A DNA stretch of 64,000 nt from Mytilus galloprovincialis (lineage: Eukaryota > Mollusca > Bivalvia > Mytilida > Mytilidae): assembly GCF_965363235.1 (NCBI RefSeq), contig NC_134839.1:80997410-81061409 (forward strand), in the 5' to 3' direction. The notes beneath the pieces were generated by a model. The model did no database searches, was not told the origin of the DNA, and saw nothing but the letters and a program-made list of their open reading frames with translations. A program made the position numbers and the translations under genes. Positions 1-64,000 of this stretch are shown here, piece by piece. Position 1 is the first letter of the stretch, and each line of letters starts with the position of its first letter.

Positions 1-167
1 GATGCCACCACAGCAAAGTCTCTTGAGATAGTCAAGTCTCAAGTTACCAAAATCACAAACTAAATCATTAGAACAATTTGTTTTATCCTGTTTTAATCTG
101 TTGTTAATCATATGTAGCTTGCCAGAATATAAATTATATTGAATGTGGGCAGTACTTGGAAGAAGAA

Positions 168-197
168 GAAGAACAACAACAACAACAACAACAACAA
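168..197. repeat. (CAA)n microsatellite
   Basis: A run of about ten CAA/AAC triplets follows a short GAA run. It is a simple repeat with no coding context. Confidence 0.9.
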
Positions 198-368
198 CGT
201 TGTAGGATCAAGCAATTGTTTGGGTACTTGCTTCCATTAAACGCTATTTATCGAATCCTTGCAGATAGTTAAATCGTGTAAACTCAAAACATTCTATCAC
301 TTCTTCAATTTACTACAGGCATTTTCTTAAATAGAAGATGATTAAATCTGATGTTTAGTTATCTAGAC

Positions 369-760
369 CTATCGCTTGTTTGACAGTCTCATGAAATCTG
401 TTATATTGACAATAATGTGTGAACAAAACAAACAGACAGATATTATAGGTAAAAGTGTCATAAATAGGAATACAATAATCTTAATCACTATAAAACAAGT
501 AAATGATGAACAGACAAGGCATATATAGACAAAACACCTAAGCAAAACCAAAAAGACAAAAGTAGTTAACTATAGCACAATTACGGGATGTACAAGAAAT
601 GAGCCAAGTCAAATGGATATCACCAAAAAAAACAGACTAAATAGTACAAGTAATAATATACAAAGACAAATAAAAGCATACTATATAACAAGTTATTAAG
701 AAGAAAAACAACGTCAATACGTTGAATCTATACTAAAAAGACCATCGTGTCACTGTTTGT
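369..760. repeat. dispersed mussel-type repeat, diverged copy
   Basis: The text resembles that at 42640-42900: both have a stretch on 'gtgtgaacaaaacaaa', then 'ataggtaaaa' and 'gtcataaa', then an A-rich tract. I infer a dispersed element family. Ends were not resolved and no coding potential is seen. Confidence 0.4.
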
Positions 761-784
761 CAACTCAATATATTCTATTATTTC

Positions 785-1020
785 AATAACTTAGGGACAA
801 GATAGTAATAATTGTATGCAATCGATACAGTCGTGTCTCAGTTGATCGATTGCATCGATTATATTACTGCAATTAACTAGGGGCACGATCGAATTCAATC
901 GATACGATTCTGCCACAGTTGATTAACTCATTCGATTCTATAACTTCAATTTACTTGGTGCACGATCGTATTCAATCGATACGAGTGTGCCACAGTTGAT
1001 ACACTCAATCGAGTTTATTA
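785..1020. repeat. tandem repeat, period about 77 bp, three units
   Basis: Three diverged units share a core reading 'CACGATCG.ATTCAATCGATAC', followed by a 'TGCCACAGTTGAT' block. The second and third cores lie about 77 bp apart. The units are rich in ATCGAT palindromes. No gene is seen here. Confidence 0.75.
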
Positions 1021-1589
1021 CCTTCTTCTTTGAAATGAAATAGAACGAACTAATTGAGTGTTTTTTTCTGTTTCTGTATTTTGATTTATTTGGAAGATTT
1101 AATTGCAACGGCAGTTGATGTTAAGTTTTTTTTTTTCGGTGGTGTTGATTGTAATGATCGTGCCTTCCATTTAAGAGAAGAGTTAATTGAATCGACAGCC
1201 GATCATTGAATCAATATCAATCGTATCAATCATAACGTTTCCATTAGACGTGAGAACTAAAATCAAAATTTTAATCAGACGTTTTATCGAATGCACAACA
1301 TGTAAATGTATTAACCATCTTTAGATAAAACTATTGGAATAAAAGTTTAACCGGAGAACAAATTTCCTGTGCGTAATTGTGTTAAAATAGCTTTCCGTTC
1401 ATTCATACTATCTGTTATAGATGTTCAATGAGCCACTCTGCTCTATTTTTCTTAGCATTTATCTGGAGTAATAGGAAGCAATGACGACATTTAGAATGAT
1501 TTTTTTTAAGAATTAGTTTATCAGCCAATATCCTGGTTCTGTTAATGATGCTTTCAAATAATATGTTCGAGTTAAAACTGTGGTGTTTA

Positions 1590-1875
1590 TCATGAGGACC
1601 GGTAGTAAGTGTTGAGTTGGTTAAATGTCGGAAATATTTATCTAAAAGATCTCTCCAATCATAAGGTAAGGTAGTATGTGTAGAATTGGTTAAATTTCGG
1701 ATACTTTTATACTTATTTTAATTCGCTATCTTCATGAGGTAATGTAGTATGTGTAGAATGAATTGGTTAAGTATCGCATATCCCCGTACTTATCTAAATT
1801 TACTATCTTCATGAGGTAAGATATTATATGTAGAATTGGTTAAATGTCGAATATACTTATTTAAGTTCAATATCA
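1590..1875. repeat. tandem repeat, period about 65-75 bp, four units
   Basis: Four imperfect units contain 'GTAGAATTGGTTAAATGTCG' or variants, each followed by 'TATACTTATTTAA' and 'CTATCTTCATGAGGTAA'. This is probably intronic or upstream DNA of the GPCR gene. No coding signal. Confidence 0.75.
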
Positions 1876-2030
1876 TTTGTGTGAGTAAAATTTCTTATTT
1901 ACTTGATTTACTTCGTTTTATATATAATACTCAAGACTTCAAAGTCTTTTGGTAATGAAAAAATAAGATGTTAGCATATTTTAGACTCTCTTAAATATAA
2001 ATGTTTAATACCAAGGGAGACCTTCAAAAC

Positions 2031-2290
2031 TTACGAATCGAAGAGAAACGTATAATGCCATGGTAATACACGAAAATGTAGGCATATCCGGCCCCATTTT
2101 TTGCTCCTGGTAAGTTCGAATTCGGATGTTAAGTTCCACTCTTTGCTGTCACAATTGAGGAATAGAGGACGGGATTGTGGTAATAGCAATTGAAACATAT
2201 CCATTGTTATCTGTGACACCGGTATTCTATCAATCAACTCGTGAAGACGGTCGTGAAACCTTTGATGGTATTATAAAAATACCAATGCAA
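2031..2290 (-). mobile_element. Penelope-like retroelement fragment (3' end of ORF)
   Basis: The minus strand encodes a stretch with FHDRLHELIDRIPVSQ and ITMDMFQLLLPQSR. It resembles the end of the Penelope-like ORF at 58100-58372 ([20 protein letters not shown], then VSQ). It is a short fossil fragment only. The family name rests on recall of the common invertebrate reverse-transcriptase text, so it is moderately certain. Confidence 0.5.
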
Positions 2291-2339
2291 AAATCTATCA
2301 ATATTACACATAAGTTTACCTAATAACCATGTTTTTTCT

Positions 2340-2353
2340 TATTTTGTTTTCAG
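2340..2353 (+). promoter_or_regulatory. splice acceptor before the GPCR coding exon
   Basis: A T-rich tract (tattttgttttcag) ends in AG at 2352-2353, twelve bases before an ATG at 2365. An intron in the 5' UTR ending just before the start codon is common in animal GPCR genes. This supports ATG 2365 rather than the in-frame ATG at 2329, which lies within the intron's pyrimidine tract. Confidence 0.6.
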
Positions 2354-2364
2354 CCTGGTACAGA

Positions 2365-3608
2365 ATGAGCAATAATAAAAGTTACACGAACAATGATGCT
2401 ATGAACGCATTGAACACAACATTTTTTAACAAAGATATCATTCTTTGGATATACAACGAAACTCATCTTCAAAGGCGTCTTCCAGCTATGATTTTGTCTG
2501 GATTTCTAATGCTGGTCGGTATCATAGGTAACACACTTGTTGTATATGCCTACGGAATGAAGTTCAAGAAATCATCAGCTAACTTTTTCATATGTTCCCT
2601 AGGAGTAATAGATCTAACATGTTGTGTTTTAAGCATTCCTTTCGAGATATTTACGTTACGCTTCCATTATGTAAATTTCAATACAGTAGCCTGCAAATTT
2701 TTTCGAGGAGTTGGAATGGCTGTTTATATTGCAGAAGGATTCATGCTTGTATTCATCGCTTTCGACAGATATTACAAAGTTTGCAGACCATTAAAAGAAA
2801 CTATATGTCAAAATCAAGTACCCATCTTAGTATAATAGTCTGTCTAGGACTGATATTTGGATGGCCGGCATTATTTGTGTTTGGTGAACATTCCGCAGAG
2901 ACAACTTTTCCTGACATTTATGGGAAATCTTGTATGGTTGACGATAACCTTAAAACCACAATATATCCTACCTTGTTTTTCTGCAACCTTCTTCTTATTT
3001 TTATTGTATGTTTCAGTTTAATAGTAATACTTTATGGGCGAATATTTCATTCAATTCTAAAGTGGAAAAAAGAACGGGATATTTTGAAGATGAAATATGC
3101 AAGACCAGAAATTGGACTTAATCGTAATTCGTCTAGTTCAAGTTTAAGCTCATACACTTTGTCGGCATTATACAGTCGGAAAGTAGAGTATCATATAAAT
3201 TTACAGTTGAATAATGATAACAATAGACAATGTGAAAATACCACTAGATCTAACTTACGTTTCAGTTTTTTAGAAAAGTTTAATACTTCTATAAATCGTA
3301 CTCAGACCGTCAATATGAAGATAGTTTCAAGTAATCGGAAGAACACTCGAATGGTGAAAACAACTCTTATATGTGTAACAGTAACAGTTACGTTTATTTT
3401 GAGCTACGTACCTTACCTAACGTTACAAATCTTACTTAAATCCAACCAACTTAAAGAGGAAAGCGAGAGTCTATTGTTACATCAAATGATAGAGGTGGCA
3501 GCTAAGAGTTACTGCATAAATAACGCATCAAACGCTATCATTTATAGCATTTTTAATCCAAAGTTCAGACAGTGTTGTAAAGAAATGTTTTATCCTGTAA
3601 AAAAATGA
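2365..3608 (+). CDS. class A (rhodopsin-like) G-protein-coupled receptor, with a 2-bp frameshift
   Basis: This is a seven-helix receptor of the plasma membrane. The N-terminus has three N-glycosylation sequons (N4, N17, N31). TM1 carries GN in GIIGNTLVVY; TM2 has LGVIDL; TM3 starts after Cys110 and ends in FDRYYKVCRP, the DRY motif at 134-136. TM4 has W in FGWPALF, ECL2 has the partner Cys in KSCMVDD, and the third intracellular loop is long. TM6 is FILSYVPY without the usual Trp, and TM7 ends NAIIYSIFNPKFR, a variant NPxxY. The reading frame changes in loop 2: codons run in one frame to ACT 2800-2802 and resume two bases later at 2805, where 'ATAT' looks like a dinucleotide gain. Read through, the protein would be about 413 residues, normal for the family. 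Either it is a recent pseudogene, an allele, or a sequence error. The ligand is unknown; a peptide receptor is a guess. Confidence 0.85.
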
Positions 3609-3625
3609 AATTATTGTATAGTTTG

Positions 3626-3631
3626 AATAAA
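3626..3631 (+). terminator. polyadenylation signal AATAAA of the GPCR gene
   Basis: A canonical AATAAA lies 18 bases after the GPCR stop codon (TGA 3606-3608), which would give a very short 3' UTR. Confidence 0.5.
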
Positions 3632-3649
3632 CTGTATTCATATTGTAAA

Positions 3650-4680
3650 CCAATTTAGGTATATGTTGTTATCCACCGTGTACATTGATTTTCTTAGCTT
3701 TTCTTACATTTGTTTTTCGCTTAATCGATTTATGACCATTGAACAGTGGTATGGTACTGCTGCCTTAATTTCACATATACACGCACCTCAATGTTAGTGA
3801 ATGGAACAACACTGAATCCCTTTAATGATAAGTTACTTCCAAAAATTGAAAAAAAGCGGTACAAAACCACCGTGACAACCTTGCAACTGAATTTATAAGT
3901 ACAAAACTCAATTACCAAAAAAAAAAATTACCTAGATATAAACAATCGACAAGACCATACAAACATTGGAACTTTTAAAACACACGATGAAGCCAACTAT
4001 GATTTTCAATGATCTGCAATGTATAACATATAATTAGTTAAATGATAAAACAGTACTCATATGCGTAAAAGCAGCCAGACTAGACACTATTGCCTGCGAA
4101 GATTAAAACTAATGGTTTCACTTCATTAGCATTTGTCTTACAAAATCTAGTGCAAATAAGCTGCAGGAACTTTTGAATTAATAGCTAAGTGACCAGGTAT
4201 AATCTTTTATTTCCATTCGTTTCTGCGAAATTGAATTAGATATACAGGGTAAATTACAAAAATCTTCAACCGTAATATGCAGATCATTGTGACTTGAGCA
4301 TTATATTTTGCCAGACAATTTTGGAGAAGTATATAAAAAGCCGTGGTGTAGTAGTTAGAAAGTTTCAGGGAATGAATTTTCGTCTCTCTATTGACACCAT
4401 TTGTGACTTTGTTCTTGAGAAACGATGATAGTCATTCTGAAGGAGATATATCTCTAGCACGTGAAAGACATCCATGTAGTTTTCGAAAAGAGCAAGCTTA
4501 TGCCGCTACAAGACAGCACTCGCACCAGCTAAGTGGAAAGGGATTAATATAAGTTGTAATAACTTTTTCCCAATTCACTATAAATAGATTTGACAAAAAA
4601 TCTAAAATATCTAAATTATCTTTGAAGTATTTCCTTAGGTGTTTGAGAAATTGACACAAACATAAAACTTCACATTAAAA
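3650..4680. other. intergenic stretch, no gene seen
   Basis: AT-rich DNA without a supported exon. The text near 3720-3760 ('ATCGATTTATGACCATTGAACA...') recurs near 52737-52770 and marks a dispersed repeat. The ORF on the minus strand here (3730-3918) shows no family resemblance. Confidence 0.5.
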
Positions 4681-4689
4681 CTGAAATTT

Positions 4690-4860
4690 TACATAAGAGC
4701 ATCATTTAGACACAACGGCACTGTTGCATCTGTTGTCAGGCTATTATTTAAATTGACGCAAACAAAAATCTTTACAAAGAACATTAAAAATGTAAGTTTA
4801 CATAAGGGCATTATTTAGTCAAAACGACACTGTTGCATCTGTTGTCAAGCTATTATTATA
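4690..4860. repeat. direct duplication, period about 110 bp
   Basis: Two copies of a block beginning 'ACATAAG.GCAT.ATTTAG' and containing 'CACTGTTGCATCTGTTGTCA' lie at about 4691-4748 and 4800-4857. They differ at scattered positions, so the duplication is not recent. Confidence 0.75.
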
Positions 4861-5139
4861 GGCAACTCGACCAAAAACACTTACTGCACCGCCACAACTC
4901 GCTCTCAGTGTTTTTAAAAATGCATCAACACTTTGGATCAAGGTTTTTAATTGTTGGACACTTTGAACACTCTTAGAATAGCTTCTTCTTAAACACAGTT
5001 TCAAAGATTTCAACTTTATGCTACTGCTACTGCTCATGACAGAACGGACACATATATTGGGAATGACACTTACGTGCAGTGTATAACTTTGGATAGTCGT
5101 GGAACATATCATGGTATGTGCATGATTGCAGCTGTTACT

Positions 5140-5960
5140 CTAGGATTAAGACTTGACAAAGCTGCCCAAGGCTGTCACCGACACTAAAGGAAGTCCCAGA
5201 ATTAGCGAAGATAAACATAGGTTATAATAAGATGCAACCAACACCATCATTACAGTCAGAGTTCGAAACTATGGGTTATGAGTGGAATATGGTCGATACA
5301 GGAAAGTCATATGTTATTTTATGCCAAAGAAAAACATGTATTTTAGTGATCTCACATGAATAAATTCCACTCTCATCTCATAAACAAGCAAGCAAAAGCT
5401 CAATATTGTTCACCTATGTTGACATTAATTTTGATCAACCCCTCTATTAGAAGGCAATGCACATTATAAAATATAAACCATTGATCAGTCTTTTATTTCA
5501 GTTATATTAAGAATTGACGGTTTACATTTCGAAATGAGTTTTGTAGGCGGTATTGGTCACTTTATGGAAAGACCTGTTTTTAATGAGCTTATATGCAGTG
5601 TATGCACCGAATGCAGTAACTCATTGACAAGTGGAAAGGCTAACTATTGCACGTGCAGTTAGAACACATCTCCTAATAGACACAGCTCTCACATCAATTA
5701 TCTTGTCGAACATTATACGGCACTTTTTAAAATAATAATTTCGTCACTCATCAAGAAGGTTTCTTCAAAAAATCCAACTGTTTAATTGAAAACTGCCAGC
5801 GTTAATACTAATATTTTACAACCAGTCTTTCATGCTTTGGGTTATCTCCTTAAGCGCTAATTTGGTTGATGCGTTAATCTTGTTTGATATTCCCGTCCGT
5901 TGTTGGATTTGAAAGTCGAAATCTGTGTTGATCTCATTATTCATAACACAATTGTTAACT
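5140..5960 (+). pseudogene. decayed coding remnant, family not identified
   Basis: Plus-strand translation around 5512-5640 gives protein-like text (GLHFEMSFVGGIGHFM, then NELICSV). It recalls a family of uncharacterised proteins often present in many copies in mollusc and cnidarian genomes. More protein-like text (GYNKMQPTPSLQSEFETMGY) lies at 5220-5290. The stretch is clearly broken and shows no intact gene. Whether it was a host gene or part of a mobile element cannot be told from the window. Confidence 0.35.
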
Positions 5961-7430
5961 ACAGTGCGACAGAAAAAAAAAAGAAAAGAATGCTTCTAAC
6001 GCTTGATAGACCAGGTCGCAATACGAGGATCACAAGTAAAATAATTCTATTTGCATAATTAGGATGAATCGATCGTCTGCAGTAGATATTTCACTAAGTC
6101 TTGATGTACAAGCCACAAAATATTCCTTGGACATAATAGCTTATTAAGAATATGCTTAACATTCTTCACCTCACCCCATGTACAAAAGTTGATGAACACA
6201 CACTTGATAAATTTTCCTTTCTGAGGAAGGAAAAGTCCATTATCGTAATTATAAGTTCTATATCGGCTATTAAAGTTGATGATGATGTCATTATTATTGT
6301 TTCACAGCTCCTGTTTCAGCGCTGTCTTTGTTGCTAGTCAAATAGTTTATATGAAGATAAGTCCGAAATATTTACTTATTAACTATGTAGTCATCCCAGT
6401 TCAATGTTTAATCCAAATGCCCTCATGCAAACAGCATAAAAGTCTAGTCATGCAGATGTTATTTGGGGAAGGGATGATCGTTGTGCGATTGAAATGAACA
6501 AAAACGGAAAAAAGTCAGTGTGATGGCGGCTCTCTTCTCCATCGAATGTGGCGAATGTCAAGGAGCTGGATCTCATTGAAATCCAAGGTTTTCACCCAAA
6601 ATTCAAAATTCGCCTTTTTCCAAACTTTTTCAATTTTTTTAAATGTTCCACAATACATATAAATCAGCCAGAAAAACTTGAAGTACATTCTGTTGCAATA
6701 AGTTTAAACCTGTTCATATTTTGGCTAGAATGACTCGACTATATTTGTGACTTGCATTAATTATACAGTCGGTTGGTCCACGGTTGTCTTTTCCATCAAA
6801 ATCTTTTAATATCAATGACATCTAGCTACTTATGTTTAAATAAACCCTTACTTTAGTAAATACAAGTCTTTCGTGTATTCATTTAGGTGGTACCAATCAC
6901 CTTGACTAAAATTCATTTAGCTCATTTAATTTTCATAAAACTCTGACAAGATATTTACTTTGAACCTGTGACAAAAATATAAAAATTTCCAAAAAAATGT
7001 ACCACAGACGTTAGTGGGAAAAAAATCATTAGTCGTATAGCTGTTTGTCAAATACGAATTTTGATCATATAGAAGCTTGAGATATCCTTAACAATAAAAC
7101 GTGAGAAAAATTTTCAACTTATTTTGTTTACAAAGTTATCTTTCTGAAGAGTTATGCACTACATTAAAAGATTTTTTTTTTTATCTAATGGTGTATAACA
7201 AGAGTGATTTATATGTTAGATAAAGGCAATAGTTGTATACCGCTGTTAAGTAGTCATAAACTGTTTTAGCGAATGAAATATTGACATAGAAAGGACAAGT
7301 GGTTCAAAGACTATAAAATTTTTGATGAAGGATTATGTGTAAAATAAATGTATGTGCACTTATAAAGAAACACAATTTGAGGTGAGTATAATACTTTTAC
7401 AAAAGTGGTATTGCAATCATGTATAATAAA
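5960..7430. other. intergenic stretch, no gene seen
   Basis: AT-rich sequence with only short ORFs that lack family resemblance, splice context or conserved motifs. I see no confident repeat boundaries. Confidence 0.45.
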
Positions 7431-7435
7431 ATATT

Positions 7436-8218
7436 TTTGCCGCAAGTTTATTGTTTTCTGTTAATAAATCAATATCAAGATCCATTTTGTTACATATTGT
7501 GATCAATTTACTTGGCAATCGTCAATGGCAGTAAGCAGGGCTTAAGAACACCAGTTGTTCGACCAGTTAGTCAAGTGCGTTTTCTTAAAGTATACTTTTT
7601 CACTTTTTTGGTCTTTTGGAAAATGTTGTTTGTGCTGTATTTATATTCCTATATAACGAAATTTGTTTTACACATTGTTACATGCACATGTATAAAAGAT
7701 CCGAATTTTATCCAACGCAATCATAGGTTTGAACGGTGTTTTCAGTTTAGACTTGTTCATATTTATTTTGTTAGGGCTTGTATTATATTTTCCCTCCAGT
7801 TTATATAATCCAGTCATCCTAATGTGACTCTTTAAAATTCAAGAGTCTATCCTTAATTGATAAATTATATGGCCTTTCAAATTCTGTTTCGACCCCTAAC
7901 ATCACTGAAGAGACATAAATTGATTAATTGTAAACAAACTTTTAGCATCTTATGTTTGTGGTTTACCATCTTTGCCGCAAGTTTATTGTTTTCTGTTTGG
8001 TATTAAATTAATATAAAGATCCATTTTGTTACATCTTTGTCATCGTTTTATTTTGAAATTGTTAATGACAGTCAGTAGGGTTTAAGAACATCAGTTGTCT
8101 GACCTGTTAATCAAAAGCGTTTTGTTAAAATATACCTTTTCACTCTTTTAAACTTTTTGAAAATGTTGTTTGTGCTATATTTTGCCCCTATCTACAACGA
8201 AATTTGTTTTACATGCAA
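7436..8218. repeat. two diverged direct copies of a ~240-bp repeat
   Basis: The blocks at about 7436-7670 and 7972-8218 both start 'GCCGCAAGTTTATTGTTTTC'. They share 'AAGATCCATTTTGTTACAT', a 'GTTGT..GACC.GTTA.TCAA' stretch, 'GAAAATGTTGTTTGTGCT' and 'ACGAAATTTGTTTTACA' in the same order. They differ by many substitutions and small indels. The second copy ends just before the splice acceptor of the glycosyltransferase exon. A short ORF inside the first copy (7512-7808) is a repeat by-product. Confidence 0.8.
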
Positions 8219-8244
8219 GAAATAAATACCATTTATTTTGTTCA

Positions 8245-9203
8245 GATTTAAAACATGGCTATGCACATTTGCCATACTTCTTGCAATGTTGATGTTGAGA
8301 AGATGTTGGACTGGAGAAAAATTTTACGTTTTCCAGTTTTCGTTTCCATTAAACAATGTAATCGACGTAGTTCACGAAATTGGGACAACTGGCCAGACTA
8401 CAGAAAAGCCTTTGAACAATGTTACTCAACATTATGTCATAAAGAAAGATCCGTCTATCAAGTTTTGTAGCAAGGGAGTATGTGATAGTTTTGATATGGT
8501 TTTTATTGTAAAGTCATTTGTGGGTAATTTTGACCAGAGGATCGCTATTCGAAACACTTGGGGAGCACAGATACATCTGGGTATAAAAACGATGTTCGTT
8601 TTAGGATACGTAGATCGGTTACAACCGCTCGTTGATTTTGAAAATGAAGAATATGGCGATATTCTCCAGTTCAGTTTCGCTGACACATATGATAATCTAG
8701 TGTATAAAACGACCATTTCTATTGATTGGTTAGTGAAACGTAATATAAATACAAAGTATGTACATTTTTTAGATGATGATCGTTTTGTTAATACCAGACG
8801 TTTAAATCAATTTGCTGTTGATAGTATTGGTGTTACAGAAAATAAAATCGTTGGCCACAGATTAAGATTTAAACAACCGCATCGAACAAAATCTTCGAAA
8901 TATTTTACGAACTTAGAAGAATATCCTTTTGATTTTTGGCCGTCATATATACATGGAGGAACCACACTAACGAATATGAAAGTAGTGAAAAAGCTTGCTT
9001 ATGCCATACCTTTTACAAAAATTATCAGAATGGAAGACTGTTTCATAGGAATACTTGCAAAGCTACTTAAGATTAACGTTTTACATAACAGTGAATTTAT
9101 GCAGTTTTATACTTCCGGTTTTGATATGAAAGATAAATTATCCAGTCAAGGTTATAAATCTTATCATTTGATAATTGACGGTTGGAAACAACTACAAAAC
9201 TAA
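8245..9203 (+). CDS. beta-1,3-galactosyltransferase-like glycosyltransferase (GT31), last exon
   Basis: A Golgi type II membrane enzyme that transfers a hexose or HexNAc from a UDP-sugar to a glycan. The exon opens after a T-rich acceptor (ttattttgttcag, AG 8244), so the start codon probably lies in an upstream exon I could not place; the first in-frame ATG is 8286. Residues counted from 8238: a hydrophobic signal anchor at 7-20, a short stem, then GT31 landmarks in order: RIAIRNTWG (101-109), MFVLG (119-123), EEYGDILQFSFADTYDNLVYKT (starting 137), the DxD-type metal site in HFLDDDRFVN (DDD 179-181), WPSYIHGG (234-241) and MEDCFIG (265-271). The domain is complete and intact to TAA. Ordinary beta3GalT proteins have a longer stem, so it is a short version. 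Its 3' end faces dioxygenase copy 1 with 171 bp between the two stop codons. Confidence 0.85.
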
Positions 9204-9374
9204 AGTAAAGACACATAAAATATTTCAGTAATTTACATACATCTATTTTGAAATAATACAATGTATCATGAATACCAATTTTAATCAAATTTGGTAATGG
9301 AAATCGTCCAGTTAATATAATTGTACATAACATACTTTACATATAACTCCGAAAGTCGAGTTTAATTAAATTTT

Positions 9375-12300
9375 CTATTTTTCCTTGTATCCATCCACAA
9401 GACTCTCATTTTTACATGGGTTGATAAAGTCTTTACCGGACACATCTGTGAAATTAGTACATTCTTTAATGGCTGAATTCGGCACCTGTAATAAACACAT
9501 ACTAAATAGCAGTCAATTCTATTGTCTTTCGTTTGAAATTGACGCACGAAATTTTGACAGATGTTAAAGTAGGTAATAAATTTGTTCTGAATTCTGAGTG
9601 AATTCAACGTGAATGAACTTGGCTGCCAAAGCTTTTTTGATAACAATAAACCTTAAGCAGTGAATATGAAAAACAACAACACTCTTTTAAAAACAAGGAT
9701 ACGTGATATGATTGCCGATGCTTAAACAATCGACTAGAGTTTTATAAATAGTGGTATATAAGCCAACGTATGGGTTTCAACAATAAGAAACAATCACACC
9801 GGCTATTAAAATGCGAAACGATTCAAACGAGAAAAACTAACGGCATTTTTAAAAATAATCAAAATTGTACCTTTGAACATGTCTATACTTTTGTATTTTG
9901 TACTTGCTATCACCTCGTCGCATCATTTATTTGAAATTATAAATTGATTGTCAAAAAATATATATACTAGTACCTTCTGTAGAGGAGTGTATCTTGGATG
10001 ATGATGTTCAATGACTGGATTATTTGATACTTTGTTATACGCCATTAGATATGCCCATCGTCTCTTGTTACTTCGATTGGCACTACTGTGATGCAGGACA
10101 TTCGAGTGAAAAAATATGGCGTCTCCTTTAATATAAACACAGGACGGAGCATATTGATATGATTGGAAATATCACTATCATCATACTTGATTAAATGAGT
10201 ATTTTATAATTCTAAGATGAAACTGATTGTGGCTAATTGTACAATTGTAATTGCACGGATTCGATAGAAAAGAAAACTTATAAAATTTGAAAAAGAAGAA
10301 AATCAAACTGAAGGTACACTGTGTTCAGATAAGTAAAATGTGAAAAAATTATAAGTAAAACACAGAAAAAGATTAACATCTTTGTTAATATAAAAAAAAA
10401 AAACGTGCTGCGGGTTTCGATAGTGTAAAACAATCGTTGTCTTTCGTCTGCGAAGTTAACAATGAAATACCAGTTGTCTCACTTTTGTTTGACGTATATC
10501 CCGAATTTATATTCTGAACTATCATTAGTTCATTTGTTTACATTGAATAATGCTTTATCCATTATGAATATCTGAAAACTAATTCAGATTTGCCAAATAA
10601 TTTCAATTCTTGTTATACTTTGTTATACGAAAGTATAATGATACATTGTTAATAACTCGCTGGATGCGATCGTCGAATAAAATTCTTTTTTATCCTTTCT
10701 TGATTATATATATTGAGTGTCAGATAGGAAATTGTAAACGAAGGGTTTACTATTGAAACATTACTACTAACCCGGTTTGAGCTCAGCATAAATTAATGGA
10801 CATTTTTCCTTAATAGCGTCAACACGTGTTTTATCTGCCCCAAATTGACCATCAATTGGAGTGTGCTCTATTCTTCCGCATTTGTGAGAACCAGGAAGAA
10901 TCTTAAAAACATTTTCAATCTTATTGATGTTAGTTTTTATAATAAATTATAGTAATGACTTTAAATGCATCTTTATGACATGTATGAGCAATGTTATTTT
11001 CATGAAATACAGGATTTATTTCCAAATATCGTTGACAATCATAATGATAAACAATGTCATATAATGTACAGTTTTTATAATCAAAATCGTATAAAAGATT
11101 GATACAAGCAATCTTTACTTATTGTACCAAGTAAACATTACAAAACGTACTGTATTGTTTTATTATTCAACTCACATAACTGCAAAAAAGAGAGTTCAGA
11201 CAATCATTAAGTTTGAAATTATTTACTATCATTATAAAACAAATTTCATTTAACTTATTGGCTTTTTTTTATGTCCTTTTTGTTTATCTTACACTTCAAC
11301 TGTTTCGGTTCTTATATATCCTTTGCATTTGAATATTTGCTTAAAGCGTTCCTGAAGGAGGAATAGCCAGAAAAGCTTGTAACCACATGACGACCATGTT
11401 GTTGAAATCATGCTTTCCTTGTTAAATGTTGCTCAGAAAAAATTGTGTGGATTTCTAAATGTCAAATAATTCCTTTGCATCCTGTTTCATTTCTATTATT
11501 TTTTATAACTAAGGGTAGTTTCATTGTAACCCTCGTTATGCATGAATTAAGAAATGTAACAGATATTGATAAATGCGTACATATTTTCTAATATGAAGCC
11601 AAGCCAACATGAAATGACCTTTTTATATGAAGATATCAATCTTCCGCAAAAATCAATACAGTTAAATACAAAATATACCTCTAAACAGCCGTTTTCTTTC
11701 GTACATGGGTCTAAAGCAACAAAAACCGTCATCATATCTGGATAAAGACATCCGTTATGATACCAATATCTATTTTAAAATGAGTGTGTTATTTATGATA
11801 AGGCAACATCAGTTTAGCAATGTTCAAATCTCATAAATCTCTTTAGAATATTCTTGTATTTTTAAGTTCAGTCAAAACTTATATATTTCATAGATTCGGG
11901 TTAAAAAAAAATTTACAAATGTAATCAATTAATGAACATAGAAAGATCATTGTACAACTTTTGGTTGCTGGAAACAATGTGAAATTGATTTCAGTTGCAT
12001 TTCTTGTCACATAATGTACTGTCGATGAAACAATACTAAAACCGTTTTTATGAACGGTTCCAGATCATCGTGAATTTTGGTGCCAAAAGTTATATAAACA
12101 TGGCAACTGTTTTAATTTGTAAAATAAGAAAGCACCAATTTTGAATGAACAACTTTAACACAGAGGATCCAAACTAAAAACCGTCCATTGAATTAAAACA
12201 TTGAAAAATTGCGAGCAAACGTCTGATGGGTAAATAGTTTGACTTCATCAGTGTAAACCTATAAACTTTTGCATAAAATAACTTCAATAGGTGATAGTGC

Positions 12301-15300
12301 ATAACATATAACAGATAATTTGAAAGGTTCAACTGTTTTGCCATTGTAAATCCCGAACATTAGTCGAATTTCTGAATTATGAATGATATTTTTCTTTGTA
12401 ACAAAAGGCTTACCCATAGTCTTGATGCCAGTAGTGTGGAGCAGCAATTTTAGCATCTTTCAGCATAAACTTAGAATGGTAATGGTAAACATCACCACCT
12501 AAAAGCTGAATTAGAAATAAATAAATAAACTTAGAATGGTAATGATAAACATCACCACCTAAAAACTGAATTAGAAATAAATAAAAGAAGCATAAACTTA
12601 GAATGGTAATGGTAAACATCACCACCTAAAAGCTGAATAAGAAATAAATAAAAGAAGCATAAACTTAGAATGGTAATGGTAAACATCACCACCTAAAAGC
12701 TGAATTAGAAATAAATAAAAGAAGCATAAACTTAGAATGGTAATGATAAACAGCACCACCTAAAAGCTGAATTAGAAATAAATAAAGAAGCATAAACTTA
12801 GAATGGTAATGATAAACAGCACCACATAAAAGCTGAATTAGAAATAAATAAAGAAGCATACACTTAGAATGGTAATGGTAAACATCACCACCTAAAAGCT
12901 GAATTAGAAATAAATAAAAGAAGCATAAACTTAGAATGGTAATGATAAACATCTCCACCTAAAAGCTGAATTAGAAATAAATAAAAGAAGCATAAACTTA
13001 GAATGGTAATAATAACATCACCACCTAAAAGCTGAATTAGAAATAAATAAAAGAAGAATGTGTCTGAGGACACGATTGCCTCCATTTGTAATTTTCTAAG
13101 TTTAGAAGGATCTATACTATTAAACGAGAAGACCTCATTTTGTGTGTCGCTTCTCTTCCTTCCACAATAAATCAATCATCATGCCTCTGTGTCCTATAGG
13201 TAACATGCATAGTCGCATTTGTCATCCATTCTTATGATTATTCAGATTGAGTTATTTTGGGAGAAAAACGACAAAAAAAAAGTCCGGATATGATTCCGTC
13301 ATCAGACTGACTTTTAGTCATATATAAGACTTCCGGTTTGAAACATGCACAAACACAACCAATCGTATGATAGATAACAAAATTAAAACATGTATAAGCC
13401 AATCAAATCGTTCTCCATATCATGGTGTTTAGATCGCAAGAACCACAACTATTATACCTCCTTATAGAGGACAATTATTTTTCGCGTTTATCTACATGTA
13501 AACTACGATTATACTACTTTAATATATAGAGACTCTCTGTATTCTGTCTACTGTTTTCTTTCAATTGTTTACTATTTAAGGGGTCATACCAGTTGCACAT
13601 ATATTAAAATAAGTAAAACATGACACATTTAAAAAAAAAAAAATCGTATGATAGATAACAAAAATGAAAAATAAATAAGCCATTCAGAGCGTTCTCCATA
13701 TCATGGTGTTTAGATAGCAAAAATAACAACTATTATACCTCCTTAGAGAGGACAATTATTTTTCGCGTTTCATTTCATGGTGTAAAGATCGCAAGAACCA
13801 CAACTATATATTATACCTCCTTAGAGAGGACAACTATTGTTCGCGTTTATCTACATGTAAACTACGATTATACTACTTTAATATACAGAGACTCTCTGTA
13901 TTCTGTCAGGGACTTTCTATGTTAGTATAGAATGTCCCTGATTCTGTCTACTGTTTTCTTTGAAATGTTTACTATTTAAGGGGTCATATCACTTGCATAT
14001 ATATTAAAATAAGTAAAACATGCTCAACTTCATCTAAAACTACCTCGACCAAAAACTTTAACCTGAAGCGGGACAGACGGACGACCGAACGAACGAACGC
14101 ACGGATGCACAGACTAGATGAGGCATAACAATTTATTGTTGAAAGTGAAAATAGTGATTTGGCAAAAATGAAAGTAAGGTAGAGATTACAGGGAGGCAGG
14201 ACCTTTTTCGGGGCGTCGGGATCGGGTATTTTGAAGCTCGGGATTTGGGGATTGGTCCTTACGGGATCCGGGAATATATTTTTCGATTTGGGAAGCAGTA
14301 TAGCAAAAGTGAAGAATAATTGTGGTCTGAGGCCAGAAACACGAAAATAATTGAATTTAACAGAAAGGAAACAAATATAGGACTTTGAAAAAAGGGAGAG
14401 GGCTTTTGATACCTTTTATGAAATTCTCCATACATAATATATTTTACAAAAAATCATCCTACAACAGTTCACGAGCTGTATGTGCCCGCGATTTCGCGGG
14501 TGTGTTCTAGTACTTTTGAACGGTACATGCATCATATTTCAAATTGCGTACTCTGTCTTCTTGTTCTTATCATTTCGTATGAGTTTCATACAATTTGGAT
14601 ATTAAAAACTTCAGTTAAAATTCTGAAACAAAAACATTTGGAATATTCGAAGTTACAATGGGGCTTAACTCCATTGGAGCAGGAACGTCTATCTCTGTCG
14701 CTATCAATGAATAAATATTATTAAACTAAACATAACTCTAGGTTAAGCCTATCAACTTCTAATTCGCAAGGAAATAAGCTACACAACCTTCAGCTATATT
14801 TTTAATATGATGGCTATGCATTGAAACAACTATGAAATGTAAAGATGGCACATGAATGGGAGATTTTATTTTCTGAAATTGTTAATTATTTGATACCAAC
14901 TTGCTCAAAATTGTGACGATAATGTCTTATAGAATCTAAAATGTACGATCATTGATACCACATAGTAACCAAAATATTTTAAAACGTTCTTATGGTGGTT
15001 CATTTGTGTCTATGTGTTCGTTATAAAAGTACAACTTACCGCTTCACAAGTATTAACAACCTTTTCTGACCTAGCTACCATACCAGTAACATCAGTGCCT
15101 GGCTGGTTCCATATTGTACGGACAGTTTTCATTTCTCCTTTTTCCAACTAGTATATCAAATATAATAATTGTATTTGGGGTAAATCTGGTTATTTTTTCA
15201 AATCTGATTAATACTTTACATATCTTAATGAATACTATTTTTACCTTTAGATATATCCATAACTGTTGCTGTTAGGTTGCTGTGTCATTAACTTGTATCC

Positions 15301-18300
15301 CGCATGTCATATATTCATATTTGTAAAGACTTATTCATTAAAACAAGGGTAATAGAGAATTTTTATCATTTTACAATACATAATTATGAAAATATTTCAG
15401 AATCCCCAGCATGTTATCAATGTGAAACAAGGAATCCATGTGGTCTTTGTTATTACTTTTTACTTATAAAGAATTCGGATTTGATGACAGATCTTTTGTT
15501 GTTTCTGTTAAACCTATTGAGCTTTAAATCTGATATACACCCATTGAAGTATATTGCCTTTTTGAGACTTTTCCGGTTTTATTGTCTTATTGAGGTAAAC
15601 TTCACGTCTGTTTATTCACGATAGTTAGTCAATAACGATCTGTAATTTTGTTATTAATATCTTAACGTAAGGTTATTTTGAATTAATTTCTTTACGTTTG
15701 GTACTTTTAACAATCGACGAAAAAATTCATTGAAACTTAAATTTTCATCCAATATATTATGTCAGCATTTGAAGAAAAGACTTAATGAAAACAAAATGTT
15801 GCTCTTAGCTGTAGTGAAGACCCATTGGTGGCCTTCGGCTGTGTTTTATACTCTTTGGTTGGTTGTCGTCTCTTTGACAAATTTCCCATTTCTATCCTTT
15901 TTTTTTTTTTACATAGAAATAGAATTAAAGGTTCATTATTCTGTTAGTTGAAATTATCCTTTTTGTCGTAAATTTTTTTTTATCTCAATCGACTCTCATC
16001 GTCAATTTCTTGAAGTCAAGATATGAGGCAGATTCAACTGTATCCATTGTTTCCTTTATTCTAGGTCCTATGGGATATATGTGTTCAATTAAGTCATCAT
16101 ACTTTTTAACTATTTAGTGACAGGACACCATCTATATAGTGGAACGTGGAGTCAAGGATAATGCAAGATCACGAAGCAGCAAGAGTAAAGTACTTCTTCA
16201 ACTTTGACCATAACCTGAATATATCACATCATAAGCCGTCCTGGCAAAGCATATAGTATGTCTTGATTTATTAATTTTCTGATTTATTTAAGTATAAAAA
16301 CGAAAAAAATAACTACAAGTACAAAATATGAAGGATTTACGTTATACTTACAGTAAACAATTCTTTAGTAAAACCGTCATTTTCAGTAATACACTTCAGT
16401 ATCATATTAACTTCCTCCTGGTCAAATAAGGATCTGTACAAACAAAGCAATAAAGGCAACAGTAGTATACCGTTGTTCAAAACGAGAGAGTAACATTCAA
16501 AACGTGTTACCAATGATATATGCTAGGGTAAAATGTTACTCTCGTATACACTAATAGAAAAAGACACTTGAACATAAAATGCCATTTAAATAGATTGTGT
16601 CATACTATTCTTTCTTTTCTATGTCTGTCGATATTTCAAGCTTTCATCTGTGAAGATTTAGCATTTTTTTGTTTCTTTACATTTCTAAACTCTCTTTACT
16701 CCGGTAATAGGAAAATAGGATGTGATATAATTGTCAATAAAACAACTATATCCACCAGAGTTCAAATGTCGAGAATGAAAGCCTTATAGATAATTTTAGG
16801 GCCTTCAACAATGAGAAAAAATCATATAGTATAGTCAGCTATAAAAGCCCCTACATGAGACGAGAATTAAGTCCGATACATGTTTTAAAGAGAATGGTAA
16901 CATATGAGAATTATTACTTCAATAGTAAGCTATCTGAACAAGTTGAAAACATTCTTGATAATTTAGTACGCATGGCTTGTAAAACAGGCAACATGTGTAT
17001 AGGTTTTTGTACCGGTTACTCCTGTTTCTTTATTTCTTACTACTTGAAAAAAATACCTGATAATAACAAATCCATGCTGTTGAAAGTCCGCAATCATGTT
17101 GTTTGTTACTTTGAGATCATCTACGAATGTGTACTCTGAAATTTATATAAACTTGAAAAAAACGGCATTACAATAAATATCAAATTGGTTTTTAACTAAA
17201 TGCAAAACGTGTAATAATACTTCCTAAGAGTATTATTACACGTTTTGCCTTTTGTAAAAAAAAAAACCCACAGTAACATCCGGGTTTTTGTGCAGGTTTC
17301 GTATTGCTCAGTCTTTAGTTTTCTATGTTTGGTTTTAGTGTACTGTTTGTCTTTTTAATGAGGGGGGCAAGGGGGTCCCAATAACAGCAAAACAGCAAAT
17401 TGATTTGGCTCATAACAGATAACAAGGAATTAAAATGGACAAAAACAGATAATAGTAAATGAAATATTAAAATAATTCGGTCTTTGACAAATCAGTATTT
17501 CTTATTACGGATATAATCCTTTGTAATGCATTCCATTTTTTATGACTATGTTTTTAGTATTAATTTATGTATCTAGAATGTGTTTAAATTACTATTCAAT
17601 ATATTATAATATTTTTTATACGCTCGTTTACGGAACGTATTATGGTATACTGTTGTCCGTCTGTTGTCAACATGTCGGACATTAACTCCAAAAACTCTTT
17701 AACCATTTGCATTAAACTTTGGGAAATTGTTAATATCTATTGACGTGAGCTCTCTTTTTGGTTTTTTTTTATAAATTTTAGATTTTAAGTTTCTGGGTAA
17801 TGGGTTTTTATTCAATAAAATTGGTGGTTTTTTTCAGTTTTCTGATAATATCTCAAAAATGCTTTCACAAAGCAAGGAATTTTGGTGAATTGTTTATATC
17901 TATTAACATGAGGTAACTTTCAATTTTTATAAATTTTAGATTTTACATTTCCGAGTTAACGGGTTTTATTAATTAAAAAGGGGTGATTTTCCAGTTTTCA
18001 GACATTAACACAAAAATGTTTTCAGCAGTTCTCATGAAACGTTGGTGTATTGTTTATATATATTGACTGAAGCTCCCTTTGTTGCTAATCAGAAAAGTGA
18101 CCTAAAAGAGTTTGAATATTCTGACTTTTTCTAAATGACCATTTAATGAGGTGTGTGAATTTTTCTTAATAAAACTATGAGGCAAAGTGGTATATATGGT
18201 AGAAAAATCAAAAGCACCAATTATAAGCATGCAATTTATCAAGTACTTCGAACGAATTTTGACACTCTAAAAGCAATTTATTCCACTATTTTCAAAGGCC

Positions 18301-19645
18301 TTATTTGAACAATTTTTTATCAGCTGAGGTTTTTGATTGTACCAAGTGTACTAGTAAGTAGAATACATAGTTTAGTAGGGAAACAATGGCTTGAAACGAA
18401 ATAAATCTTTGTTTGTAATGAGTTATGTGCAGCTTCGGACCCAAGTACATGCTGGAACTTTCATTGTACAATGCATTTGGTTCTGCTTTGAAAAGAATTA
18501 CAGAGCTGAGGCTATGTACCATATTATATAAAAGGTTAAGTGGTTGTTAGGACCTAGTCCTTAATTGAGATCCTTGTCAGATATTCCTGGCCATATGTTT
18601 TCCTTTTTGTCATATTAAGAATTGTTTTAATTTAATGTGTTCGTACGGAAAACAAGGAACATTATTCTCATACAAAACATTAAAATAATTCTAAATACAC
18701 ATTAATAAAAAAAAATGGAATTTATTACAAAGGATAATCATAAGATATACTTGAATTGTCCTGGACCTCACTTCTGTGATGGGTATATGTTGATGGAATC
18801 CTTCTCTAAATATGGGACAAACATATTAGTAGTGGTAGACCCCAATGGCCAATGATCTTCAATTTATACCGAATATTGACTGTCAAAAAAAATGGTAACA
18901 TTCCAATTTTCAATAACAGTTAACAGCAAATACATTATCACAATAACAGATAACAAATAAACAGCTAACAAAGAATAAAACAATAACAGCTAACAGCAAA
19001 TATATTTTCAAAATAACAGATAACAAAGAATTAAATTGCCCCATAACAGCATAACAGTTAAACCCCTTGCCTCCCTCTTTAATGTGTTTCATTGTCAGTT
19101 TGTTTTCGACTTCTAAGTTTGGATATGTCTTTGATTATTTCGCCTTTTATTTACACTTTTAAACAACTCTGACAATTTGTACATAAAAAATGCCTGTTCC
19201 AAGTCAGGAATATGAAAATTGTTTTCCATTCATTTGATGTGTGTGATCTTTCGATTTGACATTGGCTTATGGACTTTCCGTTTTGAATTTTCTTTGGAGT
19301 TCGATATTTTTTGTGTGTTTTTTTTTTTTACTTTTTCATTAACAAATAAGTACAATAAATACTAGAAATCATAATTTTTTAACAAACCATGCTTTTCTCT
19401 CATTTTATGTCATCATTTACGCTACATGTATTATTTTTCTGTGTGTTTTTTTTTTTTTACTTTTTCATTAACAAATAAGTACAATAAATACTAGAAATCA
19501 TAATTTTTTAACAAACCATGCTTTTCTCTCATTTTATGTCATCATTTACGCTACATGTATTATTATCAAGTAAAAATATAAAAATGTATTATCTCAAATG
19601 TAGTACATACCTCCTAAAATGTTCATAATACTTTTCTAGATACGT
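9375..19645 (-). CDS. phytanoyl-CoA dioxygenase-like protein, copy 1 (5' end uncertain)
   Basis: Fe(II)/2-oxoglutarate oxygenase of the PhyH family. Exons on the minus strand, numbered as in the intact copies: E3 16352-16433 ([13 protein letters not shown]), E4 15040-15147 ([19 protein letters not shown]), E5 12414-12505 ([14 protein letters not shown] to WHQDYG, the iron His and Asp), E6 11679-11769 ([20 protein letters not shown]), E7 10772-10901 ([13 protein letters not shown]), E8 9974-10125 ([13 protein letters not shown] to RRWAY, distal iron His and 2-oxoglutarate Arg) and E9 9375-9485 ([20 protein letters not shown], stop TAG). All junctions have GT/AG and matching phase. No first exon was found. 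A 35-base candidate E2 lies at 19611-19645, much shorter than the 79 bases in the other copies. Intron 4 holds the exon-derived minisatellite and a Helitron. From E3 on the frame is open; whether the gene is functional depends on its unseen start. Confidence 0.8.
12414..12505 (-). CDS. exon 5 of dioxygenase copy 1, source of the adjoining minisatellite
   Basis: This 92-base exon encodes the iron-binding HxD (WHQDYG) and ends in phase 2 at a GTAAGCC donor. Its first 39 bases and its acceptor match the repeat units that continue upstream to about 13057, so it forms the 3' edge of the array. Confidence 0.85.
12467..13057 (-). repeat. minisatellite of splice acceptor plus partial exon 5, nine units
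   Basis: Nine units begin (plus strand 'AAACTTAGAATGGTAAT') at 12467, 12527, 12594, 12661, 12728, 12794, 12860, 12927 and 12994. Periods are 60, 67, 67, 67, 66, 66, 67 and 67 bp. On the minus strand each unit is a pyrimidine-rich tract ending in CAG followed by the start of exon 5 ([14 protein letters not shown], with local changes). No unit but the last has the rest of the exon or a donor. The unit nearest the exon is 60 bp, so an upstream acceptor at 12565 would add 20 codons in frame. Most other units are 67 bp and change frame. Confidence 0.95.
13111..14510 (+). mobile_element. non-autonomous Helitron
   Basis: The element starts with TCTATACTATTAAACGAG and ends CTAG at 14507-14510. A GC-rich hairpin (CCCGCG, loop ATTT, CGCGGG, 14485-14500) lies ten bases before the end. 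It sits between A (13110) and T (14511), the expected Helitron target. It is about 1.4 kb, encodes no Rep/helicase, and carries internal duplications ('CTCCATATCATGGTGT...TACCTCCTTA.AGAGGACAA', three copies at about 13410-13840). It also holds a G-rich block near 14170-14290 and what looks like the tail of another repeat ('GACAGACGGACGACCGAACG') near 14073. It lies in intron 4 of dioxygenase copy 1. Confidence 0.85.
14520..15035. other. rest of copy 1 intron 4, no feature seen
   Basis: AT-rich intron sequence between the Helitron and exon 4. The plus-strand ORF starting at 14482 crosses the Helitron end and is not a gene. Confidence 0.5.
15790..15920 (+). repeat. dispersed repeat with 'GGTTGTCGTCTCTTTGACA' core
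   Basis: The text 'GGCCTTCGGCTGT...GGTTGTCGTCTCTTTGACAAATTTCCCATTTC' ends in a T run. Relatives lie at 26030-26092 (plus strand), 30120-30200 (opposite strand) and near 39980-40060 (opposite strand). I take it as a dispersed non-coding element; the exact class is unknown. Confidence 0.6.
16482..16551. repeat. imperfect hairpin in copy 1 intron
   Basis: Outer arms 'ACGAGAGAGTAACATT' and 'AATGTTACTCTCGTAT' pair with one 2-base bulge around a loop of about 40 bases. It is a small inverted repeat, perhaps a MITE remnant, just upstream of exon 3. Confidence 0.6.
17202..17248. repeat. perfect 20-bp hairpin with 7-base loop
   Basis: GCAAAACGTGTAATAATACT (17202-17221) is followed after seven bases by its exact reverse complement (17229-17248). 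It lies between candidate exon 2 and exon 3 of dioxygenase copy 1, close to a short A tract. It may be a recent palindromic insertion. Confidence 0.9.
17625..18100 (+). repeat. tandem repeat, period about 157 bp, about three units
   Basis: Units carry 'TTTATAAATTTTAGATTTTA' and a degenerate 'ATTGTTTATATCTATTGAC' block. The two clearest copies of the first motif are about 157 bp apart (17770 and 17928). The array begins with 'ACGGAACGTATTATGGTATACTGTTGTCCG', a head typical of mollusc non-coding elements. Confidence 0.65.
18890..19080. repeat. 'ATAACAGATAACAA' low-complexity repeat
   Basis: Short units such as 'ATAACAG.TAACA..AA' recur at 18910-19070 and in reduced form at 17390-17460. They are AT-rich simple sequence with no coding sense. 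Confidence 0.55.
19180..19310 (+). repeat. dispersed mussel repeat ('TGCCTGTTCCAAGTCAGGAA' family)
   Basis: The text 'AATGCCTGTTCCAAGTCAGGAA...GGACTTTCCGTTTTGAATTTTC' recurs near 22430-22530 and 62555-62680 (plus), and 42530-42640 and 50600-50760 (minus). Members share 'ACCAGGTTTAATCCACCAT' upstream where that part is present. A dispersed non-coding family is the best description. Confidence 0.7.
19312..19564. repeat. near-identical 127-bp tandem duplication
   Basis: A block running from 'TGTGTGTTTT' through a T12 or T13 run to 'GCTACATGTATTATT' is present twice in a row (about 19312-19437 and 19440-19564). I see a difference only in the length of the T run, so it is recent. Confidence 0.95.
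19611..19645 (-). CDS. candidate exon 2 of dioxygenase copy 1
   Basis: It is bounded by a TTTTTGCAG acceptor and a GTATGTAC donor. It ends AG, so joined to E3 it gives Arg-Ser in the phase used by the other copies. Its translation ([12 protein letters not shown]) weakly matches the end of exon 2 elsewhere ([12 protein letters not shown]). It is 35 bases against 79, and a first exon ending in phase 1 as in the other copies would not fit it. It is a candidate only. Confidence 0.4.
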
Positions 19646-19699
19646 CTGCAAAAATAATATAGAAATGTTATTCATTATCCTTTCTGCCTTGCCCATCAT

Positions 19700-20720
19700 A
19701 AACTAGAGACCAAGTCAGTAATAAAGGAGACATTTATATATACAAATGAATAAAAATAATACTGAAAAATTACATCTACAGTTTTGTAAGCGCAGTTTGG
19801 GAGTGCAATCGTCTACGCCAAATTTTATGGTGTATGGGGAACTTGGAATATTTCCACTTGAATTGCAGATCAAGTTAAAAATGGTATGTTTTTGGCACAA
19901 GCTAGCTAGTATCAAATGACAAAAAACTATCGGGTAAACTGTATACGTTACTTTGGTACATGCATGAGCATACAGGTTATAATTTCAAGTGGTTTAACTA
20001 TGTAAAATCTGTGTTTAATGATTGTGACTTTAGTGAACTATATAATATTCCGGAGCAAGTTGATTTCAATTATATTAAAATTATGGTCTCCAGGACCAGT
20101 TGTTTATTCAAAACTGGTTCTCTGATATAAACAACTCATCAAGGTGGGGGTGTGGATTTTATTTAAACTTTAAAGAAGAGTTTTGCTTAGAACCATATCT
20201 GTTAAAATTAAGGCGGAGTCATAGAGTAGATATATGTAAATTAAGGGTAGGTAATACAAAGTTTCCAATCGAATCAGGAAGATGGAGAAATGTACCACGA
20301 AATGAGAGAATTTGTCCTCTTTGTAAAGCTGGTCTTGGGGATGTATACCACTATATATGTAAATGTACCAATTGTGAAGTTAAGGATTTAAGGGGGGAAG
20401 TTTATACCTCCATATTATTTGAAATATCCAAATGGAAAAAAGTACTTGGCATGCTTAAATATTGTAATATTAATGTGCTGTCTAAGCTATCAATTTTTAT
20501 TCAAAAGGTGGAAAAGATGCTTGCCTAATTTAAAACTGTAATAAACAGAGACTTATTTCAGAAGATGTATAATTTAAAAATGTATATTGTTTGTATTATG
20601 AACTATGTTGTAATTAATATTGTGTATAATATGTTCCTGTTGTGCAGTCTTCTGCGACTGAGTTTTCGTTAATAAACTTTGAAACTATGAACAAAGGATA
20701 ACACTTTTTTTTAGCTAAAC
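19700..20720 (+). mobile_element. 5'-truncated LINE, 3' part of the reverse-transcriptase ORF and tail
   Basis: The plus strand encodes STPNFMVYGELGIFPLE and FWHKLAS near 19815-19900. Further on lies an open stretch (20100-20528) with LRVGNTKFPIESGRW, then RNERICPLCKAGLGDVYHYICKC, the C-terminal zinc-knuckle typical of LINE proteins (C-x2-C, then H-x3-C). Stop codons interrupt the stretch between, around 19905-20000, so the copy is dead. A 3' UTR with AATAAA near 20670 follows. It lies upstream of copy 1 and opposite to it in strand. Confidence 0.7.
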
Positions 20721-20934
20721 GTGAACAATGTTATCTTTAAACTGTTTTGAAATACAAGCTGTTTTGCAATTAAATGTCTCCAAGTTCACTGTATCCATTT
20801 CATACGCAAATATGTACACTGAAATTAGATGTAAAGTGCTAATGAACGAAAAAAATAAACTGATAAATCAATCAGTTATCTTACATACCTTACAAAACAA
20901 GTGATTTATAACAAGAAAATCGACACATATATAT

Positions 20935-22020
20935 AGCTATTTGGAGGCTCGTCTTAAAGATTTGGTAAACTCATTTCTTCACTACTCCTATCTTAACCCA
21001 AATACTAATGAAGTTAAGCAATTACGGATATTTTATTTTAAATCAGATGATAAATATTCAAAAACTCAATATAAACATCAAATTCAAATCTGGACTTCAT
21101 ACTACTTACCTGAATTTATCTCCAATTGTTTACTAATAAACTATAACTCGACAGCAAGTGTGATTAAACATAGATATTAAGTAAATTGATGACGAATTGG
21201 TCGCCAGGTGAATAATGATAATACCCCAGCTCCGAGAAAAGTTATACTGCTATTTTCCATGGTTGTATTTCCATTATGTTACGTCTGCTTTAACGACGGC
21301 TATGGATAAGGATCATTATGTGTTAACATTGACCCTAAGATTTTATCTTTTTATTATCAGACCAAAAAATGAAATAGTTGTGAAAATAGAACTATTCATA
21401 CAAATATCCTCTGTTTAGCAGATCTTATTATAAACTGTAAATTGTCGAAATTCCTATGGGAACAAACTGTGCGCCTCTTCTTGCAGACCTCTTCTTATTT
21501 TCAGAAGTCGTGGAGATTTTTAAAAACTGGAGTTCAAAGAAATCAGATATTTATTTTCATGAGATACGACTTCTTCTGCCTCATTTTCAGACATATACCT
21601 AGAATTTGACATAAGTGGTAATCTCAGTACCCCCATATATGACAAACGAAAAGATTTTAATTTTGAAATTATAAATTAACCCCACCTTAGCAGCAATCGA
21701 CATTATTCACCTGGAAATGGGATATACGTTTCCCCAACTCATTTGATTTACATAAGCTTGCAGCTGCTACTCAGACTCTAGAAAACGTCACCAGTGTCTT
21801 AGCAGAAAATGTAATGACCCACATACCTCCGGGATAGATCAAACATCGTCTTGTGCTTTTTCTATAAAAAAAAAGTGTGTTCATTGGAAGATACCAAGAC
21901 GTTGTTTATAAGAGTCTTTCCGTTTTGAATTTTCCCCGGAGTCTTATTTTTATTTGACTTTTTATTGATATTCTGTATCATTTTCGCAAATAAAACATTT
22001 GGTCGTGAGTATACAATCTA
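20935..22020 (+). mobile_element. Penelope-like retroelement remnant (reverse-transcriptase part)
   Basis: Plus-strand translation at about 21450-21510 gives IPMGTNCAPLLADLFLF, a reverse-transcriptase block. Text around 21605-21680 gives LSTPIYDKRKDFNFEI, which precedes the C-terminal part of this family. It is an old fossil, broken in several places, with no clear ends. The family assignment (Penelope-like) is from recall of the common invertebrate protein. Confidence 0.55.
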
Positions 22021-22379
22021 TATACTGATGTTGTTTATTATCTCAATACGTGTTAAAATGTTCTTTTCATCGTCTTTTTAACCTTTACTGTCGAGTACGT
22101 GTTTGGAAATATCCTTTATACATCCCGCCATTGTGTTATTGTGAAATGGCCATTTTTGGTAAACTTGTCTATCATTTTGATTATGTCCTTTGTCTATAGC
22201 GTGTCTTATATCATTTTGTTTTTCATTGAATTCATAGTTGTTTGTTTCGTAGTGATTTAGACAATATTAGAGTGTTGACTGCTGCACCCCAACTTTTGAA
22301 AAGTTTACCTATTACGTATATGTTGGTTTGCAAATAGTTTCCATATAATGAAATTATATGCGGTTATCATACAAGGGAC

Positions 22380-22540
22380 AGGATTAGTTAGCTTTAAAAT
22401 CTGGTTTAATCCACCATTTCATACATTAAGAAATGCCTGTACCAAGTCTGGGGCGGTGTTTGAGCGTTTGATTTGCCTACGAGACTTTCCGTTTTGAATT
22501 TTTCTTAGAGTTCGGTTATTTCACCTTTTCCTTATTATAA
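22380..22540 (+). repeat. dispersed mussel repeat ('AAATGCCTGTACCAAGTC' family)
   Basis: It has the order 'TGGTTTAATCCACCATTTC', 'AAATGCCTGTACCAAGTC' and 'ACTTTCCGTTTTGAATTTTT', as in the copies near 19200 and 62540. Confidence 0.7.
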
Positions 22541-22899
22541 CTCCTCTATAATGCATTATTTGTGTTGTAGCTTCTATTTTGAACAAATTTTCATCAACAA
22601 CTTTAAGCATATCAGGTAATCCACTTACATTTCGAACTGTCTTAAACAAAAATATAAATCTACCGTAAAAACAAAACTTCAACCTATAGCTACATGTACC
22701 AAAAGCGTTAACCTCGTCAATTCATCACAAAATCTGGGTCCTCTCCTCTTGAAAACGAGCTGTCAACTTAAACTGATTGAGCATGTTGACAAATTAATTT
22801 GGTTTTGTTTCATTAAAAAGAATTGGTAACGCAGATATTAAATATCTTGTTTTAGGAAAGACAAATCCTATTTGCAAAGGAAAACCTCTAATTAGGAAA

Positions 22900-23540
22900 A
22901 TACAATTATCTGTCAACTTCACGTAAATATATGATATCTTCTCATTGAACAGTAACAACGATTGTAGGCTATGGGCACAGCATCAGACCCAAGCAAAACT
23001 TAATCAAGCGGATATGGGTAAGTAAGCTTCCTATTACGTCTAGAAATATTCAACGAGGGAACCTGATGCAGAAGATTGACTTAACGGGAGAGGAGTTGAA
23101 TTGTCCATTGTACACTTTCAATTTACTAGTATCTTTAATTGTATTCTTCCAGTAGCACTTACATATGCATACACAATTTGATATAATATCCGAGGATTAC
23201 ATTTTCTATCCTGATTTCGTTCAGAGAGTTGCTGATTACCAGGGAGCTATTGAACCAAGGTATGGTCGAGTTTTTAGGAGGCCTTCATGGTTTTGTTTTG
23301 CGTTATGACATACATGAATCGCATACTATGGACATGTTACATGTGTCTTTTCCACAATCCCGTCATTTTTTTTTTCGATTCAAACATCATCGAAAAATAC
23401 TTACCATCCAATTTTGTTTGCCATGAGCAAAACGACATGTGCCATCAGCGGATAAGGAACTGCTTTATTCCGGCATACCTGACTTGACTCCTTTCTAGTT
23501 TTAGTTTTGATGAGAGTGGTATTGTTCAGGCTTCATGATT
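22900..23540 (+). mobile_element. Penelope-like retroelement fragment
   Basis: The plus strand gives LITRELLNQG near 23230-23262 and MDMLHVSFPQSRHFFF further on (about 23328-23376). These match RKLLNQ at 58100-58372 and MDMFQLLLPQSR at 2031-2237. It is a short, damaged copy. Confidence 0.5.
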
Positions 23541-23549
23541 TTTCAATGT

Positions 23550-24630
23550 TTGTGTTGTTTGTACCGCTAACAGTCTTATCTTTCCTTTGTCATTGAAATC
23601 CTGGTAATATTTCTAGCTTTTAACATTCGGTCAAATGTTAAAGCAACTAAATCGTCATGAGGTCATATGACAAAACGTAAGAGGCAAAATGTTAAAACGT
23701 GATGTGAATGAGGCGCAACTGCCAATAATTCAGAAATTTCAGAAGCGATTGGCCACAATTCGTGAATCGGTATTAATGGAAATCTTGATGTGAAAATAAA
23801 CAATAAAAACATTAAGCGTGTCTGCCGAAAGACGTCTAGAACGAGAAAGGAACACATAACACTTTTTCTAAAAGAGTTAAAACGCTGTCAGTAATGTCAT
23901 AAAAAAATTTGAAACCATAAGAATGAGAAATTATTGTTTCTCTATTGGGACATATTATATACTTAGGATAAAAAAGAAAACACGATTTCCAGAATTTAAA
24001 ATTATGATATGCGCAAATAAGTTGTGGCACACAGTTTATGAACTGGTTTTTAAAACATCAAATATACAAAAGCGCTGCATGGGATATTGACGGGCAGCAG
24101 TAACTACGTAAAGGTAGATAAAGTTCAATCCAGATCAAACATTTGGGACGAAAAATTATTGGAATTGGTAATAACTTCTTTGTGAAGTGCAACATTCCAT
24201 CCAACTGTAAATAATAAAGAAGGATAGTCAGGACTATAGTTTTCACAATTTTAATATCACATCAGTATGCATTTTGTTGATGCTATAGTGTTATGAAATA
24301 CCTGATTTGCATACCAAGAAAAGTATTAGTATAGAGTTTAATGCGTTTAAAACACATTAACATTTTATATTCAAAATTAATAAATTATCTACCGTATAAT
24401 TATGCAAATCAAGCACAACTGTGTTATATCAATATTAGAACTTCTAATTAGCAGTATAAAATGTGTGTTCTTCCCATGGCGGGATCTTTAACCTATGCTT
24501 CTATGTATACAAGGAAATAAACTCATTAAATTACTTAGACATAGTTGTCTCTCAAATCTCATACTAAATATTACTGATTATTAAATTATTATCTCTGTTA
24601 TAATTGATATTATATTTTTAGATTTCAGTC
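23550..24630. other. intergenic stretch between dioxygenase copies 1 and 2, no gene seen
   Basis: AT-rich DNA with short ORFs on the minus strand that have no recognisable features. The copy 1 promoter should lie between about 19.6 kb and here, but I cannot place it. Confidence 0.45.
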
Positions 24631-24642
24631 TGTGGGAGTATG

Positions 24643-27600
24643 TTATCTCTGGTATAACTCTGTTAACGTCGTGTTCTTTAGAGGATGAATAAAATCCTTT
24701 CCTGACAAATCTGTATAATTAGTACATTCTTTGATAGCAGAATTAGCAACCTAAAAATTGAAAAACATATGATAATTAGTAAAGGAAAGAGAGACAGTCA
24801 AACTGCAGATGAACAATAAGCCAATTTTATGATGACGTTTTCGAGAACATTTCGGCCTAATCGAAAGTCAAATTCAAATTCTTTATTACCTTGAACTTAA
24901 CAGTTCATCTTTGTCAATACAAAATTTCAAAGTAAACAAGTAAACAGACAAAGAATGTTAATTTTATGATATTGTCCATGACTTTTAAAAATGCAGTAAA
25001 AATGTATTTTCCTAAATTGGTTAACTGTTTGATGTTCTTCAAACTTAAAAGTTCAATAAATTTAAACACACCTGGTCTAGACTTAATAAATTTTACTATA
25101 AGCTCCTTATATTTCGGACACACTAAAATTAAATGGAATACGTCTTCAATACACTGATGGCAAATTGTTCATATACGACATAACAACTCCATGCTTTAGT
25201 CTGTAATCAATTATATTTTTTTCTAACAAAACAATTTCAAAAGTCTAAAGTACCTTTTCTAAAGGAGTATACTGTGGATGATGATGTACCATTGTTGGGT
25301 TGTTTGAAGCTCTGTTGTAGGTCATTATGTAGGCCCATCTTCTCAAATCACTTTTGTTTGCACTACTGTGATGAATTGTATTGCAGTGGAAAAACAGAGC
25401 ATCTCCTTCAAAAACGTTAGAGAAAAAAGAATTTACTTCAAAACATGTTCCTTCATTTCAAATTAATCGTGTCGTCTTACCTTAGATTTGTGCACAGAAT
25501 CTTTTTTTTTTACCCTATTTATGAGCTTGATAATCAGCGTATAAGTAGGTTTTCGTTTCTAATGTTAAAATTATCAGTTACAATACTTCTATACATGCAT
25601 TTTCTTAATTATATTTGTTTCAGCATTACATTTAAAAGTATTTAATAGTAAACTACCCACACAATCTATTTAATTCTAGATATTTAAGATTTAATTTATT
25701 TAAAATAAAGAATTATAGAATTCATGCACTAGTATCTGTTTCGATAATCTCTTTTCCCCCCATACATTTCACCAACCTGGATTCATTTCCATGTAGTGGT
25801 GAGGGCATCTCTCTCTTATCAGGTCCACACGTGATTTCAGACCGACGTATTGTCCATCAAATGGATGGTGTTCAATTCTTCCACATTTATGAGATCCACT
25901 AAGAATCTATAATGATAGTATATGTTCTATGAGGTCTCGATAGGGTCCTACGACTTGGGACTTATAATGTTCGGTTGTACAGTTGCTGGACATGCTATAA
26001 TTGACATTGAAGACCTGTTTGTGACCTTCTGCTGTTGTCTGTTCTATGGTCGGTTGTTGTCTCTTTGACACATTACCCATTTCCATTCTCAATTTTATAA
26101 CATTTCTAGGTGAGAATTGAATTTTATGTTATCTTTGATTTGTGGATTTTCATCGTATGCTTGATGTTTTCAAAGTCCAATTCATGAAAAAACAACTCGA
26201 TGTACTTAATTGAAAGTATCTTTTCGTAGTGTCAGATTATTTCCCTTATATTGGTTACAGATTTAAAATGACACAAATTGGTGGAAACAGTAGTGAATCG
26301 TGTAGCTCGTTGTTTAGTTTCAGTTATAGTGATATGTGGACTGTATTTATATTGTTCACGTTGTTGTTTTTCTTTTTCCGACTTATGAATTTTATTTGGA
26401 ATTGGAATTTTCTACTTTGTTTTATCAATTTTGAGGTAAATTTTCCCTACCTGCATATTTATCAGCCGTTTATTCAAAGCGGGTATTCTTTTAAAGTCAT
26501 TTTTCTATGTCGAATTTTAATGAAAGCGTGTATCACTCGAAAACATGTTATGCACAAATCTTAAGGAATTGTCATTTATTAATTCAGCAACCGTTAATCA
26601 ATACAATGACTACAACACGTTACAAATAAATCTAAACATGCTAGTACCTCCATACAACCATTCTGTTTGACTGCTTTATCCAATGCTACCCATACTGTCA
26701 TCATGTCTGGAAACAGATTGCCACATTTGTACCAGTAACTGAAGAAATTAATAATGGCATACGTAAGTCAGTAAGTAACACCACAATGATGAGTACATGT
26801 AGTAGTCAGTTATTTCACAATAGTAGTACGTAGTCTAGTTCATAGTCGGACCATAATTGTTTCTCTCGATCAGATTGCAAATAATTAATTCAATTAAAAC
26901 AAAAGGTAACTTCTCATTGACAAGAGTTTGGAATGTTTGAATCTAACATCACCTAATCTATATGTAGCATGAGAAGAACAATCCTTTGGAAGAAGTCTAG
27001 GGATCAAATATATCTATACAGCTGTTCAACCAACCCTTGAGGTTCAATTTCCGTTTCAGTGTATGCACGAGCCCACTAGTATAACAGGCAAAACGAATAC
27101 CAGCTACAACCCAACACTTAAATGACCTGTTAGAAATAGCACTTAATATTAATACTAAGCTGCTATAGAAAAGAGCATATTCCTTTCATTCTCAAAAAAG
27201 AACATACCCATAATCTTGGTGCCAGTAATGAGGTGCCGCCATATTAGGATCTTTTAGCATATACTTAGAATGATAATGATAGACTTCACCTCCAAGTAAC
27301 TGAAGAAAAATTTTGTAATTAAGTAGAAAATGAAATCCAATTTTGAATAATTATACATGATGAAATAAACAATTGTATCTTGAAAATGTTTAACAAAGTA
27401 TATACTATGACAAATATATCATAAACATGTCAACTATGTAGAAAGTCTTTCAGGGCGCCGCACAAATATTTTGAGCTAAGTCAGGTGTTAATAAGCGACC
27501 ATACAGTGTTTTGAATAGCCACGTCTATTAAAACTGTGTGATGACCTCAGTTAACTTGAAGCAGTAACAATTAAAATCTTCGAAAGTTTATCTGATTAAC

Positions 27601-30600
27601 ATGTGATAAATTGGTCTAAGCATCAATGTTTTCCATGTGCAAAACACAGGTATTACCTATTACATGAATTATGTCTCAGATGACAATGGAATGTTATAGA
27701 CATTATAGATTTAATGAAAGTTTTCTTTTATTATTGTTGTGATACGGAAATAAATGTGACTGGTTTGAATACCACTAATGAAAATATTACTACATCTTTT
27801 AGTCACTATCAAATGACACAGAAATGTCCTATTCAAGACTAACTATATGTCCCGAACTCCTTATTTTCTCGCTCAAACTGGTATTTCTGTTCCTTATCTT
27901 AATTTTACATGCGACAGAACTATTATTAAAAAACATTTAGAATTCCATTCCAAAGTATAAAATCAAATTAAACATCGTCAATATATATGATTGATGTATA
28001 TACATAAAGTCAAGCAAAGACTTCAATTATGTTTAGCTTATCTTTCAAAATATTTAGCTTCAACTGAAATTTTAGGCAGAGTGTAATGAGTAATGGATGT
28101 TGTTCTGTTTTTTATTTGGTAAAAAATAACAATACAATGGAGTAGTTTTCAGCATTGTTACGCATGAGAATACTAAAATTATGTTGTTCTTACCTTTTCA
28201 CAAGTGTTTACAACTTTTTCACATCTAGCTGCCATACCTGTGACGTCAGTTCCTGGGTGACTTCATATTATCCTTGGTGCCTTTTTTGCCCCCTTCTCAA
28301 CCTACATATTAAGAAAAGAAAAATGCTACTGCTAAAGAATACAGAAATGTATGAAAATGGTACCGTATGTATAACAAGTATCCAGAAACCCTTGGAATGA
28401 AAACAAATAAGCATTATGCCTTGATAGAAAAAGAAACAACAATAATCTACAATGTTACTGGATACTTGTTATACATACGGTACCATTTTCATACATTTCT
28501 GTCTTGTTAACAAATGCAAACATTCATTTAAGTACTTAAACAAGTTGTTACACACGCTGTTAAATGTATCGACTTGATATTATTGATGAACGAAAAATTG
28601 CTCAGCGGGTATGATAATATTTCGAGGAGAATTGACAACTAGCAAATCTGAAATCGGTATCACAATACACCTCAAAACTGTACACAAACTAATATCTTAT
28701 GTCGACTCAATAAAGCGTCTTAATGTGATTTGTTTATCTATGTAGCCGAGTTACTGTCTCATTGACTTTTACTCTATACTTTTCTATTGATGAAAACAAA
28801 CGTTCAATGTTGGTTGTAAAAGAAATATTTAAAGTTGATCGAACAGACTTATTTTGGTCTCTGATCTTTCACGAAGTTCAAGCTGCAAAATTTGTTTTTC
28901 CTCAGCAGTTCAGATGAAACCTAACCGGTTTTCGTAATGTTTAACGTTTTATATATAAATGTAAGTTATACAGTGCAAAGTATTTACAAATTTGGTATTA
29001 TTATGCAAACAAACGGGTCTTCTTCTATTGAATTTCCGAGTTCAATTATTTTGTAACTATAGAAACAATGAGTTTCAGGAACAATAAGGCAGTTTTTATT
29101 TCTGAATTTTCTTTGAAGAGAAACCAATAATCATAGAAACAGCATTCAAACGGAAACAACAGTAAGCAGCTAAGATTATTTTTATAAATGACGATATATT
29201 CATACCAAAACTTAAAAAAACGATGGTTACATTTACCATATTTACCTGATAAGAATTCTTAAGGAAGGCATCAGTTTCACTAACTGCTTTAATAAGCATT
29301 TCTACTTCTTCTTTGTCATACAAGTTTCTTAAAATGAAATAAATTGAAAAAATTGATAACATTCATTTGAGTAGTATGTATTTGATATCTATATCACCCT
29401 TATGACTTTGCTTTTTCTACTGTCATAATTGTGACACAAAGTTCACACGACCACTGACACTTTGTAGACGAAACGCTCGTCTAGTGTATATAATTTTAAG
29501 CATATTACGATGATGTCTATTATGAGTTCATCTTTAAAATTCTTTTGATGTATTAGAAAAGAGTTTTACAGTAAATCAACTTGTGGTTTTACTTGATATA
29601 AATTAAATACATTCTGAAATATGTCCATTTTCTCTGCTTTTTCGACTGGTCTGTCAATCCCTTATTTGGGCTCTATATGTTATCGCCTATTAAGCTTTTG
29701 AAAAAAAAATAATACCTTTCAGCAAATCTGCTGATTTCCATAGACTCTTTCGTATTCCAGCTTTGATATATATACAAATAAGTTTATTACCAATATTGTG
29801 TAGCTGTTTAAAAGAGATATTATATGAACAATTATGTTCGTAACACTTCAGTCTATATAGACGTATATATACCTAACTAATATATAGCCGTAATCTTTAA
29901 AATCTTGTACCATTTTTGGAGTTGTTTCGAATTCATCTGTATACTGATATTCTGTAAAAACAAACTAATTACATTACGTCTGGTACGGTATATGTTATTC
30001 TATATAGTGGAACTTGTAGAGTCACAAAAAGTGAAAATACAAAGTTTTGGTGCATGATTGACATTTTTGTCATTTTCCATTGTCAGAATTTTTCAACGTT
30101 GATTGTGCTGTCTCATTAATAGAAATGAGAATAGCACCGGGGAATGAGTCGAAGAGACAACTACCCGATCAAAGAGAATAAAACAGCCAAAGGCCACAAG
30201 AATTAGATGATTTTTTTCGTCAACTTTCATTGCTTCATGGCATTGTGAATGTCAATTGATATCACCTAAAGCTTACTTTTTTTAAAAGGTGTACATTTAC
30301 CTGTTGCTTTAGTTTTCAGTACTGTACGTTTTGCTTTTTGATTGCAAAATTTTTATGTTGCTTCTACCTGTTTTGTCTATCCTTTGACTTAAAAAACGTG
30401 ATTCACATTCAGTCAGGTTTAATAATTCGGAGAAAGCCTACGGGTTAGATAAAAGTCAATTACCAACACCTTATACCTTAACATAACTTACATGTATTTA
30501 CATATTAAAGAAGTAACACGATGGTTGTAACTACTAATGAAGCAAGATTTGTTTACCCTTCCGGAGCGCAGGAGATCACACCAGCTTTAGTTGATCTTAG

Positions 30601-30770
30601 TTTGGTTTGTGTAGCAATGAAAAATTGGATATTAATGTAAGTTTCTGTAAAAGCTTTCACTTAAGGATCTAAGAAACATACAGAACTTTTTAACTGAAGA
30701 TGGAATCTAGAATTGCGAAACAACGAGGATTGTATGTACTGCATCATAACTAACCTGCAATGTAGCTCAT
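24643..30770 (-). CDS. phytanoyl-CoA dioxygenase-like protein, copy 2 (in-frame TGA in exon 4)
   Basis: Nine minus-strand exons: E1 30755-30770 (MSYIA), E2 29873-29951 ([20 protein letters not shown]), E3 29246-29327 ([13 protein letters not shown]), E4 28194-28301, E5 27208-27299 (HYHSKYM to WHQDYG), E6 26648-26738 ([19 protein letters not shown]), E7 25777-25906 ([14 protein letters not shown]), E8 25254-25405 ([13 protein letters not shown] to RRWAY) and E9 24643-24750 ([22 protein letters not shown]). Total 858 bases, 285 residues. Predicted iron ligands are H122, D124 and H211; R222 should bind 2-oxoglutarate. All junctions are GT/AG and in phase. In E4 the codon at 28263-28265 is TGA (codon 72), where the other three copies have TGG. 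As written the protein would stop before the catalytic core, so this is a young pseudogene, a null allele or an error. The leader before ATG is six bases after an acceptor at 30777-30778, so a 5' UTR exon lies upstream. Confidence 0.85.
24830..25170 (-). mobile_element. 5'-truncated LINE 3' end in copy 2 intron 8
   Basis: The minus strand reads [18 protein letters not shown] near 25105-25157, the H-x4-C part of the LINE C-terminal zinc knuckle. It continues with a helical tail ([21 protein letters not shown]) to a stop at 24914. A 'CAAGGTAATAAAGAATTTGA' end lies near 24875-24894. Only the last few hundred bases of the element are present. Confidence 0.6.
25907..26110 (+). repeat. dispersed repeat ('GGTTGTTGTCTCTTTGACA' family) in copy 2 intron 6
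   Basis: Its end reads 'CTATGGTCGGTTGTTGTCTCTTTGACACATTACCCATTTCC...CAATTTT', the same family as 15790-15920. It abuts the acceptor of exon 7. Confidence 0.6.
28341..28502. repeat. perfect 45-bp inverted repeat with 72-base spacer
   Basis: The arm 28341-28385 (ACAGAAATGTATGAAAATGG...) and the arm 28458-28502 are exact reverse complements over 45 bases. It lies in intron 3 of dioxygenase copy 2, about 40 bases upstream of exon 4. Transcribed, it would form a long stable hairpin close to the exon 4 acceptor. Confidence 0.97.
30535..30620 (+). repeat. fragment of Penelope-like tail region
   Basis: 'TTACCCTTCCGGAGCGCAGG' followed by 'AGATCACACCAG' matches the text at 41057-41092 and, in reverse, 57970-58010. 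It is the non-coding tail that follows Penelope-like fragments in this window. Confidence 0.5.
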
Positions 30771-31589
30771 TTTGACCTGAAAAAAAAAAGACAAAAATTA
30801 CTATACCCTAATAAATTTATGAATACTTGATCACTTATAAACTTATTATTATGAAAAAAAGATATATTTTCAAAATACCATACTGGCATATCAGTAAAAT
30901 ATCAGTCGAATGAAGTAGATACTATAGAAATTTGAGTAAACTATGTTATATATAGTACCCAATTTCAGGTAATTGCGCTGGTAAAAACACAAAAGATTGA
31001 TTAAAAAAAATCAAAAGGTGCTTCAGAACAAATCAATAAATTAATAATTCGGTGTCCGATATTTATTTTAATTCCATTTTAAACGTAGACATATTTTACT
31101 CTCTTATGTAAGAATTAATCTAACTTCACGGACTGTTTACTTAATATCATATGATATTAGATAAACTGACAATCAATGGTGCGGACAATGACACCGAGGT
31201 TCATTTATATATTTATTTTAAATAAATGTGAAGGCATGTATTGTATAAATGCATGAGATAAAGCAAGTTAAGTGCATAATAAAACGTATAATCAAAACGA
31301 AAAATCGAACTAATCGAATCTGTTAAAAACCAATATACGACATTAATATTAAGAATAGGTTTGCAGATGTGTGATAATAAGATTAAACGTAAAATCAATC
31401 ATTTGTTTACCTTTACTTGATCTTACTTCTTTAAACTGTAAACTATTTATAACTCCGATATCACATGACAACAACATTGTTTTGTCACATGACATTGAAA
31501 AACTTGCGACTTATCATTGTTGCAAGATGATGATGCTTGTTTAACGTCTGTGGCAAATAGTTCATACATATTCAGGACGAGAACATATC

Positions 31590-31777
31590 TTGCATTTATT
31601 AATTTAGGGAGGTTCTGCAAGGTAGATTTGAGGGGACAAGGCCGTTGAAAATGAGAACTGCTACCGCTGGTACTTGGGGCAGATTATATATGTTGAAGGC
31701 CAATTATAACATGTATAAAGACAAGAATAAGTAAGTTAGAATAATAAAGAAAATTTGATAAAACTTGAAATCTTTAA

Positions 31778-31811
<34 letters not shown>
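31590..31811 (+). mobile_element. retroposon-like sequence ending in A32
   Basis: A stretch ending in AATAAAGAAAATTTGATAAA is followed shortly by 32 consecutive A residues (31780-31811). This suggests a retroposed transcript or SINE/LINE tail. The source could not be recognised. Confidence 0.4.
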
Positions 31812-31813
<2 letters not shown>

Positions 31814-31904
31814 AGAAAGAAAACCAAACAAACAAACAAACAACACGAAATCAAAAACCATACATACTACATATATAATCAATTAAATCAGTAATCGAAA
31901 CTTG

Positions 31905-33420
31905 GTAGTGTACTTTAGGTTTGCCGTGAAACCATGGCATCAGTAGGGTTATATTCAGGTATTTTGGTTTCTGAGACAAGGCAGTGCACGTGTGAGACCA
32001 CCACTGACTAGTTCCGGTATACTGAGCATTAGATTTACCGCGAAACCTCCGCTAGGGATAAAACGTGTAGATCAGATTTACTGTCAATCCTCCACTAGGG
32101 GTAATGCGTATACATCAGATTTACTGTGAAATCTCCACTAGGGGGTAATACGTGTACATCAGATTTACTCTGAAACCTCCACTAAGGGTATTGCGTGTAA
32201 ATCAGATTTACTGTGAAACTACCAATAGGATGAGTTTAAATCAGACTAATTGTTAAACCACTAATCAGGAGGGTAGTGATTTACCCCCATAACACTAACA
32301 CTAGGGGAAGTGTACCGTATAGTCATAACTAGGGATAGGATACATCAAATTTACCTTGAAACCACCACTTTTGGTAGTTGACTTCAGATTTACAGTGAAA
32401 CCGTAACTAGAGGAAGTGCAGACAATGCGATTTCTCACAAAACACCACTTTTGATTAGTGTTTACATCATATTTAACGTTAAACTTTCAAATGGGATAAA
32501 GTACCACAAAAACGACCGTGAAACCAACACTAGGGGTAGTGCGTATCTAATTTACAGTGAAACAAACACTATGGATAGTGTACTTTTGATTAAACGCGAA
32601 ACCACAACTTGGTGTATTGTTTATCAATAAATTCAACATAGATAACAAGATTGAATTTTTATATTTGCACAAGACGCGCGTTTCGTATTCAAGACTCATC
32701 AGTGACGCTCGAATAAAAAAAAAATGTTCAAAAGTTAAAAAAAAACAAAGTACGATGTGGAAGAGCACTGGGGAACAAAACTTTTTAATGTTTTGCCAAA
32801 TACAGCGGAGATAATTTATTCCTATGGTAGAAAGGTCTTAGTATTTAGAAAAATCTAAATTTTGTCAACATTATGAACATATCAATGGTAACTCCAGTCA
32901 ACACATAAGTGCTGACTACTGGGCTGTTGATACCCTCGGGAAATTAAAACTCCTCCAGTAGTGGCATCGACCCAGTGGTTGTAAATAAACTCATCATCAA
33001 ATTATCATGAACCAAAACTAAGGATTTCTGTACATCAGATCATAATCAGATTTACCATGAAACTACCACTTTATGTAGTGTACATCAGATTTACCATGAA
33101 ACTACCACTTTGTGTAATGTAAATCAAATTTACCATGAAACTACCACTTTGGGTAGTGTACATCAAATTTACCATAAAACTACCATTTTGTGTAGTGTAC
33201 ATCAAATATATATTGTGAAACCACCTTTATAAGTGTATACGTCAGCCTCATCTTGAAATCTCTACTAGGGGTAGTTTACATTACATTTACCGTGAAACCA
33301 CAGCTTAGGGTAGTGTAACTCGGATTTTTACCGTGAAACCACAGCTTAGGGCAGTGTAACTCAGATTTTTACCGTGAAACCACCATTATAGGTAATACAA
33401 ACAGATTGACCGTAAAGCTT
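31905..33420. repeat. degenerate minisatellite, 38-44 bp units, interrupted
   Basis: About thirty imperfect units on the pattern 'CATCAGATTTACCGTGAAAC' then 'CACCACTAGGGGTAGTGTA' run through both halves. The array is split at about 32620-33005 by an unrelated element of the 'GACGCGCGTTTCGT' family. Units in the right half (33040-33200) are more alike (39 bp, 'ACTACCACTTTGTGTAGTGT'), suggesting later local amplification. Confidence 0.85.
32620..33005 (+). mobile_element. 'GACGCGCGTTTCGT' element inserted in the minisatellite
   Basis: It contains 'AAGACGCGCGTTTCGTATTC', 'AGACTCATCAGTGACGCTCG', 'TTGCCAAATACAGC' and 'GGCATCGACCCAGTGGTTGT' in the order seen at 46860-47230 and, reversed, near 59140-59640 and 62880-63400. 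No coding capacity. Confidence 0.75.
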
Positions 33421-33719
33421 TCTTAGAATTAATAGCCAAATTCAAGTTAGGTCAACTTTGAATGAGGGAGCCGAATTCTTAGTTTACAAGTTGTTCAAGA
33501 GTTTTGGTGTGCATCAGGTTTTTTTTTATAGAAAGTTTTGATTCACAAGGGAATGACGGAATCAAAGGTTTTAAGGGTAAAGTGATACTCTTTTCCAAAT
33601 ATAAGAGTAAATAATGATTTTTGACCTACATGGTCTTTAGTGCAACAAAATGTAACTACGAATAAGCTTCATTTGTTGTAGCCAATCACGTCCAAAATCG
33701 ACTTCGAAGGACAATAACT

Positions 33720-34500
33720 CCGGTCAATTGACCATTTTGGTCATGTTGACTTAATTGTAGATCTTTCTTTGCTGAACAAGTTTGCGGTTTACCGTTTATC
33801 TCTACCTATTTTAATATACAAGATAATAACCAAAAGTTGTAGAATTTCCATTAATTTCCAAATTCTGAAGCAGCAACCCATCATCAGGTTGTCTGATGTG
33901 TCTAAAAATTTCAGTTCAGATACGTCTTGACCTCATGAACATTTTCATTCCATATCAGATTTCCTTTAAATGCTTTAGTTTCAGGCCCAACACTGCATTT
34001 TACCTCCATGATCTTTTTTTCAGCCATGGTGGTTATCTTGGTTGATAGACCGGGTTATCGGATACATTTTTAAAACAATTTAACTTTGCTGAACAATTTT
34101 TCTGTTGACAGTTTATCTCTTTCTATTATAATATTTAAAATATTAACCAAAAACTGCAAAGTTTCCTAAAATTGCCAATTTAGGTGTTGGGTTGTGTGAT
34201 GCGTCTAAAAATTTCGGGGCAGATAGATTTTGACCTTATGTAAATTTGTACTCCATGTCAGATTTGCTCTAAATGCTTTAGTTTCAGAGCTATAAGCCCA
34301 AAACTACATTTTCGCCAATGTTCTATTTTTAGCCATGGCGGCCATCTTGGTTGATGGGATTTTTTAAAGATAGATATCCTCAAGATGATTAAGGATTAGT
34401 TTGGTTTCATTTGGGCAAGTAGTTCCAGGAGAAATCATTTTTGTAAAAGTTAACGGACGACGACGGACACCAAGTGATTTGAAAAGCTCACTTTTGGGAC
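33720..34500 (+). repeat. two tandem units of about 320 bp plus tail
   Basis: The blocks at about 33770-34060 and 34085-34360 share 'TTTGCTGAACAA.TTT', 'GTTTATCTCT.CCTATT', 'TCTAAAAATTTC', 'TTTAGTTTCAG' and 'CAGCCATGG.GG..ATCTTGGTTGAT'. They are followed by 'TTTTGTAAAAGTTAACGGACGACGACGGACACCAAGTGAT', a terminal sequence common to bivalve non-autonomous elements. Confidence 0.75.
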
Positions 34501-35193
34501 ATGTGCGCTAATAATCAGTTGAAAAGGATTTGACTCATTATATCGATACAAAGCAGAGTTCATTATGGACATATTGAGAAAAGAGTCTAGGTGAAACAAA
34601 AGTAACGATCTCTGTTGTTGTAATTTATTTATCGATTGCCAGTTAAAAAGAGCAGCAGCTATATGAATTATACGTTGGAAAACACACCAAAAGTAAAACA
34701 GTATTAATGTACGGTTTGCTGATTACGCAGCCCACAAAATTTGGTTAAAAAAAATATTTTTTCCCTTCTTAGTCAATTGGTAAATTGTGTAACGTTTTTT
34801 ACAATCGCCTTCAAATAAACTATCAATAAAAGGTGAAACACATATATATTAATGTGGATCTAAACCATGTATTAAATCACACAACCATAACGATTTTCTA
34901 GACACTAAACCGAACCCGTTATTATCGTCATCCTGCATTTAAAAACCATCAATTTCCATTAAGATCGTAAACCTTACAATATAGATTCAAACAAGTTATT
35001 TGCTTTTTATTTTCTCATTTAAAAAGATCTGAGACAATCGCTCTGAGAAGTAACATAATTTATCCATGACCGACCTAACCAAACTATGACAAAAAATCCT
35101 CCTCGATATGATGAAGTTACTATCCATGAACTCACTAGAGACAAAATACAGATCACATAATTTTAATTTCATTAGAATATTCATATACATGTA

Positions 35194-35714
35194 CTACAAA
35201 ATGCTACAACAGGTGTTTGTTGTCTCGTGTTTCCTTGTTTCTATGTTTAATATTCTATTTCTGTAAAAATTCATTGGCTGGTAGTAATTTTCCTGAAGAA
35301 ATCGCTTTCCGATAAATAATACACTTATTACATTCCAGGATCCGTCGCCAATGGCTATAATGTCAAGGATATTCAGATTCGGGAAGTTATTAACTGGAAG
35401 TGTTTTTTTTCAAAGTTGACGGCTGACTTTGAGTCATCTTCAAAAAAGCATTTGTTTAATAACTTATCTGGTGAAAACAATTTGCACAATTTCAAAATCT
35501 CGTCCAGATCTGAATCGGTCAAAACTGAGCGCTTGTCCAATTCTGACACCTTTTGTCCGAAATTATAATTGTTTGCCATTAAACATTTAAACACACAGTT
35601 TAGATAACATAACAATCGTTTATTAAATTGAGCTGGAAGTAAATTATATTCTTCACTCAGAATCTCTGTAAAATCTAAGCTGCTCATGATCCCATGTATT
35701 TTTTGTTGGAACAC
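35194..35714 (-). CDS. unrecognised CaaX-ending protein, smaller paralogue with a frameshift
   Basis: An intronless minus-strand gene related to the one at 37468-38094. Shared text includes CYLNCVFKCL, LFSPDKLLNKCFFEDDSKSAV and, after the frame change, FLQENYYQPMNFYRNRI. It ends TCCSIL and TAG at 35194. The open frame from ATG 35714 runs 113 residues to a TGA at 35373. The rest of the family match continues in another frame from an A8 run (plus-strand T8 at 35403-35410). One added A, or two fewer, would restore it, so a homopolymer indel or sequencing error is likely. Length with the tail is about 173 residues, against 208 in the paralogue. Function unknown; the C-terminal Cys-Ser-Ile-Leu suggests prenylation and membrane attachment. 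Confidence 0.6.
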
Positions 35715-36249
35715 ATGTTCAGTATATAAGTCAATCTTTCAGTCAAGGTAATAACGACAAAGTCCCCCAAGAAATCCATTAAAAACACTAAAATGAAACA
35801 TAGGTTATGATGTTCCGTTTACAGTCCTCGAGTTTGACACAGAGTATACAAATGTCACATATATATTTAGCCTTTTGGATTACCTATATTCGATAAGTTT
35901 ATGTTGTGCCCTAAGGTCATAATTAATAGATCATTATTAATTTGTTTGTTACTGATTTCTAAGTTATTGGTTAGAAAATTGATTTGTTCTAAGTTTGGAA
36001 TATTTCCATAAAACGCGTGGTATCGTTAATAGCAGAATTGTTTAATTAATTTGATAGGATGAAGATATGTTGCTTTTTAAGAATTCGTATTTGAGTTTTA
36101 ACACGAACAATCTTAAGATTCGATAAAAAACCGGACTATGTGTGTTTGGATAATCTAAAAAATTAATAGTCATATCTAAAATTATCGATTCTCTAAACAC
36201 ATACAATCGATCAACCAGTCAATAGTTAAAAAGTAGTGCACGATTTAAA

Positions 36250-36960
36250 ATGATATTTAACGGCATTATGTCCATATCTTGTCAAACTTGTTTTCCAATG
36301 TTTCCCTTTTTTCTGCCAAGAACTGGTCTACATGTTTTTTTTTATTGTATCTTATTTGTTTCTCATAAAGCTTACATGTGTTCCAGAACATCACTTTCGT
36401 TTCCCAAATGATTGTCTTCATAATTTCCAGCGTATTCCTTCTGTTTCTTATATAACGGTCTACATCTGTTCTTTTGTATCTTTTTTCTCTCATAATAACT
36501 ACATGTGATCCAGTGTATCAATTTTGTTTCCTAAATGATTGTATACCTGTACTAATAGTGTGCCTTTTTGTTTTTTTCAAATGATTTTCTACATGAGTTC
36601 CAGTTTATCCCTTTTGATTCTTCAATTTACTGTCTTCATGAGTCCCGTGTTTCTTTTATGTTTCTCTTAAACTGTCCTAATGTGTGTTCAGTCAACTTCA
36701 GTGTATTCCTTTGGATTCTATAATGACTGTCTTAATGTGTTCCAATGTGTCACTTGTGTTTCGCTTATAACTGTCTACATTGGCTTTTGTCTTCCTTTTG
36801 TTTCTAAAAATCTACGTGTATTCCAGTGTATTTTGTTCTTCTCTCAAATGAGTCTTCTTATATTGTTTTGTAACCCGTCTGTTTCTCAAATGACTTTCTG
36901 AATGTGTTGAAGTATATATCATTTGTTTCTCAAATGATTGTCTATATGTGTTTCGTAAAA
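36250..36960. repeat. degenerate minisatellite, about 45-bp units
   Basis: Units follow the plus-strand pattern 'TGTCTACATGTGTTCCAGTG' then 'TATC.CTTTTGTTTCTCAAATGA'. There are roughly fifteen, all diverged. Two ORFs here (36266-36493 minus, 36680-36901 plus) are by-products of the repeat. Confidence 0.8.
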
Positions 36961-37467
36961 CCAAAACAATAATGTTCAGATGCACTACCCAAATTGACGA
37001 AAAAATTAAGACGTCAAAGAAGTGGCAAAGTATAGGAAGTTAGAATATGGAAAAAACACTACACATTTCACTGATTGTCTTGTCCTGACTAAAGCAATCT
37101 CTTAATAGCAATTTTGAAACGAAAGGGAAAAAAACCGGTATATTATCAAATCAAAAACCAACATAAATACATACTATACAGTTGATTATATTTCTATGGC
37201 TCTTGAAGTAAGGAAAATTGCACAACATGCGACAAGCTTTAAAATTATTCGAAAACAACTATGAAATTGTAAACGTTATGCTTATATAAAGTGTTATGAT
37301 TATATAAAGTATTATCACTATAACAGTTACATATTCAAAACAAGTTGATGAATAGTCATGAATCTTCAATTGGATTGTCTGTATTATATCATTGAGCGAA
37401 GAAACAGAATACATAAACTGTGTTAACTACAATAATCAAAATGGAATGGAACGTCATCACATTGGTA

Positions 37468-38094
37468 TTATAAAATACTACAGAAACAGGCATTGATATC
37501 ATCGTTTTTTTGCCTACTTTTAGATGTATCATTTTTACTCCTACACATGCTTATAGCCTCAGATATTTGCCGTATTCTAGTTTTGTAAAAATTCAATGGA
37601 GCATAATAATTATCTTGGAGGAACTGATGTTTGAAACACATAATGTTATAAACAGACCGCTGGTCTACTCCAATCTGTACAAAATCTGGAATCTTTATTT
37701 CTTTAGAAAGTTCATGTTTATGGTAAAATTCATTTATCAATACTCCGCATTTTTCATCATTTTCAAAAAAGCACCTGTTCACTAATCGGTCTGGTGATAG
37801 GGCTATTGCTAAAATGATCAGTTTGTCAATGTCCTGTGATGAAAGTTTGATATGATGTTCATAGTCTATTAAGTCTTCGATACTATCAGCATCTCTTATG
37901 TCCAACACTCTATATACACAATGTAGATAAAACATAAGACGTGCTCCAAGATGATTTGGTAGCGGCTCAAATACTCCAGAATATTCTTGATTGAAAAGCC
38001 AGGTTGGATACTGCTGCAACCAAGAATGATTCAACATTGACATTTGTCTTTCTCTATTTGACATAACAGAACCTGCTCGCCCATTTTTGTTCAT
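37468..38094 (-). CDS. unrecognised 208-residue protein ending in a CaaX box
   Basis: A single open exon from ATG 38094 to TAA at 37468. I do not recognise the family. It reads as a mostly helical, soluble protein: a polar N-terminus (ATGs at residues 1, 11 and 18), then LGARLMFYLHCVYRVLD, an acidic stretch, IDKLIILAIALSPDRLVNRCFFEN, IKIPDFVQIG, FKHQFLQDNYYAPLNFYKTRI, a Lys/Arg/Ser-rich linker, and the end CFCSIL. The last four residues fit the CaaX rule, and final Leu favours geranylgeranyl transfer; the Cys two positions earlier could be palmitoylated. No signal peptide or transmembrane helix is seen. The smaller paralogue lies 1.75 kb downstream on the same strand and keeps the same ending, which argues that the terminus matters. 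Both sit between dioxygenase copies 2 and 3. Confidence 0.75.
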   Translation of the reverse strand: MNKNGRAGSVMSNRERQMSMLNHSWLQQYPTWLFNQEYSGVFEPLPNHLGARLMFYLHCVYRVLDIRDADSIEDLIDYEHHIKLSSQDIDKLIILAIALSPDRLVNRCFFENDEKCGVLINEFYHKHELSKEIKIPDFVQIGVDQRSVYNIMCFKHQFLQDNYYAPLNFYKTRIRQISEAISMCRSKNDTSKSRQKNDDINACFCSIL

Positions 38095-38099
38095 TGCGA

Positions 38100-39960
38100 T
38101 GTATCGTATGCAATTTGTCTTTAGCTAAACAATGTTTGTATGCTTATTTCCTTTTGATTTTCTTCCGAAACCTGTTGTATCCAACTTTTGTTACCGACGT
38201 TTGCTATAATTTTTCACCACGGTAAATTTAAAGAACAATCATCTTTTTGTATTGAAAACTTTAATTTTCCATATGATTGATAATAGAATATTCAATAGAT
38301 ATTTCATTTTTTGAAGCGAAGTTTGAGCAACATATTTAGTTGACTATAACAATCTGCGTGTGGCTCTGTAATTATTCCATAAATCTACTTTCATTTTGTT
38401 TTTAATTTCATTTCTAATTAATTCTTCAAGTTAACAATAAGGACAGATTATTATAGAATTTGTAACAGTTATTTATTGAACTCAATATCCAGACAATCCT
38501 CCTAAATGACACCTTGTTTGTTTCAATGTCACAGAGGGACCAATTAGCGAATATGCTTACATACATAACTATGATCTTATAACGACAATAAATAAAAAAA
38601 AATATGCTCGGTACATATATATATCATCTATTAAAGATACGAGTAAGTAATCCTTAATACCAAGAAATATTATCTGATTTAATTTATTAAGATCTCCTAT
38701 CTTTTTGACAACAGTATTTGTTTTATTACTACTTGTCCCAATTCTTACAGGAAAATGTCTTCACATTCATACTAGTTAAATAAGGTTGTTTCACCAACGG
38801 AATATGGGCCAGAAGTTCCATACCTCCATGATTTAGTACTCCTCTCAGACATACTATGACCACTCATATAAATGCGCACAGCAACCTTGACTTGATACGC
38901 TCGAGATCACCAATGACCACGAAAGACATAACACATTTGCGAGATAAAAAATATAGATAACCAGAACAGGACAGCTAAAACATTTACAGTACCTTTTTTT
39001 ATTGATGTATTGCCCATGGTTTAGGATCGTGGCCCGGATTTGTTTCCACTCAATCGATTAATTACTTGTGAATTATGGTAATTAATGTCTCTTCAGTGAT
39101 GCTCGAGGTCAAAATGTATTAAGCAGTTTTCTATATAGTGTTTTGTAGACTATTGTTTGTATTTTCGTCGTTCTCCATTTTGTGCATTGATTTTGCCAAC
39201 CGTTCTACATATGCAGTTTGGTACCCGATTATGTTGTTTTGGTTAAGGAGTTCATGCAATGCAATTTAAAATCGGTATCGATATCGACACAGGTGGACTT
39301 GAACCTAGAATGAGTGACAAACGTGATGATTATAACTTTCGAATATGCATTTTTCAGTCTTTTAGATGTAAATCACCTTCTGTCCCATCGTATGGCTTTT
39401 TCTCAATAAATACTTTATGATCGTGCATATTCATATATCCGGGCTGAATAGCTAAGGGTGCTCCTTCCACAATAACTGTTCCAACGATATCTAAACAACT
39501 TTAATCAACACAATATAAGTTTTATGGTGTCCATCACGAATTGGCTACCCGATACAATTTTTCTGCGTTTCAATTTATAAGCGACATATTTTTTTAGCGG
39601 GTTTAAATATTTAGAAACCAGTTTCTATTGTGTCATATTTCCGATTGAAACATTTTAACTGAGTGTAGAGTTGTCAAGAAGATTGGTGCATGTACAAAAG
39701 TAAAAGTGGTATGACCATGTCGATGCACACGGTCTCATTTCTCCTGGAGTTCATGTGATGTCCATAGCTTCTTTTGTTTCCTTGATCTGTATTTTCTTAA
39801 TCTATTTATGAGATTTGAAGATCAGTATTTTAATGTTGCCTTTATTCATACAAGTGTACTTATAATATGCAAGGTCCCCTTTACATTGTCTTGATTCGTA
39901 GCAGTCTCATAGACGATCATACAGATATCGATTTACTATAAGAATTTCCAAAAACCTTAA
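38100..39960. other. intergenic stretch, no gene seen
   Basis: AT-rich sequence upstream of the 208-residue gene. The ends of dispersed repeats are visible ('GGATTTGTTTCCACTCAATCGATTAATTACTTGTGAATT' near 39037). The promoter of the 208-residue gene should lie at its left edge but has no clear motif. Confidence 0.45.
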
Positions 39961-39984
39961 TATAATACAATTGAAAATAAAATG

Positions 39985-40205
39985 GGGAATGTGTCAAAGA
40001 CCCCCCCCCCCCCCCCCCAAAAAAAAAAACGACCAAAGAACGGAAAACAGCCGAAGGCCACCAATGGGTCTTCAACTAAGCGAGAAAATCCCGCACCCGG
40101 AAGCGGGCTTCAGCTTGCCGCTGGATAAAAATAGTTCAGTGAGAATTTACGTCATACTTAACTTCAAAACATAAATATGAACTAAAATAAAAAAAAAAAA
40201 AAAAT
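39985..40205 (+). repeat. dispersed repeat with C18-A11 tract
   Basis: A run of 18 C (40001-40018) followed by 11 A interrupts the repeat 'GGGGAATGTGTCAAAGA...GACCAAAGAACGGAAAACAGCCGAAGGCCACC'. It continues with 'GAAGCGGGCTTCAGC' and ends in A15. It is the reverse of the family at 15790-15920. The C tract is probably unstable and may be wrong in length. Confidence 0.6.
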
Positions 40206-40402
40206 AGAATATGAGACTAATAAATGCCAGAGGATAAAAATAACAATAGCGTGTGTTTATTACCAAGTTATTTGTCTGTCTACTATATTTGGATATTGAT
40301 AACCGAATATGGAAAATGTTTACTAAAAAGTAAAACATAAGTTATGATCAATGCAACTAGTTGTATTAATAAATTTATAGTAATAAAATTATATTATTAA
40401 TA

Positions 40403-40408
40403 TTTATT
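40403..40408 (-). terminator. candidate polyadenylation signal of dioxygenase copy 3
   Basis: TTTATT on the plus strand is AATAAA on the minus strand, 130 bases after the copy 3 stop codon. Confidence 0.35.
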
Positions 40409-40537
40409 TTTATTGGATGAAGCGTTATTTTATTTACGACAACTTGTATTTCGTCTGATGTTTTTAAAAAATCTCTATCTCCATCCAACTACAATGTATA
40501 TGAACGTTTATACGTTGCCGAAAAAAACCCGCATATG

Positions 40538-43500
40538 TTAGTGGGATTGATCTTTCCTGCCAATCATTGTTGTATTTGTATTTGGATGTTGAAATTCCTT
40601 TCCAGACATGTCTGTAAAATTTGTACATTCCTTGATTGCAGAATCTGGAACCTGAAATAATAATTGGACCAATTGACCATTGTGCACGTGCAACTCATGT
40701 TTATAAATTGAAACAGAATATTCTTTCCTCTATTTATACTATTCGGAGAGAAAAAAAAAGAGACAGGTGAAAGTATTATTAAACAGTGTATATAATCATG
40801 TTAAATATTTTTCTCTTTACCAATATAAGTACAAAGTATTTCAATTGTGAACTTTCCATTTCTAAGTAGCAACATTCCAGCAGCGCCTGCATACGGAGTA
40901 TATATCTTCCAATTGATACGATATTTACGGGCTTGTATTTCCTATCATGATTTCCTTGAGAGAGGATTGCTACTCAAAAGGAAGCTATTAAAGATATTTC
41001 CCGGATTTGCAATAACATAAGCAACACGATGGATGCCACATGTGGAGCAGGATCTGCTTAACCTTCCGGAGCACCTGAGATCACCCCCAGTTTTTGATGG
41101 GGTTCGTGTTAGTTTTCTATGTTGTGTCTTCTGTACTATTATTTGTCTGTTTGTCTTTTTAGTTTAAGCCATGGAATTGTCATTTTATTTTTTATCTATG
41201 AGTTTGACTCTCCCTCTGGTATCTTTCGTCCCTCTCTAGAGTAAGAGACTGGTTGGCTTGCTTGCCTTGCTTGATTTGTTTGTACTAATGTTTGCTCAAA
41301 CATGACAATTAGGATTGATACCTGCAAACAATTATAAGTCGATGGAGTTTAAACATCATATTTATAATTGATTGGCCATTATCAAATAATCAAAGGAGTA
41401 GGTCCGGTAAGGGCCGATTATGGCATCAAATTTTAAGTTCATCTGACGAAAGATTTTTGACACTTTTTAAACACTTTAGTATCTATTTCAGTTGATTCAA
41501 TGAGTTTATGTGAAAGATTTTTACTGATTTAGTAATTAAAAACGCTCCGATTCAAGCTTAAATATAAAAAAATCTATCAAATATGCCAAGAAAATGTCAT
41601 TTTTCAGATGGCTTTTATCAAATATGATAGTGAACACATCCGTGTTCATCCTCAACCTTTATATATATTATGTATTATCATCAAATACAACTTACATTTC
41701 AATATTAAGAATGAACACAAATGCGGCCATTTTCATTTAAGACGGAAAAATTTAACTAATATGCTAAAATTGTAAAGATTTCAGTAATTAAGCATGAGTA
41801 AATGATGCTAGTACCCGATATATGAGCATTGTATTGTCAAAAACAGCCCATATCTATGTATAAGAAGCATTCTTCTTTCCATAAATAACTAACAGTTTAC
41901 ATTTTAACAATTTTGTAATTGCTATATTTTTGGGCCAAAAAGGGGTCTTACTGAACCTACCCCTTTACCTATACTAGTGTACACGTTTAAATTCCGTCCA
42001 CTTATATTGTTTGCATATGTCAATTATATTTACTTTTACGTTTTGTGTACATTTTCACAATACTCCCGAATGAAAAAGAGTAAGCTACGATCGTTTTTTC
42101 TGATGCATGTCAATTTTGTTAAAAGATCTGCCTTTAAGGCTACATTGAGCCAAAATGATAAAAACTACCTTCTGTATGGGGGTATATTGAGCATGATGAT
42201 GTTCCATGACGGATTCATTAGAGGCTTTGTTGTAACACATGAGGAATCCAATCCTTCTCATCTTACTACGATTCGGACTGCTGTAGTGTAGTGTATTAGA
42301 ATGGAGAAACAAAACATCTCCTGTAAAGAAAATGAAAGATGTTTCTAAGTATTAAAGCTATCATCGAAACTAGAAAATCTACTTCATAAATTGATCTTAT
42401 ATATTATACTGACAAAGGTATACGACTTTAACCAAAACATTTATAACTATCGTGATTTCAATTTTTCAAATTGTCAACTTGCCATTACTCAGAAGTATCA
42501 AAAAATTATTTCACTAAAATACCGAGCTCCGACGAAAATTCAAAACAGAAAGTCCCTTATCAAATGGCAAAAATCCAATCCTCAACAATATCAAGCAAAT
42601 GGACAACAACTGTCATATTCCTTACTCGATACAGGCATTTTCTTATAGCTAAATTCTATTATATTGAAAACGACGTGTGAACAAAACAAATACACATAAT
42701 AGGTAAAAACGTCATATAAGTCAACATTGGGTTATCATCTTAATCAATATAAATCAAACAAATATGTAAACACATATTTACCTTGGCACAATAACACAAT
42801 GACGGGATTTATAAACACAGGGCCACGTCATATGTAGCAAAGAAACACACAATGCATACAGACACAGCATATTAGCAAAAATGAAAGACAATAATACAAA
42901 AATTATCATAGAACAATTACACTCTGTCCCAGCCTACTGAAATGACACATACCAACGAATACGTTACGCACATACAATTTCGTTCTTTACAGACCTCATT
43001 AACAGGATACACAAAACTGCTACAGCATAGTTATTAGGAAACAAGAATGAAAACCATATCATGGTTATACGGTCAGCATCGATTATTAATTGATGGACCG
43101 ATATATATATATACCCAATGTGTATGTGTCTAAATGATGGGTATGCGTCTAAACCCACTAACGATATGCTTTTGCGGTCTAAAACCTTTCAATACCAAAA
43201 AATAAGCTGATATGTAAATTTACTATTTGTGGCCTATTCATGAGGTTTAAATATACACCTTATCGTTATTTGTTTGCCATACATTTGGACATTACAAAGA
43301 TTCCCGTCATTTGTTTACGTAATAATGGATATGACGTATCAATAGAAAAACGATTGTTGTTTGACGATAATATTTTAAGTGTCACAGAATCTTTGGTTAA
43401 GTCTTAATTGCGATAATGTGTATAGACCGATGCCTACCATGTCACGCATCCTGTTTCGTTCATTTTGGGTTAAATATGATTTCCTGGTTTTTGTTTCTTA

Positions 43501-46500
43501 AATTTGATTTTGTATCTTCTGAATTTATGAGATTTGAACATCGGTTCTATCTAATTTGTAAAACAGAGAAGACAAAATAGTCAAAGGTTACAGTGTAGTA
43601 ATTGAGTAAGCCAAAAGCGCGTTTTGTCTACAAAAAAATCATCCCTGACGCTGGAATCAAAAAGATCAAAAGTAAGAATTTGAATAAAGTGATACTGATA
43701 TCATAAAACTATCGGAATTTGCTTTTTCTGAAGTGTAGGATTACCTTTCTCCATCTCAGCTTTGACATGAGGGCATCTCTCCTTAATAGATTCTAGACGT
43801 GACAGTTCGGCAACTTGATTTTGTCCATCATCAACATGGTGATCTAACCGTCCACATTTATTGGATCCTGCTAAAACCTGTATCACAAAAATATGATATA
43901 GTATGAATACTATTAGACTGATTTGATGCTATTAAATCCATATCACAAAGTATGAATAGTATGTTAACTGAATGAATGGCTAAATTTATAACAAATAAAA
44001 GTATGCAATATCATGATGAAAGTCTAAACCCTATCAAAAGAATAGTATGTAAAAAGTTACTGGTTGAAAACAAAATCGAAAACAAAATTTTGAAAAGTAT
44101 GTAAACTGACTTGATTACGTTAATACTCAAAGACTGTTTTACTATAGGTGCTTTTTGTTTTGCAATTCTTGAATCACATCAATTTATTCAAAGTGTATAG
44201 AAGACTTTCAGATTCAGCTAGTGGGTATTCGGTATTCTAGTTTTATTAATTTATGAATTATGAAATTAAACAAATAAATGTTCGTTTTTCTTACTGGCTA
44301 TTTTTATTTTTTTTCTGTGATTTCACTAACAAACATAGACCATAACGAACCTCCAGACATCCGTTTTCAATCGTGCTGGGATCAACTGCAACCCAAACAG
44401 TCAGCAAGTCAGGGAAAAGGTTACCGTAATGATACCAATAGCTTTAAAATATTAAATGCATTAAACATATGTATTGTTACAAATAATCAAACCTCATCAT
44501 AAATATAATGAGAATATGTATTTCTTCAAAATGAGAAATCAAGTGAACTTTCTTTGATTACAAGTAATCAATAATATTTGCTACCAATGATTGTTCGCAT
44601 TCTGTACATATCATAATTTAGGAAAATGTAATTGAATAGCCATATTAGACTTTGTAGAAAATAAACAGCAGATATTCCTTATTCGGCTAAGTTAACGCAA
44701 GTTTAAGTTATACAAGATCATAGTGAACGAATAACGAGATATGTGTAATAATAAACTGTACTCGTAATTGATAGGATAGTTAGAATATAAAGTTCAAACA
44801 AAGATAATATTTGCGAAAATAGTAACCCGTAATCCTGATGCCAGTATATAGGGCCAGACACTTCAGGTTCCTTCATAATCAACTTAGCATGGTAGTGATA
44901 CACTTCGCCATCAAGTAACTAAACATATTAAGAAAGCAAAAACAAACATGAAATATTGAACAGTAGCAAAATATACCAAACAATAAGTAAAATAACAAAA
45001 AAATACCGAACTCAAAGGAAAATTAAAACGAAAAGGCTCTTATCAAATGGCAAAATCAAATAGCAATAATAAACTTTCAATAACGTGTTGTTTTCATCAT
45101 TACATCAATGGGTCAATACCTCTATCATCGAGAGTACTTCGGTACTGACATGATTTAAAACAACCCTTTTTAAAATTTTCAGTTAATAAATTTTGAAATA
45201 ATAAAAAACTAGCAAAGTTAGCCTTAGTTGATTTGGCTACTTTATTAGTTATTTTTGGTTATATAGCTCTTCAATTGTTTCGGTTCTTATAAATCCTTGG
45301 CTTTCAAATATTTGGCTTTGGGCGTTGTTGTTTTTAACAGATGTGTTATAAATACGGGACTATATTGAATAACTAAGTACTTACCTTTTCACAACTACTC
45401 ACTATTTTCTCTGATCTAGATACAATTCCAGTGACGTCAGTACCAGGATGTCTCCAAACAACTCGTATTATCTTATTTTCTTTATCTTCTAGCTTAAATA
45501 ATATGATGTTTCTATGTTATCTATCATCAATGATGACATTAAAATAAAAGATGAATAAAAATCTAATTTTAAAATAAACATTATTCTATGTAAACGATTA
45601 CGAAACATCAACCAAACCTATGCTGGACACCATTTATATATACACTCATATACTCTCAAGTATGCTATTGCAACTTATTTGTTAAGAAACAACTTTAGTT
45701 CCAACTCCATCTGGCAAAGTTGACTTTTGATGTTTTTGTGTATTATTTATATATCCTTTTTTGTAATACAGTTCGTCTCCGTTTCGGTTCTAAAAATTTA
45801 TTGGCATTCAAAATATTCGGTATTAAACGTATCTGATTAAAGAAAATCCAGAAAAGTGCTTAGGACTCTTTAAATTTATTAAGATTTATTTCCATTTTTA
45901 TAAAATTCATTTAAGCATTTATTACACAAGCTTGACTCCATTCTATAAAAACATATATCAGTGTTGCTTTATTTCAAGTGACTTGCATGTATGTAGGCAT
46001 CAGACAAAAATCATCTATGTAGACATCAGATAAAAATCATCTATGTTAAAACCAAACGTACCGAGTATTTGTTCCCCATAAACTTTTCTCCGGTCACACA
46101 TTTCTCTATTTTGTTAATCTCCTCTTTGTCAAGCATATTACTATAAAAATATATGTTTGTTATTATAAAGGCAGGGAATAAAACATTTGGACAACATACC
46201 AAAACTTTCTCTCTTTATCTTTATCCAATGTGTATCAAGATTCCTCTCGTAGTCATACTCACACGATATATGATCATATCAATAAGGGTTAAAAATATAG
46301 AAAGTTTACCAATGTCAGTTAACATACCAACAGGACAAATATCGATATGACATTAAATATCGTCTGTCCGTTGGTCAATCAACCCCACTTTTGTATGAGC
46401 TACTGTCTGTTCATGAACAACTTGAAAAAAAGTTTGTGAAACGATTACATAATCTTGCTCACAGATTGTTCTTTTTCACATTTATTTTAGTTCTTAATTT

Positions 46501-47962
46501 CAAAGGATTTCTTAGATCAACTCAGACAGAGCATGGACTTTATTTTACCAGTATACTACGCTACACTACATATTTCATTCAGAATTTAATTAAACTTTCT
46601 CAGAATCTTATTATGTTTGCCTCAATGATTTTGTTATGGACTTTGAAACGGGCGTGGGTATCTTAACGTGACGATTCCCTGCATTTACCTATACTTATAT
46701 TATCTTTGGCTCTCTGAGCAGTTATCGTCGAAGTGTTTCTGATCTAGATTAGCATAGAAAAGCGTTGCAGGAAGATCGAATTTGATTTCCTGACTATCAT
46801 GAAAATCAAAATCATGATCGGTGTCAAATATCAATAATGAAAAAGACAAAAACATGTTTATAATAGTTATCAAAGGTACCAGGATTATAATTTAGTACGC
46901 CAGACGCGCGTTTCGTCTACATAAGACTCATCAGTGACGCTCATATCACAATATTTATAAAGCCAAACAATTTCAAAGTTGAAGAGCATTGAGGGTCCAA
47001 AATTTCCAAAAAATTTTGCCAAATACGGCCAAATAAGGTAATCTATCCCTAGGATAAGAAAATCCTTAGATTTCGAAAAAAATCAAAATTTTGTAAACAG
47101 GAAATTTGTAAAAATGACCACATTATTGATATTCATGTTAACACCGAAATGTTGACTACTGGGTTGGTGATACACTCGGTGACGAAACGTCCACCAGCAG
47201 TGGCATCGACCTAGTGGTGTAAATAGTTATCAAAGGTACCAGGATTATAATTTAGTACGCCAGACGCGCGTTTCGTCCATATAAACTATTCATAGATACC
47301 AGGATTGAAATTTATAAAAAAAAGTATTGTCAGATTATTAATACTAACCGTATGATAAGATACCCATTGTCATGATAGTCATTGTACATTTGTTCTGTAA
47401 GCTTAAAAGGCTCAGTGAATCTGTAGTCTAAAAGAAATTTACATAAGTCTAACAAATTAATTTTGATAAAAGTAAATAAATGCATTGAGAAATAATTTTG
47501 AAGCTAATGTTCTAATCCCACATGCAAGTTGGTCGTAGACTAATTTGTCTACCATTTTATGGTCCTTGCGGTCATATAGCTCAATTTTTTTTTGGTAGTT
47601 GCAGATTATTGGCTCTGAGAGTTAATAATAAAGATTGATACAGATAAGCACTTTGGACAAACCAATTTTTAAAGTATTATTTTCATTTTCCAATGTAATT
47701 TAAAGTGTATATGAATATGTACCATATGTACTATAGAATATAAATTAAAAGGAATAATCCTATTTTATGAAGGGGGAAACAATTGCAAGCCTAACATGTA
47801 CGCTGTATTATTATTCACTTCATACGTATAATGTAGATTGTTTAAAAGGTGCTTGTGTCTAATTTGTTATCTAGTAGGTGGTACTTGTCTTTTTTCTGTG
47901 CATGTTAAAAACATTAAAGTTGACAAGTAGATTCATAGATTCATACCTGATCCAATATCCAT
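40538..47962 (-). CDS. phytanoyl-CoA dioxygenase-like protein, copy 3 (intact)
   Basis: Fe(II)/2-oxoglutarate-dependent oxygenase, PhyH family. Nine minus-strand exons, all with GT/AG and matching phase: E1 47947-47962 (MDIGS), E2 47349-47427 ([20 protein letters not shown]), E3 46062-46140 ([15 protein letters not shown]), E4 45385-45492 ([20 protein letters not shown]), E5 44827-44918 ([15 protein letters not shown] to WHQDYG), E6 44351-44441 ([20 protein letters not shown]), E7 43745-43877 ([20 protein letters not shown]), E8 42169-42320 ([13 protein letters not shown] to [13 protein letters not shown]) and E9 40538-40651 ([22 protein letters not shown]). 864 bases, 287 residues. Predicted iron ligands are H121, D123 and H211, and R222 should bind 2-oxoglutarate; this spacing matches human PHYH (175, 177, 264, 275). 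No peroxisomal PTS1 or signal peptide is seen (end is QSH), so a cytosolic protein is likely. The substrate is unknown. An acceptor at 47981-47982 shows that a 5' UTR exon lies upstream. Confidence 0.92.
40870..41250 (+). mobile_element. Penelope-like retroelement fragment with tail, in copy 3 intron 8
   Basis: The plus strand encodes [19 protein letters not shown] and [16 protein letters not shown] near 40868-40995. The non-coding tail follows ('CTTCCGGAGCACCTGAGATC', then 'GTTCGTGTTAGTTTTCTATG', then 'AGTTTGACTCTCCCTCTGGT'). It is a 3' fossil fragment, broken, and the family is only moderately certain. Confidence 0.6.
42500..42760 (-). repeat. dispersed mussel repeat in copy 3 intron 7
   Basis: 'AATGGCAAAA..CAA' then 'AATGGACAACAACTGTCATATTCCTTACTCGATACAGGCATTTTC' matches 50640-50730 in the same orientation and 62550-62600 in reverse. 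Confidence 0.7.
46855..47290 (+). repeat. 'GACGCGCGTTTCGTC' satellite, one unit plus repeat start
   Basis: The text 'ATAGTTATCAAAGGTACCAGG' then 'ACGCCAGACGCGCGTTTCGTC' occurs at 46867-46918 and again at 47226-47277, about 359 bp apart. Between them lie 'AGACTCATCAGTGACGCTCA', 'GCCAAATACGGCCAAATAAG' and 'GACGAAACGTCCACCAGCAG'. The family recurs at 32620-33005, 59140-59640, 61935-62175 and 62870-63420. It lies in copy 3 intron 2. Confidence 0.85.
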
Positions 47963-47999
47963 CTTGAAGTCTTTAGATACCTACAAAAAATGACTTATT

Positions 48000-48840
48000 T
48001 TAACAGTTTTTAAAATTTCAATGCAGATATACAAAGATGTGGTATGATAGCCAGTGATAAAACTTTCCATTAGTGATCAAATGACGTAGCAGTTGAGTCT
48101 ATTGCTTAAGCTCACACTACACAAAATATTCATTTTCTTGATTAATTCAACATTAAGCAGTCTTTAACCAACCCTTCATTAAATTATGTGTATTCAATCA
48201 TATTTATCTTGATCATAAAAATCATAAACAGTAGTTTTTAGCTACTTAAAAAAGACATATCAATGATACCATGACATTACATATTTATATTATGTTAAAT
48301 AATCTTTGTTCTTATTTTAACGTATTATTGTAAATGTTATCTAAAGAGTCACATAAAGGAAAGCAAACATTGGGGACAATCAAACAATATAAGTCGTAAG
48401 AAAACAAGAAACGCTTCTTTAGTATGATAAATGTTCAGCCCAAGTACCGAGAACATTATAAAAATGAAAAGTTTAAAATTTGAAAAATGAAAATTATCAA
48501 AATTATTGTAAACTTTAAAATTCGAGTGAAAAAAACAATTGCTGATTTAAAGATGCAAGTTAAGTTATGAGATAACAGTATTTGTATTATCCTTTATTCG
48601 TATTTTGAAATGTGAAAGATTTGATCAAAATAGCATTTTTTCGTGAAAAGCTCATTATGAAGTGGCGGTTTGTTAAAGATACTTCCCAAAAACAATTAAC
48701 TAAGTCTTTGTCAACACAATTCATCTGTAAGATGTCAGTTGTTTATATCAGAGTCACTGTGATAGATACCAGATTAAGATTGTGTTTCTCCATTGAAAAA
48801 AAAACCAGATATGTACATTCTGGCCTCTCGTTTTCATGAA
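48000..48840. other. upstream region of dioxygenase copy 3, no gene seen
   Basis: AT-rich. Contains the 5' flank of copy 3, and presumably its promoter and non-coding first exon, but I find no convincing core motif. The ORF at 48612-48839 has no recognisable features. Confidence 0.4.
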
Positions 48841-49867
48841 ACATTCCAACAAGAGTGCACACACTGAAATGTCTCGCCTTCTATACTAATCATTGATATT
48901 ATGTTGATAGTCCTAGGTGTAAAGCTAAGCTTTATTACAACTGTCACATAAACTTAACATTAACCAAGATAACTAAACAAAGACCAATGAACCTTGAAAA
49001 TGAGGTCAAGGTCAGATGAAACATGCCAGGCAGACATGTTCAGCTAACAATGCTTCTATACAACATATATAGTTGACCCATTACTTATAGTTTAAGAAAA
49101 ATAGACCAAAACACAAAAACTTAACACTGTGCAATGAACCATGAAAATGAGGTCAGGGTCAAATAAAACCTGTGTGACTGACATAAAGATCATAAAATAT
49201 TTCCATACACCAAATATAGTTGACCTATGGCATATAGTATTAGATAAAAAGACCAAAACTCAAAAACTTAACTTTGACCACTGAACCATGAAAATGAGGT
49301 CAGGGTCACATGACATCTGCCCGCTAGATATGTACACCTTACAATCATTCCATACAACAAATATAGTAGACCTATTGCATATAGTATGAGAAAAACAGAC
49401 CAAAACACAAAAATTTAACTATAACCACTGAACCATGAAAATGAGGTCAAGGTCAGATGACACCTGCCAGTTGGGCATGTACACCTTACAGTCCTTCCAT
49501 ACACCGAATATACTAGCCCTATTGCTTATAGTATCTGAGATATGGACTTAACCACCAAAACTTAACCTTGTTCACTGATCCATGAAATGAGGTCGAGGTC
49601 AAGTGAAAACTGTCTGACAGACATGAGGACCTTGCAAGGTACGCACATATCAAATATAGTTATCCTATTACTTATAATAAGAGAGAATTCAACATTACAA
49701 AAAATTTGAACTTTTTTTTCAAGTGGTCACTGAACCATGAAAATGAGGTCAAGGACATTGGACATGTGACTGACGGAAACTTCGTAACATGAAGCATCTA
49801 TATACAAAGTATGAAGTATCCAGGTCTTCTACCTTCTAAAATATAAAGCTTTTAAGAAGTGAGCTAA

Positions 49868-49916
49868 CGCCGCCGCCGTAGCCGCCGCCGCCGCCGTAGC
49901 CGCCGCCGCCGCCGGA
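49868..49916. repeat. (GCC)n microsatellite within the pearl-like element
   Basis: Fifteen or so GCC-type triplets, interrupted by GTA. It is one of the very few GC-rich spots in the window. Confidence 0.9.
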
Positions 49917-49929
49917 TCACTATCCCTAT

Positions 49930-49964
49930 GTCGAGCTTTCTGCAACAAAAGTTGCAGGCTCGAC
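49930..49964. repeat. terminal hairpin of the pearl-like element
   Basis: Arms GTCGAGC and GCTCGAC enclose a second pairing, TGCAAC with GTTGCA, around AAAA. It marks the 3' end of the element. Confidence 0.85.
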
Positions 49965-50589
49965 AAAAATTGCAAATTAGACTATTTTTTTTTTAAATTT
50001 CTCCTAAAGCTAAGAATAAAAAGTATTTGTGACCAAGGTTGAGGAGTCGAAGCATCATGTTTCAGTATACTTACTGAAGGGTAGGGAATTGTTTTGATAG
50101 CTTCGGAGCATTACTTACATATTCTTATCACAGGTTGGTTAAAAATACAAAGGACAGTATTACTTTATTATAATTATTAAATCACTGCAATTATTCAGTA
50201 CACATTAGGTGATATACACAAGACAGTTCTATTATTTAAGATAAAACAGATGACTTATGACCATGTATTTGTTTTCACTGCTAAACCGATATTTTTCTTA
50301 AGACGGACTGTTTGTATATAAGCTACTTTAAAATTTACAAAGAGAAAATCATCTAAAATATACTAACCTAATTGTATGTCGTTTTACTCCTCCAGATAAC
50401 CATTTATCTCAAATCTATTTTTAGAACCAAATTTACATATTATACATAATTCAAAGTGTACTACTTTAGTACACGATATCACATGGGTGTTTGACGCTCT
50501 ATGAAATAATTTAGACCTAACATTTAGCGAAAAGGTAAATGTCGACAACAGACAAAACAATCGATCAGAAAATTAACAATTCTCACAAA

Positions 50590-50800
50590 AGGTATAAGTA
50601 AAAAGAACAATACTGAACTTTGAGGAAAATTCAAAACGGAAAATGGCAAAATCAAATGATAAAGCACATCAAAAGAATGGACAACAACTGTCGTATTCCT
50701 GGCTTGGTACAGGCATTTTCAAATGTACAATATGGTGGATTGAACCTGAGTGTATAGCGCTAAACCTCTCATGTGTATGATGCTATTTTTATTATATAAG
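50590..50800 (-). repeat. dispersed mussel repeat ('ATTCCTGGCTTGGTACAGGC' family)
   Basis: It contains 'GGAAAATGGCAAAATCAAAT', 'GGACAACAACTGTCGTATTC', 'TTGGTACAGGCATTTTC' and 'GGTGGATTGAACCTG', matching the copies at 62520-62600 and 22390-22450 in reverse. Confidence 0.75.
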
Positions 50801-50999
50801 CACAGGTTCAATACTGCTACCGGGTGACTATAAGTACAAACGTATATGATCGTATATCATCAGCTCATTAGTCAGTCGTTCGGTACATTATATTTAAGAC
50901 ATCTTTCTTAAATTGTCCGTTTACATATCTTGAAATTATAGAGAAACTATATTGTTCAAAAGTTCCTCAGTCATACCTTACATAGATTAGACCATTCTT

Positions 51000-52220
51000 C
51001 TAATGCCCCCTTTTGGTCATATATATTTTTATGTGTTTCGAAACTTATATCTCGTTAGCTTTCAATTGTGTGCGATTGTAGATTGAAATTCAATCAGATC
51101 GTCGGTATTTCTCTTACACAAACCAAGAACTGTTTGAGCAACGAGGAAAGGCGATTGCAGGTTCTAAGGGTGTGATTTCATTGACAAATTTTATTGCACT
51201 AGATGCTCATGTCATCATATGTCTCTTCAGTGGTGACTCCGTGGCCAAAATATTGAAAAGTCCGAAACCGAATACAAACATTGAAGTGCTGATAATTGCA
51301 AAAAGTATCAAAATTAAATCCAAAACCGAACAATGAATCCGAGCCACACATGCATATGAGATAGATAATATTTTATCCGTATTTTCATGCCTGTACCGAA
51401 GTACTGGCTATTGGATTGAATATATACCCGGGGTCAAACAGTCCTTCTGCAGAGGTATAAACAGAGGGGGGAAAGTCATATTTACTATATTTATTTGCAC
51501 AAACGCATTTATAACAATTGTTTAAAAGTCTCAATATAAAGTACTTTACATTATAAAACATGAAATATCTTTATTGCAACTACCGGTATAATGTCTACAA
51601 TAGGATGTATAAAAGTAAAATGCATCTTAAATATAATATAAATTTCTAATAAGATATTTCTAACTTTAGACATCTCAAAAATATAAGAAGAACATACTTT
51701 CAGTATTTGTAAAGATCAACTGATTAAAATAATTTTGATTTAATAGAGACTATCATTTTTGATAGATTTAAAATCAAAAATATTTTTTGTTTCAAGGGTT
51801 TCTTTGTTCCTTTTATGGTAATAATAACATTGACGTTACCAATTCTATTGCATCAGATGTATAATTTCGAAAGTAACGACTGATGTTCGTTATAGTTATA
51901 AATTTCATTTACCGCCCATCTAAATTTTCCCGATGTGTTAAGTTTCTGATGATGCCTTTGATTTTGGATGTAAATAAAGGCAAAGTAGTATATATATATA
52001 CTTTTGAACATCGGTATACTACTGTTCCCTTTATGTATACTGCTGTTCAAAAGTTATAAATAGATTCGTAGAAAACAAATCCGGGTTACATAATAGTCGA
52101 TTTGTACATTATCGACACGCCTGGGCTCCATCATTAGTTGTAATTAAGCGCTACCGGATTTTATGTATCATGACTTTTGATGTTTTTCTACTGCTTTTGG
52201 TTTTCTGATTCTATATTTAA
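51000..52220. other. intergenic stretch upstream of copy 3, no gene seen
   Basis: AT-rich, with a short (TA)n near 51990 and scraps of dispersed repeats. No supported exon. Confidence 0.45.
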
Positions 52221-52224
52221 TCTC

Positions 52225-52800
52225 ATCCAAAAAGGTGTGTAGCCAAAATGATAATTGTTTGGACTGGTATTGTGAAAATATTTCTATAAAGTTCAAGATT
52301 ACATATTCGGTACATAAGTGCATCACTGTTTGTGATGTCCTGTGCTGTCTGTCATTGGTGAAAGATGTTCGTTGTTGTTCTGCGGTTTGCATGTTGTGTC
52401 GAAATTATATTATGTGTGTGCGCGTTTCTCTGTGTGAGTGGTCTTGTGTGTGTTTTTTGCTGTATTTCTGTCATGTAGTGTTGTCATTTTAGCGATATTT
52501 TTAATCATTGCCATGTAAGCGAGGGGTTTTGCTAGTTATAAATCAGGTTAAACCCACCATGTCTTTCAAATAACCTGTACATAAACAGGAATTGTTATCA
52601 AATAGTTCGTTTCTATGTATGTTGGCGTTTGTAATTTGTTGCACTTCATGCATTGTTCCTGTTGATCCTTTGTCTTCTTCTTGTAGTTGATGTGTTTTCT
52701 TCGATTTAAGTTCGTAAACCGGATTTGTTTTCTCTCAATCGATCTATGACTTTTGAACAGCGTTATACTCTTGTTGCTTTATAGTGATAGGTAGGAAATC
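52225..52800 (+). repeat. dispersed non-coding element, GT-rich part plus shared tail
   Basis: It contains a GT-rich block (52380-52470) and 'GCTAGTTATAAATCAGGTTAAACCCACCAT', a diverged form of the text at 62510-62540. It ends 'TCTCAATCGATCTATGACTTTTGAACAGCGTTATAC', which has a relative at 3720-3755. The overlapping ORFs (52168-52392 and 52235-52492) have no family resemblance. Confidence 0.55.
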
Positions 52801-53084
52801 ATACGAAGAAATGGCTTGCAATACATCAGGCAAAATTTATATGAAATTGTGATAGACTGCATTAATATTATTCCAGTCACACTGTCACAAAATAGATGTA
52901 TCACTTTGAGTCTTTGTAACCTAAAATTTGCAAAGTGAATGACTTTGGGTCTACATAAACTTGACTTTATTTCAGAATTACATGCATAAAGCTAACCAGT
53001 ATTAAATATAACTATATTCCTGATGTCCGGTAAACTATAGATAAATATCTGTGAGATTCAATTACTATGTACTGCATGTAAACA

Positions 53085-56000
53085 TCAGTGTGATAAGTCC
53101 TTTCTTCCGATCATCGTTGTGTTTGTGGAGGGATGTTCAAAGTCTTTTCCAGAAAAATCTGTAAAGTTTGAACATTCTTTCATTGCTGAATCTGGAACCT
53201 GAAATATGAAAATCATTATATAGCATTAAGAATATATCCTGTTTGCTCAAATAAAATAAAATTCTAAGAAAATACTCTACACTGGACATTCTCCTTCTCT
53301 GGCTTCTTTTACAGCTCATGCAATTTCCTCCTTTTTACTTTTACTTTGATGTGTACCGTGTACGTGAACTTATCAGATTTAAACATTGGTAAACTATGTT
53401 TGCCTTTAATTTATTTCTTAAATGGACAATCGCTGTATTATTTGTGAGAACGTAAAAAAGAAAAGGCAACAAGGATATCAAAATTTTAAAGAAGAGCGAC
53501 AAATTATTTTAGACACAGATTATTTATAGTAGTCTGTCCACTTATTAAAGAAGTTCGAGGGATGAAAGTCTGGAAACGGAGTGATATAAAACAAATATTA
53601 ACTGCTAAATATATTTGCATAAACAGTAAAAAGCAGTTGAAAAGAGTTCGACTCATTAGACCAGTAATCTTACAACAGTATTATTAAAATTGCTATCTAT
53701 ACTAACTTTTTTTATTGGCGTATACTGAGCGTGGTGATGCTTTATGACAGAGTCATTAGTTGCCTTGTTGTAACACATCAAGAATCCAAGCCTCCTCATC
53801 TGACTTCTGTTAGGACTGCTATAATGCAACGTATTCGAGTGGAGAAAAAGAACATCTCCTGTCAAATGAAAACTTCAACATGAAACTTCATCCCCTTATG
53901 TACATAATTACAAAAAGTATTAATGTACCAATTTATAAAATTCAATTTTCAATGAAATCAAACATGCTGATAAAGTTATGGCTAAAAGTCATATGATACT
54001 TCCAATTTAAAAAATTATAAACGTGCCGATACTGAATTAATTACTTCCAAGCCACTAATTCACCGATGTGTTCCCGTATGCAGTGACCTTAGTTACGAGA
54101 CCAATTGTAACTTTGTCCACCACACAGCGCAAGTTACAGGTAAAAATCGTGATAGAAGAATGTAAGCAAGCGTGTTCTTGAACTTAGTAATAACAAATTC
54201 TTACAGAACAAATATAATACAAATAATCATTTAAAAACTGTTAAATAATTGTTTAAGTAACAGATTGGAACGCATGGAAAATTAAAAAAAATAAAATGTT
54301 ATATGGCTCTATCAAATCACTCATCTGTCACATTTTCAAAATGCTCTGATTTTACTGTTTATCAAAGTCACGATCCGCTTAATTTTGGCAACAAACTCTA
54401 AATTTTATTAGCTTGCGATCAAGAAGCACTTAGTCAAATATTATTTGTCAATAATACGTTATAAATGTGTAACTGATATAAAAATAAACGTTCATGCAAG
54501 ACTTAGTTTAGTATATTTGCATGCATTGGTTCAATAAATTTTGATAACATTAAATTTCCAGAAACTCGTTTGATACGCCTTTAAAACTGGTCTTAAAGTA
54601 GATGAAATATTTGATAAAAGTGTACAACATCTAAACAAGCTTCTGCGTGTAAAACATGTATCATTTTTCTAAATAAACACTCCGATTTCTCATAGTATTG
54701 TCTCTATTATTTAGAAATAAAAAAGACCAAAAATAATCATACATCCATTGCATCTACTCTAAATATAACCTTTATGAATCGTATGATTAGTTTATTGTGT
54801 AGAAAAGGCGAAAAACCCTACGCAATTGTCATGTTACAATTGAGAAGTTAACTATTGTGGTAAATATATTGGTGTGGTCTAATTATGCGACATCATGACA
54901 AATAGAAAATCGTGAAATAACCGATGATGGTGCATACATTTTATGTGTGAACAATACCATATATATTTAATCAACAAATCAAAAATATAAAAACAGCACT
55001 GGTACATTAGTGAGGTTTACATTTGATGTCATAATAATTTCAATGATTGATAAAGAACTGAAAAGTGTTTTATTTGTATCAGCTACTTTGTTTTCGACTA
55101 TTCATTACAATTATAACTACCAACTGTTTCAAGTGACATATAAAGAATACGGTAAAAGAATATAATTACTCTGTTGTTTATGAAAACCAAACCAGAATGT
55201 CCCTCCAGAATGAATACGACCGGTTTTAAGTAATTAATGTTGCATTCAAACCTTATACTAGTAATTACATAAAACTAACAAAAAAGGAGTTCGCAAATCT
55301 AAGAAATGCATATTTTTCTTAACTTTATACCTCTTTCCATCACAGCGTATATGTGGGGACACCTTTCTTTGATAGATTGCAGTCGGGATTCTTCGGCAAT
55401 CTGATTTTGTCCATCATAAACGTGATGGTCTAAACGTCCACATTTATTAGATCTTGCTAAAACCTACAAAAGAGTCAAACATCTTCAAAATATTCACTAT
55501 AGAATAGAAAAGGCATTGGTTTAATTTGTTCAATAAAATACATTGTTTTCAAGAGAGTTACATATCATTCGAAAAAACTAATCAATTTTCAGTCTTTATT
55601 ATTGTGAGTGTTCTTTCAAAGTAATAAGTATTTTAAACAGATATAAAAAAAAAATCAAACTATTGTGCTTTTTAATCACAGTAGTTTAAAAATATAAGAT
55701 TTGTTTAAAATAGAAATAGAGAATTCTGTAATGAGCAGTACTGTATAATTATCATTTGTTTTTGCAGTACCAATAAGGGGTTTAGTCAGTGAAGCAATTT
55801 ACGATATGAATATACAACTATAGTAAAATATTAAAAACAGTAAAAAATATTTCGTAAACAAGTCGAAAATGTTTTAGAACTTCAAAGTTATAGCACTATA
55901 AAATGTAGTACATAGGCTTTGTTACCATGACTGACTACACAGGCAAAATTTGCTCACGTGAATTTCACATGAATCTCACATGAAATTCATATGAAAAATT

Positions 56001-59000
56001 TCACCTGAGATTCACCTAAAACAAGCTATTACATGAAACTCACCAGGAAATTGTTATGTGAATTTCATGTGAATTGAGATTCATATGATTCTAACGTGAA
56101 AAATTTCACATGAATATCACGTGAACTTTTCAAAAAAGAAATTGGTATTTTTCGTGATATTAACTAAATTTGAAAATTTAGATGTTGTTTATATTAATAC
56201 TTTATTTTAAAAATTTATGTGAATTTCACGTGAACAAAATTCATGTGATTTTCACATGAAATTCACGCGAGTTTCACATGAGATTCATGTGAACCTCACA
56301 TAAATTGATTTCAAGAGAGATTCACGTATAAGTTCGTTTGAGGTGAATTTGACGTGAGATTCACGTATAAGTTCGTTTGAGGCGAAATTCACGTGAATTT
56401 CCCGTGTGATTCACGTGAAATTGATGAGAATCAAATTTGCCTGTGTACTTTTCAAATATGTGATGGCTGAAATTTCCATAACGTCAACTTATAACCAAGA
56501 TTTCTTATTCTGACACCGACACACTGAGTCGGATTTTAAAAAAATTTTCTAACTCAAGAGTTTACAGTCCACAAGAACAAATATCAACCTACTTAGATAC
56601 TCAATTTTTACTACGTGCATGTAGTCTTCGTCCTTAAACTAATTAAAACAAGATAATTGAATGTGAACTTTTATTTTTTTGTTTTAAATTGCCCAATAAA
56701 TACCACCACAAGAAATATTTATTTTCTCTAGGGAGTTTAAACATATCAAAAAAGCAACTTATGGATGTCTCTTAATGAATGTGCAATAATGCAACTATGC
56801 AGCTTAATGGGAACTGTACGATACCTAAATATTTTTTAGTTGGACATGACTGTTACAAAACATTTCATGAAAATGGTAGGAGCTTTTATACTTGAATTTT
56901 TCAAAATAACTCTCTTCTTTCATTTTATTTTCATAAAAATTACCTCTAAACAACCGTTTTCTTTCGTGCTTGGATCTACTGCAACCCAAACAGTCATCAT
57001 ATCAGGGAAAAGGTTTCCATAATGATACCAATATCTGCAGTTCAATTCATATGAAACATTAACATTTACCATAATAACAGCTACCAGTATAATAAAAAAA
57101 ATGTGATATGATTGCGAATAAGAACTATCGACGAGAAACCGAAAGCCGCGGTTGTTAACATAGCAGATTCAGATTGGAACTTCAACAAAAATATCCATGA
57201 AGAGGTCGACCTCCATATGACTAGAAACAAGTACATGTTGGATAGTTATATACTAGTATGCATACATAGCAGGAGACCCTCAACAGGCCCACACACTCCG
57301 ATCTCGCACATGTTTGCAGTTCAATAGTTCCCTCCGTTTTTGTTTGTTACATTCGTTTGTCTTCTTAATCGATTTGTGAGATATGAACATCGTTTAACTT
57401 CTGGTGCCTTAATCCAATAATCATTATCACACATTGAAGGATTTAGGAGATAACTGTATTGTATTTTAAGCTCCGACGGCATCAATTGGGGATTTGATGG
57501 TCGCAAATTAAGTTTACTGTCGACGCGTTAGTGGAGAGAGTAAACGGGTATTTGCGACCATCAGATCTCCAATTGATGCCGTCGGACCTTAAAATACAAT
57601 ATTGTTATCTCCATTCTAATGAAACCGACAGGAAACAACGTTAAAACATGTTTTTAAAATCTGTCATATGCCGTCTACGCTTGCGCGTACGTTCTACAGC
57701 ATCAATTGTCAATTGATGCCATGTAAATAAGTGACGTTATCCAATCAAAATGAACGTTACAAATGTTGTTGCATTAGAAATAACGTTTACGTAAGGGAAT
57801 GAAAATTTCCTTTCTACAGAAGAGGGGCGAAAGATACCAGAGGGACTCATAAATGAAAATAAACTGACAACGCCATGGCTAAAAAAGAAAAAGACAAACA
57901 GACAAACAATAGTACACAAAACACAACATAGAAAACTAAAGAATAAGCAACACGAACCCCACTAAAAATTAGGGGTGATCTCAGGTGCTCCGGAAGGGTA
58001 AGCAGATCCTGCTCCACATTGACACCCGTCGTGTTGCTTATGTGATAACAAATCCGGTATATAATCTAATTCGGTAGGTCACATTGAAGGGGATTATAGT
58101 TATGACGTAAGCAACATATCCGATATCAGTTGTGAAACGGTTATTCCATAACGGTTAACCAACTCGTGATGGCGTCTGTAAAATTTACGAAGAGATGATT
58201 TCAACTTCACCATTTGGAACTCTTGGTTTAATAGCTTCCTTGTGAGCAGCAAACCTCTATCAAGAAAATCATGATAGGAAATGCAAGCACTGTACTCTCG
58301 TATCAATGGGGAGATATATACCCCGTATGCAGGTGCTGCTAGAATGTTGCTACTTACAAATGGAAAGTTCAATTAGGGTTTTTTTTTTTTTAAATATAAC
58401 GTTTACTCATATGTCTGATATCAACAGTTCTTGAGTGAAACGATTTGAAAATATTATAACAATATGATTACCCATAATCTTGATGCCAATATATTGCACC
58501 GGAGACCTTTGGATCCTTCAGAATTAATTTGGAATGATAATGATAAACTTCGCCGTTTAATAACTGCAATTAGAAAATATTAATTAAATTCAATTATGTA
58601 TGTACTTGAAAACCTTCCTGTTAAGAGGTCATTAGATTAGATAATAACCTTGTGGTCTAAGCAAAATACGTTGAAAATTAAACAAAAAACGGGCCTTCAT
58701 ACATGACAGACAATTAAGCCATATGTATCTATTAAGTTAAATGTCCGATTCTAAAATTGTTTTTAATCAAACATAAAAATGTTAAGGATAAAATGTCAGA
58801 TTAAGAAAATTAAAAAAAGAGTTTATACACACCTTCTCACAAGTGTTAACAATTTTCTCTGATCTTGCTGCAATGCCAGTGATGTCACTACCTGGATGTT
58901 TCCACTGAACTCGAACGATCTTATTTTCCTTGTCTTCTAACTGAAAATAAATATGATGCTATAGAGGTGTCCAGACAGTGTCAATCCTTTTGCCATTCAT

Positions 59001-62000
59001 TTTTTACTAATTTTCGAAACTTGGAGTGCATTTTTCATTCATTAATATTTCAGAAAATAAATGCTTATTATTTTTTTCACTTATCAGCTCAAGTTCAATT
59101 TTTTTTGCATAAATTTCCTGTTTACAAAACTTTAATTTTTTCGTAAAAACTAAGGATTTTCTTATCCCAGGCATAGATTACCTTAGCCGTATTTGGCACA
59201 ACCTTTTTTTTTTTTTTTTTTTGGATCCTCAATGCTTTTCAGCTTTGTACTTGTTTGGCTTTATTAATATTTTGATATGAGCGTCACTGATAAGTCTTAT
59301 GTAGACGAAACGCGCGTCTGGCGTACTAAATTAAAATCCTGGTAACTTTGATAACTATTTACATCACTGGGTCGATGACACTGCTGGTGGACGTTTCGTC
59401 CCCGAGGGTATCACCAGCCCAGTAGTCAACACTTCGGTGTTGACATGAATATCAATAATGTGGTCTTTTTTTCCCGTAAATTTCCTGTTTACAAAACTTT
59501 TTTTTTTGGATCCTCAATGCTCTTCAACTTTGTACTTTATGAATATTTTGATATGAACGTCACTGATGAGTCTTATGTAGACGAAACGCGCGTCTGGCGT
59601 ACTAAATTAAAATCCTGGTAACTTTGATAACTATCAATGAGGCATGCAAATATAAAACAATCTGTCAGATAATCAATTTACGGTATCTTGACCTATATGG
59701 TCAGAACTAGTTGTTCAAGAACATTTACAATTTATTACATAATATTTTGAACAACGTATGTTTTAACTTTATTCCTGTTCAATTGTTAAATTTTCTAAAC
59801 ATTTGTTTCTTGTCGTTTGCTTACCGAGTAACGGTTCTCCATAAACTGCTCTGAAGTGACACATTTCTCAATTTTATCTATTTCGTCTTTATCAAACATA
59901 TGTCTTTAAAAAAAACAATAGATTCTTTAAATAAAGTTACATTTTTGTTAACTTCATTTTATCAGACATAAATGGCCTTGGTGGCCTTGTGCTGGTCTTT
60001 GTCACAATTCCTTTCTCAATCTTATAATATTTATGAAGAACTAATACTACTGGTATGTGAATAAAAAAATCATCTAAGATACCAGACTTTTAATCAGCGT
60101 TCCAACTACTTTTTTACTACAGTTTGTTTTTATAGTATGCTGTTACACAACTTTTCCCAGTCATGGGGAGATTCTGTCATATTTAGGGTTTGTTTATTTA
60201 GAATAATTTTAGCATAAATCATGCCATTGTTTTTTTTTAATTGTTTTTCATTTTGTCATGCAGGTACTTTTTCTAGCTCACTATGCGGTGTGAAAGTTCA
60301 TACAATAATCTTTAGTTGTTAACATCAAGTCCCTTGATCGTTGGCCGGCATTTTGTGATAGCATTAAAGTCATATGAAACGATTGACTGATGAAAAATAA
60401 TGGTTATCCAATTCTTGAACCAATGCATGTATATATCATAAACTTAGTCTTCTGTGCAACGCAAATATATCGTAAAATTGTCATTTTTTTTTCTCTCGTC
60501 TGTTATGAGGTGAAAAAATGGCAGCTACTTAATTGTCGTGTTTTAAAGCCGTAGTTTACCGAGGGTCACCTTATTGTAAACAATCAACAAAGAAGCATGG
60601 ATATTGAGCACGTTTTTAACTTGTACAATCACATATTTGTTTATTTCAATGACAGATCCATGTGTTATTCAATCAACGGATTTTTACGAGAAGTGTCACA
60701 CTAAAGCCCCGGTCACAACAGATCGTGCGATTTTTTTTGTCGTTGAAGATCTATAAAATAGTTGTCGTGGCGCTGCAAAATGTCCAAAAAAAATATTTCG
60801 AGTGGTCACATCAGCTACGACATGTCCACGATGATTCCACGATGGGTACAAGACAGTCTCTAAAAAATGTAATTGTACTTTCGTGTGTGTGTCGCAAGTC
60901 GGTCGTGTGACAATCGTGCGATAATCGTACGACAATCGTGAGTTGTTTTGGGCTATTTTTCAGGTTTTCATGTCATGGGTTGTGCGTGTTATTGTCGTAT
61001 CACTATCGTGCCAATGTTGTACGACTGTCGTACCACTTTGATGCGACTCTTAACAAAAGCTCTTAAAACATGTAAGGCTATACCCGCATGAATCCAACGA
61101 AATCACTGGCAGATTCCTATTCCAACTCTTACATCAGTGTACCATACTGCCCAAACATCAGGTGACGTTCGATCCATGGCCTTACCCACCAACGTCGGGT
61201 GTTTCGGTGTTTCTTATACTGTTTACGGGCTCGAATCAATTCTGAAAGGACCATATTTTGCTCTTGTTGTAGTCCGCCAAGGCGCCTATTTAGCAGGGCC
61301 AAGCATAATCGTCGTCTTGTTTAAATGGTAGACGGTATGTTTTTCCAAACATTCATTCCCGCCGAATTGTGCTCTTCTAAATACAACAAAAATATGTTGC
61401 ACGACGAACGTACCACTGTCGTACGACAGACAATCAATCTTGTGCGATCATCGTACGAAATTTGTTATTCGTGAGACAATCGTGCGACTGTATCACGAGT
61501 GTCTTGCGACAGTCATGAGATTGTCGTTAGACAGCCGTACGACGATTGTTTGATTAAAATGAATTATATTGATACCCACGACAATGTGATTATCGCACGA
61601 CAGTCGGACGACGATTGTAAGACACCTTCACGAAAGCCACAAGACAGTGATACGATAAAAAATCGTAGAGCAAAAAAGGTGCATGTCCAATTTTCGTCCC
61701 ACGACAGCGCCACGATGGTCAAAATATCGTACGACTGTCGTGCGATTGTCCTACGACGACCACAGATGATCCGCGATTTGACCAAATTTCATGTCGCGAC
61801 GCAGTATAGATGTGTCGTAGATTCGTTGTGACCAGGGCTTAAGGTCACTCTGCATACGGAAAATATGTCGGCGAATTGCTTTCTGGAAGCAAGCAATTAA
61901 AAAAAGTAACTTTCTTCTAAATGTGTACAAATTAAACACTTCGGTGTTGACATGAATATCAATAATGTGGTCATTTTTATAAATTTCCTGTTTACAAAAC

Positions 62001-63626
62001 ATTTTAATTTTTCGAAAAACTAAGGATTTTCTTATCCCAGGCATAGATAACCTTAGCCGTATTTGGCACAACTTTTTGGAATTTTGGATCCTCAATGCTC
62101 TTCAACTTTGTACTTGTTTGGCTTTATAATATTTTGATATGAGCGTCACTGATGAGTCTTATGTAGACGAAACGCGCTGTACATAAGTTTAATAATGAAA
62201 ACTATCCATTTAGTTATAAAAAAACATATGCATCAATTTTTTTTAACTTTGAGGTTTCATATGACTTTAAAACACAGTCCTTATTTTTATTTTATGAAAT
62301 ACCATTACCTACCGTATAATCAGAAAACCATTTTCATGATAGTCATCATACATTTGATCCGTCAGTTTAAAAGGCTCGCTGAATTTGAAATCTATATAAA
62401 AAAGTATATAAGTTCAATAAGTTGAAAATTAATTTATTATGTCTGTTTAGTTCACGCATCATTGTAAATATAACGGAATTTGATGAGACTGTCATCAAAG
62501 TGAGAGGGTTAGCGCTATAAAACCAGGTTTAATCCACCATTTTCTACATTTGAAAATGCCTGTACCAAGTCAGGAATACGACAGTTCTTGTCAATTCGTT
62601 TTTGATGTGTTTTGTTATTTGATTTTGAACATGTGATTATGGAATTTTCGATTATATTTTCCTCTAAGTTCCGTATTTTTGTTATTTTACTGTTTACATG
62701 CCCGTTCTTTTCGGCATATAATTAATGAAGCAAATTAAACGAATATATGTAAACACAATATTTGAGAATTGGGAATGTTTCAAATGATAGGATTTAAACT
62801 TCCTATAGCTAATTGATTCTTACGTTAGTCAATTCTAAAAAGCATAATTAAAGCAGTTGCTGAGTTCTACCTCAGACTTAGATAACCGTAGCTGTATTTG
62901 GCAAAACTTACAGGAATTTTGGTCCGCAATGCTCTTCAACTTCGTACTTTATTTCACCTTTTTAACTTTTTAGGATTCGAGCGTCACTGATGAGTCTGGC
63001 GTCTATACAAAATTTAGTCCTGGTATCTATGATGAGTTTATTTACAACCACTGGGTCGATGCCACTGCTAGTGGAGATTAATTTCCCCGAGGGTATCACG
63101 AGCCCAGTAGTCAGCACTTTTGTGCTGATATGAATTATTATTGATATGGTTATATATTAATAAATAAACTGTTTACAAAATTTTGAATTTTTGAAATACT
63201 AAGGCTTTTCTATCTCAGGCATAGATTACCTTAGCTGTATTTGGCAAAACTTTTAAGAATTTTGGTCATCAATATGCTCTTCAACTTCGTACTTTATTTG
63301 GGCTTTTTGACTTTTTGGGATTCGAGCGTCAATGATGAGTCTTTTGAAGACGAAACGGGCGTCTGTCGTGTATACAAAATTAAGTCCTGGTATCTATGAT
63401 GAGTTTATTGATCAATAATGGTCAATTACAAAATTTCACCCAAAATTTTAATGATAATTGTGTTTGTAGATGACAAACGTGCAGCTAATAAAAATATAGT
63501 AAATTATCATTCACACTCCATTCTACATAATAATCTTATGAAAAAGTTGTATAATCACTGAGACCGTCTAAATTATCAACAGTTATCAACAGTTATGTTG
63601 CCAAACATACCTGATCCAACACTCAT
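53085..63626 (-). CDS. phytanoyl-CoA dioxygenase-like protein, copy 4 (intact)
   Basis: Closest to copy 3. Nine minus-strand exons with GT/AG junctions and consistent phases: E1 63611-63626 (MSVGS), E2 62313-62391 ([20 protein letters not shown]), E3 59825-59903 ([15 protein letters not shown]), E4 58833-58940 ([20 protein letters not shown]), E5 58472-58563 ([15 protein letters not shown] to WHQDYG), E6 56944-57034 ([20 protein letters not shown]), E7 55331-55463 ([20 protein letters not shown]), E8 53707-53858 ([13 protein letters not shown] to [13 protein letters not shown]) and E9 53085-53198 ([22 protein letters not shown]). 864 bases, 287 residues, no stops. Predicted Fe ligands are H121, D123 and H211, with R222 for 2-oxoglutarate. 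E1 has a 17-base leader after an acceptor at 63644-63645, so the promoter is in or beyond a further 5' exon not placed here. Introns hold several mobile elements. Substrate unknown. Confidence 0.92.
53870..55325. other. copy 4 intron 7, no feature seen
   Basis: A plain AT-rich intron of nearly 1.5 kb between exons 7 and 8. No repeat unit or exon is recognisable. Confidence 0.5.
55936..56447. mobile_element. MITE built of short TTCACRTGAA palindromes
   Basis: The terminal inverted repeats TACACAGGCAAAATTTG (55936) and TACACAGGCAAATTTGA (reverse complement, ending 56447) enclose a body of repeated 'TTCACGTGAA', 'TTCACATGAA' and 'TTCATGTGAA' palindromes. At least five CACGTG E-box cores occur. 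No coding capacity. It lies in copy 4 intron 6. Confidence 0.85.
57446..57612. repeat. large inverted repeat (foldback), arms about 63 bp
   Basis: The left arm (GAGATAAC.GTATTGTATTTTAAG, CCGACGGCATCAATTGG, GAT.TGATGGTCGCAAAT) and the right arm are reverse complements with a few mismatches around a spacer of about 40 bases. A smaller palindrome of the same motif (GCATCAATTG, CAATTGATGC) follows near 57699-57719. It is a foldback-type element in copy 4 intron 5. Confidence 0.9.
57800..58375 (-). mobile_element. Penelope-like retroelement 3' fragment with tail
   Basis: The minus strand encodes [37 protein letters not shown] and [20 protein letters not shown], the C-terminal part of the family ORF (58100-58372). 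The shared non-coding tail continues to about 57820. It is the best preserved fragment of the family here but lacks the reverse-transcriptase core. It sits in copy 4 intron 5, about 100 bases from exon 5. Confidence 0.65.
59135..59640 (-). repeat. 'GACGCGCGTTTCGTC' satellite, two partial units
   Basis: In reverse orientation to 46855-47290. 'TTTTTTTGGATCCTCAATGC' occurs near 59215 and 59500. 'AGACGAAACGCGCGTCTGGC' occurs near 59300 and 59579. The period is about 285 bp. It lies in copy 4 intron 3. Confidence 0.85.
60700..61843. mobile_element. TIR element with a body of TCGTACGAC-type palindromes
   Basis: The left end (ACTAAAGCCCCGGTCACAAC) and the right end (reverse complement CTTAAGCCCTGGTCACAAC) form terminal inverted repeats. 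GTCAC flanks both sides (60695-60699 and 61844-61848), a likely 5-bp target duplication. The body has many 'TCGTACGAC', 'ATCGTGCGA' and 'AGTCGTACGA' words on both strands. ORFs on both strands (for example 61499-61831) follow from the palindromic repeats and show no transposase motif. It lies in copy 4 intron 2. Confidence 0.85.
61935..62175 (-). repeat. 'GACGCGCGTTTCGTC' satellite, partial unit
   Basis: It runs 'ACACTTCGGTGTTGACATGA', then 'TTTCCTGTTTACAAAAC', 'AACTAAGGATTTTCTTATCC', 'GGATCCTCAATGCTCTTCAA' and 'GATGAGTCTTATGTAGACGAAACGCGC', the same order as at 59440-59600. It is truncated at the right. Confidence 0.8.
62505..62700 (+). repeat. dispersed mussel repeat ('AAATGCCTGTACCAAGTCAG' family)
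   Basis: The fullest copy: 'TAGCGCTATAAAACCAGG', 'TTTAATCCACCATTTTC', 'AAATGCCTGTACCAAGTCAG', 'GAATACGACAGTTCTTGTC', then 'TAAGTTCCGTATTTTTGTTA'. It lies in copy 4 intron 1. Confidence 0.75.
62870..63420 (-). repeat. 'GACGCGCGTTTCGTC' satellite, two diverged units
   Basis: 'GATAACCGTAGCTGTATTTGGC' (62881) and 'GATTACCTTAGCTGTATTTGGC' (63224) mark two units about 343 bp apart, each with 'GAGCGTCA.TGATGAGTCT' and 'AAGTCCTGGTATCTATGATG' or close variants. It is more diverged than the copies at 59.1 and 61.9 kb. Confidence 0.8.
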
Positions 63627-63649
63627 TGTTAGTTCTTAGGGTTCTGTAA

Positions 63650-64000
63650 AATACAAAACAACACATTTATATAGATATATAATAAGAGGCTTGAGAGAAC
63701 TACCAACTGCTGTCTAAATCGGTGGTACATCATACACAAACAAAATAAACCTGTCTAAAGATCTGTGCATATGTCTGCAATCTTTGCATGTCCTTTCACT
63801 AGGTATCACTCAAGTAACTGTTCAGTTTGATACAATATCGTGTATGCACGTCTGTGGGGTTGTGGTCAAAGTGCAAAAAGTGTAAAGGCTCACTAGTACA
63901 GCTCCTTTTTGATTTTTAATTAAGAAATAATTGATGCCAGCTATACTTTATTGTAGTTTTAACATGGGTAGGCATTATATTCGTGATTATTTTTGCCAGA
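63650..64000. other. 5' flank of dioxygenase copy 4, no feature seen
   Basis: An AT-rich end of the window. The upstream non-coding exon and promoter of copy 4 are expected here or beyond the edge, but I could not identify them. Confidence 0.4.

Follow-up and report, generated by a model that had tools for sequence, protein, structure and literature searches.

A probable new mirage minisatellite in a mussel dioxygenase gene, proposed to be mostly silent through use of the last of nine splice acceptors

The window analyzed here, a stretch of 64,000 nucleotides from Mytilus galloprovincialis contig NC_134839.1, contains a PhyH-like dioxygenase gene, which we call copy 1 (9375–17135, minus strand; all coordinates are those of the window), supported by a gene model and by the Pfam domain PF05721. 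The model consists of eight located exons on the minus strand (17135–17057, 16433–16352, 15147–15040, 12505–12414, 11769–11679, 10901–10772, 10125–9974 and 9485–9375) and is without exon 1; the numbering of exon 5 follows an earlier, sequence-only reading of this DNA. Two of these exons matter most for what follows: exon 4 (15147–15040), with the donor GTAAGT from 15039, and exon 5 proper (12505–12414; 92 nt), with its acceptor at 12505 and the donor GTAAGC at 12413. Joined together, the eight exons form one frame of 280 residues with zero internal stops. The product matches the Pfam PhyH domain with an E-value of 3.6e-35 (122.6 bits; gathering cut-off 22) and 28 sequences of solved structures at E ≤ 0.001, the best three of which are labelled phytanoyl-CoA dioxygenase. 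Exon 5 contains an HQD motif, which we take to have a role in metal binding. Judged by these matches, from which the enzyme assignment comes, copy 1 is a PhyH-type dioxygenase gene with an intact frame. Compared with four paralogues over exons 4–9 only, copy 1 differs by 0.165–0.238 non-synonymous and 0.79–0.86 synonymous substitutions per site, rates that show constraint on the pairs of copy 1 and paralogue, not on copy 1 by itself.

The window holds four PhyH exon-5 copies in series on one strand (12414–58563, minus strand), and at least 13 more are present on contigs C2 and C11. The assembly also yields 17 above-cut-off matches to PF10690, the myticin family of Mytilus mussels, compared with zero in 14 control genomes, of which those named are bacteria and archaea. 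Tail to tail with copy 1 lies a galactosyltransferase-like single-frame gene (8238–9203, plus strand; PF01762, E-value 3.8e-35), and just 5′ of its frame there is a direct repeat of approximately 245 bp (7433–7672 and 7968–8213; 82% identical). A rhodopsin-type receptor (2329–3608, plus strand) appears to be split into two overlapping frames, 2329–2835 and 2592–3608, both of which have the Pfam domain 7tm_1; it may be a pseudogene, or the split may reflect an intron or an error in the sequence. At 19305–19564, a 129-bp unit occurs in two tandem copies with 98% matches, an apparently recent duplication.

Upstream of the body of exon 5, at 12465–13057 (minus strand), lie nine distinct head-to-tail units of 60–67 bp, each spanning the intron-4/exon-5 boundary. 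Numbered from the far end and all read on the minus strand, they are unit 1 (13057–12992, 66 bp), unit 2 (12991–12925, 67 bp), unit 3 (12924–12859, 66 bp), unit 4 (12858–12793, 66 bp), unit 5 (12792–12726, 67 bp), unit 6 (12725–12659, 67 bp), unit 7 (12658–12592, 67 bp), unit 8 (12591–12525, 67 bp) and unit 9 (12524–12465, 60 bp). We name each acceptor by the first exon base that follows it, i.e., 13031, 12965, 12898, 12832, 12766, 12699, 12632, 12565 and 12505 for units 1 to 9. A direct scan for TTCAG picks up all nine, spaced by 66, 67, 66, 66, 67, 67, 67 and 60, and TRF reports the same array in two rows, one with period 67 (12525–13056; 95% matches, score 966) and one with period 133 (12462–13056). 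The TRF result rules out a chance repeat. The sequence-only reading had described the acceptor and the first bases of exon 5 as repeated nine times next to the real exon. Nine units are indeed found, but they comprise eight extra copies and the real boundary, and the last of them, adjoining the exon, measures 60 bp, not 67 bp.

Each unit is a composite. Approximately 26 bases (19 in unit 9) are derived from the intron and contain a pyrimidine tract and a CAG acceptor, ending in TTCAG; the other 41 or so bases are derived from the start of exon 5, and most units open this part with CTTTTAGGTGGTGATG. Eight of the nine units have a second AG, within the sequence TTTTAG, seven bases into the exon-derived part; the unit at 12832 reads TTTTATG. 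Unit 9 continues directly into the remainder of exon 5 (12505–12414) and then into the donor GTAAGC, and at the far end unit 1 borders other intron sequence. In an alignment of the units, the sole difference between units 6 and 9 is a 7-bp deletion private to unit 9, unit 1 has a deletion and a change of its own, and units 4 and 5 have in common a 1-nt deletion and a GAT to GCT change, in a set of just nine units. The changes common to units 4 and 5 and the private deletion in unit 9 suggest, on the alignment, a stepwise turnover of units. We also considered whether selection preserves the array acceptors, for which the counts give no support: 7 of 41 exon-derived sites are substituted and 1 of 26 intron-derived sites (Fisher p = 0.14; counts tallied by eye from the unit alignment). 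An automatic letter count (12/227 intron-derived, 11/366 exon-derived) is inflated by misalignment of the single-base deletion that units 4 and 5 share. The same intron carries a second repeat, separate from the boundary array, in which 13361–13489 pairs with 13642–13770 (90% identical) and 13416–13622 with 13771–14022 (77% identical).

Which of the acceptors is the real one can be judged from the paralogues. We compared 17 exon-5 copies, the four in the window and one each from 13 of 14 other loci (L040 contributing none). An AG stands directly before the first aligned codon in 14 of the 16 copies other than copy 1, and in the remaining two (L030 and L036) it is found one codon further upstream. 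In two of the 16 the comparison is less clean: L039 is interrupted by a stop codon and the match in L032 is shortened. L039 (C2:27123850-27124850) is perhaps a pseudogene. The end of exon 4 is in phase 0, and the sequence CTT TTA GGT GGT, encoding LLGG, fits acceptor 12505. The earlier placement of the real exon-5 acceptor at 12505 is thus borne out by the position in 14 of the 16 other copies. The TTTTAG site at 12498, despite a higher score (9.67 vs. 8.91), is rejected as the normal acceptor because it breaks the frame and the paralogues support 12505.

The array seems to be confined to copy 1. No boundary array is found in the 16 other exon-5 copies (window and 13 loci), which makes copy 1 its most likely place of origin, as far as this family comparison can tell. 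In a TRF survey of the window and 14 family loci (period of at least 10; approximately 106 exon matches, an approximate figure obtained by binning by position), 2 of 55 rows overlap a PhyH exon match, and both are the copy 1 array. Searches of the 1.38-Gb assembly find no second array: a two-unit query gives five matches, all here, among the best candidates, which alone were scored, and a pattern search gives six matches, all inside the array at 12465–13057. A query with the exon body and the following intron gives one further match, of 58 bp, in a paralogue on contig C11 where the boundary is single. No second haplotype of the array flank is found in the assembly.

We scored the splice signals with weight matrices for which 88 acceptors and 86 donors from the PhyH family served as the sample, a small and non-independent one, since the genes are related. 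From this sample the array and exon-5 acceptors of copy 1 were removed, and the donors of copy 1 were kept. The nine array acceptors, all with CAG, fall between the 32nd and 64th percentiles of the 88 family acceptors. Seven of them (13031, 12965, 12898, 12832, 12766, 12699 and 12505) do not differ in any scored base and share a score of 8.91 (49th percentile); 12632 has the highest score of the nine (9.95, 64th percentile) and 12565 the lowest (7.47, 32nd percentile). The TTTTAG sites score 9.67–11.39 (58th–83rd percentile), in every case more than the CAG in the same unit. Outside the array, three AGs in the intron reach the 25th percentile (14935, 14622 and 14062). Donors present a different picture. 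The best GT in the array reaches the 3.5th percentile of the 86 family donors, and the GT sites at its AG/GT junctions the 2.3rd, while the donor at 12413 is at the 58th percentile, itself being part of the donor sample. The earlier description of nine near-identical acceptors before one donor agrees with the scores, and the gene is intact. A role for the array as a donor-containing cassette or a new intron is rejected, there being no donor-like GT by score.

The units also contain the sequence TTCTAAG, which is similar to the branch-point consensus and may serve as a branch point. For acceptors 12965 to 12565 the distance is 32–33 nt on the upstream side and for 12505 it is 26 nt; in each case the sequence belongs to the exon-derived bases of the unit before. 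Acceptor 13031 lacks it.

What would each choice of acceptor produce? Exon 4 is the upstream partner of all nine. When it is joined computationally to 12505, the full protein results. Acceptor 12565 shares the frame of 12505 because the last unit, having lost 7 bp, is 60 bp long, and its use would add a stop-free extension of 60 nt (12506–12565, minus strand) encoding 20 residues, a point that the sequence-only reading overlooked. Each of the seven farther acceptors (13031, 12965, 12898, 12832, 12766, 12699 and 12632; region 12566–13031, minus strand) leads to a premature stop 514–847 nt before the last exon junction, in an exon of 219–618 nt compared with the normal 92 nt. Two of the eight TTTTAG sites, 12498 and 12558, were translated, and both give early stops. 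Transcripts with a stop well before the last exon junction are subject to nonsense-mediated decay, which is expected for transcripts that use any of the seven farther acceptors.

We consider it likely that copy 1 carries a minisatellite of the mirage type and that, as our analysis would have it, most functional mRNA uses 12505, the rest being decayed or minor. A segment of approximately 67 bp straddling the intron-exon boundary would have been duplicated in tandem in one member of the dioxygenase family and amplified, presumably by slippage or unequal exchange. Each unit would act as an acceptor module, with a pyrimidine tract, CAG and, in eight of nine, TTCTAAG. Because the units carry acceptors and no family-strength donor, a single splicing decision would be left, the choice of an acceptor for exon 4. 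By analogy with known cases, the last acceptor, 12505, is probably used in most functional mRNA because the normal 92-nt exon lies beside the only strong donor; transcripts from the seven farther acceptors would have early stops and would be cleared by nonsense-mediated decay. A minor in-frame variant might come from 12565. There is also evidence against a preference for 12505. The sequence itself gives no ground for preferring it, since six upstream acceptors have an equal score and 12632 a higher one, and the downstream TTTTAG sites outscore it in most units (9.67–11.39 vs. 8.91), a point against a simple choice.

The closeness of the array acceptors to the real one in score also counts for a different reading, in which the array acts as a brake whose strength depends on its length: splicing would often go to upstream acceptors, the resulting transcripts would be degraded, and each allele would make an amount of enzyme determined by its unit number. 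Seven of the eight upstream choices lead to the early stops described above, and a human BRCA1 duplication provides a precedent for the use of an upstream acceptor (PMC11839443). However, the amphioxus mirages are reported as regularly spliced (PMC3087553, PMC3902484), the coding frame of copy 1 is intact, and the exons from the seven farther acceptors would measure 219–618 nt as opposed to 92 nt. We regard the brake as unlikely. Going further, one may hypothesize that the nine matched acceptors, of which seven lead to early stops, one keeps the frame and one is the normal site, form a naturally evolved splicing dial on enzyme output that depends on unit number and differs between mussels; this we find still less probable.

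Regular use of 12565 would yield a second form of the protein with 20 additional residues at the start of exon 5, approximately 26 residues before HQD. It is the sole upstream acceptor that is both in frame and stop-free, through the 7-bp loss in the last unit. Yet a multiple of three is to be expected in a third of cases, 12565 is the lowest-scoring of the nine, and part of the insert (YLFLIQ) is derived from the intron and hydrophobic; we therefore doubt strongly that such a form is regularly made. Recursive splicing is more improbable again. Here TTTTAG/GTGGTG would serve as an acceptor and then as a donor, with a zero-length exon, and the units would be removed singly, much as the AGGT duplication model has it for intron gain (described in PMC4974935). 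The AG/GT junction is present in eight of nine units and its AG sides score well, but its GT sides are at the 2.3rd percentile noted above and, by score only, the duplicated AG/GT supplies no usable new donor of the kind that this model of intron gain involves. An assembly artefact is equally improbable: one mirage haplotype was aberrantly assembled in a draft genome (PMC3087553), but here the nine unit sequences are all different, the array is shorter than 600 bp, and the contig measures 115.9 Mb.

The array with its single strong donor amounts to a natural competition experiment, with near-identical acceptors placed at steps of 60–67 nt. The choice of the spliceosome at equal local strength could be read in one gene, where frame and stops mark each choice. 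The frame pattern, with one normal product, one in-frame longer product and seven stops, eases a direct RNA test.

Known systems bear on our preferred reading, in which 12505 predominates, from both sides. The lancelet cases point to silence, and the equal acceptor scores together with BRCA1 point the opposite way. In BRCA1, as in copy 1, the end of an intron (intron 9) and the start of the next exon (exon 10) are in tandem, but there is one extra copy, of 2,012 bp, as opposed to nine short units, and the partial exon 10 duplication is classed as pathogenic (PMC11839443). In cDNA, the duplicated sequence appeared together with its intron part and an early stop, which we read as use of the upstream acceptor, although the primers were duplication-specific and normal splicing might be missed (PMC11839443). 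In a potato RdRp gene, a tandem duplication likewise involved an intron-exon segment carrying 3′ splice signals; there the copy became a new intron after activation of a cryptic GTAAG (PMC4974935), whereas the copy 1 array has no GT of family-donor score.

Mirages are amphioxus minisatellites that span intron-exon boundaries (PMC3087553). The amphioxus genes Adh3, TnC and PGBD5 resemble copy 1 in having short tandem repeats over splice sites, with units of 10–72 bp in Adh3; these are other genes in other animals, and some of the repeats cover 5′ splice sites (PMC3087553, PMC3902484). For the TnC and Adh repeats, PMC3902484, which adds PGBD5 as a case, states that no aberrant mRNAs are generated. 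Somatic instability was detected at Adh3 (PMC3087553). In the globin gene BflGb6, as in copy 1, the repeated unit joins the last part of an intron to the first part of the exon behind it, with acceptors repeated before the real exon (PMC3087553). Its units are 150–160 bp long and 81–100% identical, six in one haplotype and three in the other, compared with nine units of 60–67 bp (95% matches by TRF), and splice signals are kept in many but not all of them, compared with CAG in all nine units of copy 1 (PMC3087553). BflGb6 is a lancelet gene in which splicing and haplotypes were examined, whereas copy 1 is a mussel gene known from DNA sequence. The Adh3 data and the globin RT-PCR suggest that regular splicing is undisturbed, the BflGb6 cDNA being listed as partial (PMC3087553). 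Three features that this source describes for mirages are present in copy 1: a unit that spans the boundary, retained splice signals, and neighbouring units with common changes (PMC3087553). It also describes units at cluster edges as escaping homogenisation (PMC3087553); in copy 1 both edge units have private changes, but unit 9 is otherwise equal to unit 6. The structure is therefore not new in kind, the amphioxus mirages being a precedent. Among the matches listed in the open-licence full-text literature there is no mollusc report of such arrays, which is weak evidence of absence, and molluscs appear to be a new animal group for them. Copy 1 would then extend the mirage minisatellites from lancelets to a mussel, probably as a mostly silent array in which 12505 is used.
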